Positions 1-64,000 of a stretch of DNA of 64,000 nucleotides are shown here, piece by piece. Numbering within the stretch: position 1 is the stretch's first letter; every line of letters begins with the position of its first letter. The notes below the pieces were generated by a model. That model had not been told where the DNA came from, made no database searches, and was given only the letters and a program-made list of their open reading frames with translations. The DNA is from Terriglobia bacterium (GTDB lineage Bacteria; Acidobacteriota; Terriglobia; Terriglobales; SCQP01), in assembly GCA_021323595.1 (NCBI GenBank), contig JAJPKR010000043.1, forward strand, positions 1 to 64,000, written 5' to 3'. A program made the position numbers and the translations under genes.

Positions 1-149
1 CCCCCCCGTCACACTGTCACAAGGCGGGGACTCCATTCTATCTAGTCACAATTGGGAATTTCATAGCAAAGAACGTGAAAAAAATTTTTTGCGCTCCGCG
101 CAATGTATCTTTCTATCTACACACAATATGTGACGTCACGTAGGTAAAG
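1..149. other. AT-rich left edge without a gene
   Basis: This stretch is far richer in A and T than the rest of the window and has no convincing reading frame. It contains an A-run/T-run self-complementary patch near 78-90 and a perfect 10-base palindrome GTGACGTCAC at 130-139. The composition break and the homopolymers that follow suggest the end of an assembled contig or a foreign/low-quality stretch. No function is assigned. Confidence 0.5.
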
Positions 150-256
150 CCCCCCCCCCCCCCCCCCACCCACCCCTCTTACAAACACCCCCCCCCCCCC
201 CCCCCCCCCCCCCTCAAAAAAATTGAGGGGAAAGGGGGGGGGGGGGGGGGGGGGGG
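150..256. repeat. Poly-C / poly-G inverted homopolymer tract
   Basis: An 18-base C run (150-167), a 26-base C run (188-213) and a 23-base G run (234-256) flank a short hairpin, CCCCTCAA / TTGAGGGG around an A-rich loop at 211-230. The C and G runs face each other as an inverted repeat, so single-stranded nucleic acid could fold into an extreme stem, and the G run could form a quadruplex. Runs this long are also a typical basecalling or assembly error. Exact lengths should not be trusted. Confidence 0.7.
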
Positions 257-282
257 TAAAGTTCACAAACAGGAGTCGCAGT

Positions 283-939
283 ATGGGCCTTTTCTCTCGC
301 TGTTTGCGGCACCGCCCAGCCCTGGAGTTGGCCGCAATCGTTGCGCTCTCTGTTTTCCCGCTCCTGGCACAGCAACAACGGCAAGGGCCGCGCCACGCGG
401 TCAATCCCAAAGCGCTCGCCGCCGGCTGCCCCGGCTTTGCCGCGCCCGACCGCACCGTCGGCCCTCCGATCGCAGATCTAGGCGGGGCTCCCACGGTCGA
501 AGGTTTTGTTCGAGATAGCGACCTCGTGGTGGCCGGGACCGTGAAGTCTGTGGTCTGGCGACCGGGGCCGCCGCCCAACAAGGATCCGATCGCCGTCGTC
601 ACGTTCCGCTCCGCTATTCCGCTGAAGAGCAAACCAGGCCTAGCGCCGAAGGCCCCGCTTGTGCTGCGCGCCCCCGGGGGCCTTGCCGTAGTTCGCGCCC
701 AATGCGTCAACGACGTTGGACCGGGCGAGTGGATCGAGCCTGGGCACAGTTACCTCGTTTTCGCTTATGAGGCGAGCGACACCCACGCCCCTTGGGCCAC
801 CGTCTGGTACGCGATAACCCCCGACGGGCTACTACGCTATCTGCCCTACTCTGCGGCCACGCGCTTTCTCGACGGCAAGCTCGCGGCACAGGTCGAGGCA
901 AAGATCCGCGCCGAGGCACTCAAGGAGGCGGAGAAGTGA
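283..939 (+). CDS. Secreted hypothetical protein
   Basis: Predicted exported protein of 218 residues. The start is set by AGGAG at 271-275, 7 bases before ATG; an upstream in-frame ATG lies inside the poly-G tract and would encode a run of glycines, so it was rejected. Residues 1-30 form a signal peptide with a hydrophobic core and a likely LLA-Q cleavage site. The mature part has a segment DSDLVVAGTV (about 78-87) like those in small secreted beta-barrel proteins of the TIMP/netrin-like kind, and two cysteines (49 and 141) that could pair. The stop overlaps the start of the next gene (GTGA), so the two are probably translated together. The function is unknown; the fold suggestion is weak. 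Confidence 0.7.
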   Translation: MGLFSRCLRHRPALELAAIVALSVFPLLAQQQRQGPRHAVNPKALAAGCPGFAAPDRTVGPPIADLGGAPTVEGFVRDSDLVVAGTVKSVVWRPGPPPNKDPIAVVTFRSAIPLKSKPGLAPKAPLVLRAPGGLAVVRAQCVNDVGPGEWIEPGHSYLVFAYEASDTHAPWATVWYAITPDGLLRYLPYSAATRFLDGKLAAQVEAKIRAEALKEAEK

Positions 940-2240
940 GCCCCCGCGCCTGCTCCGCCGCTCTCACCTTCGTGCTGGCCGCCGCCGCTCTCGCCGCCGC
1001 CCAGTGCCCCAACCCCTGCGCCGGGCTCTCGGGGCAGTCGCTCACGCTCTGCTGTCGGCAAGGCAACAACTCGCAAACCCCCGCCTGCGGCGGCCCGCCC
1101 TGCTCCTCGACCTGCTACAACCAGTACAGCTCCATCGCAGAAACGAACCCGCAAGAGTACGGACTTGACATGCAGGAGTGCTGCAGCCAAACCGCGCACG
1201 CCTCGGAAAGCCAGAACGGCGGCTCGTGCACCGGCTACGTCGTAGGCGATGACACGGCCCTCTGCGACGATAACTGCGCGCCGCCGATGATGGCGCAATT
1301 CAACTCGAGCGACCAGTTAGTGCTCCATGGCGGCTGGGGCTCCGGTGCCTCCGTCAACGTGTACGTCGATCCCTCGATCGACGCCATGACCATGACAAAC
1401 GGCAAGAGCCCAGCCGGCGCTGTCCAGGCCATCCAAACAGAAATCCGCCAGGCCGCTTCGCAATTGGGTTTCTCGGTTACCTTTAGTCCGTCGCCGCTGC
1501 CGCCCGCGACCGGGTACTCGGTATTGCGTGGCGGCGCAACAGGAGATAAATGCACGCCCTCACTCCCAGCGTGCACGTATATCGCCTGGAGCTCGTCGGG
1601 CAACACCGCTTACGCCCAGACCTGGGTCGAACTCCAGTCAAGCGCATGGAACAACGCCCAAGAAAACCTCATGCCGGAGATCGAGTGGGTCGCCCGCCAT
1701 GAGTTCCTCCACTCCGACGCCGTGGAGGACGACTACGTAGCCTCCTGCCAGGGCCAGTCTTCGATGTATTTCCAGATGCCAGTCGAAAACAGCGTTCTCC
1801 CGCCGCCGACGATGATGCCCAACCGAGATCTATGCAGCGCGACATTGGGGCAAAAGGGCATGGCCACGGGCGGGACCAGCGGCGGCGGCTACACCCCCAG
1901 TCCCGGTTGCTCCGGCGCGCAGCCGAATTACACGTGCACCTGCGACGCAACCACCGGGACCTGGGACTGCGAATGCGACAACCCGCAGACGATCTGCTCC
2001 GATGGCGACCCGGCCGTCTGCAGCAACGGCTTCTGGGCCTGCGGTTCTTCCACTACGCAAATCATCTATCCTCCCTGTCCCGGGCAGGAGCCACTCTGCG
2101 GCCAAGGCGTTGCCGCCTGCACGCAACAGGGCTGGACCTGCGATGGCGGCCCCTGCAACGGCGCGATTGCGCCGGTCTGCGAAGGCCAGCCGGAGTGCGA
2201 CCAAGCGCATGGCGAGCTCTACTGCTATGTCGGCAATTAG
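936..2240 (+). CDS. Secreted Cys-rich metzincin-like protein
   Basis: Exported protein of 434 residues. The GTG start is preceded by AAGGAGG at 920-926 and overlaps the upstream stop by 4 bases. Residues 1-23 are a signal peptide ending AAAQ. Twelve cysteines lie in the first 110 residues and sixteen in the last 110, so the mature protein is probably heavily disulphide-bonded. At residues 255-265 the sequence HEFLHSDAVED fits the metzincin zinc site HExxHxxGxxH/D, with Ala for the usual Gly and Asp as the third ligand, as known for snapalysin-like enzymes. I infer a secreted metallopeptidase; the missing Gly and the lack of a clear Met-turn make catalysis uncertain. Its coupling to the preceding secreted protein hints that the pair work together, for example as enzyme and partner or inhibitor. 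Confidence 0.65.
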   Translation: MSPRACSAALTFVLAAAALAAAQCPNPCAGLSGQSLTLCCRQGNNSQTPACGGPPCSSTCYNQYSSIAETNPQEYGLDMQECCSQTAHASESQNGGSCTGYVVGDDTALCDDNCAPPMMAQFNSSDQLVLHGGWGSGASVNVYVDPSIDAMTMTNGKSPAGAVQAIQTEIRQAASQLGFSVTFSPSPLPPATGYSVLRGGATGDKCTPSLPACTYIAWSSSGNTAYAQTWVELQSSAWNNAQENLMPEIEWVARHEFLHSDAVEDDYVASCQGQSSMYFQMPVENSVLPPPTMMPNRDLCSATLGQKGMATGGTSGGGYTPSPGCSGAQPNYTCTCDATTGTWDCECDNPQTICSDGDPAVCSNGFWACGSSTTQIIYPPCPGQEPLCGQGVAACTQQGWTCDGGPCNGAIAPVCEGQPECDQAHGELYCYVGN

Positions 2241-3228
2241 GAGGCTGTTGCAAACGCGACTGCAATCGTGGGGCAGGCATTCCTGCCTGCCTCATCGCAA
2301 GGGGTTGGGAGCCGAGGCCCAGCGCCCACTTCAAGCCCAGGCGCTCTTCCAACTGCCTCCTAGATCCGCACTCTGCCTGGCGCTGCTCGCAGCCGCGGCG
2401 GCGGCGCAGCGGCCCGCGTGTGCGCCCTTCGACGCAGCGGCGCGGCAGAGAGTCGTGAGCTACTTGGCGGCGCGTTTCCACTTCCAGAACGCGGCCGTCG
2501 CCGACGTCCGGCAGGTGCCGGGGACCTGCTACGTGCGGCTCGATTTGACGGTTCCGAACCCCGACCGCCGCTATGTTTTCTACCTCGCTCCGGATCGCCG
2601 CTACCTGACCGCCGCCATCTACGATCTCGACTCGCCTCCCGCGCCGCCCAACCCGGACCCGACCGCCGATCTCGCGCGCGAGCCGAGCCCCGCGCGGGGG
2701 CCGGCAGCCGCGCCGATCGTGATCGTGGAGTTCTCCGATTTTGAGTGCCCGTTTTGCGCGCGCCTGAGCGAATACGAAGCCGCCCTGCCCGCCGCCGAGC
2801 GATCCCGCATCCGCACGGTCTTCAAGTTTTTCCCCTTGTCTTCGATTCACCCTTGGGCGCAAGCCGCCGCCGAAGCCGCCGCCTGCGTGTATTTCCAAAG
2901 TCCACCGGCGTTTTGGAAGGTGCACGATTACCTGTTTCAGCACCAGAGCGCTCAGGCCGCCGAATCCGTCGCCGCCAGCGTCGAGGCCGCGGCCGCGGCG
3001 GCGCCGGGCTTCGATCGGGCCCGGTACCAGTCCTGCCTGGCGCTTCGCAAGTCCGCGGGCATCGTCGCGCGCGACCGCGCCCTCGGCCAGCAGCTTGGAG
3101 TCACGGGCACGCCTACGCTGTTCATCAACGGCCGCCGCTACGTCGGGATGGGTAGCGCGGCCGCCTTCGCGCGGGACTTGGCCGCGGCGGCGGTAGCCAA
3201 GCCAGTGAACCCGGGCCCCGTTAACTGA
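2227..3228 (+). CDS. DsbA-family thiol:disulphide protein
   Basis: Probable periplasmic disulphide oxidoreductase. The C-terminal half is a thioredoxin/DsbA fold: beta strand IVIVEFSDFE, active site CPFC with its first Cys at about residue 174, helical insert, and the cis-proline loop GVTGTPTLFINGRRY near the end. The N-terminal part has a hydrophobic stretch (LCLALLAAAAAAQ) that looks like a signal peptide, then a roughly 80-residue domain before the thioredoxin fold, an arrangement I associate with acidobacterial DsbA-like proteins. The start is uncertain: ATG at 2227 overlaps the previous gene, while TTG at 2305 would place the signal peptide close to the N-terminus and skip the palindromic element. 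A likely role is oxidative folding of exported Cys-rich proteins, such as the product just upstream. Confidence 0.8.
   Translation: MSAIRRLLQTRLQSWGRHSCLPHRKGLGAEAQRPLQAQALFQLPPRSALCLALLAAAAAAQRPACAPFDAAARQRVVSYLAARFHFQNAAVADVRQVPGTCYVRLDLTVPNPDRRYVFYLAPDRRYLTAAIYDLDSPPAPPNPDPTADLAREPSPARGPAAAPIVIVEFSDFECPFCARLSEYEAALPAAERSRIRTVFKFFPLSSIHPWAQAAAEAAACVYFQSPPAFWKVHDYLFQHQSAQAAESVAASVEAAAAAAPGFDRARYQSCLALRKSAGIVARDRALGQQLGVTGTPTLFINGRRYVGMGSAAAFARDLAAAAVAKPVNPGPVN
2271..2291. repeat. Short palindromic GC element
   Basis: A short inverted repeat, GGCAGG-CATT-CCTGCC, embedded in a longer GC-rich stretch between the metzincin-like gene and the DsbA-like coding region. From memory, similar palindromes are dispersed between genes in Acidobacteriota and Verrucomicrobiota and give rise to spurious peptides of the 'GRHSCLP' kind; I could not verify this. 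Its presence makes the first part of the downstream reading frame doubtful as real protein. Confidence 0.4.
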
Positions 3229-3244
3229 TCGCTGAACTGGCTCG

Positions 3245-3462
3245 TATTACTCAAAAACATTCGCGCCGGCGGAGAGCGCCAGCCGGCCGGCGCGTGCGCG
3301 CCTGCATCGGTGCGCCCAGAGCCGCGCACGATCCGGCGCTCGCCGGTGATGCGCGCCAGCGCGTCGGCCGCCGCCTGGCCGCGCCGTCGCCCGATCCGCC
3401 CGCATCGGCCGGCCGCAAAATTCCGTGCCGTCGTAGCGGAGCGTGAGGTTCAATTTCCGCAC
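3245..3462 (-). pseudogene. truA: Truncated, frameshifted truA remnant
   Basis: Remnant of tRNA pseudouridine synthase A, the enzyme that modifies positions 38-40 of the anticodon stem. A GTG start with an upstream AGGAG begins VRKLNLTLRYDGTEFCG, the classic TruA N-terminus. Reading then has to shift frame to recover AADALARITGERR followed by GSGRTDAGAHA, which carries the catalytic Asp of the family motif GRTDAGVHA. After this point homology stops; at least 190 residues of a normal TruA are absent. The remnant sits between two plus-strand genes and is flanked by the same 9-mer CTCGTATTA at 3241-3249 and 3492-3500. A functional truA must lie elsewhere if the organism keeps the modification. 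Confidence 0.75.
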
Positions 3463-3608
3463 GCATCGCCGCTCCTGCGCGGCCCTCGGCCCTCGTATTA
3501 TGCTGGACGATGCGCCGCTCGCTCCGAACGCGCGCACTCTGAAACCCCGGCACGCCCGCCGTCGTAATTAGTGGGTACACGCAACCCCGTCCTTCGAGCG
3601 CTACCACC

Positions 3609-5546
3609 ATGCGGATGATTCGGCTTCTAGGCTCAACCTGTCTTGTTTTCGGACTCGCGCTGCTGCCCGCCGGTGCACAACAGCGGCCGATTGACTACAG
3701 TGCCAATGGCATCAATCTCACCAAAGGCCGCAGTTGGATCAAGACCATCTTCGGCCAGGGCCCCATTCCGGTCTCCTTGGTGCACACCAACAACAGTCCG
3801 CTGGTTTACACCTTCATCAAGAACGGCCAATTGCAGCTGACCCTCGATGACGCCGTCGCCCTGGCGCTCGAAAACAACCTCGACATCGCCATCCAGCGCC
3901 TGAATCTGCCCATCGCCGATACCGACATCATGCGCGCGCGCGGCGGCACCGCGCCGCGCGGCGTCTCCACCGGCATCGTCAGCGGCACCCCCGGCGGCGG
4001 CGGCCCCACCACCGGCGGCGCCGGCGCCACCGGCGCGGCGCCCGGCGGCACCACGACCGCGGTGGGCGGCGCCGGCGCCGGCGCCGCTGGCATCGTCAGT
4101 TCCACGCTCGGCGGCGGCCCGCCCGTACCCAGCTTCGACCCCAGCTTTCTCTCGACGTATGAGATCAGCGATGCTACCACGCCAGAGAGCATCACCTTCA
4201 TCACCGGCACCACGCAGCTGATCACGCATACCGGCACCGCGAATTTCAGCTACAACCAGGGCTTCCTGCCCGGCACCGAGCTCTCCATCGGCTTCCAGAA
4301 CTCGCGCACCACCAGCAACAATCAGCGCACGCTCTTCAACCCGACCCTCAACAGCGGCCTGCAAATCTCGATCACGCAGCCGTTCCTGCAAGGCTTCGGC
4401 GCCTCCGTCAACGGCCGCAACTTGGTGATCGCCAAGAACAATCGCGAGATCTCCGACATCGCCTTCCGCCAGCAGGTCGAAGCCACCGTCGCCCAGGTCG
4501 AAGATATCTACTGGAACGCCGTCAGCGCCCGCGACGCCGTCACCGTGGCGCAAGGCGCGCTGGCCTTGGCGGAAAAGATTCTCGCCGACAACCAGCGCCA
4601 GGTGCAGATCGGCACAATGGCGCCGCTGTCGGTGACGCAAGAACAAGCCGTGGTCGCGACCGACCGCCAAAACCTCATCACCGCCCAGACCAACTACGAA
4701 TACAACCAGCTCTTGCTCAAGAACGCGGTCACCAAGGACATGAGCGATCCGCGCTTGGCCGACATCCCCGCCGTGCCCACCGACACCATCACGGTCTCGC
4801 CCAACGAGCCGGTGCAGCCCGTGCAGGACTTGATCAAACAGGCGCTGCAATACCGGCCGGAGCTGGCGATCAGCCGCATCAACTTGGTGAACCAAAACAT
4901 CAGCCTGCGCGCCGTGAAGCAAGAGCTGCTGCCGACTCTCGACCTCATCGGCACCTACGGCGCCACCGGCCTTGCCGGCCAGGTCGTGCCCGGCGCCGGC
5001 AGCAGTCCCTTCGGCGGCGGCGCCACCGATCTCGGCCCCTTCATCGGCGGCTACGGACGCGCGCTGACCAACGTGTTCCAGGGCAATTACCCGACCTACA
5101 CCGTCGGCTTGCAGCTCAACATTCCCATCACCAATCACTCCGGCCAGGCCGACGTCGTGCGCGCGCAGCTCGAGTTGCAGCAGACGCAGTTGCAACAGCA
5201 GCAGCAGACCAACCAAATTATCCTCGAGGTCCGCAACGCGCAGTTCACGGTGCAGCAAGATCGCGCCGCGGTGGCGGCGGCGCAGGAGGCGGTGCGCCTG
5301 CAGCAGGAGACGCTCGACGCGGCGCAAAAGAAATTCAACCTCGGCGCCACCACCATCACCGAAGTCATCACCGATCAGAACGCCTTGACCCAGGCGCAGA
5401 GCAATTTGGTCGCTGCGCTGACCAATTACGAGGAAGCCAAGGTCAACCTGGAGCGGCTCACCGGCACCACGCTCACCGCCAACCGCATCTCGGTGCAAGA
5501 CGCCGAGAACGGCAAGATCTCGCAGATGCCGCATGTCCGCGAGTAG
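3609..5546 (+). CDS. TolC-family outer-membrane efflux protein
   Basis: Outer-membrane channel subunit of a type I secretion or RND/ABC efflux machine. Residues 1-23 are a signal peptide (LVFGLALLPAGAQQ). Around residue 83 the family entry segment LTLDDAVALALENNLDIA begins the first OEP repeat; a second repeat with long Gln/Ala-rich helices covers about residues 400-620 and ends with the typical TTITEVITDQNALTQAQSNL segment. A 50-residue Gly/Ala/Thr-rich low-complexity insert lies near residues 115-165, and a second smaller Gly-rich one near 455-475, which lengthen the protein to 645 residues against the usual 430-500. No adaptor or pump gene is adjacent; the HlyD-ABC operon near 46-49 kb could use it. 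The start ATG is ahead of a good signal peptide; ATG at 3615 is equally possible. Confidence 0.9.
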   Translation: MRMIRLLGSTCLVFGLALLPAGAQQRPIDYSANGINLTKGRSWIKTIFGQGPIPVSLVHTNNSPLVYTFIKNGQLQLTLDDAVALALENNLDIAIQRLNLPIADTDIMRARGGTAPRGVSTGIVSGTPGGGGPTTGGAGATGAAPGGTTTAVGGAGAGAAGIVSSTLGGGPPVPSFDPSFLSTYEISDATTPESITFITGTTQLITHTGTANFSYNQGFLPGTELSIGFQNSRTTSNNQRTLFNPTLNSGLQISITQPFLQGFGASVNGRNLVIAKNNREISDIAFRQQVEATVAQVEDIYWNAVSARDAVTVAQGALALAEKILADNQRQVQIGTMAPLSVTQEQAVVATDRQNLITAQTNYEYNQLLLKNAVTKDMSDPRLADIPAVPTDTITVSPNEPVQPVQDLIKQALQYRPELAISRINLVNQNISLRAVKQELLPTLDLIGTYGATGLAGQVVPGAGSSPFGGGATDLGPFIGGYGRALTNVFQGNYPTYTVGLQLNIPITNHSGQADVVRAQLELQQTQLQQQQQTNQIILEVRNAQFTVQQDRAAVAAAQEAVRLQQETLDAAQKKFNLGATTITEVITDQNALTQAQSNLVAALTNYEEAKVNLERLTGTTLTANRISVQDAENGKISQMPHVRE

Positions 5547-6069
5547 GCGGCCGCCTGCCCGTGCGCGCCGGGTGTACCGCGGCCGCGCCTTCGACGTGCT
5601 CCGCGCGCGCGTCGCGGCGCCGCGCGGCGGAGCGCCGCTGCTGCGCGAAATCGTCCGCCACGGGCCCTCGGTGGTGATCGTGGCGCGCGACGCCGGCGGC
5701 CGCGTTCTCTTCGAGCGGCAATGGCGCGCCGCCGTCGGCGAAACCCTCTGGGAGCTGCCCGCCGGCGGCGTCGAGCCCGGCGAATCGCCGCTCGCCGCCG
5801 CCCGCCGCGAACTCGCCGAGGAGACCGGCTATTCCGCGCGCCGCTGGCGCCGGTTGGGCCGCTTCTACTCCTCGCCCGGCTTCTTGGACGAGGAGCTGCA
5901 CGTGTTCTTGGCCGCGCGGCTGGCGCCCGGCCGCGCCCGCCCGGAAGCCGATGAAGCCATCCGCCTGCGCTGGCTCGCTCCCGCCCAATACCGGCGCCTG
6001 CGGCGCGCCGGCCGCCTCCGCGACGCCAAATCCCTCGCCGCCCTGGCCCTGCTCGGCGATTCTCGCTGA
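5533..6069 (+). CDS. NUDIX hydrolase, ADP-ribose pyrophosphatase-like
   Basis: Cytoplasmic Mg-dependent pyrophosphohydrolase of 178 residues. The Nudix box at residues 78-100 is complete (G-x5-E-x7-REL-x-EE-x-G), with REL-x-EETGY as its core. The preceding segment ERQWRAAVGETLWELPAGG and the following YSSPGFLDEELHVFLA match the ADP-ribose pyrophosphatase (NudF-like) branch, in which a proline-containing loop selects ADP-ribose. Substrate is inferred from this resemblance only. The ATG overlaps the 3' end of the TolC gene by 14 bases, so the two may be co-transcribed without a functional link. Confidence 0.88.
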   Translation: MSASRRPPARARRVYRGRAFDVLRARVAAPRGGAPLLREIVRHGPSVVIVARDAGGRVLFERQWRAAVGETLWELPAGGVEPGESPLAAARRELAEETGYSARRWRRLGRFYSSPGFLDEELHVFLAARLAPGRARPEADEAIRLRWLAPAQYRRLRRAGRLRDAKSLAALALLGDSR

Positions 6070-6217
6070 CCGCGAGCCGCCGGCGACAACCGCCGGCAGC
6101 CCGCGGCTGCCCGCCGCATCCGGCGCCCGGAATCGGCACCCATGAGCCGCGCGCCGCGAGCCGCTCGCGCCGGGTGGACGCCGCGCACCCGAGCGCGGCG
6201 TGGCGCCACCCGCTGCC

Positions 6218-6246
6218 TTGACACCACCCGACCGCCCGCCCACAAT
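6218..6246 (+). promoter_or_regulatory. Predicted sigma-70 promoter for cold-shock gene
   Basis: A perfect TTGACA at 6218-6223 is followed after 17 bases by CACAAT at 6241-6246, a 4/6 match to TATAAT. Transcription from here would give a leader of about 240 bases before the cold-shock coding region. The leader has no ORF with a ribosome site. Long structured leaders are known to control translation of cspA-type mRNAs with temperature; here that is an inference from position. Confidence 0.5.
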
Positions 6247-6493
6247 CGAAGTAACGACGCTAGCGCGGTACTGGCTAGTTCCCGGAAGACTCTTCCCTCG
6301 CTCGCCAACCGCGGCAATGGGGTGCGCCGGTGGAGTTCGGCGAGGCCCGGAATTTGCCGGCGTCGGATCGCAGCGTGGTCCGCGCCTCGTACGCGGCCTT
6401 CGGGCAAGCGCGATTCCGGCGCGTTCGCTTGCACGTTACCCGTGGCGACCGCCGCCGTCACGCGCGTCGCCGCCACGAGCAGGAGGAGTAGAG

Positions 6494-6706
6494 TTGGCAC
6501 GCATTCGTGGCAAAGTCAAATGGTTCAACAACGTCAAAGGGTATGGCTTCATCGGTCGCGACGACGGCCCTGACGTGTTTGTCCATTATTCCGCCCTGCA
6601 ACAAGAGGGCTATAAATCGCTGCAGGAAGGCGACGAGGTCGAATTCGAGATCGTCGATGGCAAGAAAGGACCGCAGGCGGAGAACGTCACCCGGCTGGCG
6701 AGTTGA
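6494..6706 (+). CDS. Cold-shock domain protein (CspA family)
   Basis: Small single-stranded nucleic-acid binding protein of 70 residues with one OB-fold cold-shock domain. RNP1 is KGYGFIGRD and RNP2 is DVFVHYSAL, both intact; [13 protein letters not shown] is the family signature. The start is a TTG six bases after AGGAGGAG, giving the canonical length; no ATG is in frame nearby. It ends convergently with kdsA, the two coding regions overlapping by 20 bases. Family members act as RNA chaperones and transcription antiterminators. A long leader suggests post-transcriptional control. Confidence 0.92.
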
Positions 6707-7529
6707 GGTGCGCCCGCACCGCCTGATCCACCGCCTGAATCTGGGCTAGCAAATCTGCGAGCCGCGGCAAGGGCAGGGCGTTGGCGCCGTCGGAGAGCGC
6801 GCGCTCGGGGGCGTCGTGTACCTCGAGAAAGACCCCGTCCACGCCGGCCGCGACGCCGGCTCGCGCCAGCGTCTCAATGAACTGCGGCATGCCCCCGCTG
6901 CGGTCGCCGCCGGCGCCGGGCAGTTGCAGGCTGTGCGTCACGTCGAAGACCGTCGGCGCCATCTCCCGCAGCACCGGCAGCGAGCGCATATCCACCACCA
7001 GGTTGTTGTAGCCGAAGCTGGCGCCGCGCTCGGTCAGCAGCACTTGTTCGTTCCCGGCCGCGTGAATCTTCTCGACCGCGCCGCGCATGTCCCAGGGCGA
7101 CATGAACTGGCCCTTCTTGACGTTCACCACCCGCCCGGTGCGCGCCGCCGCCTGCAACAAGTCGGTCTGCCGGCACAAGAACGCGGGTATCTGGATGACG
7201 TCCACTTGCTCCCCCGCCGCCTCCGCTTCCCCCGGCGAGTGGACGTCGGTGAGCACCGGCAGGCCGTAATCGCGGCGGATCGCCGCGAGAATGCGCAGCC
7301 CCTCGCGCAGCCCCGGCCCGCGAAACGCGCGCGCGCTGGAGCGGTTGGCCTTGTCGTAGCTCGCCTTGAACACCAGCGGCACTCCCGCCGCCGCCGCCCG
7401 CTGCTGAATCTCCGCCGCCATCCGTCGCGCGTGCTCTTCGCTCTCGATCACGCACGGCCCGGCGATCAAAAACAGCGGCGCGCCGCCGCCCATCGCCACG
7501 CCGCCTGCCTGGATCGTTGGTTGCGTCAA
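6687..7529 (-). CDS. kdsA: 3-deoxy-D-manno-octulosonate 8-phosphate synthase
   Basis: Condenses phosphoenolpyruvate with arabinose 5-phosphate to Kdo-8-phosphate, the precursor of the inner-core sugar of lipopolysaccharide, in the cytoplasm. The 280-residue TIM-barrel sequence shows the family hallmarks [11 protein letters not shown] near residue 20, [11 protein letters not shown] near 55, [25 protein letters not shown], and GGDRSGG before the C-terminal [15 protein letters not shown]. An N-terminal extension of about 15 residues precedes the barrel. It lies 33 bases downstream of pyrG on the same strand, a gene order common in Gram-negative bacteria because CTP is needed to activate Kdo. Its presence argues for an LPS-bearing outer membrane. 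Confidence 0.95.
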
Positions 7530-7562
7530 TCCCGCTCCTCTGCCCGCCTCCGGCCCCCGCCC

Positions 7563-9274
<1,712 letters not shown>

Positions 9275-9404
9275 GTCGCCGCCCTCGCGCCTCTCCGCCC
9301 CCGTGCCGGATTCGGCGCGCGCTTGCGCCCCGCGCGCGATTCGAGGAAAATAAACTGACAACGACTCACCTTGTCCCCGCTCCCAGGGGACGTTCCGCTC
9401 GCGT

Positions 9405-9480
9405 GGGGCTGTGGCGCAGTTGGGAGCGCGCTTCAATGGCATTGAAGAGGTCGCGGGTTCGACTCCCGCCAGCTCCACCA
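9405..9480 (+). tRNA. tRNA-Ala (GGC)
   Basis: Cloverleaf folds cleanly: acceptor GGGGCTG/CAGCTCC, D-arm GCGC...GCGC, anticodon stem CTTCA/TGAAG with loop ATGGCAT giving anticodon GGC, T-arm GCGGG-TTCGACT-CCCGC, and an encoded CCA at 9478-9480. It stands alone between pyrG and a long region without genes. Confidence 0.97.
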
Positions 9481-10135
9481 AGACTCCGGCAACCGCAAAT
9501 CACGAATCGCCGATCATGCCCCGGCAAGCGGCCGCCTCCCCCATCAGGGTGGGAGGCAACGGCGCGACGCGTGATGTAGGCTGCATAGCAACTCACGAGA
9601 GCACACCGGGCGGCGCCGTCTCCCCCTCTTCGGCGCCGCCCACCTCGGTGCGCGGGCTCTGAGCTGCGTGCGGCCCCGCTCCGCAAACGATCACCGCAAG
9701 TCGCCGCTTGGGCCCAGCGCCACGCCGCGTTGCCACCCTTATGGACGGATCTCACCCGCTCGGGCTCGCAAATAGCGTTAGGAAGGGTCCCGTCACCGGG
9801 ATGCGCAACCCTGGGCGGCACTCGACGCGGCCAACGCTTCCACTCTCGCCTGCATCGTAATTCTTTAGGCCTCCCGCAAAGCCAAAAAAGCCCGCTCGTG
9901 AGAGGCACTTCTCGCAGGGACATGCCGCGTTCCAACCTCGACCACCGTGCCAACCCCGCCTCGACGCCCCCCTTAACAGGTGCCACCCAAATGGAACGAG
10001 ACCATTTTTTCGCCCGCTGCCAACGCCCGCTCATCCTTCCAGGTCATTGATTTAAAAGGTGATACTCCATCGGCGCGGCATTCCGGCGGGCAAGGGATGG
10101 TCTCCCCCGAAGTCCTCCCCCGAAGCCCTTTTTTG
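9481..10135. other. 655-base region without a recognisable gene
   Basis: No reading frame here looks like protein on either strand. The part from about 9850 to 10080 is less G+C-rich than its surroundings and includes CCAAAAAAGCCC and a TTTAAAAGG patch. On the minus strand AGGGTGGCAACGCG (9739-9726) resembles a T-box core but lacks the rest of that riboswitch. Two CCCCCGAAG repeats at about 10106 and 10121 precede a T6 run. The segment beside a tRNA may be the worn remains of an inserted element; nothing identifies it. Confidence 0.4.
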
Positions 10136-10290
10136 TCACGTCCGGGCCGCGAGCGCGGCGTAGAGCGCATCGCGCAGCGCGACATCGCGCGGGTCGCCGG
10201 TCAATCGCGTGCCCATGCGGCTGGTCACATATCCATAGCCGATGCCGGCGGCGGGATCGGCGAAGCCGAGCGCGCCGCCGGCGCCGGCGA
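10136..10290 (-). other. Out-of-frame C-terminal tail of the serine hydrolase
   Basis: This segment encodes, in a frame shifted from the main gene, GAGGALGFADPAAGIGYGYV followed by a helical end RDVALRDALYAAL. Beta-lactamase-family proteins normally finish with exactly such a Gly-rich strand (GxGG...D...G..Y) and helix. Restoring one G in the run near 10285 would join it to the upstream frame and give a protein of about 400 residues. Confidence 0.7.
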
Positions 10291-11337
10291 GCCGAACGAC
10301 GCCGCGCTGCCGAAGCGCCACTCCGCGGTGGACTTCATGAACCCGAGCGAAAACTGAACGCCGCTGGTCTTCATGCATTCGTCAAAGAAGCCGCGCGCGG
10401 GCGGTGTCGCCGGCGCCGCCAGCAAATCCAGCGTCTCGCGCCGCAGCCCCAGCTCGCGCCCGCCATGGGCGAAGACCCCGTAGGCATGCGCGATCCCGCG
10501 CGCGGTGCCGACGCCGTTGCCTGACGGCACCTCGAGCTCGCGCGCATAGATGCGCTGTGGGTCGAGGTAAATCCCCGTGCCCGGGTTCACGCTCAGGGCG
10601 CGATGAATATTCGAGCGGGGATACATGCCGAGGAGGGCGAAGCGCAACCCGAACCCGCGGAAGACTTCGATCAAGCCTGGCGGCGCCAGGGTCGCCAGCC
10701 GCGAGTTGGGAATCGCCTCCGGCAGCCGCAGGAAAACATCTTCGCCGAGCCGCGCTGCGATCTCCTCGTCGAAGAACCGCCCCAAGCTGCGGTGCTCCGG
10801 ATCGATGCGCCGCAGCAGCTCGCCCTCGTAGAAACCCAGCGTCAACCCGTGATAAGCCTGGCGCGTGCCGGGCTTCCAGCGCGGCTTCTGGCGCGCCAGC
10901 ACCGCCGCCAAGCGATCGAGATCCGCGACCGTGTCGCGGTTCACGCGCTCGCGGATCGCGAAGAGTCCCGCCTGATGCGCCAGCAACTGGCGCACGGTGA
11001 TCTTTTCCTTGCCGTGCTGCGCGAATTCCGGCCAGTAGGCGCGGACGCGCTCCTCGTAATCGAGCCATCCGCGCGAATGTGCGATGGCCAGTGTCATTGC
11101 CGCCAAGCCCTTGGTGGCCGAGTGAACCACGACCATCGTGTCCCGCTCCCAAGGCTCGCCGGTCGCGCGATTGCGCATGCCGCCCCACAGGTCAACCACC
11201 TTCTCGCCGCCGGCGTAAGCGCAGCAGGCGCCGCCCAGTTCCCGGCGCCGCCGGAAATTCTCGGCGAAGGCGGCGCGCACCCCTTCGAAGCCCATTGCGA
11301 CTTCGCCTTGTGCTTCGAACGCTGCGGGGACTGCCAT
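10225..11337 (-). CDS. Beta-lactamase-family serine hydrolase, frameshifted near 3' end
   Basis: Serine beta-lactamase-like (class C/EstB type) hydrolase. The nucleophile motif SxxK is present as HSATKG near residue 73-76 and a YHG segment in QAYHGLTLG stands where the family has its YxN motif. Such proteins act as esterases, D-amino-peptidases or lactamases; substrate cannot be told. ATG at 11337 is chosen; TTG at 11346 is also open. The last 20-odd residues of this frame are not homologous: near position 10285 the true C-terminal sequence (GAGGALGFADPAAGIGYGYV) continues in another frame down to 10136. A single missing base in a CCGGCGCC-type repeat explains it, either a real mutation or a sequencing slip. 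Confidence 0.8.
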   Translation of the reverse strand: MAVPAAFEAQGEVAMGFEGVRAAFAENFRRRRELGGACCAYAGGEKVVDLWGGMRNRATGEPWERDTMVVVHSATKGLAAMTLAIAHSRGWLDYEERVRAYWPEFAQHGKEKITVRQLLAHQAGLFAIRERVNRDTVADLDRLAAVLARQKPRWKPGTRQAYHGLTLGFYEGELLRRIDPEHRSLGRFFDEEIAARLGEDVFLRLPEAIPNSRLATLAPPGLIEVFRGFGLRFALLGMYPRSNIHRALSVNPGTGIYLDPQRIYARELEVPSGNGVGTARGIAHAYGVFAHGGRELGLRRETLDLLAAPATPPARGFFDECMKTSGVQFSLGFMKSTAEWRFGSAASFGSPAPAARSASPIPPPASAMDM

Positions 11338-11386
11338 ACGACTCAACTTCCGGCGGTTCGCGCCGCCTCCGGCGCGCGCGCCGCGA

Positions 11387-12328
11387 TCAGGCGGCGCTGA
11401 GCCGGTCGATCTCCTCGAGTTCGGCGGCGCTCAGCTTCCAGGCTCCCATCTTGGCGTTGGCCTCGACTTGCTCGGGACGCGTGGCGCCGGCGATCACGCT
11501 GGCCACCGCCGCATGCGCCAGCAGCCACGAGAACGCCAGCTCCAGCAGTGTGTGGCCGTGATCGCGCGCAAACTTCTCCAGCCGCTCGACCAGGGTCCAA
11601 TTGCGCTCGGTCCAGTAGCGGTCCTTGAGGCCGCGCGACGCGCCCAGGCGCGTGTCGGGGGGCGGCGCTTGGTCGCGGCGGTACTTGCCGGTGAGCAAGC
11701 CGTTGGCCAGCGGAAAATAGGGCAGCAGGCTAAGGCCGCGCGGCTGCATGGCCGCCAGCAGCTCGCGCTCGGGATCGCGCACCAGCAAGCTGTATTCGTT
11801 CTGGCAAGAGATGAAGCGGTTGAGACCAAGCTGGCGCGCCGTCCAGTCGGCGTCGGCGACCTGCCAGGCGGCGAAGTTCGAGTTGCCGATGTAGCGCACC
11901 TTGCCCTGATGGATCAAGTCGTCGAGCGCGCGCAAGGTCTCTTCGATGGGCGTTGCAGGATCGGGGTCGTGGAGCTGGTAGAGGTCGATCCAGTCGGTGC
12001 GCAGCCGCTGCAGGCTGGCCTCGACGGCGGTAATGATGTAGCGCCGCGAGGCGCCGCGTAGCCAGCCGCCATCGTCCATCGAATGGCTGAACTTGGTGGC
12101 GAGCACCATGCGCTGCCGCCGCGCGCCCAGCACCTGGCCCAAAATCGACTCCGACCCGCCGCGATGGCCATAGACGTCGGCGGTGTCGAAGAAGGTGACG
12201 CCGAGATCGAGGGCGCGGTCAATGACGCGGCGCGCGGCTTCGAGATCCACCCGGCCGCCGAACTGGTTGCAGCCGAGCCCGATAGCGGACACTTGCAGGC
12301 CCGAAGGGCCGAGATTGCGGAACTCCAT
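11387..12328 (-). CDS. Aldo/keto reductase
   Basis: NADPH-dependent oxidoreductase of the AKR superfamily, cytoplasmic TIM barrel of 313 residues. Catalytic tetrad residues are visible: Asp and Tyr in FFDTADVYGHRGGSE, Lys in VLATKFSHS, His in YQLHDPDP. The cofactor end shows VIAGATRPEQVEANA. It resembles the YghZ/Tas-like group of general aldehyde reductases. ATG 12328 begins MEFRNLGPSG, the usual family start, and is preceded by a G-rich ribosome site; an upstream TTG adds seven residues. It lies 49 bases upstream of the serine hydrolase gene on the same strand. Confidence 0.9.
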   Translation of the reverse strand: MEFRNLGPSGLQVSAIGLGCNQFGGRVDLEAARRVIDRALDLGVTFFDTADVYGHRGGSESILGQVLGARRQRMVLATKFSHSMDDGGWLRGASRRYIITAVEASLQRLRTDWIDLYQLHDPDPATPIEETLRALDDLIHQGKVRYIGNSNFAAWQVADADWTARQLGLNRFISCQNEYSLLVRDPERELLAAMQPRGLSLLPYFPLANGLLTGKYRRDQAPPPDTRLGASRGLKDRYWTERNWTLVERLEKFARDHGHTLLELAFSWLLAHAAVASVIAGATRPEQVEANAKMGAWKLSAAELEEIDRLSAA

Positions 12329-12397
12329 GAACGCTTCGCCCCCTTGCAAAATCCTTCCACATCCGGCGGGTGGTTGGCGCCGCGCCTTCGATCCATG

Positions 12398-13501
12398 TTA
12401 CGGCGCGGACCGGCGCAGGCGCGCCAAATAGCCGCGCGCGCCGGCGGCGAAGGCCCGATTGGCCCTGGGCGGGAAAACCAGCGCATTGCCGCCGGCCGCG
12501 GCGAAATGCGCCCACGTGCGCCCGCCATCATGGGAAATGTCGGTGCCCAGCGGACCGAGCGCGAGCAGCTCGCGCCGGACGCCGGGCACGCAAGCCACCG
12601 CTGACATGTAGCCGTCGGGCGGCATCACGCGCGCCGCCTGCCAGCTCCTGCCGCCGTCGCGCGAAAACGCCGCCGTGCTCTCCGCCTGGCGCGGCTGCTG
12701 GTAATCGCCGCCGACGACGGCCAGGTCGGCGCCGCCGCCGCAAACCGCGATCGAGAACGCGCCGCGCGCCGCGCCGCTGGCCAGCGGCAGCGCCGCTGCG
12801 CGCCAATGGCGTCCGTAGTCGCGCGAGGTGAAAACGCGCGCCGCCGCGGCGCCGCCGGTCACGAACCAGGCTCGCCCGCCCGGCGCCAGCGCCAGCGCCG
12901 AGTTGCTGGCGGCAAAGACGCCCTCGTTGGCCAGCGCCGGCGGCAAGCCCGCCGGCTCGGTGCGCCAATGCGCGCCGCCGTCTTTTGTGGCCAAAACCAG
13001 GAAACGACCGGCCACCGGATCGCCGATCGCCAAGCCGCGCCGCCCGTCCCAGAAGGCGATGCCATCGAGAAAGGCGGCGGGCGCGGACGCTTGCCACGCC
13101 CGCCGCCAGCTTTGCCCGCCATCGCGCGTCGTATAAATGCGCGATGCCGCGCCCAGCCCACTGCTCATCAGCACCGCCCGACGCGCGGAAAAGGCCACGA
13201 CGCCGCGAAAATCCAGGCGCTCGGCGCCGGCCGGGTGCCCCGTTCGCCAATGCGCCCCGCCGTCTTCCGTCCGCAGCCAGACGCCGCCGGTGCCGCTCGC
13301 CCACGCGACGGCGCGGTTCACCACCGCCAGCCCCCGCAGTGAGGCTTGCGTGTTGCTGACGAGCGTCTGCCAGCGCGGCGGGCTCGCCGCCATCGCCGCC
13401 GCCGCCAGCCCCAGCGCCGCGGCGGCGGCTCGCGCGCCGCACCGCCGCCGGCGCCGCGGTTCACCCCGGCTTAGCGCATCACTTCGGGCTGCCGGCGTCA
13501 C
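12398..13501 (-). CDS. Exported BNR / Ycf48-like beta-propeller protein
   Basis: Predicted secreted beta-propeller of about 367 residues. Repeats of the Asp-box type are clear: RTEDGGAHWRT, TTRDGGQSWRR, ATKDGGAHWRT, SRDYGRHWRA, SRDGGRSWQA, SHDGGRTWAH. The spacing resembles Ycf48/photosystem II assembly factor-like and sialidase-like proteins common in Acidobacteriota. No ATG stands before the signal-like segment ARAAAAALGLAAAAMA; GTG at 13501, overlapping the CDGSH gene by 23 bases, keeps this signal and is preferred. ATG at 13393 would lose most of it. The function of this propeller group is unknown; binding to exported proteins or glycans is a reasonable guess. Confidence 0.75.
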   Translation of the reverse strand: MTPAARSDALSRGEPRRRRRCGARAAAAALGLAAAAMAASPPRWQTLVSNTQASLRGLAVVNRAVAWASGTGGVWLRTEDGGAHWRTGHPAGAERLDFRGVVAFSARRAVLMSSGLGAASRIYTTRDGGQSWRRAWQASAPAAFLDGIAFWDGRRGLAIGDPVAGRFLVLATKDGGAHWRTEPAGLPPALANEGVFAASNSALALAPGGRAWFVTGGAAAARVFTSRDYGRHWRAAALPLASGAARGAFSIAVCGGGADLAVVGGDYQQPRQAESTAAFSRDGGRSWQAARVMPPDGYMSAVACVPGVRRELLALGPLGTDISHDGGRTWAHFAAAGGNALVFPPRANRAFAAGARGYLARLRRSAP

Positions 13502-13760
13502 TGGGCGCTTGCTCCGGTGCGCCGCCGCCGGCGGCTTGGGCCCGCGCGGCGGCCTCGGCGGCGAGAACATGCGCCTCCGCGCCCTCGAAACCGCACCGCT
13601 TATGCGTGCCGTCGCAGAACGGCTTGTTCGCCGACTGCCCGCAGCGGCAGAGCGAGAACGCGGCCTTCTCGATGTGCATCTCTTGCCCGTTCGAATCGAT
13701 GATCGTGATCGGGCCCTCGACAAAGTAGGAGCCGTTGCGGCGAATCGTGATTTTGGCCAT
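13479..13760 (-). CDS. CDGSH iron-sulphur protein
   Basis: Small protein of 93 residues with one CDGSH-type [2Fe-2S] motif: Cys38, Cys40, Cys49 and His53 in CRCGQSANKPFCDGTH, the 3Cys-1His ligand set of the mitoNEET family. The N-terminal 35 residues form the usual short beta segment with ITIRRNGSYFVEGPITI. Bacterial single-domain members are thought to carry electrons or clusters; partners are unknown. The Ala/Gly-rich tail after residue 65 is not conserved. Its ATG shares one base with the stop of the upstream propeller gene (TGATG), and its 3' end overlaps the next propeller, so the three genes look co-translated. Confidence 0.9.
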   Translation of the reverse strand: MAKITIRRNGSYFVEGPITIIDSNGQEMHIEKAAFSLCRCGQSANKPFCDGTHKRCGFEGAEAHVLAAEAAARAQAAGGGAPEQAPSDAGSPK

Positions 13761-14899
13761 CAGTTGGAATTCTCCTTCGGCGGCTGGCCGCCGGCCACGA
13801 GCATGAGCGTCGGGCTGGCTGCCGCCGGCAGCAGCGACAACAAATTGCGCGGCCCGGTGCGAATCACCCCGATGTCGCTCGAGCCGCGATCTTCGACAAA
13901 AAGCAAGGCGCCGTCATCGCCGAGCGCCAGCGCCGCCGGCCCCAGCCCGACGGGGATCGTGGCGACGACTTTGCGGTCGTAAATGCTGATGGCGGCGACG
14001 GTATTGTCGCCGGAATTGGCGGCGAAGAGCCATTGATCGTCAGGGGAGACGGCGAGGCCGATCGGCTGGCGTCCCGCGAGCATGGTGTCCGTCACCTGAT
14101 TGGCGCCGGTATCGATGGCGCTGATGGTGCCGGCGGCGAAGCTCGATACGTACAGCTCGCCGCCATCCGGCTTGAGCGCCATGGCGCGGGGATCGGCGCC
14201 GACCTGCAAATAGGTGAGCACGCCCGCGCGCGCCAGGTCCACGGCCGCGACCTGGCCGATGGCCGGGCAGAGCGCGAAGGCCTTGGCCCCGTACGGCAGC
14301 GCCACCACCGCCGCGGGCGCGGCCGCCAGCGGCACGCGCGCGGGCACGGCCAGCGTCTTCGCGTCAACAATAAAGAGCGCACGCCCGCCGCCATCGGCGG
14401 CGACGATCCTGCCGCCGGGCGCAACCGCCAGCGCCACCAGATCGCCTCCGAAGGCCGCCTGCCGCCAGCGTCCTGACTTGTAATCCAGGCGCGCCAACGC
14501 GCCGTTCGCGGCCCCGCCGCCGGCCACCCAGAGCGCGTCGGCGCCGGCGAGCAGCGCCTGGGGACGAAAGCCGAGAGCGCGGGCCTGCCGACGGCGCATC
14601 GAGCCCGCCGCCAGCGCCACCAGCCGCCCGCTCGCGGGCCCGGTAGCCATGGCCAGCCACAGGCGATCGTGGGCGCGGTCCCAGGCCATCGCCGTGGCAT
14701 CGCCGGGCAACGGCATCGTGCCCGCGACCCGCAGATCGAGCGCGTCGAGCAGGCGCAGCTCCGGGCCGGCGCCGGTGACATAAACCCAAGTCGGCAGCAT
14801 CGGCGCCGAGTGCGCCGCGCGGCAAGCCGCACCGAGAGCGAGCGCCGCGGCCAGCGCCGTCAGGGCCGCGGCCTTCGTCAACTGCTGCGCCGCCGCCAT
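13760..14899 (-). CDS. Exported YVTN-type beta-propeller protein
   Basis: Predicted periplasmic or secreted seven-bladed propeller of 379 residues. The first 32 residues are a signal peptide (ALTALAAALALGAACRAAHS), with a Cys at about 26 that could be lipidated, although the lipobox is imperfect. Blades contain WVYVTGAG, GGELYVSSFAAGTISAID, DDQWLFAANSGDNTVAAIS and GALLFVEDRGSSDIGVI, the classic 40-residue YVTN repeat. Family members act as surface or quinoprotein-like binding scaffolds. It is 8 bases downstream of the DAHP synthase gene and overlaps the CDGSH gene by one base. Confidence 0.85.
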   Translation of the reverse strand: MAAAQQLTKAAALTALAAALALGAACRAAHSAPMLPTWVYVTGAGPELRLLDALDLRVAGTMPLPGDATAMAWDRAHDRLWLAMATGPASGRLVALAAGSMRRRQARALGFRPQALLAGADALWVAGGGAANGALARLDYKSGRWRQAAFGGDLVALAVAPGGRIVAADGGGRALFIVDAKTLAVPARVPLAAAPAAVVALPYGAKAFALCPAIGQVAAVDLARAGVLTYLQVGADPRAMALKPDGGELYVSSFAAGTISAIDTGANQVTDTMLAGRQPIGLAVSPDDQWLFAANSGDNTVAAISIYDRKVVATIPVGLGPAALALGDDGALLFVEDRGSSDIGVIRTGPRNLLSLLPAAASPTLMLVAGGQPPKENSN

Positions 14900-14907
14900 G
14901 GCAACTG

Positions 14908-15978
14908 CTAGCGGCCTTCGCCGGCGCCGTACGCGGGATGCGCGCCCGCGCCCGCGGCCGCGCCCGGCGCGGAACGCTCGAGCAGGGGCGCCAGCCGCCG
15001 CGCCTGCTCCATCAGTTGCTCGAGCTGCCGGGGGTAGATCGATTGCGGCCCGTCGCTCGCCGCGTGCTCGGGCTGGTCGTGAACCTCCACGATCAGGCCA
15101 TCGGCGCCCACCGCCAGCGCCGCGCGCGCCAGCGGCAGCACGCGGTCGCGGCGTCCGGTCCCGTGACTGGGGTCCACGATCACCGGCAAGTGGCTGACCG
15201 CCTTGACCGCCGGCACGACGCTGAGATCGAGCGTGTTGCGTGAATGGTCGGAGAACGTGCGCACGCCGCGCTCGCACAGCACGACCTGATAGTTGCCCTC
15301 GGACAGCACGTATTCCGCCGCCATCAGCCATTCATCCAGCGTCGCCGCCATGCCCCGCTTCAGCAGCACCGGCTTGCGCGACTGGCCGGCGCGGCGCAGC
15401 AGCGAATAGTTCTGCATGTTGCGCGCGCCGATTTGGATCATGTCGGCATATTGCTCGACCAGCGCCAAGCTCTCGGTGTCGATCGCCTCGGTGACGATGC
15501 CCAGCCCGAAGCGTTCGCGGGCCTCGGCCAGGATCGCCAGCCCCTTTTCCCCCAAGCCCTGAAAGGCGTACGGCGAGGTGCGCGGCTTGAAGGCGCCGCC
15601 GCGCAGCAGTTGCGCGCCGGTTGCAGCCACCTGGTCGGCGATGCGGAACAATTGCTCACGGTTCTCGACCGCGCACGGCCCGGCGATGAAGGCCAGCTCC
15701 CCGCCGCCGATGGCGGCGCGGCCCACGCGCACCACCGTCGGTTCCGGCTTGACCTCGAGGCTGACCAGTTTGTAAGGCTTCGAGACCCGGATCGCCTCGG
15801 CCACGCCCTCCAGCACTTCCAGGTCGCTGGGCTCGAGCGCGCCCTTGTTGCCGGTGATGCCGATGGCCGTGCGCTGCGCGCCGGGAATGGCGTGGGCGCG
15901 CAGCCCCAGGCTCTCGATGTGGCGGCAGACGGCGGCGATCTGCTCCGCCGTCGCGTCCGCTCGCATTACCACCAGCAT
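14908..15978 (-). CDS. aroF: 3-deoxy-7-phosphoheptulonate synthase (AroF/AroG-beta type)
   Basis: First enzyme of the shikimate pathway, joining phosphoenolpyruvate and erythrose 4-phosphate. Residues 1-70 form an ACT-like regulatory domain beginning [17 protein letters not shown], as in Thermotoga-type type I-beta enzymes; the barrel follows with [62 protein letters not shown] and [13 protein letters not shown]. The metal Cys (AGPCAVE) and His residues are present. Feedback control by aromatic amino acids through the N-terminal domain is known for relatives. Closely related in sequence to kdsA in this window but clearly separate. The C-terminal 25 residues are Ala/Gly-rich and unlikely to matter. 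Confidence 0.95.
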
Positions 15979-15993
15979 GCCGCCCGCCTCCGC

Positions 15994-17025
15994 TCAGCCG
16001 AAAAACACCGACGCGATCTCATAGAGTTCCGGATCCACCTTGCGGTTGGTTCCGAGCGCGTCCGCCAGCGGCACCGAGGTCAGCCGCTGCCCTTGCAGCG
16101 AGGCCATGCGCCCGAACTCGCCCTGGTGCACCATGTCGATCGCCTGCACCCCGTAGCGGGTCGCGAGCACGCGGTCGAAGGCGGTGGGCGAGCCGCCGCG
16201 CTGGATGTGCCCCAAAATCACCACCCGCGTCTCGAAATCCGTGCGCGCCTGAATCTCCGCCGCCAGCGTCGAGCCGATGCCGCCCAGCCGCACATGGCCG
16301 AACTCATCGAGCTTTTGTCCCTGCGTCACCTGGTCGGCGCCGTCGGCCAGCCGCGCCCCTTCCGCCACGACCACGATGCTGAAGTACTTGCCGCGCGCGT
16401 GCCGCCGCTTGAGCAGATCGCAGACCTGGTCGATATCGATGCGCCGCTCCGGAATCAAGATCACGTCGGCGCCGCCGGCGATGCCGGAGTAGGTGGCGAT
16501 CCAGCCGGCGTCGCGGCCCATGACTTCGACCACCATAATGCGATTGTGCGCCTCCGCGGTCGTGTGCAGGCGGTCAATCGCCTCGGTGGCGATATTCACG
16601 GCGGTGTCGAAGCCGAAGCAAAAATCGGTGCCGGCGAGATCGTTGTCGATGGTCTTCGGCACGCCCACGATCTTCAGCCCCGCCTGATAGAGCTTGAGTC
16701 CCACGCCCAGCGTGTCGTCGCCGCCGATGGCGATCAGCGCGTCGAGCTGGTTTTCGGCGAAGGTCTTGCGCACGCGGTCCACGCCGTCGGGCTGCTTCAT
16801 GGGGTTGGTGCGCGACGTGCGCAAAATGGTGCCGCCGCGATGGACGATGCCGGGGATCGAATCGAGATCCAGGGCTTGGAAGCGGTTTTCCAGCACGCCG
16901 CGCCAGCCCTCGAGAAAGCCCAATATCGAATCGCCGTAAAACATCGTGCCCTTGCGCACCACGGCGCGAATCACGGCGTTCAACCCCGGGCAGTCACCGC
17001 CGCCGGTGAGAATCCCCACTCGCAT
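15994..17025 (-). CDS. pfkA: 6-phosphofructokinase, predicted PPi-dependent
   Basis: Phosphorylates fructose 6-phosphate at C1. All family motifs are there: ILTGGGDCPGLNAVIR at the start, GGDDT at 101-105, PKTIDND at 123-129, and VVILGHIQRGGSPTAFDR. In ATP enzymes residues 104 and 124 are glycines (GGDGS, PGTIDND); here they are Asp104 and Lys124, the pair known to favour pyrophosphate as phosphoryl donor. I therefore infer a PPi-PFK, which would make the step reversible. Length 343 residues fits the short group III-type enzymes. ATG 17025 follows AAGGGG and gives MRVGIL; upstream in-frame codons add 30 non-conserved residues. Divergent from nfo across 65 bases. Confidence 0.93.
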   Translation of the reverse strand: MRVGILTGGGDCPGLNAVIRAVVRKGTMFYGDSILGFLEGWRGVLENRFQALDLDSIPGIVHRGGTILRTSRTNPMKQPDGVDRVRKTFAENQLDALIAIGGDDTLGVGLKLYQAGLKIVGVPKTIDNDLAGTDFCFGFDTAVNIATEAIDRLHTTAEAHNRIMVVEVMGRDAGWIATYSGIAGGADVILIPERRIDIDQVCDLLKRRHARGKYFSIVVVAEGARLADGADQVTQGQKLDEFGHVRLGGIGSTLAAEIQARTDFETRVVILGHIQRGGSPTAFDRVLATRYGVQAIDMVHQGEFGRMASLQGQRLTSVPLADALGTNRKVDPELYEIASVFFG

Positions 17026-17090
17026 CCCTTTTCGTTCCCCTTTTCTCGTTCGAGTTTTTGCGGCACTCACAAAGAGTTTTATTCTAGCCT

Positions 17091-17957
17091 GTGCCGGCTG
17101 CGCCGTTGCGTCCACGGCTGGGAAACCACGTCTCCGTCGCGGGAGGCGTCGAGCATGCCCCCGAGCGCGCGCACGAGTTGGGCTGCGAGGCGCTGCAGAT
17201 CTTTTCCGCCAGCCCGCGGCAGTGGCGGGCGCCGGAGATCTCTGCGGCCGCCGGGCGCTTGTTCGCCGCGCGGCGGCGGCAGTGGAAGCTGCGCCCGGTC
17301 GTCATTCACGACAATTACCTGATCAATCTCGCGGGGGCCGACGCCACGCTGCAAACGCGCTCGCGCGAGGCCTTCCGCGGCGAACTGCGCCGCGCCGCCG
17401 CGCTCGGCGCCGAGTTTCTGGTCATGCATCCCGGCAGCGCCGGCGGCGGCGGCCATGCCGCCGCCATCGCCCGCCTCGCCGCGGCCATCCGCGCCTGCGC
17501 GCAAGGGATGCGCTGGGGCCGGCTGCGTTTGCTGATCGAAAACACGGCCGGCGGCGCCGCACGCCTGGGAGGCACCTTCGCCGAGGTCGCCGCCATCCTC
17601 GAGGCCCTGCGCGGCCTCCCCGTCGGCGCCTGCATCGACACCTGCCATTGCTTCGCTTCCGGCTACGACCTGACCGATCCCGCCGGCTACGAAGCCACGA
17701 TCCAGGAGCTCCGGGCCACCGTCGGATTGCGGCGCGTTTACGTGGTTCACGCCAACGATTCCAAGGGCAAGCTCGGCTCGCATCTCGACCGCCATCAGCA
17801 CATCGGCCGGGGCTACCTCGGCGATGAAACATTCCGCCGCCTGTTGCACGATCCGCGCCTCAAGCACGCCGCCTTCATTCTCGAAACCCCGATCGATCGC
17901 CCCGGCGACGACCGCCGCAATCTCGACCGCCTCAAGTCGCTGCGCGGCGACGCCTAG
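17091..17957 (+). CDS. nfo: Endonuclease IV (apurinic/apyrimidinic)
   Basis: Zinc-dependent AP endonuclease that cuts 5' of abasic sites in base-excision repair. The TIM barrel of 288 residues shows the trinuclear zinc ligands in NHVSVAGG, VIHDNYLINLA, VMHPGS, LLIENTAGG, CIDTCHCFASGYD, HANDSKGKLGSHLDRHQHIG and FILETP. GTG at 17091 is the only suitable start close to the conserved beginning LGNHVSVAGGVEHAP. It is transcribed away from pfkA; the 65 bases between them must hold both promoters. Works with the Ada and alkyltransferase-like genes further right as the repair genes of this window. Confidence 0.95.
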   Translation: MPAAPLRPRLGNHVSVAGGVEHAPERAHELGCEALQIFSASPRQWRAPEISAAAGRLFAARRRQWKLRPVVIHDNYLINLAGADATLQTRSREAFRGELRRAAALGAEFLVMHPGSAGGGGHAAAIARLAAAIRACAQGMRWGRLRLLIENTAGGAARLGGTFAEVAAILEALRGLPVGACIDTCHCFASGYDLTDPAGYEATIQELRATVGLRRVYVVHANDSKGKLGSHLDRHQHIGRGYLGDETFRRLLHDPRLKHAAFILETPIDRPGDDRRNLDRLKSLRGDA

Positions 17958-18311
17958 CCTTCGCGACCGGGTCTGATTCGGGCGCGGCCGACCAAACCTC
18001 TGCGGCCACGAGGCGCCATGGGGAAGGGCGTGCGGCGCCGAGCAGGGCTCCAAGCCAGCGCGGGCTTGCCGCCGGGAAGATCGGCCGGCGGCCGGCTGGC
18101 GGGAAGCGACGTTCCTTGCGCGGTGTGCAGATCGGTTGCACTTGGGAGCATTACTTCCGCGCCGGCCTTGCCCACCGGCACGGCCTAAAGCTCATTGAAT
18201 CTTTGAATCGCCACAGGGAGCCAGCAAGTGCGCGACGGCAGCCCGTTTGCTTACCCTCACCCCCGGCGGGGAGGGCGCGCATGGGGCGCGCCGATCCAAG
18301 AGGCGGCAACG
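17958..18311. other. 354-base intergenic region
   Basis: Between nfo and the FkbM methyltransferase. An open frame runs through its right half (from GTG 18228) but its codons give a Pro/Arg-rich, non-protein-like sequence. CGGGCTTGCCGCCGGGAAG-like GC-rich patches are present without a clear hairpin and T-run. I see no RNA gene or named regulatory site. Confidence 0.5.
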
Positions 18312-19160
18312 ATGCTGGCGGCGCTTTGCGATGGTGTTCTGGCCGCGTACGGCTCGATCCCCGTGCCCCATCGCGGCCGGGATCGACTGGTCGCGTTCTT
18401 GGAGCGGCGGGCGCGCACGCGTTGGACCGGCGTCCGCACGATCACCCGGCGAGGCCTGCGGCTGTTGTGCGATTTCTCGGTAGACGACGTGGGGTGGACG
18501 CTATATTCCTACGGCTGCCTCGATTATTTCGACGAGCAGGCGATGCGCCGCCTCCTTCGCCCGGGCGGCATCGCCATCGACGCCGGCGCCAATATCGGCT
18601 ATTACTCGCTGCTGCTGGCGCGCTGGACCGGCTCCGCGGGCAGGGTTATCAGCTTCGAGCCGGTGCCGTTCACCTATTCCTTCTTGCAGCGCAACCTCGC
18701 GCGTAATGGCGGCAATAATGTCACGCCGGTCAATTGCGCGCTCGGCGCGGGAGCCGGCCGCGTGCGCATGACGAATCCATCGGGAGCCAGGCTCGGGCAT
18801 TTCAGCGTCGCCGAGAGCGGCGGCTTCGAGGTGCCCTGCGCGACGCTCGACGGCGAGATCGCGCGGCTCGACCTCAGGCGCGTTGATTTCATCAAAATCG
18901 ACGTGCAGGGCTACGAGCTCGAAGTGCTGCGCGGCGCCGAGGATTGTCTGCATCGCTTCCGGCCTAGCCTGATGTTCGAGGTCGATAAGAAAGCCCTGCA
19001 TGAGCACGGCGTCCTGCCCTGCCAGCTCGGGCGGTTTCTTCGCGAGCGGGGCTATGAACTGTTTCGCGCGAACCGGCACGCGTGGCTCTCGCCGGCGCAA
19101 TGCGTCAGCGACGATTCCGTGAGCTGGTTCAATCTTTTTGCGGTCCACTCCGGAGCCTAG
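18312..19160 (+). CDS. FkbM-family methyltransferase
   Basis: SAM-dependent methyltransferase of 282 residues. Motif I is GGIAIDAGANIGYYSLLLA near residues 86-102, followed by VISFEPVPFTYSFLQRNLARN (motif II with acidic residue) and VDFIKIDVQGYELEVLRGAED, the FkbM hallmark. FkbM proteins O-methylate macrolides, sugars and surface polysaccharides; the substrate here is unknown. ATG 18312 is preceded by AGAGG with 8-base spacing and begins MLAALCDGVL; the in-frame GTG at 18228 is less likely. No polysaccharide cluster surrounds it. Confidence 0.88.
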   Translation: MLAALCDGVLAAYGSIPVPHRGRDRLVAFLERRARTRWTGVRTITRRGLRLLCDFSVDDVGWTLYSYGCLDYFDEQAMRRLLRPGGIAIDAGANIGYYSLLLARWTGSAGRVISFEPVPFTYSFLQRNLARNGGNNVTPVNCALGAGAGRVRMTNPSGARLGHFSVAESGGFEVPCATLDGEIARLDLRRVDFIKIDVQGYELEVLRGAEDCLHRFRPSLMFEVDKKALHEHGVLPCQLGRFLRERGYELFRANRHAWLSPAQCVSDDSVSWFNLFAVHSGA

Positions 19161-19395
19161 GCGTCGTTCGGCGGGACGCTGGCGCCGCCGTCGGGGGCGC
19201 GTCTCGCGGCGCATGCGCCGTGTTGCAAGCGTGAGCCGGTCAGGCTCGAGGCGTTCCCGGGCATCCCCAAGCTCTTGACCCTGGCGGCCTGACGCCGGGG
19301 ACCCGATGCCGCGCAAAAGGCAATTCGCCTCGCCCGGCGCCGGGCTCCAACGGCCTCGGCCGGCGGCCAGCGGTCAAGAGCCCGATCCGGGAGGG

Positions 19396-19401
19396 TACAA
19401 T
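19396..19401 (+). promoter_or_regulatory. Putative -10 box for trpE
   Basis: TACAAT lies 14 bases before the trpE ATG, so the message would have a leader of only about 8 bases. No convincing -35 is seen at the usual spacing. There is no Trp-rich leader peptide or attenuator-like hairpin between this site and the gene, so classical attenuation is not supported. Confidence 0.3.
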
Positions 19402-19415
19402 CGAAGTTCCTCCCC

Positions 19416-20948
19416 ATGGCGAGTGCCCCGTCTGTTGCGACTTCGAGCCGCCCAGCCAGCTTCGCGGAGGTGCGGCGGCAGGCGGCGCGCTACAACGTCA
19501 TCCCGCTGACGCGCACGCTGCTAGCCGATCTGGAGACGCCCGTGGCGGCCTATCTCCAGCTCGCGTCCGGCGATCAGGGACGCTACTCCTACCTGCTTGA
19601 AAGCGTGACCGGCGGCGAGATCGTGGGTCGCTACTCCTATATCGGCTGGGCGCCTTATCGCCTGTTGCGGCAGCGGCAGGGCCGGGTTGAGGAGCTGCGG
19701 CCGCCCGAACGGCGCTGGAAACCGCTCGCCGAAGACCTGATCACGGCGGCGCGCGCCGAAGTCGCCCGCCGGCGCTTGGCCCCGGTGGAGGGCCATCGCT
19801 TCCTGGCGGGCGCGGTGGGCTATCTCGGCTACGATTGGGTGCGCTCGTTCGAGAAGCTGCCGGCGCGCGCGCAAGACGATTTGGGCGTGGATGAAGCGCT
19901 GCTGATGTTTTTCTCGCGGCAGGTGATCTTCGATCACGTGCGGCGGCAGATGACGCTGGTGGCCTGCGTCATGGCCGAACCGGGACGCTCGCTGGCGGCG
20001 GAATATGCGCGGGCGCGCCGCGACCTGGAGGCGATGGAGCGGCGGCTGCGGCGTCCGCCGCGGTTGCCGCGGCCCGCCCGGCCGCCGCGCCGCGCCGCCC
20101 GCCCCCGCGCCACGCTGACGCCGGCCCAGTACCAGGCGGCGGTGCGCCGCGCCCGCGAATACATCCTCGCCGGCGACGCCTTCCAGATCGTGCTCTCGCA
20201 GCGTTGGGACCGGCCCACCGCGGCGCCTCCGTTTCAGGTCTATCGCGCGCTGCGCACGATCAATCCCTCGCCCTACATGTTTTATCTCCAGCTGGACGGC
20301 CTGCACCTGGTGGGCGCCTCGCCGGAGCTGTTGGTCGGCATCGAAGACCGCGAGATTCTCTACCGGCCCATCGCCGGCACGCGCCCGCGGGGCGCGACGC
20401 CGGCGCACGACGAGGCCCTGGAAGCCGAGCTGCGCACCGACGCCAAGGAGCGCGCCGAGCACGTCATGCTGGTGGACCTGGGCCGCAACGACGTGGGCCG
20501 GGTGGCGGAGACCGGCTCGGTGCGCGTGCCGCGGCTCATGTACGTGGAGAAATACTCGCACGTGCAGCACTTGGTCAGCGACGTGCGCGGGCGGCTGGCG
20601 CGCGGGCAAGATCTCTTCGACGCCCTGCGCGCCTGCTTTCCCGCGGGTACGCTGACGGGCGCGCCCAAGGTGCGGGCCATGGAAATCATCGAGGAGCTCG
20701 AGCCCACCCGCCGCGGCGCCTATGGCGGCGCGGTGCTCTACCTGGACTTTTCCGGCGACCTCAACGCCTGCATTGCCATCCGCACCATCCTCATGCGCGG
20801 CGGCGTCGCGCACGTCCAGGCGGGAGCGGGCATCGTCGCCGACTCGCGGCCCGAGCGCGAGCACGAGGAGTGCCGCAACAAAGCCGGGGCGCTGCTGCGC
20901 GCCATCGCCATGGCGGAAGACGGGCTGCGCTCGGGTAGGCGCCGATGA
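19416..20948 (+). CDS. trpE: Anthranilate synthase component I
   Basis: Converts chorismate to anthranilate with ammonia supplied by component II. 510 residues: the N-terminal regulatory segment includes [15 protein letters not shown] and the Trp-binding LLES motif ([19 protein letters not shown]); the chorismate-binding domain shows [58 protein letters not shown] and [14 protein letters not shown]. The LLES element means feedback inhibition by tryptophan is likely. It ends in a 4-base overlap (ATGA) with trpG, so the two subunits are translated together. trpD and the rest of the pathway are not here. Confidence 0.96.
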
Positions 20949-21520
20949 TCTTCCTGCTCGACAACTACGACTCGTTCACGTTCAACCTGGCGCAGTATTT
21001 CGGCGAGTTGGGCGAGGAGGTCGTCGTGCGCCGCAACGACCGGACGACGGTCGCGGAGATCCTGGAGCTTCGCCCCGCGGCGCTGGTGATCTCACCCGGC
21101 CCCTGCACGCCCGACCAGGCCGGCATCAGCGTCCCCGCCGTGCGCGCGCTCGCGGGCCAGATCCCGATCTTGGGGGTCTGCCTCGGCCATCAGGCGATCG
21201 GCCAGGCCTTCGGCGCCCGGATCGTGCGCGCGGCGGCGGTCATGCACGGCAAGACCAGCGCCATCACTCACGACGAGCGCACCATCTTCCAGGGCTTACC
21301 CAACCCGTTTGCCGCCACTCGTTACCATTCGCTCGTGATTCAGCCTGAGTCCCTGCCAGATTGCCTTGAAGTCAGCGCCCGAACTGCCGATCAGCTGATT
21401 ATGGGGGTGCGCCACCGGCAATGGCCGGTGGAGGGGGTTCAGTTCCACCCTGAGAGCATCCTGACCAGTGAGGGTAAGTCCTTGCTGCTGAATTTCTTGC
21501 GGATGTATATCCGGGGTTAG
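20945..21520 (+). CDS. trpG: Anthranilate synthase component II (glutamine amidotransferase)
   Basis: Class I glutaminase that feeds ammonia to TrpE; in many bacteria the same protein also serves PabB. 191 residues with the start [19 protein letters not shown], oxyanion region [14 protein letters not shown], nucleophile Cys in [14 protein letters not shown], and the His-Glu pair in [15 protein letters not shown]. All catalytic residues are present and the length is normal. Coupled to trpE by a 4-base overlap. A short CCGG-containing hairpin follows the stop but has no T-run. Confidence 0.96.
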
Positions 21521-21627
21521 GGGTAGGCCGGTATTGCCGGAAGAATCACTAGCGCGAAGGCCGATTTTGCGGTAGTCTCGGTGCAATCCCGCGCCGTCTC
21601 CCTCCCGGCGTGATCCGGGCATCCGCT

Positions 21628-22794
21628 ATGACATCCCTGCAAAGCGCCCGCATCTTGATCGTGGACGACGAGGCGGAGATTCGTGACCTCCTCCTGACTC
21701 GCCTGCAAATGGAGGGCTACGAGTGCGCCCAGGCGGCGGGAACCGAAGCCGCCCTGCGCTATCTCGACCAGACGCCCTGCGACGTGGTGGTGAGCGACCT
21801 GCGCATGGCCGGCCGCTCCGGGCTGGCGCTGCTCGATGAAGTCAAGCGCGCCTATCCCAAGACCGCCGTCATCCTCGCCACCGGCGAGAACGACATCCGG
21901 GTGGCGATCGAAGCCATGAAGCAGGGGGCGGCCGATTATCTGCTCAAGCCCTTTCAATTCGATTTGGTCACCGCGGGCATCGCCCGGGCGCTGGAAAAGA
22001 AGCGGCTGGAAAACGAGATCGAGAACTACCGCTTGCGGCTGGAGCAGATGGTCAGCGAGCGGACGCGGCAGTTGCAGGAGGCGATGCGGCAGGTCGAGCG
22101 CACCTACGACGCCACCTTGCAAGCCTTGGGCGCGGCGCTCGACATGCGCGCCACCGAGGTGGCCGGCCACTCCTTGCGGGTCAGCCGTTTCTCCGAGGAG
22201 ATCGCGCGGCGCATGGGGTTCGAAGGCGAAGATCTGCGCAACATCCTGCGCGGCGCCTTCCTGCACGACATCGGCAAGCTCGGCATCCCCGACGCCATCC
22301 TCCTGAAAAACGGCCGGCTCACGGCGCAGGAAAAGATGGTGATGGAAAGCCACGTGCGCCTGGGCTACGACATGGTGCAGCGCATCGAGTTCCTGGAAGC
22401 GGCGGCCGACATCGTGCTCAATCACCAGGAGCGCTACGACGGCCTGGGCTACCCGCGCGGGATGAAGGGCGAAGAGATTCCGCTGGCGGCGCGCATCTTC
22501 TCCGTCGCCGACGCTCTGGACGCCATGACCTCGGACCGCCCCTACCGCGCGGCGCTGCCCTTCGCGATCGCGCGCGCGGAGATCGTGCGCGAGGCGGGGC
22601 GGCAATTCGATCCCGCCGTCGTGGACGTGTTCTTGTCCGTTCCCGAGGAGCGCTGGCGGCACATCCGCGACGAGGTGGACCAGGAAAGCTACACGCAGCA
22701 AGTGATCCGGCACCGCGCCGGCGCGCCGGCGGTGCCGCCCGCCTCCGACGTCGTGATGCTGCCGCGGCTGCGCGCCGCCGCCGGCAAGGCCTAA
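21628..22794 (+). CDS. Response regulator with HD-GYP domain
   Basis: Two-component output protein predicted to hydrolyse cyclic di-GMP. Residues 1-120 form a receiver with the acidic pair in LIVDDEAE, phosphoacceptor Asp57 in VVVSDLRM, Thr85 and Lys107 (LLKPF). A coiled coil (about 122-165) links to an HD-GYP phosphodiesterase: HD at 213-214 in FLHDIGKLGIPD, HQERYDGLGYP at 266-276, and SVADALDAMTSDRPYR. All catalytic elements look intact. The 27 C-terminal residues are not conserved. GTG at 21610 would add six residues; neither start has a clear ribosome site. No sensor kinase is adjacent. The REC-PilZ protein at 57 kb may belong to the same signalling sphere. Confidence 0.93.
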   Translation: MTSLQSARILIVDDEAEIRDLLLTRLQMEGYECAQAAGTEAALRYLDQTPCDVVVSDLRMAGRSGLALLDEVKRAYPKTAVILATGENDIRVAIEAMKQGAADYLLKPFQFDLVTAGIARALEKKRLENEIENYRLRLEQMVSERTRQLQEAMRQVERTYDATLQALGAALDMRATEVAGHSLRVSRFSEEIARRMGFEGEDLRNILRGAFLHDIGKLGIPDAILLKNGRLTAQEKMVMESHVRLGYDMVQRIEFLEAAADIVLNHQERYDGLGYPRGMKGEEIPLAARIFSVADALDAMTSDRPYRAALPFAIARAEIVREAGRQFDPAVVDVFLSVPEERWRHIRDEVDQESYTQQVIRHRAGAPAVPPASDVVMLPRLRAAAGKA

Positions 22795-23415
22795 GCTCCC
22801 AGCTCCATCCGGCCGCCGCTTTCCCCGCTCCGCGCTCCCGGCCGAGGCGGCGGGCGGCGCGGCCGCAGGGAAAAGACCGCGCAGATCCTGCGGCCATTGC
22901 CCCCTGAACTCAGCGACCTGGCGGGGGGAAACGTGCTCGGCCAACAAGCGTACGATGGCGGCGGCGCGGCGGCGGGCGGCTCCCGGGCCCACGCGCCACG
23001 CCCGCGGGCTCCGCGGCGATGAGATGTGGGACCCAGCGTTCGCCGTCACTTCGCGCAGCCGCAGGGCGCGGGGATCCACGCCGGGCCGATCACCGCCAGC
23101 GCCAAGTCGCGGTCGGCGGCGATACCGCCAACTGCCGGGATCCGCTCATCAGCACCGCGCCGAGGCATTTGCCGGCCCTGGCGGCGCCGCCGAACAGACC
23201 CGTGGAGTGCCCGGCTAGGACGATTATTGTTTCGCGACGACCCCGCTCCAGCGGCAGGAAGCTCCCCTCAGGGCTTCGAGTATACTCGCGGCATTCAGCG
23301 AGGGCGCGCGCACGCCGCTGGCGGGCGCTGCCGCGAACGCGAACGGCGCCGGCTCGCAATCGCGGCCCGCGCACGCGACCGGAAACGCTGCTATGGTGAG
23401 GGACGGACAACCCGC
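22795..23415. other. 621-base region without a confirmed gene
   Basis: No plus-strand frame looks coding. On the minus strand, about 22855-22985 encodes AAAIVRLLAEHVSPRQVAEF and then RGQWPQDLRGLF, which resembles DUF2267-type small proteins, but the frame has no matching start and no proper end; a decayed gene is possible. The right part holds a perfect palindrome described separately and the leader of the MFS gene. Confidence 0.4.
23277..23288. promoter_or_regulatory. Perfect 12-base palindrome CGAGTATACTCG
   Basis: The palindrome contains TATACT, a good -10 sequence on the plus strand (and the same on the minus strand by symmetry), 130 bases before the sugar transporter ATG. It could be an operator overlapping the promoter of that gene. 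No matching -35 hexamer was found, so this remains a guess from symmetry and position. Confidence 0.35.
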
Positions 23416-25227
23416 ATGACGGACTTGAGGGGCGATGATGCCGCCGCACGCTTGCGGCGCTACAACCGCTTTTTGCTCCTGGTCGCCGGCCTGGGCGGCC
23501 TGCTCTACGGCGTGGACGTCGGCATCATCGCCAGCGCCCTGCCCTATCTCCAGGCGACCTCGGGATTGAACGGCGACCAGTTGTCCGTCGTCGTGGCGGC
23601 GGTGCTGCTGGGCGCAACCATCTCCACGCTGTTTGCCGGCTGGCTGGCGGATTGGATGGGGCGGCGCTGGCTGATGATTGTGACCGGCGCCATCTTCGTG
23701 GTCAGCATCCCCATGATCTCGCTGGCGCACGGCTACGGCCCGCTGGTGATCGGGCGGCTGTGCCAGGGCGTGAGCGCGGGCCTGATTGGCGTGGTGGTGC
23801 CGCTGTATCTGGCCGAGTCGCTGCCCGCGGCGACGCGCGGCAAGGGCACCGCCATCTTCCAGTGGCTGCTGACGCTGGGCATCGTCGCGGCGGCGCTGGT
23901 GGGCATGTATTTCAGCTACCGCGTGGACGCGGTGGCCAAGCTGGGCGACGCGCAACGGCTCTTCGCTTTCAAGGACTTCGCCTGGCGCAGCATCTTTTGG
24001 GTGTCGTTGCCGCCGGGGCTGTTCTTCTTCGTGGGCGGATTCTTCCTGGCCGAGTCGCCGCGCTGGCTGGCGCGGCGGCGCGGCGTCGAAGCCGCCGCCG
24101 CCGCCCTGCGCCGCTCGCGCACCGAGCAGGAAGTGCGGCTGGAAATGGACGAGATTCAAGCGGCCTTGCAAGCCGAGCGCGCGCAGCGCGGCCAGGCCAA
24201 GGAATCGCTGCTCAAGCGCAAGTACGTGCTGCCCTTCCTGCTCGCTTGCGTGATCCTGTGCCTGAACCAGACCACCGGCATCAACTCGCTCATCGGCTAC
24301 AACACCAACATCCTGCTGCAAAGCGGCCTCTCGGATTTGCAGGCGCACTGGGGCTACATCGTTTTCACGCTGATGAACTTCTTGCTCACCATCGTCGGCG
24401 TGATGCTGGTGGACCGCCGCGGGCGCAAGTTCCTGCTCTCGCTGGGCACGGCGGGGGTGGTGGTGTCGCTGGTGGCGACGGGCGTGCTGTTCGCGCGCAA
24501 CGAGCGCGGCAACGTGGACGTGCGCGCGGCGGTGCAGGCGCTGGTGCGCCCAGATCAAACGCTAACACTCGACTTCAACCGCGCGCTGGAAGCGCGGCTG
24601 CTGGCCGCCGCCGGGCGGCCGGCGGCGGCCTTCGGCGGCCGTCCCGCCTCGCTTTCGGTCATCTACGCGTACGGCGACTTCCAGTTCGCCTCGCCGGTGG
24701 TGCGCTCGGACCAGACCGCGGCCAAGCCGATCGCGATTGACCGGCAGGACTCGCTGCCGGCGAACGGAGTGGTGGCGTTCTTCACCGATCCGTTCGCGGC
24801 GCTGGGCCCTGCCCGCAGCGCGCCGCTGGTGATTCGCCATGCCACCCTCACCCCCTTGCCCAGCACCGAGAACGGCTGGGTGACGGCGGTGACGCTGTTC
24901 TTCTTCATGGGCTTTTATGCGATCGGACCGGGCATCGTCGTCTGGCTGGCGCTTTCGGAGTTGATGCCGACGCGCATCCGCTCCACCGGCATGAGCATCG
25001 CGTTGCTGCTGAACGAGGCGGTTTCGACGCTGATCGCGGCGATCTTTTTGCCCACGGTCGGCCACTACGGCTACGCCTCGATGTTCTTCGCCTTCGCCGC
25101 GTTCACCGTCCTCTACTTCTTGGTCGCGCTCTTGCTGCTGCCGGAGACGAAGGGACGGACGCTGGAAGAGATCGAACGCTTCTTCGCGCCGCCCGACCGC
25201 GCCGCCGACGCGATTCCCCAGCCCTAG
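23416..25227 (+). CDS. MFS sugar porter with long extracytoplasmic insert
   Basis: Twelve-helix major facilitator of the sugar porter family, 603 residues against the usual 450-500. Family signatures are present: LLYGVDVGIIASALPY in helix 1, DWMGRRW after helix 2, LAESPRWLARRR before the central loop, LNQTTGINSLIGYN in helix 7, VDRRGRKFLL after helix 8, and LLPETKGRTLEEIE at the end. The extra length is a 125-residue soluble stretch at about 361-486, between helices 9 and 10, where normal members have a short outside loop. ATG 23416 begins just before the first helix and follows GAGGGA. Substrate probably a monosaccharide; ion coupling is inferred from the family. Confidence 0.9.
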   Translation: MTDLRGDDAAARLRRYNRFLLLVAGLGGLLYGVDVGIIASALPYLQATSGLNGDQLSVVVAAVLLGATISTLFAGWLADWMGRRWLMIVTGAIFVVSIPMISLAHGYGPLVIGRLCQGVSAGLIGVVVPLYLAESLPAATRGKGTAIFQWLLTLGIVAAALVGMYFSYRVDAVAKLGDAQRLFAFKDFAWRSIFWVSLPPGLFFFVGGFFLAESPRWLARRRGVEAAAAALRRSRTEQEVRLEMDEIQAALQAERAQRGQAKESLLKRKYVLPFLLACVILCLNQTTGINSLIGYNTNILLQSGLSDLQAHWGYIVFTLMNFLLTIVGVMLVDRRGRKFLLSLGTAGVVVSLVATGVLFARNERGNVDVRAAVQALVRPDQTLTLDFNRALEARLLAAAGRPAAAFGGRPASLSVIYAYGDFQFASPVVRSDQTAAKPIAIDRQDSLPANGVVAFFTDPFAALGPARSAPLVIRHATLTPLPSTENGWVTAVTLFFFMGFYAIGPGIVVWLALSELMPTRIRSTGMSIALLLNEAVSTLIAAIFLPTVGHYGYASMFFAFAAFTVLYFLVALLLLPETKGRTLEEIERFFAPPDRAADAIPQP

Positions 25228-25385
25228 GCGGCGCGCGATCGCGGGCGCGAATGCCGCCCGCCCGCACGACCGCGGCCTCGACTGCTGCTGCCGGGGCCGC
25301 TCGTCCCGCCGCGCGGCGACGAACGAAACCTTGACGGCACTCTTCCACGGCAGCGGCCGCGATCGCCGCGCCCCTTAGAGCAAGA

Positions 25386-25402
25386 TCATGACACTGTCAT
25401 GA
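25386..25402. promoter_or_regulatory. Perfect palindrome over the PadR start codon
   Basis: TCATGACA-C-TGTCATGA, an uninterrupted 8+1+8 palindrome, includes the ATG of the PadR-family gene at 25399. PadR-type repressors bind dyads of this size with ATG/CAT halves, and autoregulation is usual in the family. Binding here would cover the translation start and block early transcription. The assignment is inferred from symmetry, location and family habit. Confidence 0.6.
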
Positions 25403-25929
25403 ATGACAGAATCGTGCTGGCGCTGCTGCTCGACGGCCCGCGGCACGGCTACGCGCTGGCGCCGCAGGCGGGGCTGATTCTCGCGCGCGGGCCGCTGCAC
25501 AACAACGTGATCTATCCGCTGCTGCGGCGCTTCGCGGCGCGCGGCTGGGTGCGGGCGCGGGCGGCGGCGGGCGCGCGCGGCCGGACGCGGAAGCTCTACG
25601 CGCTTTCGGCCGCGGGGCGGCGCGAGGTGCAGCGGCGGCTGAAGAGCTTCACGCCGCGCGACGCGCAAACCGCCGGCGCCTTTCAACTTCGCGCCGGCTT
25701 GTTCGGCATGCTGACGGCGGCCGAGAGGCGGCGCATTCTGGCGGCGGGCGATCAGGTTCTCGCCGGGCGCGAACAAAAGCTGCGGGCGATGCTCGCGCAT
25801 TTCCGGCCGGCGGGCTTTCCCGCCGCTGTCCTGCGCTTTCGCTTGCGGGAGACCACCGCCGAGCGGCGCTTCCTCGAGCGCCTGGCCCGCTTGGCGACAG
25901 ATTCGAAATCCGTGGGAGGCCGGAGATGA
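25399..25929 (+). CDS. PadR-family transcriptional regulator
   Basis: DNA-binding regulator of 176 residues. The winged helix starts at once (IVLALLLDGPRHGYAL) with NNVIYPLLRRFAARGWV as recognition region and RKLYALSAAGRREVQRRL as wing, matching the PadR N-terminal domain; the rest is a helical dimerisation part of the kind found in Vir/AphA-like members. No ribosome site is visible before ATG, which lies inside a palindrome. It overlaps the next gene by 4 bases (ATGA), so it probably controls itself and the membrane methyltransferase. Confidence 0.85.
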   Translation: MNDRIVLALLLDGPRHGYALAPQAGLILARGPLHNNVIYPLLRRFAARGWVRARAAAGARGRTRKLYALSAAGRREVQRRLKSFTPRDAQTAGAFQLRAGLFGMLTAAERRRILAAGDQVLAGREQKLRAMLAHFRPAGFPAAVLRFRLRETTAERRFLERLARLATDSKSVGGRR

Positions 25930-26486
25930 TCCAACCGATCGAAGCGCTGTGGCTGGCGTTGGGCGCCTATTGGCTGCTCGCGGCCCGGCACAGCAAGGCG
26001 ACGCGCCGCCGCGAGGCGCGCTGGCGGACCTGGGGACGGCTGGCTTTGCTGGCCGCCGCCTTCGAGTTCGTGTTTTCGCCCTGGGGCCGGATCGGCTGGC
26101 TGGGAGGGCGCTTCGTGCCGGCCGGCGCGGTCACGTACTGGCTGGGCGTGGGGCTGACGGCGGCGGGCATCACGGTCGCGGCCTGGGCGCGGCACTGCCT
26201 GGCGGCCAACTGGTCGGGCGCGGTCACGCTGAAGGAAGGCCACGAGCTGGTCCGCCGCGGCCCCTATGCGCGCGTCCGCCATCCGATCTATGCCGGCATC
26301 CAACTCGGCATGCTGGGCACCGCCATTGCGGTGGGCGAGTGGCGGGCGCTGCTTGCCTTCGGCGGCTTGGCCCTGGCGCAGGCCTTGAAGGCGCGGAAAG
26401 AGGAGCGCTGGCTGGCGAGCGAGTTCGGCGCCGCCTTCGCCGAACACAGCCGGCAGACCGGCATGTTTGTGCCGCGGCTATTCTAG
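25926..26486 (+). CDS. Isoprenylcysteine carboxyl methyltransferase-family membrane protein
   Basis: Integral membrane methyltransferase-like protein of 186 residues with about five hydrophobic segments. The ICMT/PEMT core is clear at the C-terminal half: LVRRGPYARVRHPIYAGI (residues about 108-125), the RHPxYxG motif that helps bind S-adenosylmethionine, and the final EERWLASEFG..F..H motif with its Glu. Bacterial members methylate unknown small lipids or act on isoprenoid-like substrates. The gene is coupled to the PadR regulator, so it is likely induced by whatever ligand that protein senses. Confidence 0.85.
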   Translation: MIQPIEALWLALGAYWLLAARHSKATRRREARWRTWGRLALLAAAFEFVFSPWGRIGWLGGRFVPAGAVTYWLGVGLTAAGITVAAWARHCLAANWSGAVTLKEGHELVRRGPYARVRHPIYAGIQLGMLGTAIAVGEWRALLAFGGLALAQALKARKEERWLASEFGAAFAEHSRQTGMFVPRLF

Positions 26487-26569
26487 CCGGCCCAGCGCGG
26501 CGGCGGACACGCGCCCGCCACTGACCGCGCGGACGGTCGCGAAGCGGGACGCGGTGCTAAACTCCGCCC

Positions 26570-27865
26570 ATGGCGCCCCGCAACTCCGATTCCACCGAAC
26601 TTCATCAGCGCGAGAGTCACGCGCATCTTCGTCCCCCGACGCAGGTCCTGACGCGGGGCTTCGATCCCCGCCTGTCGGTGGGCTCGGCGCGGCCGGCGGT
26701 GTTTCGCAGCTCGACCTACGTGTTCTCGAGCCCGGAAGCGGCCGAGCGCGCATTCGCGATCACCAGCGGCCGTCTGCAGCCGGAGCCGGGCGAGCAGCCG
26801 GAGCTGATCTACTCGCGCATGAATCATCCCAACGCGGAGATTCTCGAGGATCAGGTGGTGCCGCTCGAAGCCGGCGCCACGCGCGCGCTCGTCTTCAACA
26901 GCGGCATGGCCGCCATCACGACCGCGCTGATGGCCTTCGCCAAGCCCGGGCAGGCGATCATTTACACCGTGCCGATCTACGGCGGCACGCAGCATTTCAT
27001 CCAGGATTTCTTGCAGCCGCTGGGGGTGCGCGGCGTAAAGGTGCCGGCCGGCGACACCGCCGCGCTGCGGCGCGCGATCGAGCGGGAAGCCGATCCGGCG
27101 GTCGTGCTGGTCGAGACCCCGGCCAACCCAACCCTGGTCATGACCGACATTCACGCCGCGGCGGCCGCGTGCAACGCCCGGACGCCGAAGCCGGTGCTGA
27201 TGGTGGATAACACCCTGCTGGGGCCGGCCTTCCAGCATCCGCTGCCCTGCGGCGCCGACTTGTGCCTCTACTCGGCGACCAAGTACCTGTCCGGCTTCAG
27301 CGACCTCATCGGCGGCATGGCGATCGCGGCCGACGGCAGCCTGATCACCAAGATGAAGGGGCTGCGCAGCTTGCTCGGCAACATCTTGCAGCCGGATGAG
27401 TGCTGGATCTTGGACGGCCATCTGCCCACCGTGAACCTGCGCATGACGCGCGCCTGCGAAAATGCGCAGCGCATCGCCGCCGCGCTGGCGCGCAACCCCG
27501 CGGTGGCGCGGGTGCATTATCCGACGCTGTTCACCGATCCCGAGCAGATCAAGATCTATCGCGCGCAATGCGACGCGCCGGGCGCGATGATCAGCTTCGA
27601 GGCGAAGGGCGGCAAGGCGGCGGCGTTCGATTTCTTGCGCTCCCTGCGCGTCGGGCGCGACGCCGTCTCGCTGGGCGGCGTCGAGACGCTGGCCTGCCAT
27701 CCCATGACTACGACCCACTCCGGGTTCACCCCCGAGGAGTTCGCGCAGGCGGGCGTGACCGCGGGGCTGGTGCGGCTTTCGATCGGCATCGAAGATGCCG
27801 AGGACCTGCTGGCCGATTTCGAACGCTCCCTCGCCGCCGTGGCGCCGGTGCAATCCGAACCTTGA
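26570..27865 (+). CDS. Cys/Met metabolism PLP-dependent enzyme
   Basis: Fold type I PLP enzyme of 431 residues in the cystathionine gamma-synthase/methionine gamma-lyase group. The Schiff-base Lys is in LYSATKYLSGFSDLIGG; PLP contacts appear in FNSGMAAITTAL, VETPANPTLVMTDI and LMVDNTLLGPAF; the active-site Tyr/Arg pair is in LIYSRMNHPN; the C-terminal SLGGVETLACHPMTTTHSG and GLVRLSIGIEDAEDLL complete the family. Which reaction it runs (cystathionine synthesis, lyase or sulphhydrylase) cannot be decided from sequence alone. The N-terminal 30 residues are longer than usual. No neighbouring methionine genes. Confidence 0.9.
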   Translation: MAPRNSDSTELHQRESHAHLRPPTQVLTRGFDPRLSVGSARPAVFRSSTYVFSSPEAAERAFAITSGRLQPEPGEQPELIYSRMNHPNAEILEDQVVPLEAGATRALVFNSGMAAITTALMAFAKPGQAIIYTVPIYGGTQHFIQDFLQPLGVRGVKVPAGDTAALRRAIEREADPAVVLVETPANPTLVMTDIHAAAAACNARTPKPVLMVDNTLLGPAFQHPLPCGADLCLYSATKYLSGFSDLIGGMAIAADGSLITKMKGLRSLLGNILQPDECWILDGHLPTVNLRMTRACENAQRIAAALARNPAVARVHYPTLFTDPEQIKIYRAQCDAPGAMISFEAKGGKAAAFDFLRSLRVGRDAVSLGGVETLACHPMTTTHSGFTPEEFAQAGVTAGLVRLSIGIEDAEDLLADFERSLAAVAPVQSEP

Positions 27866-27952
27866 GGCGCACGCCGCGCCCGGCACTGCGGCGATCGCCC
27901 TGCCCGATGCAAAGCCCCGGTTCCGCCAGCGCGCGGGGGCGGGCGCCTAGGT

Positions 27953-28459
27953 TCAATCCTGCGGCACGGGAATCTTGCGGCTGATGAACATCGCTACGGC
28001 GAAGCCGATGCAGAACATCAGCGCCAGGACGCCGTTCACGCGATTGACCAGGCTGATCACGCGCGGCTGCGGGATGCCCGAGCGCGGCAGCACCACCCAT
28101 TCCATGAAGACGTAAACGATGATGCCGTACACCGGCCCCCAAAGCACCGGCCGGCGCACCAGGAACACGAGTTTCCGGCCGGCGAGGAAAAAGACCGTCG
28201 TCCAGATCAGGGCAATGGTGAAGTGCAGCACGACGCCGAGCGCGACCGAGCTCCAGCCGAGATGGAAGGCGCGCGGGCCGATCAGGCCGGAGGCGATGTA
28301 CTGGAAGATCTGGTACGGAGTGATGGACCGGAAGAAATTGAAGATGATGTTGTCGGCGATATCGAAGACGCCCGCCAGCAGGCCGATCCAGAGCAGCGTG
28401 CCGGCGCCGGCCGAGCGTACCGCGGTTGCGAGCGAAGTCGATTGCGAGCCGGCGCTCAT
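27953..28459 (-). CDS. Four-helix conserved membrane protein
   Basis: Small inner-membrane protein of 168 residues. GGAGG lies 9 bases before ATG 28459. Four hydrophobic segments: about 20-40 (LLWIGLLAGVFDIADNIIF), 70-95 (VALGVVLHFTIALIWTTVFF), 105-125 (LWGPVYGIIVYVFMEWVVL) and 140-160 (NGVLALMFCIGFAVAMFI). The stretch ITPYQIFQYIASGLIGPRAF between helices 1 and 2 recurs in a widespread family of uncharacterised proteins. No catalytic motif is seen. It is transcribed toward the PLP-enzyme gene. Confidence 0.82.
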   Translation of the reverse strand: MSAGSQSTSLATAVRSAGAGTLLWIGLLAGVFDIADNIIFNFFRSITPYQIFQYIASGLIGPRAFHLGWSSVALGVVLHFTIALIWTTVFFLAGRKLVFLVRRPVLWGPVYGIIVYVFMEWVVLPRSGIPQPRVISLVNRVNGVLALMFCIGFAVAMFISRKIPVPQD

Positions 28460-28664
28460 TCTGCGCGTGCCTCCCGCGCCAGGCTCGAGCCGCGGCCCAG
28501 CGGCAGCAATAATATAGCGCAGCCGGCGACGGTGACTCGCGGCGGGTTCGCGGCGCCGCGGGCGCCGCGGCGCAGGCCGTCCGAAAGGCGCCTTTTCGCG
28601 GCGCGGCTGATTGCGGCGCCGGTGCAGAAGTGGCGAGACGGGAGGCCAGCGCATCTCATGGCGC

Positions 28665-29033
28665 ATGGGCAAGAAGATGTCGCCGACGTTGCGGATCGCC
28701 TGCGTGGCGGGCGGGGGATTCCTGGTCGCGAACGCCATTCGATTTCGCCGGCGGCGGAGCACGGCGATTCCGCTCGGCATGGCGGGAGGGTTCCTGCTGC
28801 GCAGCGGCGCCGAGGGGCGCATGCCGCCGCGCGAGCGGCCTCGCTTCGCCGTATGCCGCGGCGCCAAGTCGCTGCCCGGGCCGGCGCGCGCCGCCGCCCT
28901 CGCGGGCGGCGCGGCGCTGATTGCCGGCACCGTGCGGCGGCGGTCGGCGCTGAGCCCGCCGCTGGGCATGGCCGGAGGGATGCTGCTGCGCGCGAGCCTT
29001 CATGGCCATTTCGCCGGCCGCTGCGCCGCGTAA
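28665..29033 (+). CDS. Small membrane protein with an internal duplication
   Basis: Hypothetical protein of 122 residues. Two similar halves are visible: GGGFLVANAIRFRR then PLGMAGGFLLRSGAEG, and GGAALIAGTVRRRS then PLGMAGGMLLRASLHGH. Each half looks like the Gly-rich hydrophobic hairpin seen at the N-terminus of YgaP/cyclase-type membrane proteins (DUF2892-like). No good ribosome site precedes the chosen ATG, and ATG at 28674 is also possible. Coding status rests mainly on the duplicated protein-level pattern. Confidence 0.45.
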   Translation: MGKKMSPTLRIACVAGGGFLVANAIRFRRRRSTAIPLGMAGGFLLRSGAEGRMPPRERPRFAVCRGAKSLPGPARAAALAGGAALIAGTVRRRSALSPPLGMAGGMLLRASLHGHFAGRCAA

Positions 29034-29094
29034 GGAGCGGGCAAGGTCCGCTCGCTCGCGGTTCGGGCCCGGCGCGCTTGCGCCCGTAGACGGC

Positions 29095-29997
29095 TCATTC
29101 GCGGGAAGTCTCGACAGCGCCGGCGGCGGCGCGCCGCAGTTCCGCGATGTCGAGCTTCTTCATCTGCTGAAACGCGCGGGTGCCGCGCGCGATCTTGGCT
29201 TCATCGCCGCTTCCCATCAGCTCGCCCATCATGGCTGGAGCGATTTGCCAGGAGACGCCGAATCGGTCTTTGAGCCATCCGCACTGCTCGGCGCGAGGAT
29301 CGGCGGAAAGCCGGACCCAGAATTCGTCGATCTCCGCCTGCGTATCGCATGGGACGAGGAACGAGATCGCTTCATTGAACGTGAAGCCGTGCGGGCGCGC
29401 GCTGTCCATCGCCGCGAACTGCTGGCCGGCAAGCGTGAACGAAGCGAACTTGACCGTGCCGGGCGCCTCCGGCGCTTCATCGGCGCCATAGCGCGCCAGC
29501 ACGGCGGCGCGGGAGCGCGGGAACGTGCCGGCATAGCACTGAATGGCCTCTTCCGCCTTGCCGGCGACCGGGCCGGTGAACAGGAGAACGGGCGTGATCT
29601 TTTGTCCCTCGGCGCCGTCGCTCGCGTACATCAACTGCCACGAAAGTCCGTAACGGTCCTCCAGCCAGCCGTAGCGCTCGCTGAAGGGATAGCTGCCGAT
29701 GGGCAGGAACGCCCGTCCGCCCGGCAAGAGCCGGCTCCAGAGCTCGTCCACTTCGGCGGCATTCCCGCACCGCACCGCAAACGAGATGGAGGGATTGAAG
29801 CGAAACCGCGGCCCGACACTGATCGCCATGAACGGTTGCTCGGCGAGCGTGAACACTACAACGTCGGTATCCCCGGAAGGGGTGTTGCGCAGCGTCGTGA
29901 CGCTGTCCACTCGCGAGCCCGGAAATAGCGACACGTAAAAGGCGGCCGCCTGCTTGGCTTCCTTGTCGAACCAGAGATGCGGGGTGATCGCCTTCAT
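29095..29997 (-). CDS. Tandem VOC / PhnB-like protein
   Basis: Cytoplasmic protein of 300 residues made of two vicinal-oxygen-chelate (glyoxalase-like) modules of the PhnB/3-demethylubiquinone-methyltransferase-like type. Module 1: ITPHLWFDKEAKQAAAFYVS, FTLAEQPFMAISVG, YGWLEDRYGLSWQL. Module 2: PVLLFTGPVAGKAEEAIQCY, FTLAGQQFAAMDSARPHGF, CGWLKDRFGVSWQI. The name of the Pfam family is historical; members have no proven methyltransferase activity. The C-terminal segment ARGTRAFQQMKKLDIAELRR is typical. ATG 29997 gives the standard start; upstream codons are not conserved. It follows the ADOP-PadR pair in the opposite reading order and is 81 bases beyond the ADOP stop. Confidence 0.88.
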   Translation of the reverse strand: MKAITPHLWFDKEAKQAAAFYVSLFPGSRVDSVTTLRNTPSGDTDVVVFTLAEQPFMAISVGPRFRFNPSISFAVRCGNAAEVDELWSRLLPGGRAFLPIGSYPFSERYGWLEDRYGLSWQLMYASDGAEGQKITPVLLFTGPVAGKAEEAIQCYAGTFPRSRAAVLARYGADEAPEAPGTVKFASFTLAGQQFAAMDSARPHGFTFNEAISFLVPCDTQAEIDEFWVRLSADPRAEQCGWLKDRFGVSWQIAPAMMGELMGSGDEAKIARGTRAFQQMKKLDIAELRRAAAGAVETSRE

Positions 29998-30078
29998 GGC
30001 AGGCCCTAAGCTTTGAGATGCGGCGGGGATGGCCGGCGCGGGTGACAAGCGAAGTCGTCGTAAGCGCCCGCCTGAGGG

Positions 30079-32826
30079 CTAATCTTCGCGCAAAGCCTCC
30101 ATGGGCGGCAGCCGCGCGGCGCGGCGCGCGGGCACCCAGGCTGCGGCGCCGCCGATCATCGCCAGGCCCACCGCCACGGCGCACAGCACCCAGGGATCGG
30201 CGGGAGTTATCCAAAACAGCAATCCCCGCACCGCGCGTGCGCCGGCAAAGGCCAAAACCAGGCCGAGCGCAATGCCCGTACCCACCACCACCCCCGCCGC
30301 TTGGCGGCGGGTCGCCCCCATCGCCATGCGCACGCCGATTTCGCGCCGCCGCAGCGTGACGCGATACGCCAAGACCCCGTAGATGCCGATGGCCGCCAGC
30401 AACAGCGCCAGCACGGCGAATGCCGCCCCGAGCCAGGCCAGCAACAGACTGGAGCGCAGGCCGCCCTCGATCTTCTGCCGGAAGGGCGTGAACTGCACCG
30501 TCAACTGCGGCGCCACGCCATCCACCGCCGTCACCACCTCGTGCTCCAGCGTCGCCAGGTCCATGGTCGAGTAGACCGCCGCCTCGAAATCCGGGTCGAG
30601 GTGGCGATTCTGGAAAGCGTCGAGAAAGACGATCGGCACGAAGGGCGCGCGCAGGGCTTCGTATTTCTCGTCGGCCGCGAGGCCGACGATGCGGTACGCC
30701 GGACCCGGCTTGCCCGCCATGTTTTCGATCTGGAACCACCGCCCGATGGGGCTGGCGCCGCCCAGGTATTGGCGCGCGAAGGCTTGGGTGACGATGGCCA
30801 CCGGCGGCGAAGCCGTCGTATCCGAGTCCAAAAAGTTCCTGCCGGCCAGGAGCTTGGCGCCGAAGGTTTGGAAAAATCCCGGGCTGATCTGGTTGAACCA
30901 CGGCGTCGCCCGCGTCACCCCCGCATGGCCTGCGCTCGGCGCGATGCGGATCACACCGTCCACGCCGATGCCCGCGACCGGCATGACCCTGACCATGGTG
31001 GCCGCGCGCACCGCGGGAATGCGCTGCAGACGGGATAACAGCCGCTGCTGATACGCCAACCGGGCTTCCGGGGCCAGATGCAAGGGGCTGAGATCGGCGT
31101 CGAGGACCAGCACATGGTCTTCCCGGAACCCCGGCTGCACCGCCGCCAAGCGGTGCAGCGAGCCGGCAAACAGCAGCCCGGCCGCCAGCAGCGCCGCCGC
31201 CAGCGCCACCTGCGCGACCACCAAACCGCGCCGCAAGCCGCTGCCGCCGGCTAGACTCCGCCCGCCCGAGCGGAGCGCCTCGGCGGGGGCGGTCTTGGCT
31301 GCCGCCAGCGCCGGCGCCAGGCCGGCGAGCAGGCAGATCGCCGTAGCCCATGCCGCCAAGAGCGCCAAGAACCGCCAGTCCAGGGAAAATTCAAACCAGG
31401 GCGTCTGCGCGCCTGCTTGCAGCGCCGCCGCCAGTGCCGGGGTGCCCGCCGCCGCGATTGCCACGCCCACCAAGACGCCGCCCACCGCCAGCGCCGCGCT
31501 CTCCGCCAATGCCGAGCGCGCCAGCGCCGCCTGCGCGGCGCCCAGAGCCAGGCGCACGGCCATCTCGCGCCGCCGGGCGCCGGCGCGAGACAGCAGCAGA
31601 TTGGCCAGATTCGCCGCGGCAATCAGCAGCACCACCGCTGCCAGTGCGAACAACATCCAAAGCGGGGACGCGTAGCGCCCGCCCAAACTGGAAACGCCCC
31701 GCGCGGCGCTGAAGACTTCGAGCCGGCGCTTAAGGTAATGGCTGCGCGCTCGCGGCCCGTAATCGGAGGGCACGGTGGCGGCGAACATGGCCGGAGAGAT
31801 CGCCGCCAGTTGCGCACTGGCCCGTTCGAGGTCCCAGCCCGGCCGCAACCGGCCGATGGGATCGAGCAGCCAGGCGTACGGTGCGTGCAGCCAGGCTCCA
31901 TCGCCATCTAGCAGCGGTTCCGCGCACAGCGGCAAAGCCACATCGAAGGAACCGCCAACGTCCACGCCGCGAAAGCCCTTGGGCGTTACGCCCAGGATCG
32001 GCAACGCGTGGCGGTTCAGGGTAATGAACGTTCCGGCGATGGGCACGCCGTCCAACGCCCGGCGCCAATAGCTATAACTCAGCACCACCCCGGGCGCGCC
32101 GCAGCCGGGCTGGTCGTCGGCGGGGGCCAGCAGCCGTCCCGCGGCCGCTTGCACGCCCAGCACGGAAAAGAAATTTCCGGTGACCCAAATCTGTTGGACT
32201 AACCGCGCTTTTCCGGTGGTGGCGGCGTCAAGAGGCCCACCCGCCGACCCGGCCCACGCGGCCAAGTCGGTGAAAGCCTCCTGCGCCGCGGCGATGTGCT
32301 GATAAAGGGCGTAATTCACCGCACCGTAGGGCGCCCTGCCGCCGCCGCCATGGTGATCCGCGATCTCCACCTGCGCCAACTGCCCCGGATTGGGCACCGG
32401 CAGGGGCCGCAGCAGCAGGACATCGGCCAGGGCAAAAATCGCGGCGTTGGCGCCAATCGCCAGACCCAGGCAGAGCACCGCCGCGAGGGTGAAGCCCGGG
32501 GCATGGCGCAGGGACCGCAGGGCATCCCGAATGTCGCGCAGCAGCGGCGGGCCCGGCCGCCATGCCTGACGGCTCGGCCCGCCGGGCGGCGCGGACAGCT
32601 CGGCCAGCGCCGCGGCTCGCGCCTCGGCCTCGGCGGCGCCGGCCGCCCGTTGCGCCTGGTAGCAGGCCTCGAGATGCTGCGCCAGTTCTTCCTCGGCGGT
32701 CTGGCGGCGTGCCGGCGGGAGTGCGGCGCCGGCCAGGTGGGCTCGCGCCGCCGCCAGCCAGTCTTGCAGGCGGGGCTCCGCATCCGGCGCGCGGCCGGCT
32801 GGCCCTTGCAGCGGCGGTTCAGGCAT
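30079..32826 (-). CDS. Acidobacterial duplicated orphan permease (ADOP, MacB/FtsX type)
   Basis: Large inner-membrane ABC-type permease of 915 residues with no ATPase gene nearby. Order: cytoplasmic helical segment (1-95), a MacB-like unit with TM near 110-130 (GFTLAAVLCLGLAIGANAAI) and a periplasmic domain, three TM helices (about 385-500) with RRREMAVRLALGAAQ, a second periplasmic domain, and a final FtsX unit with TLRRREIGVRMAMGATRRQ and WVPARRAARLPPMEALR. The duplicated architecture, paired with a PadR gene, is the known ADOP signature, highly multiplied in Acidobacteriota. Function is not established; mechanotransmission to an unlinked ATPase is plausible. Its ATG overlaps the PadR stop by 8 bases. 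Confidence 0.93.
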   Translation of the reverse strand: MPEPPLQGPAGRAPDAEPRLQDWLAAARAHLAGAALPPARRQTAEEELAQHLEACYQAQRAAGAAEAEARAAALAELSAPPGGPSRQAWRPGPPLLRDIRDALRSLRHAPGFTLAAVLCLGLAIGANAAIFALADVLLLRPLPVPNPGQLAQVEIADHHGGGGRAPYGAVNYALYQHIAAAQEAFTDLAAWAGSAGGPLDAATTGKARLVQQIWVTGNFFSVLGVQAAAGRLLAPADDQPGCGAPGVVLSYSYWRRALDGVPIAGTFITLNRHALPILGVTPKGFRGVDVGGSFDVALPLCAEPLLDGDGAWLHAPYAWLLDPIGRLRPGWDLERASAQLAAISPAMFAATVPSDYGPRARSHYLKRRLEVFSAARGVSSLGGRYASPLWMLFALAAVVLLIAAANLANLLLSRAGARRREMAVRLALGAAQAALARSALAESAALAVGGVLVGVAIAAAGTPALAAALQAGAQTPWFEFSLDWRFLALLAAWATAICLLAGLAPALAAAKTAPAEALRSGGRSLAGGSGLRRGLVVAQVALAAALLAAGLLFAGSLHRLAAVQPGFREDHVLVLDADLSPLHLAPEARLAYQQRLLSRLQRIPAVRAATMVRVMPVAGIGVDGVIRIAPSAGHAGVTRATPWFNQISPGFFQTFGAKLLAGRNFLDSDTTASPPVAIVTQAFARQYLGGASPIGRWFQIENMAGKPGPAYRIVGLAADEKYEALRAPFVPIVFLDAFQNRHLDPDFEAAVYSTMDLATLEHEVVTAVDGVAPQLTVQFTPFRQKIEGGLRSSLLLAWLGAAFAVLALLLAAIGIYGVLAYRVTLRRREIGVRMAMGATRRQAAGVVVGTGIALGLVLAFAGARAVRGLLFWITPADPWVLCAVAVGLAMIGGAAAWVPARRAARLPPMEALRED

Positions 32827-33163
32827 GTTCGCCCCCGGTCACCTGCTCCACGGCGCGCACGAAACTCCGCCACTCCGACTGTTGCGCCGCCAGCATCCGC
32901 CGTCCGGCGGCGGTCAGGCGGTAAAAGCGCCGCCGCCGCTCGCCCGGCTTCTCCACCCAACGCCCGCGAATCCACCCGCGCTCCTCGAAGCGGTAAAGCA
33001 GGGGATACAGCGAGGCGGCGTTGTAGCGCAGCTCCCCGCCCGAACGGGCGGCGATCATTTGGCTGAGCTCGTAGCCGTGGCGCGGGCGCGCCTCCAACAA
33101 CGCGAGCAACAGCAGTCCCGCGCTGCCCTTCTTGAGTTCCGCCGCGAACGCGCGCAGTGCCAT
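32819..33163 (-). CDS. PadR-family regulator of the ADOP gene
   Basis: Winged-helix repressor of 114 residues, the compact PadR-s1 type. Core: LKKGSAGLLLLALLEARPRHGYELSQMI, NAASLYPLLYRFEERGWI and the wing KPGERRRRFYRLTAAGRRML. The C-terminal helix (LAAQQSEWRSFVRAVEQVT) makes the dimer. It is upstream of and overlaps the permease gene, so the two are expressed together. No ribosome site precedes its ATG, which is part of an inverted repeat; a leaderless message is possible. Confidence 0.93.
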   Translation of the reverse strand: MALRAFAAELKKGSAGLLLLALLEARPRHGYELSQMIAARSGGELRYNAASLYPLLYRFEERGWIRGRWVEKPGERRRRFYRLTAAGRRMLAAQQSEWRSFVRAVEQVTGGEHA

Positions 33164-33182
33164 ATGTCGAACTGCAACATAT
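33162..33182. promoter_or_regulatory. Inverted repeat over the start of the ADOP-linked PadR gene
   Basis: ATATGT and ACATAT, perfect 6-base arms spaced by 9 bases, form a dyad of the ATGT-N9-ACAT kind, close to the known PadR consensus ATGT-N8-ACAT. The left arm contains the PadR start codon (minus strand, 33163). On the minus strand the right arm also gives ATATGT, usable as a -10-like element about 15 bases before the ATG. Autoregulation is inferred. Confidence 0.6.
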
Positions 33183-33559
33183 CAGACCTCGCCCGCTGCG
33201 TCAACTCCGTTCGTGGAGCCCGCTGCGCTTCGCGCCCAAGGGGGAGCCGCAACCGATCCGAGGAGGACGGGCCTGCCCGAGCGACAAATTGGGAAGCGCG
33301 GTCCGCGATGGCCCGGTGTGGGAAGACCTTCTGGAGCGCGATGGCAGTGGCGGCGCGCCTGCCGCCACCGCCGCCGCCCGCTCGCCCATCGCGCGCTGCG
33401 CCCGCCGGGAACCAACAACTGCGGCGCGGCGCCGCTAATTGCGGCATAGCGTCAACTCCTTCTCCTGGACAAGCAGGCCGCTTTTGTCCTAACTTGCTGC
33501 CCGTTGGGCTCGCCGCGCGGCTCTAACGGCGGCGGCAGCGGATCCAGCGGCGGTGACTC
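33183..33559. other. 377-base intergenic region
   Basis: Between the divergent PadR gene and the HEAT-repeat gene. It is GC-rich with CCGCC/GGCGG runs and no ORF with protein-like composition. Promoters for both flanking genes must be here, but I see no hexamer pair worth naming. Confidence 0.5.
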
Positions 33560-34354
33560 ATGATTGCCGTAGCTTCGTCGATGCTGGCGATTATGGCAGC
33601 GGCGAGCGCTTCCCCGGCTCGTCAGCCGCCCCCGCGGCAGAGCAGCGCCCTCATCAGAGAGCTCGGCGCCGCCGGCCTGGCTTCGCGCGTGAGAGCGCTG
33701 CGGCAGATCCGCGCCACGCCGCGTCTCCTCCAGGACCCCCAGGTCGGCCGAGCCATGGCGAAAATCCTGAGCGCCGACACCGATCCGCTTTCGCACTCGA
33801 GCCGGATCTGGCGCGGGCCGTACAACGAAGACTGGGCGGAATTCGACGCCAGCCTGGCGGCCACTCTGGAGACAAACTTCGGCTTCGCCGACCCCGACAT
33901 CGCGCGCGCCCTCGTCCGCGCTTCCTACCAGCCGCAGAGCGCCTTCGCGGCAAGTATCGCCCGTCAGGGCGGCGCTGTGGTCCCCGAACTGGAAGTCTTC
34001 CTGGCCCGTGGCGTCCCAACCGTCAAAGCACAGGCCATTGGCGTATTCGGCTTCATGCTGGCGGACGGGCGCGACCGAAAGCTACTGCACCCGCTCTCGG
34101 CCGCCCAGGAGGATCTTGTGCGAAGAGCGGTCCTCGCGGGAGCTCGGGACAAAAGCCTCGTCGTGCGCGATGCCGCCGTGCAGTCGCTCGGCTTCGGCGG
34201 CGATACAGCCGATATAGGCTTGCTGCGCCGAATCGCCGCCACCGATCCCAGTTGCGCCCAGAACCCCAAGGGAATCACCCTCTGCCGGCAGACGCTCCAG
34301 GCGATCCAGAAGATCGAGGCGCGGGCGCAGCGCGGACCAGCAGGCGTCCGGTGA
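33560..34354 (+). CDS. Exported HEAT-like repeat protein
   Basis: Hypothetical protein of 264 residues. A short hydrophobic N-terminus (MIAVASSMLAIMAAASASPA) looks like a signal peptide. The rest is alpha-helical in pairs: LIRELGAAGLASRVRALRQI, a middle region DPDIARALVRASYQPQ and AQEDLVRRAVLAGARDKSLV / VRDAAVQSLGFGGDTADI, the last two being typical HEAT-like repeats. Ten residues near the end include two cysteines (SCAQNPKGITLC). Such proteins are usually binding scaffolds. No operon partner is evident. Confidence 0.7.
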   Translation: MIAVASSMLAIMAAASASPARQPPPRQSSALIRELGAAGLASRVRALRQIRATPRLLQDPQVGRAMAKILSADTDPLSHSSRIWRGPYNEDWAEFDASLAATLETNFGFADPDIARALVRASYQPQSAFAASIARQGGAVVPELEVFLARGVPTVKAQAIGVFGFMLADGRDRKLLHPLSAAQEDLVRRAVLAGARDKSLVVRDAAVQSLGFGGDTADIGLLRRIAATDPSCAQNPKGITLCRQTLQAIQKIEARAQRGPAGVR

Positions 34355-34499
34355 CGTCGCGCGGGCCGGCCGAACGCCTGGGCGCACCGGCGCGGGCGGG
34401 GCGAGGCGCGTCAGCTCAGAAGCGAAGTGGATGAGCAGGCGCCCTTGCCGGCGCGGCGCGACGGCTCGCGGCCGGGCAGCCCGCCGGTCGTTGCAGGGT

Positions 34500-34574
<75 letters not shown>

Positions 34575-34626
34575 TGAGGATGGGCGACGCTGGCGGCAGC
34601 GGAATTGCAGGCTGCCGCGCAAGGCA

Positions 34627-34701
34627 TGGAGCGGGAGACGGGATTCGAACCCGCGACTTCGACCTTGGCAAGGTCGCACTCTACCGCTGAGTTACTCCCG
34701 C
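34627..34701 (-). tRNA. tRNA-Gly (GCC)
   Basis: Minus-strand cloverleaf: acceptor GCGGGAG/CTCCCGC, D-arm ACTC...GAGT, anticodon stem CGACC/GGTCG with loop TTGCCAA (anticodon GCC), T-arm GCGGG-TTCGAAT-CCCGT, encoded CCA at 34629-34627. A TAAATT element about 20 bases upstream may be the -10 of the tRNA-Gly-tRNA-Cys unit. Confidence 0.97.
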
Positions 34702-34823
34702 ACGCTCGGAATTTCAATTTAGCATGGCGCCCAGTGGGGCGCAAACGGCGGCCGAGCGCGGCGCGGAAGCGGAGCGGCTGCCCGGCAGCGCGACGCGCGG
34801 GCGGCGCCGCGGACGTTCAAATA

Positions 34824-34859
34824 GCGGGGCAAGGCGGGTCCAAGCCCACCCTGCCCCGC
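34824..34859. repeat. Stable hairpin upstream of tRNA-Gly
   Basis: GCGGGGCA (34824-34831) pairs with TGCCCCGC (34852-34859), and inside it GGGT (34836-34839) with ACCC (34848-34851). It lies between the tRNA pair and the small transcription unit to its right. On neither strand is it followed by a T-run, so it is not a standard terminator. Confidence 0.6.
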
Positions 34860-34896
34860 CGTGCGCTAACGGGTTACCGAGAAAAACCCGGGGGCG

Positions 34897-34922
34897 AAAA
34901 AAAAGTTGTGGCCGCGCCGCCA
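34897..34922 (-). terminator. Candidate intrinsic terminator of the small unit
   Basis: On the minus strand a short GC hairpin, TGGC-GGCGCG-GCCA (34922-34909), is followed after four bases by eight T residues (34904-34897). It stands at the end of a run of hairpins that begins with the 19-codon ORF, and would close a transcript of about 280 bases. The stem is short, so strength is uncertain. Confidence 0.45.
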
Positions 34923-34941
34923 GAATCTTGCGCGCAAATAG

Positions 34942-35100
34942 CGAACCCCGCCTCCGTATGCGTAGCCCCGAGAGGCGCGGCCGGAGGCGGGGTTCGGACG
35001 GTGAACTGATTGGGATTAGCCGAGGGCGGCTCGCCGCCTCGGCATCAGGGCGTATGGATCGCCCTGAAGCGGTTCTAGGCGCGGCGAGCGCCTAGGCTTC
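34942..35100 (-). repeat. Array of four near-perfect hairpins
   Basis: Four inverted repeats stand side by side: a perfect 15-base pair CGAACCCCGCCTCCG / CGGAGGCGGGGTTCG at 34942-34956 and 34982-34996; an 11-base stem with one bulge at 35019-35042 (GCCGAG...CTCGGC); a perfect 8-base stem TCAGGGCG / CGCCCTGA at 35045-35052 and 35060-35067; and a perfect 8-base stem CTAGGCGC / GCGCCTAG at 35075-35082 and 35088-35095, enclosed by GAAGC/GCTTC. Only the bases between 34997 and 35018 are unpaired. So many perfect stems in 160 bases suggest a structured RNA or a REP/BIME-like element. Confidence 0.65.
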
Positions 35101-35151
35101 AGCCACCTCGCTAGTCCAAAATGCGCTGCGTTTACTGCCAGAACTTTCCAC
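35092..35151 (-). CDS. Candidate 19-codon peptide with an extended Shine-Dalgarno
   Basis: GTG-initiated ORF encoding VESSGSKRSAFWTSEVAEA. Seven bases before the GTG ends an exceptional ribosome site: AAAGGAGGTGGTCC matches the full complement of the 16S rRNA 3' tail (AAAGGAGGTGATCC) at 13 of 14 positions. A promoter-like pair lies just upstream. The TAG stop falls in the first stem of the hairpin array, so ribosomes finishing here would touch that structure. The peptide has mixed charge, one Trp, no membrane segment. It could be a leader peptide, a precursor peptide or a small protein. I do not recognise it; coding is inferred only from the initiation signals. Confidence 0.4.
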   Translation of the reverse strand: MESSGSKRSAFWTSEVAEA

Positions 35152-35180
35152 TGGACCACCTCCTTTCCTAGCGTGCTTTC

Positions 35181-35209
35181 AGTAGAACATCGCAGCGGAG
35201 GGAACGCAA
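35181..35209 (-). promoter_or_regulatory. Predicted promoter of the small unit
   Basis: On the minus strand TTGCGT (35209-35204), a 17-base spacer and TCTACT (35186-35181). Both hexamers are partial matches, but the spacing is ideal and transcription would begin near 35174, about 10 bases before the extended ribosome site. Confidence 0.4.
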
Positions 35210-35403
35210 GAACGGATCGGCACGGGACAAGAAAAGGCAACAGGGCGCGCGAAAGCGAGGGCTTTCGGCTGGGCGACAGCGGGCCATCAGCGGGCATCAC
35301 GAACCTCGTCCCACGCGCCCGAGCGCACGGCAAGGCCGCTCATCTCCGGCGGCCGGGTCGCTTGGGCTCCGCGCCTGCGCGGGCGCGAGCGGGGAGGCAA
35401 AAG

Positions 35404-36525
35404 TCAGTGGAGGCCGGCGTAGGAGGCGCCCATCATGCCGCGGTCGCCTTGGCACAGGATCTCGATGATCTGTTGTTCCAAAACCGAGAGGTCCACGCCG
35501 GAACCGGCCGGAAACTTCTCGAGGAACGACTGCTGGCACTTGTCGAGGTCCTCGCGCAGGCGCTGATAGACGTCCCGCTGGGCGCGGGCTTCGTTCAAAT
35601 CTTGCGGGCGGTCTCGCTTCAAGTAGAGTTCGAGATCTTGCATCAAAACCTTGGCGAACCTCCGCGCGCGCGCCTCGGTGGCGCTCGAGGGACGCACGGG
35701 CGCCGGCGCCGGCGCGGCGGCCACCGCCGTTGCCGCGGCGGGCGCGGCTGCAGTCGCCGGCGGCGGCACGGCAGGAAAGCGCGTGGTGGAGACCGTAACC
35801 GGGCTGGGCGCGGGGGAATCGTCGGCCGAGCGCCCGGTGCGGCGCATGATCTGGTCCAGCGCCAGGCCGGCGACGCGGAGCAGCGCCGACAAGCGCGGTT
35901 CCAATTGGCCGTCGGGCATCTCCGAGCCGCATTCGTAATAGAGCAAACCGATGGTCTTGTCGCGCACCACGAGCGGATGCAGGCCGCCCGCCAGCGAGGT
36001 CACGAAGCCCATCGGCAAGGGCTCTTGCAGCGGGCGGTCGGTGCGCCAGCTCAGCGCGCGCGCCTCGGCGGCGGCGAGAGCGAAGGCGTTATGGCCATCC
36101 AGCGAGATGCGAATGGGCGCGTCGAAGCCGGCGCTGCGCCAGTTGACCGCCGCGCCGCCCCGGATCACGTAGATCGCGACGCGCGGGGCCAGGTTGCTGG
36201 CGGCCATGAAAAGCGCTTGCAGAAGCTGCGGCGGCTGCGCCGAGTCGAGCAGCGCCGCCAGCCACCCCGGCCAAGGATCGAGGGGCACCGGCGGCGGCGG
36301 CAGTTGCGCCGACCAGCTTCGAATGCGCCGTTGCAAGGCCTGCTGCACCGGCGGGGTGGCGTCGTGCAAGGCGTTGGCCAGGCCGGCGTTAAGTTCCTGT
36401 TGCAGGCGCGTTTCGAGCGTGGCGCGCAGCGAACGCAGCGCGTCGTGCAGCGCCGTTTCCAGGTCGCTGCGAACGGACCGCTCCCAATCTTGCATGGCGG
36501 TGGAGAGTGACTCAGCAGCGCTCAT
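35404..36525 (-). CDS. GAF-like domain protein with Pro/Ala linker
   Basis: Cytoplasmic hypothetical protein of 373 residues. Order: a helical N-terminus (about 1-75, with ALHDALRSLRATLETRLQQE), a GAF-like alpha/beta domain (about 90-235: QLLQALFMAASNLAPRVAIY, FVTSLAGGLHPLVVRDKTIG, LLYYECG), a Pro/Ala-rich linker (about 240-285) and a C-terminal helical domain ARRFAKVLMQDLELYLKRD. I recall this combination from acidobacterial genomes, where it lacks a named function. GAF domains bind small ligands; none can be named. ATG 36534 would add three residues. Confidence 0.75.
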   Translation of the reverse strand: MSAAESLSTAMQDWERSVRSDLETALHDALRSLRATLETRLQQELNAGLANALHDATPPVQQALQRRIRSWSAQLPPPPVPLDPWPGWLAALLDSAQPPQLLQALFMAASNLAPRVAIYVIRGGAAVNWRSAGFDAPIRISLDGHNAFALAAAEARALSWRTDRPLQEPLPMGFVTSLAGGLHPLVVRDKTIGLLYYECGSEMPDGQLEPRLSALLRVAGLALDQIMRRTGRSADDSPAPSPVTVSTTRFPAVPPPATAAAPAAATAVAAAPAPAPVRPSSATEARARRFAKVLMQDLELYLKRDRPQDLNEARAQRDVYQRLREDLDKCQQSFLEKFPAGSGVDLSVLEQQIIEILCQGDRGMMGASYAGLH

Positions 36526-36763
36526 TGCGGGCATTATAGGCCGCTTCGTGCCGCCGCTGGCGAGAATTGAACGGGAATTTGCCGGAGTTGACCCAAGTTA
36601 ATTCCTGTCCCAATGACAGGGCTCCGCACCAGGGGCCAGGGCGCGGCGCAGCGGAGGGCGGCCCGTGCGCGGTCCGCGGCGGGCGGCCGCCGTGCTGCAG
36701 AAACGCCGCGCGCGGGCGCGGCGGGGCCGGCGGAGCGAGCCGGCTTACGGAAGGCAGGCACGG

Positions 36764-36769
36764 TATAAT
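36764..36769 (+). promoter_or_regulatory. -10 box of tmRNA gene
   Basis: Perfect TATAAT ending 7 bases before the first base of tmRNA, exactly where a sigma-70 promoter with a start at the mature 5' end would have it. The -35 region is poorly conserved. Confidence 0.7.
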
Positions 36770-36776
36770 GATCCGA

Positions 36777-37128
36777 GGGGGCGTCCCGGTTTCGACGGGA
36801 GTGGATGAGATCGAGAGGCGTGTCGGGACCCATGCACCCGTAATCGCGTGGAAACCCTGAAATGCCAATCAACAACTGGCATACGCTGCTTAATTAATTA
36901 AGCAACGCGCTTGCCCGGGTTCGTTCGCAGGCCCGGAACAAGCGTCATCCTTGCGGACTGGCTGATGGCGCGTGCCGGGGCGCTGTCGGCGAGATCTTAC
37001 CGGCTGGCGGACGGCGGCTCTTGTTCGTTCTGATCGCCGTTCGCGAGACACGCCGGAACGAACTACGCACGTAGTCTCTCGGTTGGCAGCACTTTCGGAC
37101 GCGGGTTCAATTCCCGCCGCCTCCACCA
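36777..37128 (+). ncRNA. ssrA: tmRNA (one-piece)
   Basis: Rescues stalled ribosomes and tags incomplete proteins for destruction. The 5' end GGGGGCG pairs with CGCCTCC at the 3' end to make the alanyl acceptor arm; GGTTTCGACGGG near the 5' end and GGTTCAATTCCCGCC near the 3' end are universal tmRNA sequences, and CCA is encoded at 37126-37128. The tag reading frame (36863-36892) gives ANQQLAYAA and stop, followed by TTAATTAA. A T5 run directly after the CCA could end transcription. Length 352 bases is typical. Confidence 0.96.
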
Positions 37129-37145
37129 TTTTTCCGCTTCTCACT

Positions 37146-37395
37146 GGCGGCAGCCCCCGAATCCACCACAGAAAGTCCAGCCAGCCGAGATCGAGGGGGA
37201 GCGCGCATCGCAGCGAAGCGCCAAGCGAATGCGCAGCGCAGCGAAGCGCCAAGCGAAGACTCGCGAGACCCCGCCGGGCGGGTCCCTGCCAGCTGACCAC
37301 GCCGGAGCGGGGCGGCCGGGGACCCCAAGGCGCAGCAGCGCACCTTGGGGCGGGAGAAGCCAGCAGGGCGAGGCCGCAGGCTGGGAGGGGCGCGC
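37146..37395 (+). repeat. Dispersed intergenic repeat, copy 1
   Basis: About 250 bases between tmRNA and miaB that resemble, in reverse orientation, the region 62345-62535. Exact shared blocks include GCGCAGCGCAGCGAAGCGCC (37231-37250) and AGCCAGCAGGGCGAGGCC (37358-37375), with further matches around TCCAGCCAG and CGAGGGGGA. This copy also holds a local tandem duplication of period 28 (CAGCGAAGCGCCAAGCGAA at 37211 and 37239). It contains no gene. Confidence 0.75.
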
Positions 37396-37481
37396 CGTTC
37401 CCCGGCTTCCCCGCGAGCGTGCAGGAACTCGGAAGCGGGCTTGTTATACTGCCCCCAAGCGTTGGTAAATCCCCGCTCCTC

Positions 37482-38879
37482 ATGCCCGCGGCCAAGAAGA
37501 CATTTTGGATCGAGACGTTCGGCTGCCAGATGAACGTGCACGACTCCGAGCGCGTCGCGGGCACGCTCTGCGCCCACGGTTTCGCCGCGGTCGAGCGGGC
37601 GGAAGAAGCCGATCTGATCCTCTTCAACACTTGCAGCATTCGCGAGAAGGCGGCGCAAAAGGTCTTTCAGCGGCTGGCGCAGTTTCGGCCGCTGGCGAAA
37701 GAAGGCAAGCAGTTCGGGGTGCTGGGCTGCGTCGCGCAGCAGGAGGGGGAGGCGATCTTCCAGCGCGCGCCGCATGTGAACCTGGTCGCGGGCTCGGCGA
37801 GCTATCCGCGGCTGGCGGAGCTGATCGCGCGGCTGGAAGCCGGCGAAAAGCGCGTGACCGGCCTGGGATCGGCGGAGGAGGCGTTCGAGACCGAACTGAC
37901 CCGCCGCGATCATCCCTTCCGCGCCTACCTCACCATCATCGAGGGCTGCGACAAGCATTGCGCCTACTGCGTCGTGCCCTTTACGCGCGGGCCCGAGCGC
38001 AGCCGTGCCAGCGCCAGCATCCTGGCCGAGGCGCGGCAGCTGGCGGCGGCGGGCTACAGCGAGGTGCAGCTGCTCGGACAGAACGTGAATTCCTACCGCG
38101 ACCCCTCGCCGGCGCGGTTGAGCTTCGCCGAATTGCTGGCGGCCGTGGCCGAGGTGCCAGGCCTGCGACGGGTGCGTTTCACGACCTCGCACCCGCGCGA
38201 TTTCCATCCGGAGATCGTGCGCGTTTTGGGCGAGCACGAGACGCTGTGCGATCACGTGCACTTGCCCGTGCAATCGGGCTCCTCGCGCGTGCTCGCCGCC
38301 ATGCGGCGCGATTACACGCGCGAGCAATATCTGGAGCGGATCGCGGCGATCCGCGCATGCCGCCGGCCGCTCGCGATCACGACCGATCTGATCGTCGGGT
38401 TTCCGGGCGAGTCGGACGAGGACTTCGCCGCCACGATCGAGCTCCTGGACGAAGTGCGCTACGCCGGCGCGTTCAGCTTCAAATATTCGCCGCGGCCCAA
38501 CACTGCCTCCGGCGCCTGGCCCGACAGCGTGCCCGAAGCCGTCAAAGCCGAGCGGCTCATGATCTTGCAGCGGCGGCAGCAAGAGATCCAGCAGCACGAC
38601 AACCAGAGCTTCGTCGGCCGCACGCTCGAGGTGATGGTCGAGGGACACAACCCCAAGCTGGGACAGTGGATCGGGCGGGCCAGCACGAACCGTTCCGTCA
38701 ACTTCACCGGCAGCGGCTTGCGCGAGCCGGCCGCCGCGGCGCTGCCGATTTTTGCCGCGCCGCTGCGTCCGGGGGATTACGCTTGGGTAAGGATCACGAA
38801 GGCCGGAGCGAACAGCCTGGTCGGCGAGCAAGCGGCGGCGCCGGCGGCGGCAGGGAGGGCAATGTGGAAATCGAGATGA
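37482..38879 (+). CDS. miaB: tRNA-2-methylthio-N6-isopentenyladenosine synthase
   Basis: Radical SAM methylthiotransferase acting on i6A37 of tRNAs. 465 residues: UPF0004 domain with cluster Cys residues in FWIETFGCQMN, LFNTCSIRE and GVLGCVAQQ; radical SAM motif CxxxCxxC in EGCDKHCAYCVVPFTRG; QLLGQNVNSY and HLPVQSGSSRVL downstream; and a TRAM domain at the C-terminus (GRTLEVMVEG...GDYAWVRI). All six cluster cysteines are present. ATG 37482 begins MPAAKKTFWIETFG, in line with the family. A TATACT box at 37444-37449 may be its -10. It overlaps the next gene. Confidence 0.96.
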   Translation: MPAAKKTFWIETFGCQMNVHDSERVAGTLCAHGFAAVERAEEADLILFNTCSIREKAAQKVFQRLAQFRPLAKEGKQFGVLGCVAQQEGEAIFQRAPHVNLVAGSASYPRLAELIARLEAGEKRVTGLGSAEEAFETELTRRDHPFRAYLTIIEGCDKHCAYCVVPFTRGPERSRASASILAEARQLAAAGYSEVQLLGQNVNSYRDPSPARLSFAELLAAVAEVPGLRRVRFTTSHPRDFHPEIVRVLGEHETLCDHVHLPVQSGSSRVLAAMRRDYTREQYLERIAAIRACRRPLAITTDLIVGFPGESDEDFAATIELLDEVRYAGAFSFKYSPRPNTASGAWPDSVPEAVKAERLMILQRRQQEIQQHDNQSFVGRTLEVMVEGHNPKLGQWIGRASTNRSVNFTGSGLREPAAAALPIFAAPLRPGDYAWVRITKAGANSLVGEQAAAPAAAGRAMWKSR

Positions 38880-39349
38880 AGATCCGCGGGCTGATGATGG
38901 ACGCCTCGACCAACACGCCCATCGTCATTCTCAAGGACGGCAGCGGCTCCACTGTCTTGCCGATCTGGGTCGGCATCTATGAAGCCAACGCGATCGCGCT
39001 GGAGATCGAGAAGGTGCAGACGCCGCGGCCGATGACGCACGACCTGATCAAGAACCTCATGCTGGGACTGAACACCAGCATCAGCAAGGTGGTGGTCAAC
39101 GAGCTGCGCGACGACACCTTCTATGCGCTGATCTGGATGGAAAAAGACGGCGAAACCTTCGCCCTCGACGCGCGGCCGAGCGATGCGCTGGCGCTGGCGC
39201 TGCGCATGGACTGCCCGATCTACGTCGAGGAGGACGTGCTGAAAAGCTCCAAGGTGGCCGCCGCCGCCGCCGACCCCAGCTCGAGCGAGGAACTGCGGCG
39301 CTGGCTGGAAAATCTGGGCGACGAAGAGACCGGCCGCTACAAGATGTGA
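38864..39349 (+). CDS. Bifunctional nuclease family protein (DUF151)
   Basis: Protein of 161 residues in the bifunctional nuclease (BFN) family, whose plant member has DNase and RNase activity. GTG 38864 is chosen because GGGAGGG stands 5 bases upstream and the resulting start, [17 protein letters not shown], is the standard one; ATG at 38876 lies too far from any ribosome site. Core: [49 protein letters not shown] and [13 protein letters not shown]. It overlaps miaB by 16 bases and ispG by 4, so it is in the same operon, an arrangement worth noting for a poorly known family. Confidence 0.9.
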
Positions 39350-40581
39350 TGGCGGCGCGGCGCAAGAGCATTCCTGTGGCGGTGGGCGGGGTCGTCGTCG
39401 GCGGCGCGGCGCCGATCGTCGTGCAGGCGATGACCAACACCGACACCGCCGACGTCGCGGCCACGGTCGCGCAGGCGCAGGCGCTCGCCGAGGCGGGCTC
39501 CGAGCTAGTGCGGGTGACGGTCAATACCGAGGCCGCCGCGCGCGCGGTGCCGCGCATCGCTGAAGAGCTTGACCGCCGCGGCGTGCGCGCGCCGCTGGTG
39601 GGCGACTTCCATTACAACGGCCACCTGCTGCTGACCCGCTATCCCGAGTGCGCCGCCGCGCTCGCCAAATACCGCATCAATCCCGGCAACGTCAGCATCG
39701 GCCGCAAGACCGACGAAAACTTCCGCGCCATGATCGAGGTGGCCGCCGCGCGCGGCAAGCCGGTGCGCATCGGCGTCAACTGGGGTTCGCTCGATCAGCA
39801 GTTGCTGGCGCGGCTGATGGACGAGAATTCGCGGCGGCCGGAGCCGCGCGAGGCAGCGGCGGTGCTGCGCGAGGCGATCGTCCTCTCCGCCCTCGAATCC
39901 GCGCGCGCGGCCGAAAACTACGGCCTGCCCCACGACGCCCTCATCCTGAGCGCGAAGGTCTCGGCGGCGCCCGATCTGATCGCCATCTATCGCGAGCTGG
40001 CCGCGGCCTGCGATTACCCGCTGCACTTGGGCCTGACCGAGGCCGGCCTGGGCATGAAGGGCATCGTGGCCTCGACGGCCGGCATGGCGGTGCTGCTGGC
40101 GGAGGGGATCGGCGACACCATCCGGGTCTCGCTGACGCCGGCGCCCGGCGGCGATCGCACGGAGGAAGTGCGCGTGGCGCAGCAGATCTTGCAGTCGCTG
40201 GGGTTGCGGCATTTCGCGCCGCAGGTGAGCGCCTGCCCGGGCTGCGGCCGCACGACCAGCTCGTTCTTTCAAGAAATGGCCGGGCAGATCCAAGCGCACT
40301 TGCGCGCGCGCATGCCGGAATGGCGTGCGCTGTATCCCGGCGTCGAGGAGCTGCGCGTCGCGGTCATGGGCTGCGTCGTCAATGGGCCGGGGGAATCGCG
40401 CCACGCCGACATCGGCATCTCCCTGCCCGGAACCTTCGAAGAGCCGAAGGCGCCGGTCTATGTAGATGGGCGGCTGTTCCGCACCTTGTACGGGGAAGGC
40501 CTGGTGGCGGAGTTTCTGGACATCCTCGAGGAATACGTCGCCCGGCGGTATGGCGTGGCTTCCGGCGCCGCCCGAGCGTAG
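39346..40581 (+). CDS. ispG: 4-hydroxy-3-methylbut-2-enyl diphosphate synthase
   Basis: [4Fe-4S] enzyme of the MEP isoprenoid pathway, converting MEcPP to HMBPP. 411 residues; TIM barrel start [27 protein letters not shown]-like segment, [42 protein letters not shown], then the C-terminal cluster domain with [10 protein letters not shown] and [18 protein letters not shown], giving the three Cys and Glu ligands. GTG 39346 and ATG 39349 are equally good; both overlap the stop of the nuclease gene. The upstream miaB also needs an isoprenoid-modified tRNA, a loose functional link. Confidence 0.96.
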
Positions 40582-40673
40582 CTGCATCGCTGTTAGCCCC
40601 TGAGCCCTTCCGCGGGTGATTGCCGCGGAACCTGACCGCAGGGCCACGGCGATCGCATGCTAGCCTGAGTTCC

Positions 40674-41135
40674 ATGACGGCTTGGTTTCTCGTCTTGACC
40701 TTGGCGGGCGGCGTGTCCGTGGCGCCGGCCCGCGTTCCGGCGGTGCTGCCGCCGGCGGCGGTGGCCCCGGCGGCGGCCGGCGCCGCCCAGCAGCCCGCCG
40801 CCACGCCTCAGCCCGCCGCCGCGCCCCAGCCGGCCGCGGCGCCCAAGCGCGCATCGCGGCACGCGCATGCCCGCCACCATGCCGCCGCGGAAACGGCAAC
40901 TCCCAAAACCCCGCGCACTTCGGCGGAGCTGCTCGCCGACCTCAATGCCCAGTTGCACGCCGGCTTGCTCGCGCACGAGGACGTGGCGGCAACCTTCGCC
41001 GGGGATGCGATCACGCTGACCGGCCATGTCCATCGCGCGGAGAACAAGGGCCAAGCGACGCGCGTGGCCCGGAAAGTGGCGGCGCGCGACGGTTGGCCGC
41101 AGGTGCACGTCTTCAACAAGATCGAAGTGGATTAG
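40674..41135 (+). CDS. Exported BON-domain protein
   Basis: Protein of 153 residues. A signal peptide (MTAWFLVLTLAGGVSVAPA) is followed by an Ala/Pro-rich linker (about 20-75) and a BON domain at about 83-152 (LLADLNAQLHAG, DVAATFAGDAITLTGHVHRA, QVHVFNKIEV). BON domains bind phospholipid or help hold periplasmic proteins to the membrane. The function is not known in detail. The next gene starts 9 bases after its stop. Confidence 0.75.
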   Translation: MTAWFLVLTLAGGVSVAPARVPAVLPPAAVAPAAAGAAQQPAATPQPAAAPQPAAAPKRASRHAHARHHAAAETATPKTPRTSAELLADLNAQLHAGLLAHEDVAATFAGDAITLTGHVHRAENKGQATRVARKVAARDGWPQVHVFNKIEVD

Positions 41136-41144
41136 CGGCCGGCG

Positions 41145-41828
41145 ATGGTCGCGGCGCTGATCTTCGACATGGATGGCGTGCTCGCGGATAACAGCTCCGC
41201 GCACGCCGAAGCCTGGACGCGGTTTTTGGCCGAGCAAGGCGCGCGCGTCCGGCCGGGCTTTTCCCCGCAGCAAACCTTCGGCCGCCGCAATGCCGAGCTC
41301 TTCGCCGACGCCTTCCTTGCGCCGCCGCCGCCCGAGGAGCAAGCCGCGCTGGCGCAGCGGCTCGAGGACTTGTACTGGGAGATTTTCGAGCCCCGAGTGC
41401 GGCCGCTGCCCGGCCTGCGCGAGCTGCTGGCGTGCGCGCGGGAGCGCGGGCTCCGCTGCGCTCTGGCCACCTCGGCGCCGCCGGCGAACGTCGCCAAGCT
41501 CTTGGCGGCGCTCCAGCTCGAAGGCGCGTTCGCGCCGGTGCTGACGGAGGCGGATGTCACGCGCGGCAAACCCGATCCGGAAATTTATCTGCGCGCGGCG
41601 GCGCGCCTGCGCCGGCCGCCGGGCGAATGCGTGGTTTTCGAAGACGCGGTCGCGGGCGTCATCGCCGCCCGCGCCGCCGGCGCGCATTGCGTCGCGCTGA
41701 CGACCACCTACCCCGCCGCGGAGCTGCAGCGCGCAGGCGCCGAACTGATCGTCCCCGATTTCACCGCCCCCGCGCTGAGCGAATGGCTCGAATGGGGCGA
41801 TCCGGCGTATTCCTCGGCCGGGTCGTAA
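41145..41828 (+). CDS. HAD-superfamily hydrolase, beta-phosphoglucomutase-like
   Basis: Haloacid dehalogenase-type phosphatase or mutase, subclass IA, 227 residues. Motif 1 IFDMDGVLADNSSAHAEAW, motif 2 ALATSA, motif 3 GKPDPEIYL with Lys, motif 4 VVFEDAVAGV. The cap sequence after motif 1 (GRRNAELF) resembles beta-phosphoglucomutase/CbbY proteins. Substrate cannot be fixed. It precedes nagA by 111 bases, so a role with sugar phosphates is plausible. Confidence 0.88.
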   Translation: MVAALIFDMDGVLADNSSAHAEAWTRFLAEQGARVRPGFSPQQTFGRRNAELFADAFLAPPPPEEQAALAQRLEDLYWEIFEPRVRPLPGLRELLACARERGLRCALATSAPPANVAKLLAALQLEGAFAPVLTEADVTRGKPDPEIYLRAAARLRRPPGECVVFEDAVAGVIAARAAGAHCVALTTTYPAAELQRAGAELIVPDFTAPALSEWLEWGDPAYSSAGS

Positions 41829-41939
41829 GGACGTGGAGGCCTTGACCCTGGGACTCGCGCCCGCGGTCAATTCGAGACCGGCCGCCACCGACCCGATGCC
41901 CGCCGCGCCGGCCACGGCATCTCGTGCGAAGCTAATCTC

Positions 41940-43136
41940 GTGGCCCACTCATCCCGGATCGTCTTGACCGCCGCGCGCCTGGCGACGCCCCTGACATCCA
42001 TCGAGAACGCCGTCGTCGTGATTCGCGACGGCCGCATCGAGGCGCTGGGACCGCGCGAGGCGGTGGCGATTCCCGCCGGCGCGCCCGTAACCGATTTCGG
42101 CGACCGGCTGCTCGCGCCGGGCCTGGTGGATCTGCACATTCACGGCGGCGCCGGCCGCGACGTGATGGAGGGCGACGGCGACGCGCTCGCCGCGATCGAG
42201 GCCCTGCTCGCGCGCCATGGCGTCACCAGTTACTATCCGACCACCGTGACCGCGCCGCTGGATGCGATTTTGCGCGCGCTCGACAAGCTGGGGCGCGCCA
42301 TCGCCGCGGGCGCTGGCCGCGAGCCCGAGCCGGGCCGCGCGCAACGCCTCGGCATTCACCTGGAAGGCCCCTTTCTCAGCCATGCGCGGCGCGGCGTGCA
42401 TCCCCCGGAAAATCTGCTGGCGCCGACGCCGGCGCTGCTTGAGCGTCTGTGGCAGGCGGCGCAGGGACAAATTCGCATTCTGACGATCGCTCCCGAGCTG
42501 CCGGGCGCGGCCGAGACCATCGTTGCCGCGACGCGGCTCGGCATCCGCTGCAGCTTGGGCCACTCCGACGCCGACCTGGCCGCGGCGCGCGCGGGCATCG
42601 AGGCGGGCGCGCGCCAGGCGACGCACACGTTCAACGCGATGCCGCCGCTCGATCACCGCGTTCCCAACCTGCTCATCGCCGTGCTCAGCGACGCGCGCGT
42701 GCGCGCGGAGCTGATCGCCGACGGCATTCATGTGCACCCGCTGGTGGTCCAGCTCCTGCTGCGCTGCAAGGGCGCCGAGGGCGTGATGCTGATCACCGAC
42801 GCCATCAGCGCCACCGGCATGCCCGAAGGCCGCTATCGCCTCGGGCCGCTCGAGGTCGAGGTCCGCAACGGCACGTGCACCTATGAAGGGAAGCTGGCGG
42901 GCAGCGTGCTAACATTGGACCGCGCCGTGCGCAATATCGTGAAATTCGCGGGCTGGCCGCTGGAGCAGGCGCTGCGGCTGGCCACGGTGAACCCCTGCGC
43001 GGCGATGGGGCTCAGCGGCGGCCAGGGCGCGTTGCAGGCGGGCGGACCGGCCGATCTGGTGGTGCTGACCAGCGACGGGGAAGTGGTGGAAACCATCGTC
43101 GGCGGGCGGCGCGCTCCGGCGCCCGCCATCGCGTAG
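41940..43136 (+). CDS. nagA: N-acetylglucosamine-6-phosphate deacetylase
   Basis: Removes acetate from GlcNAc-6-phosphate, feeding amino sugars from cell-wall turnover back to glucosamine-6-phosphate. 398-residue amidohydrolase: metal motif GLVDLHIHGGAGRDVME, GIHLEGPFLSHARRGVH with the Glu ligand, CSLGHSDADLAAA with His, THTFNAMPPLDHR with His, and catalytic Asp in LITDAISATGM. GTG 41940 is the only start near the conserved beginning. It is 23 bases before murA; both act on amino-sugar metabolism of peptidoglycan. Confidence 0.93.
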   Translation: MAHSSRIVLTAARLATPLTSIENAVVVIRDGRIEALGPREAVAIPAGAPVTDFGDRLLAPGLVDLHIHGGAGRDVMEGDGDALAAIEALLARHGVTSYYPTTVTAPLDAILRALDKLGRAIAAGAGREPEPGRAQRLGIHLEGPFLSHARRGVHPPENLLAPTPALLERLWQAAQGQIRILTIAPELPGAAETIVAATRLGIRCSLGHSDADLAAARAGIEAGARQATHTFNAMPPLDHRVPNLLIAVLSDARVRAELIADGIHVHPLVVQLLLRCKGAEGVMLITDAISATGMPEGRYRLGPLEVEVRNGTCTYEGKLAGSVLTLDRAVRNIVKFAGWPLEQALRLATVNPCAAMGLSGGQGALQAGGPADLVVLTSDGEVVETIVGGRRAPAPAIA

Positions 43137-43159
43137 GAATTCGGCGGGGAACGACGCTC

Positions 43160-44455
<1,296 letters not shown>

Positions 44456-44544
44456 AGCCGCCGCTGCGGCCGGCGCCCGTCCTCGGAGGCGCGGCGCCAT
44501 GGGCCTGGGCGGGGCATGGAGCGCCTGGGCGCGCCAATTTTTGG

Positions 44545-45267
44545 TTAGCGAGAAGAAACCAGCACTGCCCCGGCCCCGGGCGCCGCGCTATCGCTACGCA
44601 CGGAGAGGGTCTGGCCCGAGGTATCGAAGGCCAGGCGCAGCGGATGAATGACTCCGCCTTCCTGCCGGCCGCGCACGGTGATGCGCAGGGATTGCTCATC
44701 GCCGCGCGCCCGCAGCATCTGGTCCGCCTCGCTGCTCCCGGCCGAATCGAACCGCTCGAAAGCGCCGGCGAGGGTGAAGATGCCATACCCGCTCGACTCG
44801 CAGGGAGGCTGCAAGGTGCACCATCGCGGATGCTGCGCCGGCAGCTTATGCGCGGCTTCGTACTTGACGGCGCAATGGGCGTCGATCAGCCATCCCTGCC
44901 AGGTGCGGACACGCGACTGCTGCCACCATTGCAGGCCGCCAAGCGCGATGAGCACCAGCGCGGCAGCGGCCAGCCAAGGCTGCCAGCTTAGGCGCCGCGC
45001 GGGCCGCGAAGGCAGCGGCGGCGGCGCGGAGGCGCCCCCGGCCAAGGCACGCTCGATGGCCGCGTGCAGCCGCTGGCTTGCGCCCTCGCGCGGCGCCAAA
45101 AGGGTCTCGTCGGCGGCCAGCGCGACGGTGGCGCGAAGCGACGCCAAGCTGGCGGCGCAGGGCGCGCAAGCGGCCAGATGCTCTTCCGCCCGCGCCCGCT
45201 CGCCTGGCGCCAGCTCGCCGTCGAGAAAAGCCGAGCTTTGCAGCCGGAACTCCGTGCAGTTCATCAT
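44545..45267 (-). CDS. Anti-sigma factor with zinc finger and periplasmic Cys/His domain
   Basis: Membrane-spanning anti-sigma factor of 240 residues. Residues 1-45 are a ZAS/zf-HC2 domain with ligands His30, Cys34 and Cys37 ([10 protein letters not shown]). One TM helix lies at about 96-114. The outside part, about 123-220, contains WLIDAHC, His140, His146, Cys150 and Cys156 in an arrangement like that of small secreted acidobacterial proteins with a 'D..C..KH...C...C' pattern. This suggests a metal- or redox-sensing module fused to the anti-sigma factor. Its ATG overlaps the stop of the sigma gene by 4 bases, so the pair are made together. Confidence 0.88.
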
Positions 45268-45878
45268 GGCCGCCGCCTCTCGAAATAGGGCGCCAGCCGA
45301 TCGCGCAATTGCAGGCGCGCTCGCAGCAAGCGCGTCTTCACATTGGCCACGCTCAGCCCGAGCACTTGGGCTGTTTCCTCGGTCGAAAGTTGCCGAACGT
45401 CGCGCAACACCACCACCTCGCGATAGCTGGGGTGCAATCGCCCCAGCGCTTCCATCAGGATCCTCTCCCGCTCCTCCCGACTATATTGCTCCTCCGGGTC
45501 CTCACGCCACTCCGCCACCTCCAGGCTGACGCTTCCTTCTTCGGTCGGCACGGGCTCGTCGAGGGATTCCCACAACTGCGCGTGATTCTTGCGCATCCGC
45601 ATCCGCGCCGTATTGACACAGATCTGCGTGAGCCAGGTGCTGAACCTGGCCTCGCCGCGAAACTGGTCGAGATGCGCTAACGCGCGCAGGAAGGTTTCCT
45701 GGCAAACATCCTCCGCGTCTTCATGGTTGCGCAGAATCGCTAACGCCGCTCGGTAGATCGCCCGTTCATGGCGCTGCACCAATTCGTGGAAGCGCTCGCG
45801 CGCGCCGGCACGGATGGCCTGGACCAAGGTCCAGTCCTGATCCAGTTGCGGCGCTGCCGCTCTCGCTTCACTGCTCAT
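45264..45878 (-). CDS. ECF sigma factor (RpoE-like)
   Basis: Extracytoplasmic-function sigma factor of about 204 residues. Region 2: FHELVQRHERAIYRAALAIL, DAEDVCQETFLRALAHLDQF, FSTWLTQICVNTARMRMRK. Region 4: ALGRLHPSYREVVVLRDVRQLSTEETAQVLGLSVANVKTRLLRARLQLRD. The linker of about 45 acidic residues is normal. ATG 45878 is preferred over GTG 45905. It is held by the anti-sigma product encoded downstream. Its regulon cannot be deduced; autoregulation would be expected. Confidence 0.94.
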   Translation of the reverse strand: MSSEARAAAPQLDQDWTLVQAIRAGARERFHELVQRHERAIYRAALAILRNHEDAEDVCQETFLRALAHLDQFRGEARFSTWLTQICVNTARMRMRKNHAQLWESLDEPVPTEEGSVSLEVAEWREDPEEQYSREERERILMEALGRLHPSYREVVVLRDVRQLSTEETAQVLGLSVANVKTRLLRARLQLRDRLAPYFERRRP

Positions 45879-46024
45879 GGGATGCGCCAAGAGATTGAAG
45901 GTCACACAAAAAGGCGCCCTTAGGGGCTGAACGCTTCAAGTGTAGCTGGCTTGCAGGAAAACTGGCGCCGAATGATTCAAAACCGGGCGCCCGGAAGCGC
46001 TCGCGGGCACCGGCGAGCCGTGGA

Positions 46025-47137
46025 TTAGAGGCCGCGGCGAAACAGGGCCCAGGACCCGGCTAGCATCAGAATGGAAAAGACCCCTAGGAAGAGCAGGTCC
46101 CAGCCGATGGCTGCGAAGCCCGCCTGCTTCAGCATGAGATTCCGATAGCCGGCGACGGCGTAGGTGAAAGGATCAACCTTGGCCAAAGCGCGCAGCCAGG
46201 GCGGGAAGGCCTGGATGGGATAAATCGCCCCGCTGGGAAAGAACAGCAAGGTATTGAGCACGCCGAAGATGGCGCGGGGCACCAAAGGATCGCTGACCCG
46301 CACCATCATGAAGAACATCATGCTGATGAAGGCGACCGACGTCACCGCCGTCATCAGCACCACCCAAAGCATCTGCGCAGGCTGGTAGAAATTCGGCACC
46401 CCGCTGAGCAGGGCGCCCAGCCAAGCCAGCGTCAGACCGGCGGCCATCGCCTTGATCACGCCGGCGAAATTGAAACCCAGCAGCAGTTCCAGTTTGGTGA
46501 TGGGGGTGACGAGATAGCCCTCGTGCAAGCCTCGCGCTTTGTCGTCGATGTAAATGATGCCCCCGCCGATCATCGCGGTGACGAAGATCGCCAGCGCGAT
46601 GGAGCCGGGCAGCAGATATTTCATGTAATCGATGTAGGGATAAAGTTCGACTTGCGCGACGTCAATGGTCGCCGGTTCGCGGCTGACCACCGGCGGCACG
46701 TTCAACTGCGCGGCCAGGCCCGCGATGGCGCCGTCGAGGGTGCCGGTGATGAAGCGGTCGGTGTTGTCTTCGACCAAGCCCAAACGCGGGCGCAAACCGG
46801 CATCCACGTTGCGGGAATAGTTGATGGGAATGACCAAAACGCCTTGGACCCGCGAAATGCGCAGATCGTGGACGGCGCGCGCGCGGTCGGCATACGGGAT
46901 CACGCGCAAGGTCTTCGCCGTCGCCTGAATGGCCCGCAGGCCTTCCAGAACGTCCACCGCGCGCGGGCCTTGGTCCTCGTTGACCACGGCCAGATCGATG
47001 TTCTTGATGTTGCCGCCGAAGGCGTTGCCCAGGATGACGAGCTGGAACAGCGGGAACACGGTGGCGACCATGATCAGGGTCGGGCTGCGGAAAAACTTCC
47101 GCAGGTCGCGCTCCATGATGGCCCAGACGCGCAACAT
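46025..47137 (-). CDS. ABC-2 type transporter permease
   Basis: Inner-membrane subunit of a drug or polymer exporter, 370 residues. GAGGAA lies 8 bases before ATG 47137. One N-terminal TM (LIMVATVFPLFQLVILG), a large extracytoplasmic loop (about 45-170), then five TM helices including IALAIFVTAMIGGGIIYIDD, VIKAMAAGLTLAWLGALLSG and AVTSVAFISMMFFMMV, the ABC2_membrane_3 pattern. The segment ARGLHEGYLVTPITKLELLLG is typical of the DrrB/YadH-like group. Partner of the ATPase encoded 56 bases upstream. Confidence 0.92.
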   Translation of the reverse strand: MLRVWAIMERDLRKFFRSPTLIMVATVFPLFQLVILGNAFGGNIKNIDLAVVNEDQGPRAVDVLEGLRAIQATAKTLRVIPYADRARAVHDLRISRVQGVLVIPINYSRNVDAGLRPRLGLVEDNTDRFITGTLDGAIAGLAAQLNVPPVVSREPATIDVAQVELYPYIDYMKYLLPGSIALAIFVTAMIGGGIIYIDDKARGLHEGYLVTPITKLELLLGFNFAGVIKAMAAGLTLAWLGALLSGVPNFYQPAQMLWVVLMTAVTSVAFISMMFFMMVRVSDPLVPRAIFGVLNTLLFFPSGAIYPIQAFPPWLRALAKVDPFTYAVAGYRNLMLKQAGFAAIGWDLLFLGVFSILMLAGSWALFRRGL

Positions 47138-47193
47138 GCGGCTATTTCCTCGCGGGCGCCGCGGCGGCGGCGCGGGCGGCCCGGAACGGCGTG

Positions 47194-48192
47194 CTAGCGC
47201 TGGTACAGGTGCGAGAGATCGTAGCGGGCATTGAGGTTCACGGTGTCGCGCAGTTCGTGGCCGGTGAAATGGAGAAAGACATCGTCGAGCGTCGTCGTCT
47301 GCACGGTCAGATGGGCGAGATCGATGCCCCGCGCTTGCGCGTGCAGCATCAGCGCCTGCGCGGTTTTCGATCCCTCGTCGGTGAAGATGCGATAGACGCC
47401 GCCGCCGCTCGGGGTTACGCGCGCCACCTCCGGCAAGCGCGCCAGTTCTTGCTGCCAATCGGGCGGATCGGGCTGAAAGCGGGCCTCGATCACGCCGGCG
47501 CCGGGCACCGAAGCCTTGAGCGCGGCGGGCGTATCCAGCACCACCAGCTTGCCGTGATCCACGATGGCGATGCGGTCGCAGAGTTTGTCGGCCTCGTCCA
47601 TGTAATGCGTGGTCAAGATCACGGTGAGGCCGAACTCCTTGCGCAGCCGCTCGATCATCTCCCAGACCGCGGCGCGGGAGTTGGGGTCGAGCCCGGTGGT
47701 CGGCTCGTCGAGAAAGAAAATGCTGGGGTTGTGCACCAGGCCGCGGGCGATCTCGAGACGGCGCCGCATGCCGCCCGAGAGCGTGCGCGCCAGCATCTTG
47801 CGCCACTCGACCAGGCCGACGGCGGCGAGCAATTCCGTCGTTTTTTTCACCCGCTGCTCGCGCGGCACGCCGTAGAGCTTGGCGTGAATGTCGAGGTTTT
47901 CTTCGCAGGTCAAGTCGGGATCGCTGGTCATCGCCTGCGGAATCACGCCGATGGCGTCCCGCACGCGGTTGGGCTCGCGGCGGACGTCAAACCCGGCGAC
48001 CCGCGCCGTGCCCGCGCTCGGCTCCAGCAAGGTCGTGAGCATGCGAATCAGTGTGCTCTTGCCCGCGCCATTGGGCCCCAGTAAGCCGAAGACCTCGTGC
48101 GCCGCCACCGTAAACGAGACGTCGTCCACGGCGGTGAAATCGCCGAAGCGGCGGGTGATGTGCTCGACCTCGATGGCGGGCGTCGGTTCCAT
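47194..48192 (-). CDS. ABC transporter ATP-binding protein (DrrA-like)
   Basis: ATPase subunit of 332 residues. Walker A GLLGPNGAGKSTLIRML, Q-loop VIPQAMTSDPDLT, signature LSGGMRRRLEIARGL, Walker B IFFLDEPTTGLDP, H-loop ILTTHYMDEAD. The C-terminal 100 residues after KLVVLDTPAALK are the extra domain usual in the DrrA/NodI-like exporters. It lies 2 bases downstream of the HlyD-like adaptor gene and upstream of the permease gene, forming a full exporter. Confidence 0.95.
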   Translation of the reverse strand: MEPTPAIEVEHITRRFGDFTAVDDVSFTVAAHEVFGLLGPNGAGKSTLIRMLTTLLEPSAGTARVAGFDVRREPNRVRDAIGVIPQAMTSDPDLTCEENLDIHAKLYGVPREQRVKKTTELLAAVGLVEWRKMLARTLSGGMRRRLEIARGLVHNPSIFFLDEPTTGLDPNSRAAVWEMIERLRKEFGLTVILTTHYMDEADKLCDRIAIVDHGKLVVLDTPAALKASVPGAGVIEARFQPDPPDWQQELARLPEVARVTPSGGGVYRIFTDEGSKTAQALMLHAQARGIDLAHLTVQTTTLDDVFLHFTGHELRDTVNLNARYDLSHLYQR

Positions 48193-48194
48193 GG

Positions 48195-49247
48195 CTAACG
48201 GGCTCCAAAGGGCAGCACCACGAACGCGGTGGTGCCCAAGGCGAGTTCTTCGCCCGGATTGGGCACCGCCACCCGGAACTGCACCGTGCGAATGTCGCGC
48301 TTGGTGCGGCTCACGTCGCGCTCGGTGGCGAAATCGGCCTCGGCCGCCTTATAGCTGACATGGCCGGTGATCTCGCGGCCCGAGGGCAGACGCACGGAGA
48401 GCGCTTCCCCCAGCCGGATGCGGTCGGCATAGGTTTCCGGAATGTCGGCTTGCACCCAGGTATCGCTCAAGTCGAGCAGTGTGACGATCCCGCTTGCGGG
48501 AGTCACGATCTCGCCTTGGCGGGCGATGCGCAGCCCCACGACGCCGCTGATCGGAGCCACGATGCGGGTGTAACCGAGCTGGACCCGGGCCTGGCGCGCG
48601 GCTTCGTCGGCTTGCGCGGCGGCGCGCTCGGCGGCGCGCAGCGCCCCCAGCGCCGCGGCGACCTGCGGCATCTGGGCACGGGCGTTGTCGAGCGCCGCCT
48701 GCGCGGCGGCGACGTCCCGGCGCGCGGCCTCCACCTGCGCGGCGTCGGCATCGCGGCCGGCGCGGGCATCGTCGAGCGCCTGCTGCGAGACGATGCCGGC
48801 TTCCGCCAGCGGCGCGGTGCGGCGGTAAACGGCGGCGGACTGCGCCGCCTTGGCTTGGGCCGCGGCCAGCGCCGCTTGGGCCGAAGCCAGGCGCGCCTGC
48901 GCCTGCGCCACGACCGTGGGGGTGCTCCGCGCGGCAACCTGGTATTGCGCGCGCGCTTCCGCGGCGCGGGCATCGGCGGCGCGGGCGGCGGCTTCGGCGC
49001 CGGCCGCGGCGGCTTCGAGATCGCGCGGGTCGAGGGTGGCGATCAATTGGCCGGCCCGCACGGGATCGCCCTCCACTACGTTCAGAGTCTGCAGCCGGCC
49101 GGTGATCTGGGCGCCGACCACGACGCGATTGCAGTCCACGACCCCGGTCAGCACCAGATTGTCCCCGTGGGGCGTGGTGCGCAGGTAAAAGACGACGCAA
49201 CCCGCCACCAGCGCCAGGAAGAGAATCGCGAACTTTCTCGGCGTCAT
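48195..49247 (-). CDS. HlyD/EmrA-family periplasmic adaptor
   Basis: Membrane-anchored adaptor of 350 residues linking the inner-membrane exporter to an outer-membrane channel. A single N-terminal TM (FAILFLALVAGCVVFYL) is followed by the half-lipoyl segment VVDCNRVVVGAQITGRLQTL, an Ala-rich coiled-coil hairpin of about 130 residues, the second lipoyl half YTRIVAPISGVVGLRIARQG and the barrel (IVTLLDLSDTWVQADIPE). The coiled coil could dock with TolC, for example the one at 3.6 kb. Its ATG overlaps the stop of the MarR gene by 4 bases. Confidence 0.93.
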   Translation of the reverse strand: MTPRKFAILFLALVAGCVVFYLRTTPHGDNLVLTGVVDCNRVVVGAQITGRLQTLNVVEGDPVRAGQLIATLDPRDLEAAAAGAEAAARAADARAAEARAQYQVAARSTPTVVAQAQARLASAQAALAAAQAKAAQSAAVYRRTAPLAEAGIVSQQALDDARAGRDADAAQVEAARRDVAAAQAALDNARAQMPQVAAALGALRAAERAAAQADEAARQARVQLGYTRIVAPISGVVGLRIARQGEIVTPASGIVTLLDLSDTWVQADIPETYADRIRLGEALSVRLPSGREITGHVSYKAAEADFATERDVSRTKRDIRTVQFRVAVPNPGEELALGTTAFVVLPFGAR

Positions 49248-49714
49248 CTTCTTCTCGTACTCGGTATGTACGCCGCAGCCGGCGCGCTAGTATCGTCGCG
49301 CCCGCCGGCGGCGGCCACGGCCCACGCCGCCAGCCGCGCCAACTCCCCGCGGAATTGCCGCGCGGCGGCGGTCTCGGGCGCGGGCCACAATTCGGCTTCC
49401 AGCCGCGCCACCAGCGCGAAGGCGCGCCGCAAGACGCGGCGGCCGGACGCCGTCAGCAGGATGCGGTGCGCCCGCCGGTCGCGGGGCTCGGCCGCGCGCT
49501 CCACATATCCGGCGGCCTCGAGCCGGTCCAGCAGTGCCACCATGCTGCTGCGATCCACCTGCATGGCGGCGCCCAAGGCGCGCTGCGAGAGCGGCCCCTG
49601 CGTGGCCAGGATGAAGAGCAGGCCGAACTCGCGCACGCGCAGCGGGATCGCCCCCAGGCGCCGGTCCAGCACTTGGCGCAGCGCCAGCATGGCGCGGATC
49701 AGCCGCAGGAGCAT
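49244..49714 (-). CDS. MarR-family transcriptional regulator
   Basis: Winged-helix repressor, about 156 residues from ATG 49714. Core: LRVREFGLLFILATQGPLSQRALGAAMQVDRSSMVALLDRLEAAGYVERAAEPRDRRAHRILLT, quoted in part: recognition helix DRSSMVALLDRLEAAGYV and wing PRDRRAHRILLT. The alternative ATG at 49786 lies upstream of a good -10 box (TATACT, 49768-49763), so the shorter protein is preferred. It heads the adaptor-ATPase-permease operon, overlapping the adaptor gene, and most likely represses that operon in the absence of a small toxic ligand. Confidence 0.9.
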   Translation of the reverse strand: MLLRLIRAMLALRQVLDRRLGAIPLRVREFGLLFILATQGPLSQRALGAAMQVDRSSMVALLDRLEAAGYVERAAEPRDRRAHRILLTASGRRVLRRAFALVARLEAELWPAPETAAARQFRGELARLAAWAVAAAGGRDDTSAPAAAYIPSTRRR

Positions 49715-49751
49715 GAGATCGCCGGGTTGTGCGGTGCGGGACAATTTGTAG

Positions 49752-49785
49752 TGCTGACAGTCAGTATAGCGAACATTTGTCAGCA
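49752..49785. promoter_or_regulatory. Operator/promoter of the MarR-efflux operon
   Basis: Perfect 8-base arms TGCTGACA and TGTCAGCA are spaced by 18 bases; within them lies a smaller palindrome CTGACAGTCAG (49754-49764). On the minus strand the -10 box TATACT (49768-49763) is inside the dyad, so a bound dimer would block transcription of marR-hlyD-ABC. The -35 region is weak. Confidence 0.6.
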
Positions 49786-50036
49786 TACACGGCTGGAGAC
49801 GACCCCGGATGACGGTTCCCGGCAGGCGGCGCGGCAAGAGCCGTTGCTGAGCACTAGACCGGGCGCCGCACCGGCGCGAGCGGCGCGCCGGTTCGCGCGC
49901 CGGCGTCTTTCGGCCCCGGCCCTTTACAGCGGCAGTCCGCGTGAGGCGCGTCGCGCTGGCAAGCCGGCGGCTTTGGTCCTCGGCGTGCAGCAAGCACAGT
50001 GACCAACGCGTCTCGATTAGTGCGCGCTTACCTGCC

Positions 50037-51236
50037 GTGCTCTCGCTCCCACAGCAGCTTCGGTTTGCGGCCTCCGAGGCCATGCAGTCCCGCCGTTTCC
50101 ACGAAGCCGCGCGCCTGTTCGGTTGCGTTCTCGGACTCGAGGAATCGGCCGAAACCTGGAATGACTGGGCCGGGGCGCAGTGGCAACTGGGCCAGGTCGA
50201 GGAGGCCCTCGAGGGCTTTCGCTGCGCGCTCGAGCTCGATCCGAGCCATGCGGCGGCGCTGACGAACTTGGCCGTCGGCCTGGCGGCGCTCGGCCGCTGG
50301 CAAGAAGCGCGGCCCTGGCTCGAACTGGCTCGTGCCGGCAATCCCGCCGCCACTCCGGAGTCGTGGCTGAACGTGGCGCGGGAACAGGCGCCCGAGCTGT
50401 GGGACGGCGATGCCGCCGGCGCCTTTCTGCGGCGTTTCGCCGGCCAGGACCCCAATACCCTCGACTATTTCAACACCCATCTTAGGCGCTACGTGGCGAC
50501 GCTCGAGCTGACCCCGCCGGCGCGGCCCGGTAATCGCCTGCTGGAACTCGGCGCGGCCTTTCATCACTTGACGCCGGCGCTCATGCGCTTGCGCGGCTAC
50601 GGGGATATCGCCTGCTCCGACGTCTGGAAGGGCGGCCGGCGCGGCGAACACTGGGTGCGGAGCAGCGACGGACAGGAGACCTTCCGTTTCGCCGTGGATA
50701 ACTTCAACGTCGAACAGGCGCCCTGGCCGTACTCCGACGCCAGCTTCGACCTGGTGCTCTGCTGCGAAATCCTGGAGCACCTAAGCTTCGACCCGATGGC
50801 CATGTTGTCCGAGATCCATCGCGTGCTGCGGCCGGGCGGACGCCTGCTGCTGACCACGCCCAACATCGCCAGCGCCAAGGCGGTCGAGTACATCGCCAAC
50901 GGCGAATCGCCCTACTGCTGGAGTCAATACGAGCCCGAGGGCCTGGCCACCGACCGCCACAATCGCGAGTACACGACCAGCGAGGTGGCGCGCCTGCTGG
51001 CGGCGGCGGGCTTCTCGCCGGAGCGGCTGCAAACGCGCAATTTCTATTGGCGGCGGCCGACCGCCGTGCGCGCCCGCCTCGCGGCGCAGGGCTGCTCGCT
51101 CGCCTGGCGCGGCGACACCACGCTGGCGCTGGCGCGCAAGACCGGGCCCGTGCGCGAGCGCTATCCGGGCGAATTCTACATGGCGGCGGGCCGCCAGTCG
51201 AAGCGGCGGCAAGCCGAAGCCGCCCTCGCCGGCTAG
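50037..51236 (+). CDS. TPR-linked SAM methyltransferase
   Basis: Cytoplasmic class I methyltransferase of about 400 residues. The N-terminal 110 residues hold two or three TPR units (AETWNDWAGAQWQLGQVEEA, GFRCALELDPSHAAALTNLA, GRWQEARPWLELARAGNPAA). The methyltransferase starts at about 185 with GNRLLELGAAFHHLTPAL (motif I), FDLVLCCEILEHLSFDPMAM (motif IV) and HRVLRPGGRLLLTTPN. Substrate unknown; related proteins modify sugars or lipids. The start is uncertain: GTG 49941 and ATG 50082 are also open, none with a clear ribosome site. It is convergent with the amidohydrolase gene with a 4-base overlap. Confidence 0.82.
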   Translation: MLSLPQQLRFAASEAMQSRRFHEAARLFGCVLGLEESAETWNDWAGAQWQLGQVEEALEGFRCALELDPSHAAALTNLAVGLAALGRWQEARPWLELARAGNPAATPESWLNVAREQAPELWDGDAAGAFLRRFAGQDPNTLDYFNTHLRRYVATLELTPPARPGNRLLELGAAFHHLTPALMRLRGYGDIACSDVWKGGRRGEHWVRSSDGQETFRFAVDNFNVEQAPWPYSDASFDLVLCCEILEHLSFDPMAMLSEIHRVLRPGGRLLLTTPNIASAKAVEYIANGESPYCWSQYEPEGLATDRHNREYTTSEVARLLAAAGFSPERLQTRNFYWRRPTAVRARLAAQGCSLAWRGDTTLALARKTGPVRERYPGEFYMAAGRQSKRRQAEAALAG

Positions 51237-52561
51237 GGCCGCGCGTACAAGCGGGCGGCGGTGTCGTGCAGGTAGGCGCGCGCCATCTGCAGCGCCCGCG
51301 CTTCGCTGACCTCCCCGTCCTCGACCATGCCGGCCAAGGCGGCGGCCAGCGCCTCGCGCACGCTCTTCACCGCCAGCCAGTAGCACTCCTCCGCCCCGAT
51401 CGCCGGATCGAAGGGATAGGCGTCGCTGCCGAACACGATCTTGTCGGGATAGAGCTCCAGCCAGCGGCGGAGGGTGCGCGCCAGGGCGCCCGGATAGAGA
51501 TAGAACTCCATCAGCGACGAGTCGAGATAAACATTCTTGCGCGCGGCCAGCCAGATCGCCTGGCGATCGAAGGGATAGCCGCCGTGCAGCAGCACGAACG
51601 TGACGCCGGAGTAGCGCGGGTCGCGCAGGATATTTTCGAGATTCAGGACATCGCCGCCGGTCAGGCTGAAATAGTCGCCCGGGCCGACTGCGGTGTGAAT
51701 CTGCACCGGCAGGCGCAAGCGCGCCGCCTGGAGCAGCAGAAACCGGAAAAAGTAGTCTTGAAACGCCGCGTAGTCGGCCGCCGGCGGCGCGCCGCCGCGC
51801 GCCCAGCGCGCGTAGATCGCGGCCGCCCGCGCGCGCGGCGGATCGGCGAAATGCAGCGAGCGGAAGTAGGCGATCTCGAACTTCATGCCCACGCCGCCCC
51901 GCGCCTGTTCGCGGCGGAGGATGGCGGCGGCAAGCTGCTCGTAGCCGCCGAGCGTGGCTGGCAGCGCCGCCGCGCCGGCTTGCGCCATCAGCTCGCGCCG
52001 CAGCTTGACCTGCGCGGGAATATACACGGCGAGGTCGGGATTGCGCGACTGGTACTCGCGGGTGTCGAACGGAAACAGCAGCGAATCCACGAAGAAGACC
52101 CAGCGAAAGCGCTGGGGATCGAGATACGCCGGCATGCGCACGCGATTGGCGACGGCGGTCTCGATGCCCAGGGCATCGAGAATCCGGTCGAAATAGGCGC
52201 GCCCTTCGCCGCGCTCGAGCTGCTGCTTGCGGCGGGCGAGCCAGGCGGCGTGCGCGGGCGCGAGATCGTCGTAGGGATAGCGCCACAAGGCGCGCGCGGC
52301 GGCGGCCCACTCGGGATTGTCGGGCCGCAGCCGCAAGGGCAGGTTGGCGGCGACGCCGGGCATGGCGTCCACGTCGGGATCGCCCGCGTAACCGGGGTGC
52401 CCGTGATTGTCGAAGATGGGAATGCGCTCGATCGCGCCGAGCAGCCGCTGCTGCTCGGCGCGCACTCCGGCCGCGCCGTCCCAGGGCAGCGCCGAGGCTT
52501 GCGCGCGCGCGAGCATCGGCCAGCACAGCGCCAGGGCGAGGGCCGCCAACAGTTGCCGCAT
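51233..52561 (-). CDS. Exported amidohydrolase-family protein
   Basis: Predicted periplasmic hydrolase of 442 residues. Signal peptide LLAALALALCWPMLARA. The TIM-barrel amidohydrolase elements are IPIFDNHGHPG (HxH metal site), PVQIHTAVGPGD, FVLLHGGYPFDRQ and DKIVFGSDAYPFDPAIGAEE with the catalytic Asp, resembling the COG2159/uronate-isomerase-like branch. AGGAGA lies before the ATG. The substrate is not predictable. Its neighbour upstream is ada, 9 bases away on the same strand, though no functional link is evident. Confidence 0.85.
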   Translation of the reverse strand: MRQLLAALALALCWPMLARAQASALPWDGAAGVRAEQQRLLGAIERIPIFDNHGHPGYAGDPDVDAMPGVAANLPLRLRPDNPEWAAAARALWRYPYDDLAPAHAAWLARRKQQLERGEGRAYFDRILDALGIETAVANRVRMPAYLDPQRFRWVFFVDSLLFPFDTREYQSRNPDLAVYIPAQVKLRRELMAQAGAAALPATLGGYEQLAAAILRREQARGGVGMKFEIAYFRSLHFADPPRARAAAIYARWARGGAPPAADYAAFQDYFFRFLLLQAARLRLPVQIHTAVGPGDYFSLTGGDVLNLENILRDPRYSGVTFVLLHGGYPFDRQAIWLAARKNVYLDSSLMEFYLYPGALARTLRRWLELYPDKIVFGSDAYPFDPAIGAEECYWLAVKSVREALAAALAGMVEDGEVSEARALQMARAYLHDTAARLYARP

Positions 52562-52570
52562 CGTTCTCTC

Positions 52571-53608
52571 CTAATCGGCGCGCTCGCGCCGCAGCAGCGC
52601 CCGCTTGCGCGCGACGCCCCAATGATAGCCGCCCAGCCCGCGCGCCGCGACGACGCGATGGCACGGAATCGCCAGCGCCACCGGGTTGCGGGCGCAGGCG
52701 GCGGCGACGGCGCGCGCGGCGCGCGGGCGCCCGAGCGCGCGCGCTACTTGCGCGTAGGTGCGGGTTTCCCCGCGCGGGATCTGCCGCAGCAGCGCCCACA
52801 CGCGGCGCTGGAACGCGGTGCCGCGCAGGTCGAGCGGCAAGTCGGGGTGGTCGCTCGCCCCGGCCGCCAGCGCCCGCGCGGCGCGGGCCCAGGCGGCGAG
52901 GGCGCGGTCGGCGCGCTCGAGCCGGGCGGCGGCGAAGCGCGCGGCGAGCTCGCGCTGCAGGCGCCGGGCATCGGCCCCGAGGCGGATGTCGCAGACGCCG
53001 CGCGCGGTCGCGGCCAGCAGGATCCAGCCGAGGCGCGACCGCGTCAGCGTATAGCCAATCTCGGCGCCGGCGCCGCGCCGCAGCAGCTGCAAGGGCGTCA
53101 AGCCGTCGGGGGCGGCGGCGCGGTCATAGAGACGGCTGGGCGCGCCGTAGCCGGCTTCGTAGAGCGCCGTGGTGACCGAGGCGGCGCCGGATGCGGCGAA
53201 CCGCTCCCGCCGCCGCGCCGCCAACAGCTGGCGCGGCGTCAGGCCCAGCTCGCGGCGAAACAGCCGGCACAGATGCGGCGCGCTCACCCCGGCGGCGGCG
53301 GCGAGCGCGGCCAGGCGCAGCGGCTCGTCGAGATGCTGCTCGAGATACGCGCAGGCGGCGCGCAGCGCCCGCACGGCCGGGGTCATTCCCCCGGGAGAGC
53401 AGCGGCGGCAGGCGCGAAAGCCGGCCTTTTCCGCGGCCGCGGCGCTGCCGAAATACACCACCGCTTCGCGGCGTGGACGGCGGCTGGGACAGGAAGGCCG
53501 GCAATAGACGCCCGTGCTCTTGACCGCATAGAACCAGCGGCCATCCTGGCCGCGATCGCGGGCCAGCACCGCCCGCCAGCGGCGATTCGCGAGGGGGGTC
53601 GAAATCAT
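52571..53608 (-). CDS. ada: Ada: bifunctional regulator and methylated-DNA repair protein
   Basis: Senses and repairs DNA methylation damage. 345 residues in three parts: N-terminal Ada zinc domain (about 10-75) with the Cys set in STGVYCRPSCPSRRP and ACRRC; an AraC-type HTH (about 80-180: LRLAALAAAAGVSAPHLCRL); and an O6-methylguanine methyltransferase at the C-terminus with IPRGETRTYAQVA and the acceptor Cys in NPVALAIPCHRVV. All key residues are in place. Methyl transfer to the N-terminal Cys converts relatives into activators of their own gene. A separate alkyltransferase-like gene lies at 58 kb. Confidence 0.95.
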   Translation of the reverse strand: MISTPLANRRWRAVLARDRGQDGRWFYAVKSTGVYCRPSCPSRRPRREAVVYFGSAAAAEKAGFRACRRCSPGGMTPAVRALRAACAYLEQHLDEPLRLAALAAAAGVSAPHLCRLFRRELGLTPRQLLAARRRERFAASGAASVTTALYEAGYGAPSRLYDRAAAPDGLTPLQLLRRGAGAEIGYTLTRSRLGWILLAATARGVCDIRLGADARRLQRELAARFAAARLERADRALAAWARAARALAAGASDHPDLPLDLRGTAFQRRVWALLRQIPRGETRTYAQVARALGRPRAARAVAAACARNPVALAIPCHRVVAARGLGGYHWGVARKRALLRRERAD

Positions 53609-53717
53609 GGCTCCAGCTTAGCGGCGCCCGCGCGCACGCCGCTATCCGCAGTTTGCTCGCAAACTCGCCCGGAGCGGGCGCCGGTTCGGGGAGCCGACCG
53701 CCCGGCCCGGCGGGAAC

Positions 53718-56078
53718 CTAAGGGCTCGCCGGCGGGGGCGGGGCCAGATGCGGAGGCCGCGGCGCATTGACCGCGGTGCCGGGCGTGGCGCCCGAGCGCG
53801 GGCGCAAGTACCCCGCCGCCAGCTGCCGCACGTCATCCGGCTGCGCCGCCGCCGCCAGCGCCGTGAACACAGCCGCCGCGCGGGAATCGCCGGTCGCTTT
53901 CAGTCCCGCCAAGATCCCCGCCAGCACGTGGATCTCGGGGCCGCGCTCGGCGGCGGTGCGGAGTTCCGTGAAGGCGTCCGCGCCCGCCGCCGCGCCCCAG
54001 GCTTGGGCCGCGGCCGCTTGCACCGCGTAATCGGAGTCGTGCAGGAAGGCGCCTCGCAGGGCGGCGATCGCGGCGGCATCGCCGGCAAAGCGGCCGAGCG
54101 CCGCGGCGGCGGCGGCGCGCACGCGGCCGTCCGGCTGCGCCAGCGCGGCGATCAGCCGGTCGCGCGCGGCGGCGCCGCCGAGGGCGCCGAGCGACTGCGC
54201 GGCCGCCGCGCGCACGCCGTAAAAGGCGTCCCCGTCCAACACCCGCGCCAGGGCCGAGCGGGCGGCATCGGCATCGGCCGGCGCGGCGTTCGCGAGCTGC
54301 TCGACGGCCTCCAGGCGGGCCATCATCGCCGGATCCAGTTCGGCCTGCGCCGCCAGCACGGCGGCCGGGCGGGGAAAATCCACGCTCTTGAAAACGGCGT
54401 CGTGCGGGTCGAAATCGACCCAGCGCGGAGCAAAGTCCAGCGGAACTTGGAAGCTCTGCTCGCGCTCGCATACCCAAACGGTCTTCACCGCCGCTTGGCC
54501 CTGCGCGCCGTGAAAGCTCAGCGTGACAGGCATGGTGAAAAGCGGCGTCACCGCGTCCACGGCCTGGCGCTGCCGGACGGTGACGACTTCGCGGGAGCGC
54601 GCGGCGTCATAGCGCGCTGCGACCGCGAACTCGGGATAGCCGCCGCGAAAGACCCATTCATGGAAAAACCAGTCGAGATTTTGGCCGGTCACGTCGCGAA
54701 TGACTTCCATGAGGTCGTGGGTGCCCACGTTCTGCGCGCGGTACTGCTCGAGATACGCTTTCAAAACGCGGAAAAACGGCTCTTGCGGGCTCGCCGCGGC
54801 CGGCGCCGCGCCGCCGTCGAGCACGGCCCGCATCATGTCGAGCACGACGGCGCCCTTCTCGTAAGTCGTGCGATCGAGCATCTGCCAGGGCAGCAGATAG
54901 TGGTGGTCCACCATGGGGCGGCGATAGCGCGTTTCGTCTTCGGCGCGCGCTGCCTGCTGGTCCCGCCAGATCTGATAGCGATAGGCCTCGGGGCCGAGAT
55001 GATGGCCGGCATAGAGCGCGGCGGCGAACGTGGCGAAGCCCTCGCTCAGCCACGCGCTGTCCCAGCCGCGCTCGGTGACGAGATCGCCGAACCATTGATG
55101 TGCCAGCTCGTGAGCGACCAGCGGAACGCTCGAGTACTCGGGCTCGGCGCGGGCGTCATGCAGGGTGGCGTCGGTCAGCGTGGTCGCGGCGATGTTCTCC
55201 AGCCCGCCGCCGAAGTCGTGGGCGGCGGTCTGCGCGTAACCGGCGTAAGGATAGGCGACGCCAAAGACGCGTGAGTAGAAAGCCAGCATGTCGGGCGTGA
55301 AGCCGAAGGAGCGCAGGGCGGTGGCGCGGCTGGTGCCGGGCGGCACGTAATACGCGACCGGCTTGCCCGCGAACGATTGTGCGTAGCGCTGCCAGCGGCC
55401 GATGGCGATGGAAACCAGATAGGCGCTATGCGGAACGCTCTCGATCCAATCGTAGGTGACTTCGCCGCCGTGGCGCGTGATGCCGGCGAGCCTGCCGTTC
55501 GAGACCACCGACTGGTCCGCGGGCACGGTGACGATGGTTTCGCTCGCGGCCTTGTCGTTCGGATAATCCCAGCAGGGAAACCAGTAATGGTTGTTCTCCG
55601 GCCAGCCGTAGGACCACACCTCGAGCGGGCGGCGGGGATGCCGCGCATCCGGCGTCACGAACGTAAGCCCGGCGCGCGGCCGCCCATGATACCGGATGCG
55701 CACCCTGATGGCTTCGCCCGGCAGGTAGCGGCGGTCGAGAGTGATCCAAAGCTGGCCGGCGGCGAGTTGAAATCGCAGCGGCGCGTTCGCGGGCTCGAGC
55801 GCCACGCGATCGATGACCAGTCCCGAGCTGTCGAGATAAAACTTCGCGAGGCCGGGCGGAAAGGGCGTGAGCGTGACGGTCTCATCGCCGAAGATCTCCC
55901 GCTTCGGCTCGTCCACGCGCAGCGCGATCTTATAGCGCCGGACGTGATAGGCGCGGCTCGGCGGCCACTGCCAGACCCGCGCATCCCCGAAGCGGCCTCG
56001 GGCCGCGGGAACGGCCGCGGCGGCCGCGGCGGCGCCTGCGGCCAGCGCGATGGCAATGCCCAGCCGAACGCGATGCAT
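53718..56078 (-). CDS. M1-family aminopeptidase with HEAT repeats
   Basis: Exported zinc metallopeptidase of 786 residues. Signal peptide 1-27. Substrate-binding N-terminal domain, then the catalytic domain with GGGLENIAATTL in place of the usual GAMEN exopeptidase motif and HELAHQWFGDLVTERGWDSAWLSEGFA, giving the zinc ligands HExxH-18-E. A Tyr for transition-state binding is in MLDRTTYEKGAVV. The C-terminal 190 residues are HEAT-like repeats (FYGVRAAAAQSLGALGG, DGRVRAAAAAALGRFAG, SDYAVQAAAAQAWGAA). It probably trims peptides in the periplasm or outside. The next gene upstream ends 9 bases before its start. Confidence 0.93.
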   Translation of the reverse strand: MHRVRLGIAIALAAGAAAAAAAVPAARGRFGDARVWQWPPSRAYHVRRYKIALRVDEPKREIFGDETVTLTPFPPGLAKFYLDSSGLVIDRVALEPANAPLRFQLAAGQLWITLDRRYLPGEAIRVRIRYHGRPRAGLTFVTPDARHPRRPLEVWSYGWPENNHYWFPCWDYPNDKAASETIVTVPADQSVVSNGRLAGITRHGGEVTYDWIESVPHSAYLVSIAIGRWQRYAQSFAGKPVAYYVPPGTSRATALRSFGFTPDMLAFYSRVFGVAYPYAGYAQTAAHDFGGGLENIAATTLTDATLHDARAEPEYSSVPLVAHELAHQWFGDLVTERGWDSAWLSEGFATFAAALYAGHHLGPEAYRYQIWRDQQAARAEDETRYRRPMVDHHYLLPWQMLDRTTYEKGAVVLDMMRAVLDGGAAPAAASPQEPFFRVLKAYLEQYRAQNVGTHDLMEVIRDVTGQNLDWFFHEWVFRGGYPEFAVAARYDAARSREVVTVRQRQAVDAVTPLFTMPVTLSFHGAQGQAAVKTVWVCEREQSFQVPLDFAPRWVDFDPHDAVFKSVDFPRPAAVLAAQAELDPAMMARLEAVEQLANAAPADADAARSALARVLDGDAFYGVRAAAAQSLGALGGAAARDRLIAALAQPDGRVRAAAAAALGRFAGDAAAIAALRGAFLHDSDYAVQAAAAQAWGAAAGADAFTELRTAAERGPEIHVLAGILAGLKATGDSRAAAVFTALAAAAQPDDVRQLAAGYLRPRSGATPGTAVNAPRPPHLAPPPPASP

Positions 56079-56087
56079 GGGACGGGG

Positions 56088-56954
56088 TCAGAGGCGCAGG
56101 GCGCGCAGATAACGATAGCTGATCGCGGCCGCGTTCATCGGCGGCTCGTCGCAGCGGTCTTGTTCGACGAAGATGTGGCGTGTGCCCGCCTCCTTGACAT
56201 GGGCAAAGACCCGGCGCCAGTCGATCTTGCCCTGGCCGACCGGGGCGAAGGGGTTGACATTGGCGGCCGGAAACTGGCGCGGATTCACCTGCAATCCCTT
56301 CTTCATGTCCTTGATGTGCAGCAGCGGGTAACGGCCGGCATAGCGGTGAAACAGCGCCACCGGATCCTGTCCCGCATAGGTGACCCAAAAAACGTCCATC
56401 TCGAACTTCACCAGCGCGGGATCGGTGTTGGCCATCAGGATTTCGTAACCGGTGGTGTTGCCCACGGGGCGAAATTCCTGGATGTGGTTGTGGTACCCGA
56501 AGGTCAAGCCGGCGGCCCGGCAGGCGCGGCCGGCTTCATTGAAGCGGTCGGCCAGGCGCCGCCAGCCGTCCACGCTGTTGGCCATGGAGAAGGAGCAGAT
56601 CGTGTACTGCAGCCCCAGCTGGCGCGCCAGCTCGATGTTGCGCGGCCAATCCTTGCCGGGGACGCCGAAATGGCCGCCGATCGCCCGGAGGCCGGCGTGG
56701 CGTAGGTCGGCGGCGAGCTGCCGCGCCGGAAACGCATTCAGGTTGATCAGCTCGACTTCGCGATAGCCGATCGCCGCCACTTGGTCGAGAGTCCGCGCCG
56801 GGTCGCGCGCATATTCGGCCCGCACCGTGTAGATCTGCAAACCGATGGGCCCGGGCCAGGCGAGCGGTTCGGCGGCATAGCCGAAGGAACGGCCGGCGGT
56901 CCACGCAAGACCGAGCGCGCTGGCGCGCCTCAAGAAAGCGCGACGGGTAAGCAT
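56088..56954 (-). CDS. Tat-exported sugar phosphate isomerase/epimerase-like protein
   Basis: TIM-barrel protein of 288 residues in the xylose isomerase-like/AP-endonuclease-2 family. The N-terminus MLTRRAFLRRASALGLA is a twin-arginine signal (RRAFLRR), so a folded protein with metal is exported. Barrel segments: PIGLQIYTVRAEY, GYREVELINLNAF, LTFGYHNHIQEF (metal His), VKFEMDVFWVTYAG, PLLHIKDMKKG, HIFVEQDRCDEPP. Acidobacteria carry many such proteins; they probably work on sugars or inositol-like compounds outside the cytoplasm. Co-directional with the M1 peptidase gene. Confidence 0.9.
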   Translation of the reverse strand: MLTRRAFLRRASALGLAWTAGRSFGYAAEPLAWPGPIGLQIYTVRAEYARDPARTLDQVAAIGYREVELINLNAFPARQLAADLRHAGLRAIGGHFGVPGKDWPRNIELARQLGLQYTICSFSMANSVDGWRRLADRFNEAGRACRAAGLTFGYHNHIQEFRPVGNTTGYEILMANTDPALVKFEMDVFWVTYAGQDPVALFHRYAGRYPLLHIKDMKKGLQVNPRQFPAANVNPFAPVGQGKIDWRRVFAHVKEAGTRHIFVEQDRCDEPPMNAAAISYRYLRALRL

Positions 56955-57251
56955 GGCTCACAGCATATCAGGATCACGGCCGGCAGTCGGCGGCCAAACA
57001 TCGTGAGCCGCGAGCCAATCGAGCGCGGAAGGCGGTTAGCGGAGAACGCAGGCCCGGCGGCCCAGCCGCGGCTTCGGCGCGTTGCCGTGCCGGTGCCCCG
57101 TTGCCGGAGCTCGGCGCGGGCGCGGAAACGCTTGCCGGAATGAATAGGCTGCGCGGCGGCCGGACTCAGTGACACGCGGCGCCCTCCGCCGTGAGCCGTG
57201 GGCTGTCAGCCATGAGCCGCCCGCCGCTGGCTCGCGCCCGGCGCCCGGCGC
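56955..57251. other. 297-base intergenic region
   Basis: GC-rich spacer with several GTGAGCCG/ATGAGCCGC/GCGAGCC-like words (57003, 57192, 57210), similar to words at 6071 and 6142; these may be low-complexity intergenic sequence. No gene or clear promoter pair. Confidence 0.4.
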
Positions 57252-57932
57252 CTAGTTTTGCAGCTGCTCGCTCAGGAAGTGCTGCAGCGCCTGGTGATGA
57301 TCGGAGGCGATTTCCATGAAATGCACGCCCAAGCGGTCGGCGGCATCGCGCCGCACGACTTTGGCGCGCGCCTGAATCCGCCGCGGAAACCGCGGCAAGG
57401 CGAACTCGAGCTGAAAGCGCTCGCCGACGCCGAGCGGCCCTTCGCCTTCCAACAGCAATCCGCGCTCGCTGAGATTCACGCTGCTGGTATCGAACTTCTG
57501 GTCGCCGTACGTGCAATGAATCGTCGTCGCGAAGGGATAGCGCACATGCCAAATCTTCGCCCGGGTCATCAGCACGCGCAGCACCACGAACAGGCTGCGC
57601 AGGCGATCGGTGGAGAGCGGCGTGCCCACCACGAAGTTGGCGCCCGCGCTGAAGCCGGTGCGCATCAGCGTGGCGTCTTCGCGATGGGTGGCCAGGACCA
57701 CCGGCGTGGTGGCGTTCAGCCGGGAGCGGCGGATGCGGCGAATCAACGCCAGATCGTCGTTCTCATCGCGCAGCTCGACCAGCACGCCGTGCACTTTTTC
57801 GCGCTCGACGCGCGCATGACCCTCGGCGCGATCGGGGCAGGCCCCGACTTCGCAGCCGAGCGGCTCAAACGTGGATTGCACCTGGCGAATGACCGTGGGA
57901 TCGGAGCTGATGGTCAATAGTTTTAGGGACAT
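57252..57932 (-). CDS. Degenerate receiver-PilZ protein
   Basis: Cytoplasmic protein of 226 residues. Residues 1-115 have the fold of a receiver (LKLLTISSDP, VHGVLVELRDEND, TPVVLATHREDATLM, FVVGTPLSTDRL), but Glu53 replaces the phosphoacceptor Asp and only one of the acidic pair remains, so phosphorylation is unlikely. Residues 125-226 are a PilZ domain (WHVRYPFATTIHC, TSSVNLSERGLLLEG, DRLGVHFMEI); the second Arg of the RxxxR motif and the Asp of D/NxSxxG are altered (Ala and Asn), so c-di-GMP binding is doubtful. It may be a structural adaptor in motility or surface control. Confidence 0.85.
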   Translation of the reverse strand: MSLKLLTISSDPTVIRQVQSTFEPLGCEVGACPDRAEGHARVEREKVHGVLVELRDENDDLALIRRIRRSRLNATTPVVLATHREDATLMRTGFSAGANFVVGTPLSTDRLRSLFVVLRVLMTRAKIWHVRYPFATTIHCTYGDQKFDTSSVNLSERGLLLEGEGPLGVGERFQLEFALPRFPRRIQARAKVVRRDAADRLGVHFMEIASDHHQALQHFLSEQLQN

Positions 57933-58001
57933 GGCAGGGACCGTGGCCTTCGATGCAGGTCGAAGAGCCGCTTTGATTGTGACGGCCCCGGGGGGAACGG
58001 G

Positions 58002-58436
58002 CTACTGGACGTGGGAACGGAATCGGTGCCGCTGGCCGTTGCGCCGGGTAACTGGCCCGGCTGCGCGCGCCGCACGTGCTCGCGGAGCTTGGGTTTGGGC
58101 TCGGGATCCTGCCGGTTTCTTCCCTGAGTCGCCGGCAGGCTTTCGCAGCTTCTCATCGCCGACCTGAAAAGCTTCTAAGGCAACTCGGCCCTGCCGCACC
58201 TGTACGCCTTCGCGCTGCAGCCGCATCGTCTGTTCGACCCGCGCCGCCCCCAAAAGCAGAATGCGGCCGCCCGCACCGATGACGCGGTGCCAGGGCAGGC
58301 CGTTGGGCGCCGCGCGCAGCGCCCACACGACCTGGCGCGCAAGGCCGGGATAGCCGGCCACCCGCGCGATCTGGCCGTAGGTGGCGACGCGGCCGCGCGG
58401 GATGCGCGCCACCACGTGCTGCATCGCGGAAAACAT
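58002..58436 (-). CDS. Alkyltransferase-like protein (ATL)
   Basis: Relative of O6-alkylguanine alkyltransferases, 144 residues. The HTH and active-site region are IPRGRVATYGQIARVAGYPG, ARQVVWALRAAPNGLP and PWHRV: Trp stands where MGMT has the acceptor Cys (PCHRV), the defining ATL change. Known ATLs bind O6-alkylguanine and hand it to nucleotide-excision repair. The first 90 residues make up the family core; the last 50, Arg/Lys/Ala-rich, are an extension of unknown value. Start ATG 58436 is the one that gives the usual N-terminus. Confidence 0.85.
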   Translation of the reverse strand: MFSAMQHVVARIPRGRVATYGQIARVAGYPGLARQVVWALRAAPNGLPWHRVIGAGGRILLLGAARVEQTMRLQREGVQVRQGRVALEAFQVGDEKLRKPAGDSGKKPAGSRAQTQAPRARAARAAGPVTRRNGQRHRFRSHVQ

Positions 58437-58599
58437 CGGGGGCTGTCGGGATTCAAGAACCCGAACTAGGGTAGCGGGAGGCGAGTCCTGACGCAACCCG
58501 CCGCCCGGCGCCAGGCGCTGGCGGCCGCCGGCGGTTCGAGCCGCCCGCGAAACGGTGGCGGGACGAAGGACGCCGGCCGCCCGGTCCCCGACGCCGGCA

Positions 58600-58997
58600 G
58601 CGTGCCTGCGCCCGGCGCGCCGCAACCCGCCGCGCGCCGGCTTCGGATCCTGCGCGCCGTGACCGCCGCTGACCCCGATCGCGCCGGCGGCGCCCTCGCG
58701 CCGCGAGGGAATGCCGCCGGCAAAGATCATGCTGCGGCCATCGTCGGAGACTTGAATGCCGTAAAACTCTTCCCCCGGCTTGGCGAGCTGCGCCAGTTCC
58801 TGCGTGCTGATATCGAAGGCGCGCGCGGTCTAGGCCTCGTTGATGGCGATGTTGATGCTGCCCAGCCAGGCGCCGTCCATGCGCGAAAAGGCCGCCAGGT
58901 GGCTGCCTCCGTCGGCGGCGATGTTCCTGGGCCGTCCGATTTCGCTCGCTTTGCGGATCGCGGCGGCGATCAAGCTTTGCCCCTCGGCGAGAGTCAT
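58600..58997 (-). pseudogene. GlcG/HbpS-like gene with an internal stop
   Basis: Reads MTLAEGQSLIAAAIRKASEI, then HLAAFSRMDGAWLGSINIAI and NEA, then TAG (58832-58830), and resumes in frame with TARAFDISTQELAQLAKPG, FYGIQVSDDGRSMIFAGGI and GAIGVSGG. Intact GlcG/HbpS (DUF336) proteins, which bind haem, have Tyr where the TAG stands (KAYTARAF), so one base change ended the gene. Two residues are also missing in the NIAVVDAGGH region, and homology fades near 58640. No start inside would rescue a full domain. Confidence 0.8.
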
Positions 58998-59121
58998 GGG
59001 CGGGCGCCTCCTTCAAGCGCCTCTGGGTCCGATGAGCGCGCGGGGCCGCGCGGTTGGCGCGCACGGTTGGCGGATGGCCGGGCGCCGGGGGCTGCTTCCC
59101 TTCCCGAACCGGCCGCTGCGG

Positions 59122-62100
59122 CTAGCGGCCGGCGCGCAGTACGGCGTCGAGCCGGCGGTGCAGCGCGGCGGCGGCGGCGGCTTGCGCCGCGGTGGGCGCG
59201 CGGTCCACGCTTTCGATGCCGCCGGTCTGCTCGCCGCCCGCCAACAATTCGGTGAGCTGCAGATTGAGCTGGCGCAGGGCCGCCGCCGTCGCCGCCGATC
59301 GCGCGCGCGGGATCGCCGCCCCGTCGCGGTTGAGGTCGCGATAGACCCCCATCGCCAGCCGGAACTGGCTGCGCAAGGCGGCGGGCGATGCGTTCACGCG
59401 CGGGTCCATGCGCACCGTTAGCGGCCGCGTCGCGGTTTCCCCGCCCACCGTCAGCTTCACGACGTAGCGCCCCGGCAGCACGATCGGGCCGCGCGGGTAG
59501 AGCGGCGTATCGTGGGGCACGGCCGCGATCGGGTAGTCGCGGCGCAGGCTCGCCGGCGGCGGATAGTGCAGATCCCACACGAAGCGATGCATGCCGGCGC
59601 CGGTTTCCAGCGGCTGGAACGGGCGCACCCAATAGACCGGCACGTTGAGCGTGGCGTTCAGTTGCGCGATGGAGGCCGGCGCGCGTTCCGCGCTCGAATA
59701 TTGCCGGATCAGCCGGCCGGTGTCGCTATAGATCGCCAGCGTGACCGTGCCGCTCGCCGGCGCCGGCAAGTAATAATCGATCACCGCGCCGTCGGGCGGA
59801 TTTTGCCCGGCGGGCACCTCCGGCGGCAGCGGCGTGTCGGTGTTGGTGTCGCGCCGCACGCGCCACGCCGCCTCCGGCGCGAACAGATACGGGCCGCGCG
59901 CCGCCGCCGCGGCGCCGATCTGGCGCAGCGGCGTGAGGTCGTCCAAGATCCAGAACGAACGGCCGTGCGTGCCCGCCACCAGGTCGTTCTCGTGGATCGT
60001 CAGATCGCGCATCGAGGTGTGGGGCAGGTTGAGCTGCAGCGATTGCCAGTGGTCGCCGTCGTCGAACGACACATAGACCGAGGTCTCGGTGCCTGCATAG
60101 AGCAGGCCGCGCCGCACCGGATCTTCGCGCACCACGTTCACCGCGGCGCCGTCGGGCAAGCCGTTCACCGCGAGTCGCCAAGTCCTCCCGCCGTCGTGCG
60201 TGCGATAGATGTAGGGCCGCAGATCGTCGGTGCGGAAGCGGTTCACGGCGGCATAGGCGGTGGCGCGGTCGAAATGCGAGGCTTCGAGGGCGGCCACCTT
60301 GCTCCAGGGCCGCAGCCCGGCGGGCGTGACGTTCCGCCACGTCTTGCCGCCGTCGCGCGTCACCTGGATGAGGCCGTCGTCGGTGCCGATCCACAGCAGC
60401 CCGGCGTCGAGCGGCGACGGCGCGATCGAGTAGATCACCCCGCGCGCGGGCCGCGCCGCCTCGGGCTCGGCGGCGGCGAACGGCCCCAGCGTCGGCGGCG
60501 CCGCCGGCGCCGGGCGGGTGAGGTCGGGACTGACGATCGTCCAGCTCGCGCCGCCGTCGGTGGTCTTGAAGAGCACGTTGGCGCCGAGATACAGCGCGTG
60601 CGGATCGGCGGGCGAAAACACCAGCGGCGCCGTGCGGCGAAAGCGGAACCGCCCGTGGCCGGGCACCACCGGCGCCACGTTCTGCGCTTGCCCGGTACGC
60701 CAATCGAAGCGCGTCACCTTGCCGCCGTACACGATGTCGGGATTGAGCGGATCGGGCGCGATCATCGCGTACTCCTCGGCGCCCACCGGATGCCAGTCGC
60801 GGAACGTGATCTCGCCGTCGTTGCCGCGGCTCAGCACCCCCGCCGAACCGCTTTCCTGCTGGCCGCCATACACGCGGTAGGGAAAATGCCGGTCGGTGGC
60901 CACGTGATAGAACTGCGCCGTCGGCTGGTTGTACCAACTGCTCCAGGTCCGGCCGCCGTTGACGCTGACGGTCGCGCCCTGGTCGGAACCGAGAAAGATC
61001 ACGCCGGGATGCTGCGGATCGAGCCAGATCGAGTGGTAATCGTCCCCGCCCGGCGCGCCCTTGATGGGCACGAACGTGCGGCCGGCGTCGGTCGAGCGAT
61101 AGGTCGAGGTGTTGGCGACGTAAATCGTGTCTTCGTCGCGGGGATCGACGGCGACGCCGGCGAAGTCGTCGCCCCGCCCGTAGATGCGCTGCTGCTCGTT
61201 GACGCGCTGCCAGTGCTCGCCGGCATCCTCGGAGCGGTAGAGGCCGCCGTTGGGCCGCGCCTGCACCAGCGCGTAAATCCGGTTGGGATCGCTCGGCGCG
61301 ATGCCGATGCCGATGCGGCCGAGCCGGCCGCTTTGCCACGTGGGCAGGCCCGCCGTCAGCGCTCGCCAAGTGTCGCCGCCGTCCGTGCTCTTGTACAAAC
61401 CGCTGCCCGGCCCTTCGAGCGAAGCCCAGGGCGTATAGCGTGCCGCCCACAACACGGCATAAACCGTATTCGGGTCGCGCGGATCGAGCGCCACCTGGAT
61501 CGCGCCGGTGTTTTCGTCTTTGTACAGCACGCGCTGGAATGTTTGCCCGCCGTCGGTCGAGCGATACACGCCGCGCTCGGCATTGGGGCCGTACGGATGG
61601 CCCAGCGCCGCGACGAAGAGCCGGTTCGGATTGCCCGGGTCCACGGCGATCGCGCCGATCTGCTGCGCGTCGCGCAGGCCGAGGTGAGTCCAGGTCCGGC
61701 CGCCGTCGGTGGATTTATAGATTCCATCGCCGGTCGAGAGGTCGGGGCGGTGCAGCCCTTCCCCACTGCCGGCGTAGAGGATATCGGGATTCGACGCCGC
61801 CACCGCGAGCGCGCCGATCGAGCCGGTGTCTTCATGGTCGAAGATCGGCTGCCAGGTGGTGCCGTAATCGGTGCTCCTCCAGACGCCGCCGTCCACCGCG
61901 CCGAAATAAAACAGGCCGGGCCGCGACGGCACGCCGGCGATGGCCACCACCCGCCCGCCGCGGAAGGGCCCGATCAGCCGCCATCGCATCGCTTGGTATA
62001 GGTCAAGGCTGAAGGGCGGGCCGGCGTGGCCGGAGCGCGCCGCCGTTGCCTGCGCCGCGGGAACGGCGGGTGGAATTTCGTTGGCCGGCGCCGCCGCCAG

Positions 62101-62193
62101 GCTCCGCGCGGAGCCCCGCCCGCTGGACGCGAGTTGCGCGCCGGCGCACACCAGCGCCAGCGCTGCCGTGGCGCTGAGTTGCAGCTTGCTCAT
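59122..62193 (-). CDS. Exported VPS10/sortilin-like Asp-box protein
   Basis: Secreted protein of about 1,023 residues. A signal peptide (LQLSATAALALVCAGAQLAS) is followed by a ten-bladed propeller with many Asp-boxes: STDYGTTWQ, STDGGRTWT, STDGGQTFQ, STDGGDTWR, SEDAGEHWQ, STDAGRTFV, VNGGRTWSS, TTDGGASWT, RDGGKTWRN, HDGGRTWRL, FDDGDHWQS. The C-terminal 250 residues are beta-rich and end in helices. Acidobacteria and Bacteroidetes carry many such 'glycosyl hydrolase BNR' proteins without known enzymatic activity. ATG 62193 or 62199 are both possible. Confidence 0.92.
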   Translation of the reverse strand: MSKLQLSATAALALVCAGAQLASSGRGSARSLAAAPANEIPPAVPAAQATAARSGHAGPPFSLDLYQAMRWRLIGPFRGGRVVAIAGVPSRPGLFYFGAVDGGVWRSTDYGTTWQPIFDHEDTGSIGALAVAASNPDILYAGSGEGLHRPDLSTGDGIYKSTDGGRTWTHLGLRDAQQIGAIAVDPGNPNRLFVAALGHPYGPNAERGVYRSTDGGQTFQRVLYKDENTGAIQVALDPRDPNTVYAVLWAARYTPWASLEGPGSGLYKSTDGGDTWRALTAGLPTWQSGRLGRIGIGIAPSDPNRIYALVQARPNGGLYRSEDAGEHWQRVNEQQRIYGRGDDFAGVAVDPRDEDTIYVANTSTYRSTDAGRTFVPIKGAPGGDDYHSIWLDPQHPGVIFLGSDQGATVSVNGGRTWSSWYNQPTAQFYHVATDRHFPYRVYGGQQESGSAGVLSRGNDGEITFRDWHPVGAEEYAMIAPDPLNPDIVYGGKVTRFDWRTGQAQNVAPVVPGHGRFRFRRTAPLVFSPADPHALYLGANVLFKTTDGGASWTIVSPDLTRPAPAAPPTLGPFAAAEPEAARPARGVIYSIAPSPLDAGLLWIGTDDGLIQVTRDGGKTWRNVTPAGLRPWSKVAALEASHFDRATAYAAVNRFRTDDLRPYIYRTHDGGRTWRLAVNGLPDGAAVNVVREDPVRRGLLYAGTETSVYVSFDDGDHWQSLQLNLPHTSMRDLTIHENDLVAGTHGRSFWILDDLTPLRQIGAAAAARGPYLFAPEAAWRVRRDTNTDTPLPPEVPAGQNPPDGAVIDYYLPAPASGTVTLAIYSDTGRLIRQYSSAERAPASIAQLNATLNVPVYWVRPFQPLETGAGMHRFVWDLHYPPPASLRRDYPIAAVPHDTPLYPRGPIVLPGRYVVKLTVGGETATRPLTVRMDPRVNASPAALRSQFRLAMGVYRDLNRDGAAIPRARSAATAAALRQLNLQLTELLAGGEQTGGIESVDRAPTAAQAAAAAALHRRLDAVLRAGR

Positions 62194-62344
62194 GGGCAAG
62201 AGCGTACACGAATCCGCCGCCTGACAGCGCCCGCCGGATGGGGGGCGGGGCGATCAGCTTCGCAGGGCATCGTTCTCCCACCCCAGCGCGCCAACATCGC
62301 GCGCCGGGGGACCCCGGTTCGGCTGCTCGGGGCGGTCGGATACG

Positions 62345-62535
62345 TCGGTGTATTCTTCCCCCCCTCGCAGCCCTGCGGCCTCGCCCTGCTGGCTTCTCGC
62401 CCCGCTTCGGCGTACTTAGCTGGCGGGGCCCCGCCCTGCTCAATTGCACGGGTCTCCTTCGGCGCTTCGCTGCGCTGCGCATTCCCCCTCGACTTCGTCT
62501 GGCTGGATTTTGGGCGGTGGACTCGGGGAGGCTGC
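62345..62535 (-). repeat. Dispersed intergenic repeat, copy 2
   Basis: Inverted copy of the repeat after tmRNA. Exact shared words: GGCGCTTCGCTGCGCTGCGC (62461-62480) and GGCCTCGCCCTGCTGGCT (62377-62394), complementary to those of copy 1, in the same order and similar spacing. It lies in a 486-base gap between divergent genes (62200-62685) with no other recognised feature. Confidence 0.75.
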
Positions 62536-62685
62536 CGCCCAAGGCGAAACGCGCACGCGGCGTTTCGCTCGATCCTTTGCCGGGTAGCGACACTCGCGCC
62601 GAATCCACCGCGGCCACCGTTGTCCCCCGGGGCAATCTCGCGGGCCGTGTCACCATTTCGGGGCGGCTCGGGATAGAGTTATCGC

Positions 62686-63780
62686 ATGCGGCGGCGTCTT
62701 CCCTGCGGTGGGTTCGGAGCCTGGGCGGCTCCGGTGCTGTTGTCGGCGTGCCTGCTGGTCGCGGCGGCGGCCGCGCAGGCGCAAGCCGGCGGCTCCGCCC
62801 GCGGCGCGCTGCGGGTGTATTTCATCGATGTCGAGGGCGGGCAAGCGACGCTCTTCGTGCCGCCCGCCGGGCAGTCGCTGCTGGTGGATACGGGCTGGCC
62901 CGACCACGGCGGCCGCGACGCCCTGCGCATCGTTGCCGCCGCGCGCGATGCCGGACTCTCCAAGATCGACTACGTCGTGCTGACCCACTTTCACGTTGAC
63001 CATACCGGCGGCGTGCCCAACCTGGTCGCGCATTTCCCGGTGGGCGCGTTCATTGACCACGGGCCGAATCGCGAGAGCGGCGACGCCGCGACCGCGGCGG
63101 CCTACGCCGCCTACCAGCGCGTGCTGGCCTCCGGCCGTTACGGGCATCAGACCGCCCGCGTGGGCGAACTGCTGCCGATTCGCGGCCTGCGCGCCGAAGT
63201 CGTGAGCGCCGACGGCCAGCTGCTCGCGCGCCCGCTGCCCGGCGCCGGCCAGCCGAACGCCGCCGCCTGCGCCGCCTCCGCCGTGCGGCCGCCCGATCAG
63301 ACCGAGAACGCGCGCTCGCTCGGGCTGGTGATCACGTTCGGCAAGCTGCGCATTCTCGACCTCGGCGATCTCACTTGGGACAAAGAGATGCAGCTCATGT
63401 GTCCCGTGAACAAGCTGGGTGCGATCGATCTCTATGTCGTTTCCCACCACGGCTGGGACCACAGCGGCAGCCCGGCGCTGGTGGATGGCATCCGCCCCCG
63501 CGTCGCGGTCATGGATAACGGCGCGGACAAGGGCGGCACGCCCTCGACCTGGGAGATCATCGAAAAGGCGCCCGGGCTGGAAGGCCTCTGGCAGCTGCAT
63601 TACTCCAACGCCGGCGGCGCCGCGCACAACGCCGCTCCCGCCTACCTCGCCAATCTGCCCGGCTCCGCCGACGGCCGCTTCCTCCGCGTCAGCGCCTGGC
63701 GCGATGGCCGCATGGTCGTCTTCAACTCGCGCACCGGAGACAGCCGCGGCTATCCCCCGCGCCCGGCCCCCGCTCGCTGA
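62686..63780 (+). CDS. Exported metallo-beta-lactamase-fold hydrolase
   Basis: Predicted secreted zinc hydrolase of 364 residues. Signal peptide 1-34 (APVLLSACLLVAAAAAQAQA). The fold begins LRVYFIDVEGGQATLFVPPA and SLLVDTGWPDHGG; metal motif VLTHFHVDHTGG (HxHxDH); further ligands in LDLGDLTWDKE and VVSHHGWDHSG. The 'IDVEGGQA' start is that of the ComEC/Rec2-related exported group. Typical substrates are unknown; phosphodiesters are possible. Divergent from the VPS10-like gene. Confidence 0.9.
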   Translation: MRRRLPCGGFGAWAAPVLLSACLLVAAAAAQAQAGGSARGALRVYFIDVEGGQATLFVPPAGQSLLVDTGWPDHGGRDALRIVAAARDAGLSKIDYVVLTHFHVDHTGGVPNLVAHFPVGAFIDHGPNRESGDAATAAAYAAYQRVLASGRYGHQTARVGELLPIRGLRAEVVSADGQLLARPLPGAGQPNAAACAASAVRPPDQTENARSLGLVITFGKLRILDLGDLTWDKEMQLMCPVNKLGAIDLYVVSHHGWDHSGSPALVDGIRPRVAVMDNGADKGGTPSTWEIIEKAPGLEGLWQLHYSNAGGAAHNAAPAYLANLPGSADGRFLRVSAWRDGRMVVFNSRTGDSRGYPPRPAPAR

Positions 63781-63828
63781 TTCCCGAGCCGCGAGGATGC
63801 GGCGGCCCGGCAATGCGATGCTAGGCGG

Positions 63829-64000
63829 ATGAGGAGCGATTCCTCGGCCTCCGGCGAGCGGACCGCCGCGCCGCGCCCGGCGCCGCCGCGCGGGGAACGC
63901 GCCTGGAGCGCCCGCGTGCTGTGGGCGGGCGGGCTGGGCAACGTCCTCGAGTGGTACGACTTCGGTCTCTATGGACTGCTGGCGCCGGTGCTGGCGTCGC
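63829..64000 (+). CDS. MFS transporter, metabolite:H+ symporter-like (partial)
   Basis: Begins MRSDSSASGERTAAPRPAPP and reaches GGLGNVLEWYDFGLYGLLAP before the window ends. The GNxLEWYDFxLYG motif marks helix 1 of the MHS family (ProP, KgtP, citrate and shikimate carriers). The first 28 residues are a hydrophilic, Pro/Arg-rich leader. Only about 57 codons are visible; substrate cannot be named. Confidence 0.8.
   Translation, partial: MRSDSSASGERTAAPRPAPPRGERAWSARVLWAGGLGNVLEWYDFGLYGLLAPVLAS

Follow-up and report, generated by a model that had tools for sequence, protein, structure and literature searches.

A candidate translated regulatory RNA of Terriglobia homologous to the actinobacterial small RNA Ms_IGR-5

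INTRODUCTION

On the minus strand of a contig from a Terriglobia bacterium (GenBank assembly GCA_021323595.1, contig JAJPKR010000043.1; the whole stretch analyzed, positions 1 to 64,000, is referred to as the window), an exceptionally complete ribosome site precedes an open reading frame (ORF) of only 19 codons whose end lies within a predicted fold. Relatives of this unit in other phyla raise the question of why distant bacteria keep, usually once per genome, a translated RNA whose peptide is seemingly unimportant. A first-pass annotation of the window had described a self-contained transcription unit and proposed three roles for it: a leader-peptide RNA, a precursor-peptide gene, or a regulatory RNA. 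We favor, with a probability of roughly 55%, a form of the last of these, in which the unit would stand on its own as the gene of a small regulatory RNA that requires translation, is homologous to Ms_IGR-5 (Rfam RF02471), and has its fold opened by a terminating ribosome.

RESULTS

Parts of the unit

The unit extends over positions 35209 to 34942 of the minus strand and consists of the following parts, in which P0 and P1 denote two helices described below.

35204 to 35209, minus: -35-like hexamer TTGCGT, as read in the sequence
35181 to 35186, minus: -10-like hexamer TCTACT, separated from TTGCGT by a 17-nt spacer
Near 35174, minus: expected transcription start
35153 to 35166, minus: ribosome site AAAGGAGGTGGTCC, which can pair with the entire single-stranded 16S tail, one of the pairs being G-U
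35092 to 35151, minus: ORF VESSGSKRSAFWTSEVAEA and stop (GTG start, 19 sense codons, TAG stop)
35152 to 35157, minus: 5' arm of P0, GGTCCA, the 3' half of the ribosome site
35113 to 35118, minus: 3' arm of P0, TGGACT, within the ORF
35099 to 35107, minus: 5' arm of P1, GGTGGCTGA, in the E-V-A codons, assigned on the basis of P1 covariation
35021 to 35091, minus: lineage-specific hairpins between the P1 arms, starting directly after the stop codon in the minimum-energy fold
35010 to 35017, minus: conserved unpaired stretch AATCCCAA, preceding the P1 3' arm, with A-A-T invariant or nearly so in alignment A2
35000 to 35009, minus: 3' arm of P1, TCAG-T-TCACC, with one bulged T, an anti-Shine-Dalgarno (anti-SD)-like segment as in 16S rRNA
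34942 to 34996, minus: perfect 15-bp hairpin, the probable terminator; a hairpin also lies 3' of the arm in relatives

The 19-codon GTG ORF with its TAG stop is present as the first-pass annotation had described it and lies at 35151 to 35092. Its promoter-like pair, TTGCGT-17-TCTACT, is present as read but scores below 9 of 12 in a consensus scan, which accordingly returned no 9-of-12 promoter between 34800 and 35400. The same scan of this interval found no hairpin-T terminator; it requires a short loop and a T run and did not recognize the 15-bp hairpin at 34996 to 34942. The annotation had joined a hairpin to the T8 run, which does exist at 34904 to 34897, but the strong 15-bp hairpin stops 37 nt before it, and since the terminator was thus misplaced, we regard the original observation as only partly confirmed. 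The 3' end of the RNA probably lies near 34935, a position made likelier by the relatives, in which the comparable hairpin comes directly after the 3' arm.

The predicted fold of 35175 to 34900 is better than that of 200 of 200 dinucleotide shuffles (z = -4.07), and its minimum-energy form encloses the stop codon in a stem, in agreement with the annotation. The hairpins between the two P1 arms differ in both length and sequence among relatives. The sequence AAAGGAGGTGRTCC occurs a single time in the 3.5-Mb assembly.

The ribosome site bears out its initial description, in that AAAGGAGGTGGTCC equals the 16S-tail complement AAAGGAGGTGATCC at 13 of 14 positions, and the odd base, a G, still forms a G-U pair. 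Its predicted duplex with a generic 16S tail amounts to -29.8 kcal/mol, close to the median of the units (-29.4 kcal/mol); the end of Escherichia coli 16S rRNA matches this tail through GGATCACCTCCTT, and GGATCACCTCCTTT is absent from the window's own assembly. Duplexes of -20 kcal/mol or below are predicted for 243 of 245 unique units, for 1 of 873 long-ORF starts, and for 11 of 4,900 random windows, a comparison that favors the units because they were chosen by an SD-like pattern and whose long-ORF controls are six-frame ORFs, spurious ones included. Roughly ten bases at most separate the start of the site from the expected 5' end.

Kinship with Ms_IGR-5

The annotation had recognized no known RNA family and so missed a relative, the Rfam family RF02471 (Ms_IGR-5), which Rfam files as an sRNA of Actinobacteria and for which we know of no function. 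Against this model the window scores 37.1 bits (E = 9.4e-7; E = 9.9e-7 in a search of its whole genome), below the gathering cut-off of 45, and the window's copy is therefore considered a variant rather than an Rfam-grade member. The cut-off is passed by L004, a locus of the same family of bacteria (47.0 bits), by L028 of the same class (49.3 bits), by an acidobacterium of another family (50.3 bits), by two loci from the phylum of the Zixibacteria metagenome-assembled genome (MAG) (58.0 and 51.1 bits), and by a locus from the phylum of the Nitrospirae MAG (49.3 bits). In a set of 12 loci, 2 scored over the cut-off and six more matched below it; L005 reaches 37.1 bits. In a further 20 mixed loci, 11 matched at an E value of ≤0.01, 8 of which passed the cut-off, and nine gave no match. 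No match to RF02471 was obtained in 14 control genomes.

The window is alignable over the full 184-position model with the same ribosome site, and the RF02471 consensus, read in the ORF frame, yields a peptide ending in WTCEVAAR and a stop, as in the mycobacterial loci. Relative to RF02471, the acidobacterial P1 is bulged, the loops are not the same, and the ORF has 19 codons instead of mostly 12. With the ribosome site, the ORF frame, and P1 common to both, the window's unit is, as judged by alignment, a homologue of the RF02471 relatives.

In the literature searched, Ms_IGR-5 is given neither a function nor a peptide in the text available to us and appears only in lists: as a mapped sRNA transcription unit in Streptomyces avermitilis (PMC8780764), as an RNA validated by RNA-seq in Streptomyces lividans (PMC8079986), and as overlapping a mapped sRNA in Mycobacterium smegmatis (PMC10454040). 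Significant ribosomal reads on MS_IGR-5 are reported for both Mycobacterium abscessus and M. smegmatis (PMC4974804).

Distribution

A blastn search of 60 relatives located the core in the window's own genome, in 9 of the 13 further genomes from its family, and in 0 of 46 genomes of the neighboring family. With R1, a covariance model of nine sequences, matches (E ≤ 0.01) were obtained for 186 of the 399 genomes searched from the class; among those listed, nearly all had one match and four had two. Model R1 had been built with UGGACU/AGUCCA as the closing helix, a candidate that was later replaced by P1 because its pairing breaks in L007, L008, and L010. A second model, R2, comprised 29 sequences, with that of the window left out, and was searched at the same threshold; it scores the window at 72.3 bits (E = 1.4e-18). 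R2 matched 65 of 247 genomes of the window's own phylum (42 with E < 1e-5), 88 of 198 Actinomycetota (74), 47 of 132 from the phylum of the Zixibacteria MAG (46), 13 of 295 from that of the Nitrospirae MAG (10), and 8 of 198 from that of the Deltaproteobacteria MAG (3). Covariance matches that were given locus numbers were read individually, and some weak ones proved false, L205 to L209 and L298 to L300 having no such unit.

An exact pattern (AAGGAGGTGGTCC, a gap, and GAGGTGGC) occurs at at least 120 loci in species genomes. Those listed are mostly from actinobacteria and acidobacteria, with single or few matches under Nitrospirae, Zixibacteria, Sumerlaeota, Deltaproteobacteria, and Planctomycetaceae titles; three of the pattern loci (L106, L117, and L181) are off-layout. 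Conversely, L066 and six actinobacterial matches were missed by the locating pattern and fit by eye (L267 in the later set). The copy number is usually one per genome: nine genomes from named loci divide into seven with one strong match, that of the Planctomycetaceae with only weak ones, and one with none. Taken at the level of sequence and predicted structure, homologous units occur in several bacterial phyla.

Reading frame and peptide

At 170 unique loci, the distance from the ribosome site to GAG varies freely, yet 167 of them have an in-frame stop exactly five codons downstream of GAG. Starting at an NTG beside the ribosome site, 168 of these loci keep this frame open, compared with 69 and 1 for the other two frames. 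Across 245 unique loci that fit the layout, the ORF spans 10 to 22 codons and the position of the stop is kept. TAG serves as the stop in 191 units, TGA in 30, and TAA in 24; among long ORFs taken from all six frames at these loci, spurious ones included, TAG accounts for 443 of 1,538. Start codons are ATG in 121 units, TTG in 64, GTG in 39, and CTG in 17, counts that may be off because the rule takes the most upstream NTG, and four units lack an NTG. Units of the latter kind (e.g., L280, L283, L111, and L256) have AUU, AUC, or ACG at the start position when examined by eye.

Codon choice follows the frame as well: AGT was counted 226 times in frame but 3 times and once in the other two frames, in a set with many related sequences. 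Serine makes up 422 of 1,959 middle residues when all clades are pooled and is missing from some ORFs. The G+C content of the ORF middle is 43%, versus 64% for the loci, and is the lower of the two in 240 of 241 cases. Comparison of frame, stop, and codon choice supports translation of the ORF.

The peptide product is another matter, since its sequence appears to lack conservation. Codon-position entropy gives no third-position signature in the ORF middle in any length class, entropy at third positions not exceeding that at first and second positions. The E-V pair is nearly invariant, Ser-rich starts such as SGS are common to some clades, and the last two residues vary freely. C-terminal motifs are EVA in 182 units, EVT in 43, EVV and EVP in 7 each, EGA in 3, and single forms in the remaining three. 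Within the family of the window, the ORFs have 16, 19, or 22 codons, are always in frame, and end in W-T-[S/C]-E-V-A-E-x-stop. GAGG is kept while the following bases vary, and is also part of the locating patterns. A hydrophobic, membrane-spanning peptide of the type I toxin or micropeptide kind was not found among these ORFs, whose middle is rich in S, T, R, C, and D.

Helices P1 and P0

The end of the ORF is engaged in a helix, P1, formed between the codons G-GUG-GCU-Gnn and the segment nnCAG[n]CCACC that immediately precedes the terminator. Alignment A2 brings together 29 sequences from at least six lineages, and of its 10 P1 pairs, 7 have changed on both sides; the covariation score is 0.277, versus at most 0.106 for slid versions of the helix, and on all five covariation measures 0 of 500 shuffles reach the observed value. 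In alignment A3 (44 actinobacterial sequences), 95.4% of P1 cells are paired and 21 cells have changed on both sides, with 0 of 500 shuffles reaching the observed value for three measures and 15 and 89 of 500 for the other two. The GGUGG:CCACC half of P1 hardly varies. Compensatory pairs can be seen in L203 and L204 (GUGAC:GUCAC and GUGUC:GACAC) and in L210, in which GGUGCCUG accompanies CAGG-C-CACC, and a clade with E-G-A instead of E-V-A (L062, L063, and L071) remains complementary in P1 by eye. Loci of the window's family have ATCAG-T-CCACC or a variant before the terminator, and their ribosome site is invariant. When the 3' arm was searched for without constraint in 30 loci, it was placed at the expected spot, next to the AAUCC-type stretch or a similar flank, in 18 and elsewhere in the others.

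RNAalifold, applied to the 44 actinobacterial sequences, predicts P1 unprompted. It likewise predicts P0 (GUCC:GGAC), a pairing of GGAC in the ORF with the end of the ribosome site; this helix is kept in 44 of 44 sequences, never changed on both sides, and was transferred to the window by eye. The covariance search that the annotation had proposed as a check has brought up homologues with both compensatory stem changes and a conserved ORF frame.

Promoter position and genomic neighbors

Of 242 unique loci, 191 have their best sigma-70-like pair ending 14 to 16 nt upstream of AGGAGG; shuffled upstream sequences, unlike the unit loci, have no preferred promoter distance. Clustered neighbors are lineage-specific: among 170 loci, those of actinobacteria have an upstream GCV_T-domain protein (30 loci) and a downstream THAP4-type heme-binding protein (35 loci), both on the opposite strand, and the neighbors in acidobacterial groups are ribosomal protein L31 (18 loci), ThiG (9), and a NUDIX protein (10). 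Across clades, no regulated gene was found that constantly follows the unit on its own strand. By virtue of its own promoter and its changing neighbors, the unit is, at the level of sequence comparison, a free-standing gene, and together with the conserved frame these features uphold the annotation's self-contained transcription unit with a translated ORF.

A tRNA-Gly gene lies downstream of the unit in 8 of 10 loci of the family. In the window, tRNA-Gly(GCC) (34701 to 34630) and tRNA-Cys(GCA) (34574 to 34503), both on the minus strand, follow the unit on the same strand. Between unit and tRNA-Gly, three relatives have a further conserved segment, AACCCGTWAGCGCACC, accompanied by a hairpin and a terminator (L005, 1772 to 1787; L006, 530 to 545; and L007, 1310 to 1295); it is exact in 7 of 300 loci, namely these three and their duplicates, and its counterpart in the window, with the last base changed, lies at about 34885 to 34853 on the minus strand. 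Elsewhere in the window, a tmRNA gene (36777 to 37128, plus strand; RF00023, 176.6 bits) overlaps the start of an ORF at 36972 to 38879 that encodes a protein with UPF0004, radical-SAM, and TRAM domains, and Pfam matches identify a GcpE/IspG-type protein at 39346 to 40581 (plus strand) and a PadR regulator at 33163 to 32819 (minus strand). In L289 (2370 to 2845), from a genome in the phylum of the Nitrospirae MAG, the unit is near the 5S and 23S rRNA genes, on the opposite strand.

DISCUSSION

An RNA with such a grip on the ribosome, a tiny ORF, and a fold over the end of that ORF, recurring in several phyla, is probably one whose shape is set by its being translated. As we envisage it, the ribosome site would capture a 30S subunit with very high affinity, and the ribosome would cross the 10 to 22 codons and halt at the stop with the 5' arm of P1 inside it, so that P1 would open and its anti-SD-like 3' arm would be freed; once the ribosome departs, P1 would close again. 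Selection would then act on translation and not on peptide sequence, and the RNA would exist in two folds differing in stability or binding partners. A second state of the switch may be formed by pairing of the freed 3' arm with the unit's own ribosome site, a complementarity that is plausible by eye, is lost in L062-type members, and lacks covariation because the ribosome site is almost invariant. The coupling of translation to folding that the first-pass annotation had suggested agrees with the fixed stop and the covariation of P1, and of its three proposed roles the regulatory RNA fares best, as a translated homologue of Ms_IGR-5. For the RF02471 RNA, the proposed translated ORF, the covarying helix linked to the stop, and the multi-phylum range are new.

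A broader form of this reading, which we advance tentatively and consider doubtful, would make the unit a cross-phylum, ribosome-gated RNA that captures 30S subunits, opens a helix mimicking the SD:anti-SD duplex, reads the availability of ribosomes or release factors, and acts in trans. In it, the one RNA of each genome would be traversed by one ribosome running to a fixed, usually UAG, stop; were this gating model true, the ribosome itself would control an RNA that acts in trans.

Two other readings also give the ribosome a part. The RNA could be a decoy or sensor that holds 30S or terminating ribosomes and thereby titrates or reports ribosome capacity, gripping them by the full-tail ribosome site and by the SD-like GAGGUG six bases plus one codon before the stop. 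The strength of the 16S-tail duplexes (≤ -20 kcal/mol in 243 of 245 units), the retention of GAGG next to varying bases, and the frequency of weak starts (64 TTG, 39 GTG, and 17 CTG of 241) would all suit a decoy, which, however, would need neither an in-frame ORF with a fixed stop nor P1 and, at a single copy per genome, would demand very high abundance; with GAGG conservation partly built into the locating patterns, we judge this reading unlikely. We are also disinclined to see in the unit a small-peptide gene, with a product of 10 to 22 residues, a functional R-E-V-A-x-x C terminus, and an RNA structure that only tunes expression, which strikes us as rather improbable. Its start, frame, and stop are conserved, E-V is nearly invariant, codon bias is in frame, starts are Ser-rich in some clades, and ribosome reads are reported for mycobacterial homologues (PMC4974804), but the middle of the peptide has no third-position signature, the last two residues are free, and the E-G-A clade retains P1 complementarity. 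A precursor peptide, as raised in the annotation, is unlikely for the same reason, the codon-position signature being absent and the P1 pairing being kept where the E-V-A codons change.

Further from the evidence lie the remaining readings. The idea that a ribosome stabilizes the 5' end of an RNA comes from work on Bacillus, and the ribosome site and ORF might merely protect an ordinary base-pairing sRNA in this manner; a strong site within some ten bases of the expected 5' end is what such protection would look like, but it would not account for a stop that is fixed and spanned by a covarying helix, making this explanation very unlikely. The leader-peptide role is weaker still. A hairpin that overlaps the ORF, with a terminator farther on, has the look of an attenuator, and tRNA-Gly (8 of 10 family loci), L31 (18 of 170), and ThiG (9 of 170) are downstream, but the downstream gene depends on the clade and is the opposite-strand clustered neighbor in 35 loci, often so in actinobacteria, and no conserved antiterminator was seen; we regard regulation of a downstream gene as highly improbable. 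As for chance features of a GC-rich intergenic region, to which the weak results of the promoter and terminator consensus scans might have pointed, conservation over several phyla and the statistics of frame and covariation leave a negligible probability, and we consider a chance origin ruled out by the relatives, the frame, and P1.

Besides RF02471, several known systems come close to the unit. In leader-peptide attenuators of the trp type, a ribosome on a tiny ORF changes the fold of its own RNA, as it would in the unit; the unit differs from these in having no regulated downstream gene in the same transcript and in its clade-dependent neighbors. The dual-function sRNAs SgrS/SgrT and SR1 combine one RNA with one small ORF, as does the unit, which is likewise probably regulatory; unlike theirs, its ORF stop is locked to a covarying helix and its ribosome site is maximal. 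The Caulobacter sRNA CC2171 (RF01867), whose 5' end GAAAGGAGGUGAUCCAGUG can be aligned to GAAAGGAGGTGGTCCAGTG in the window, was discarded as a relative: the score is 18.3 bits (cut-off, 75; E = 0.15), no match was found in the window's own genome at an E value of ≤0.1, and the likeness is limited to the 16S-tail complement, Pseudomonadota lying outside our sample. Since CC2171 also starts with a full 16S-tail complement, other sRNA families may hide similar ORFs.
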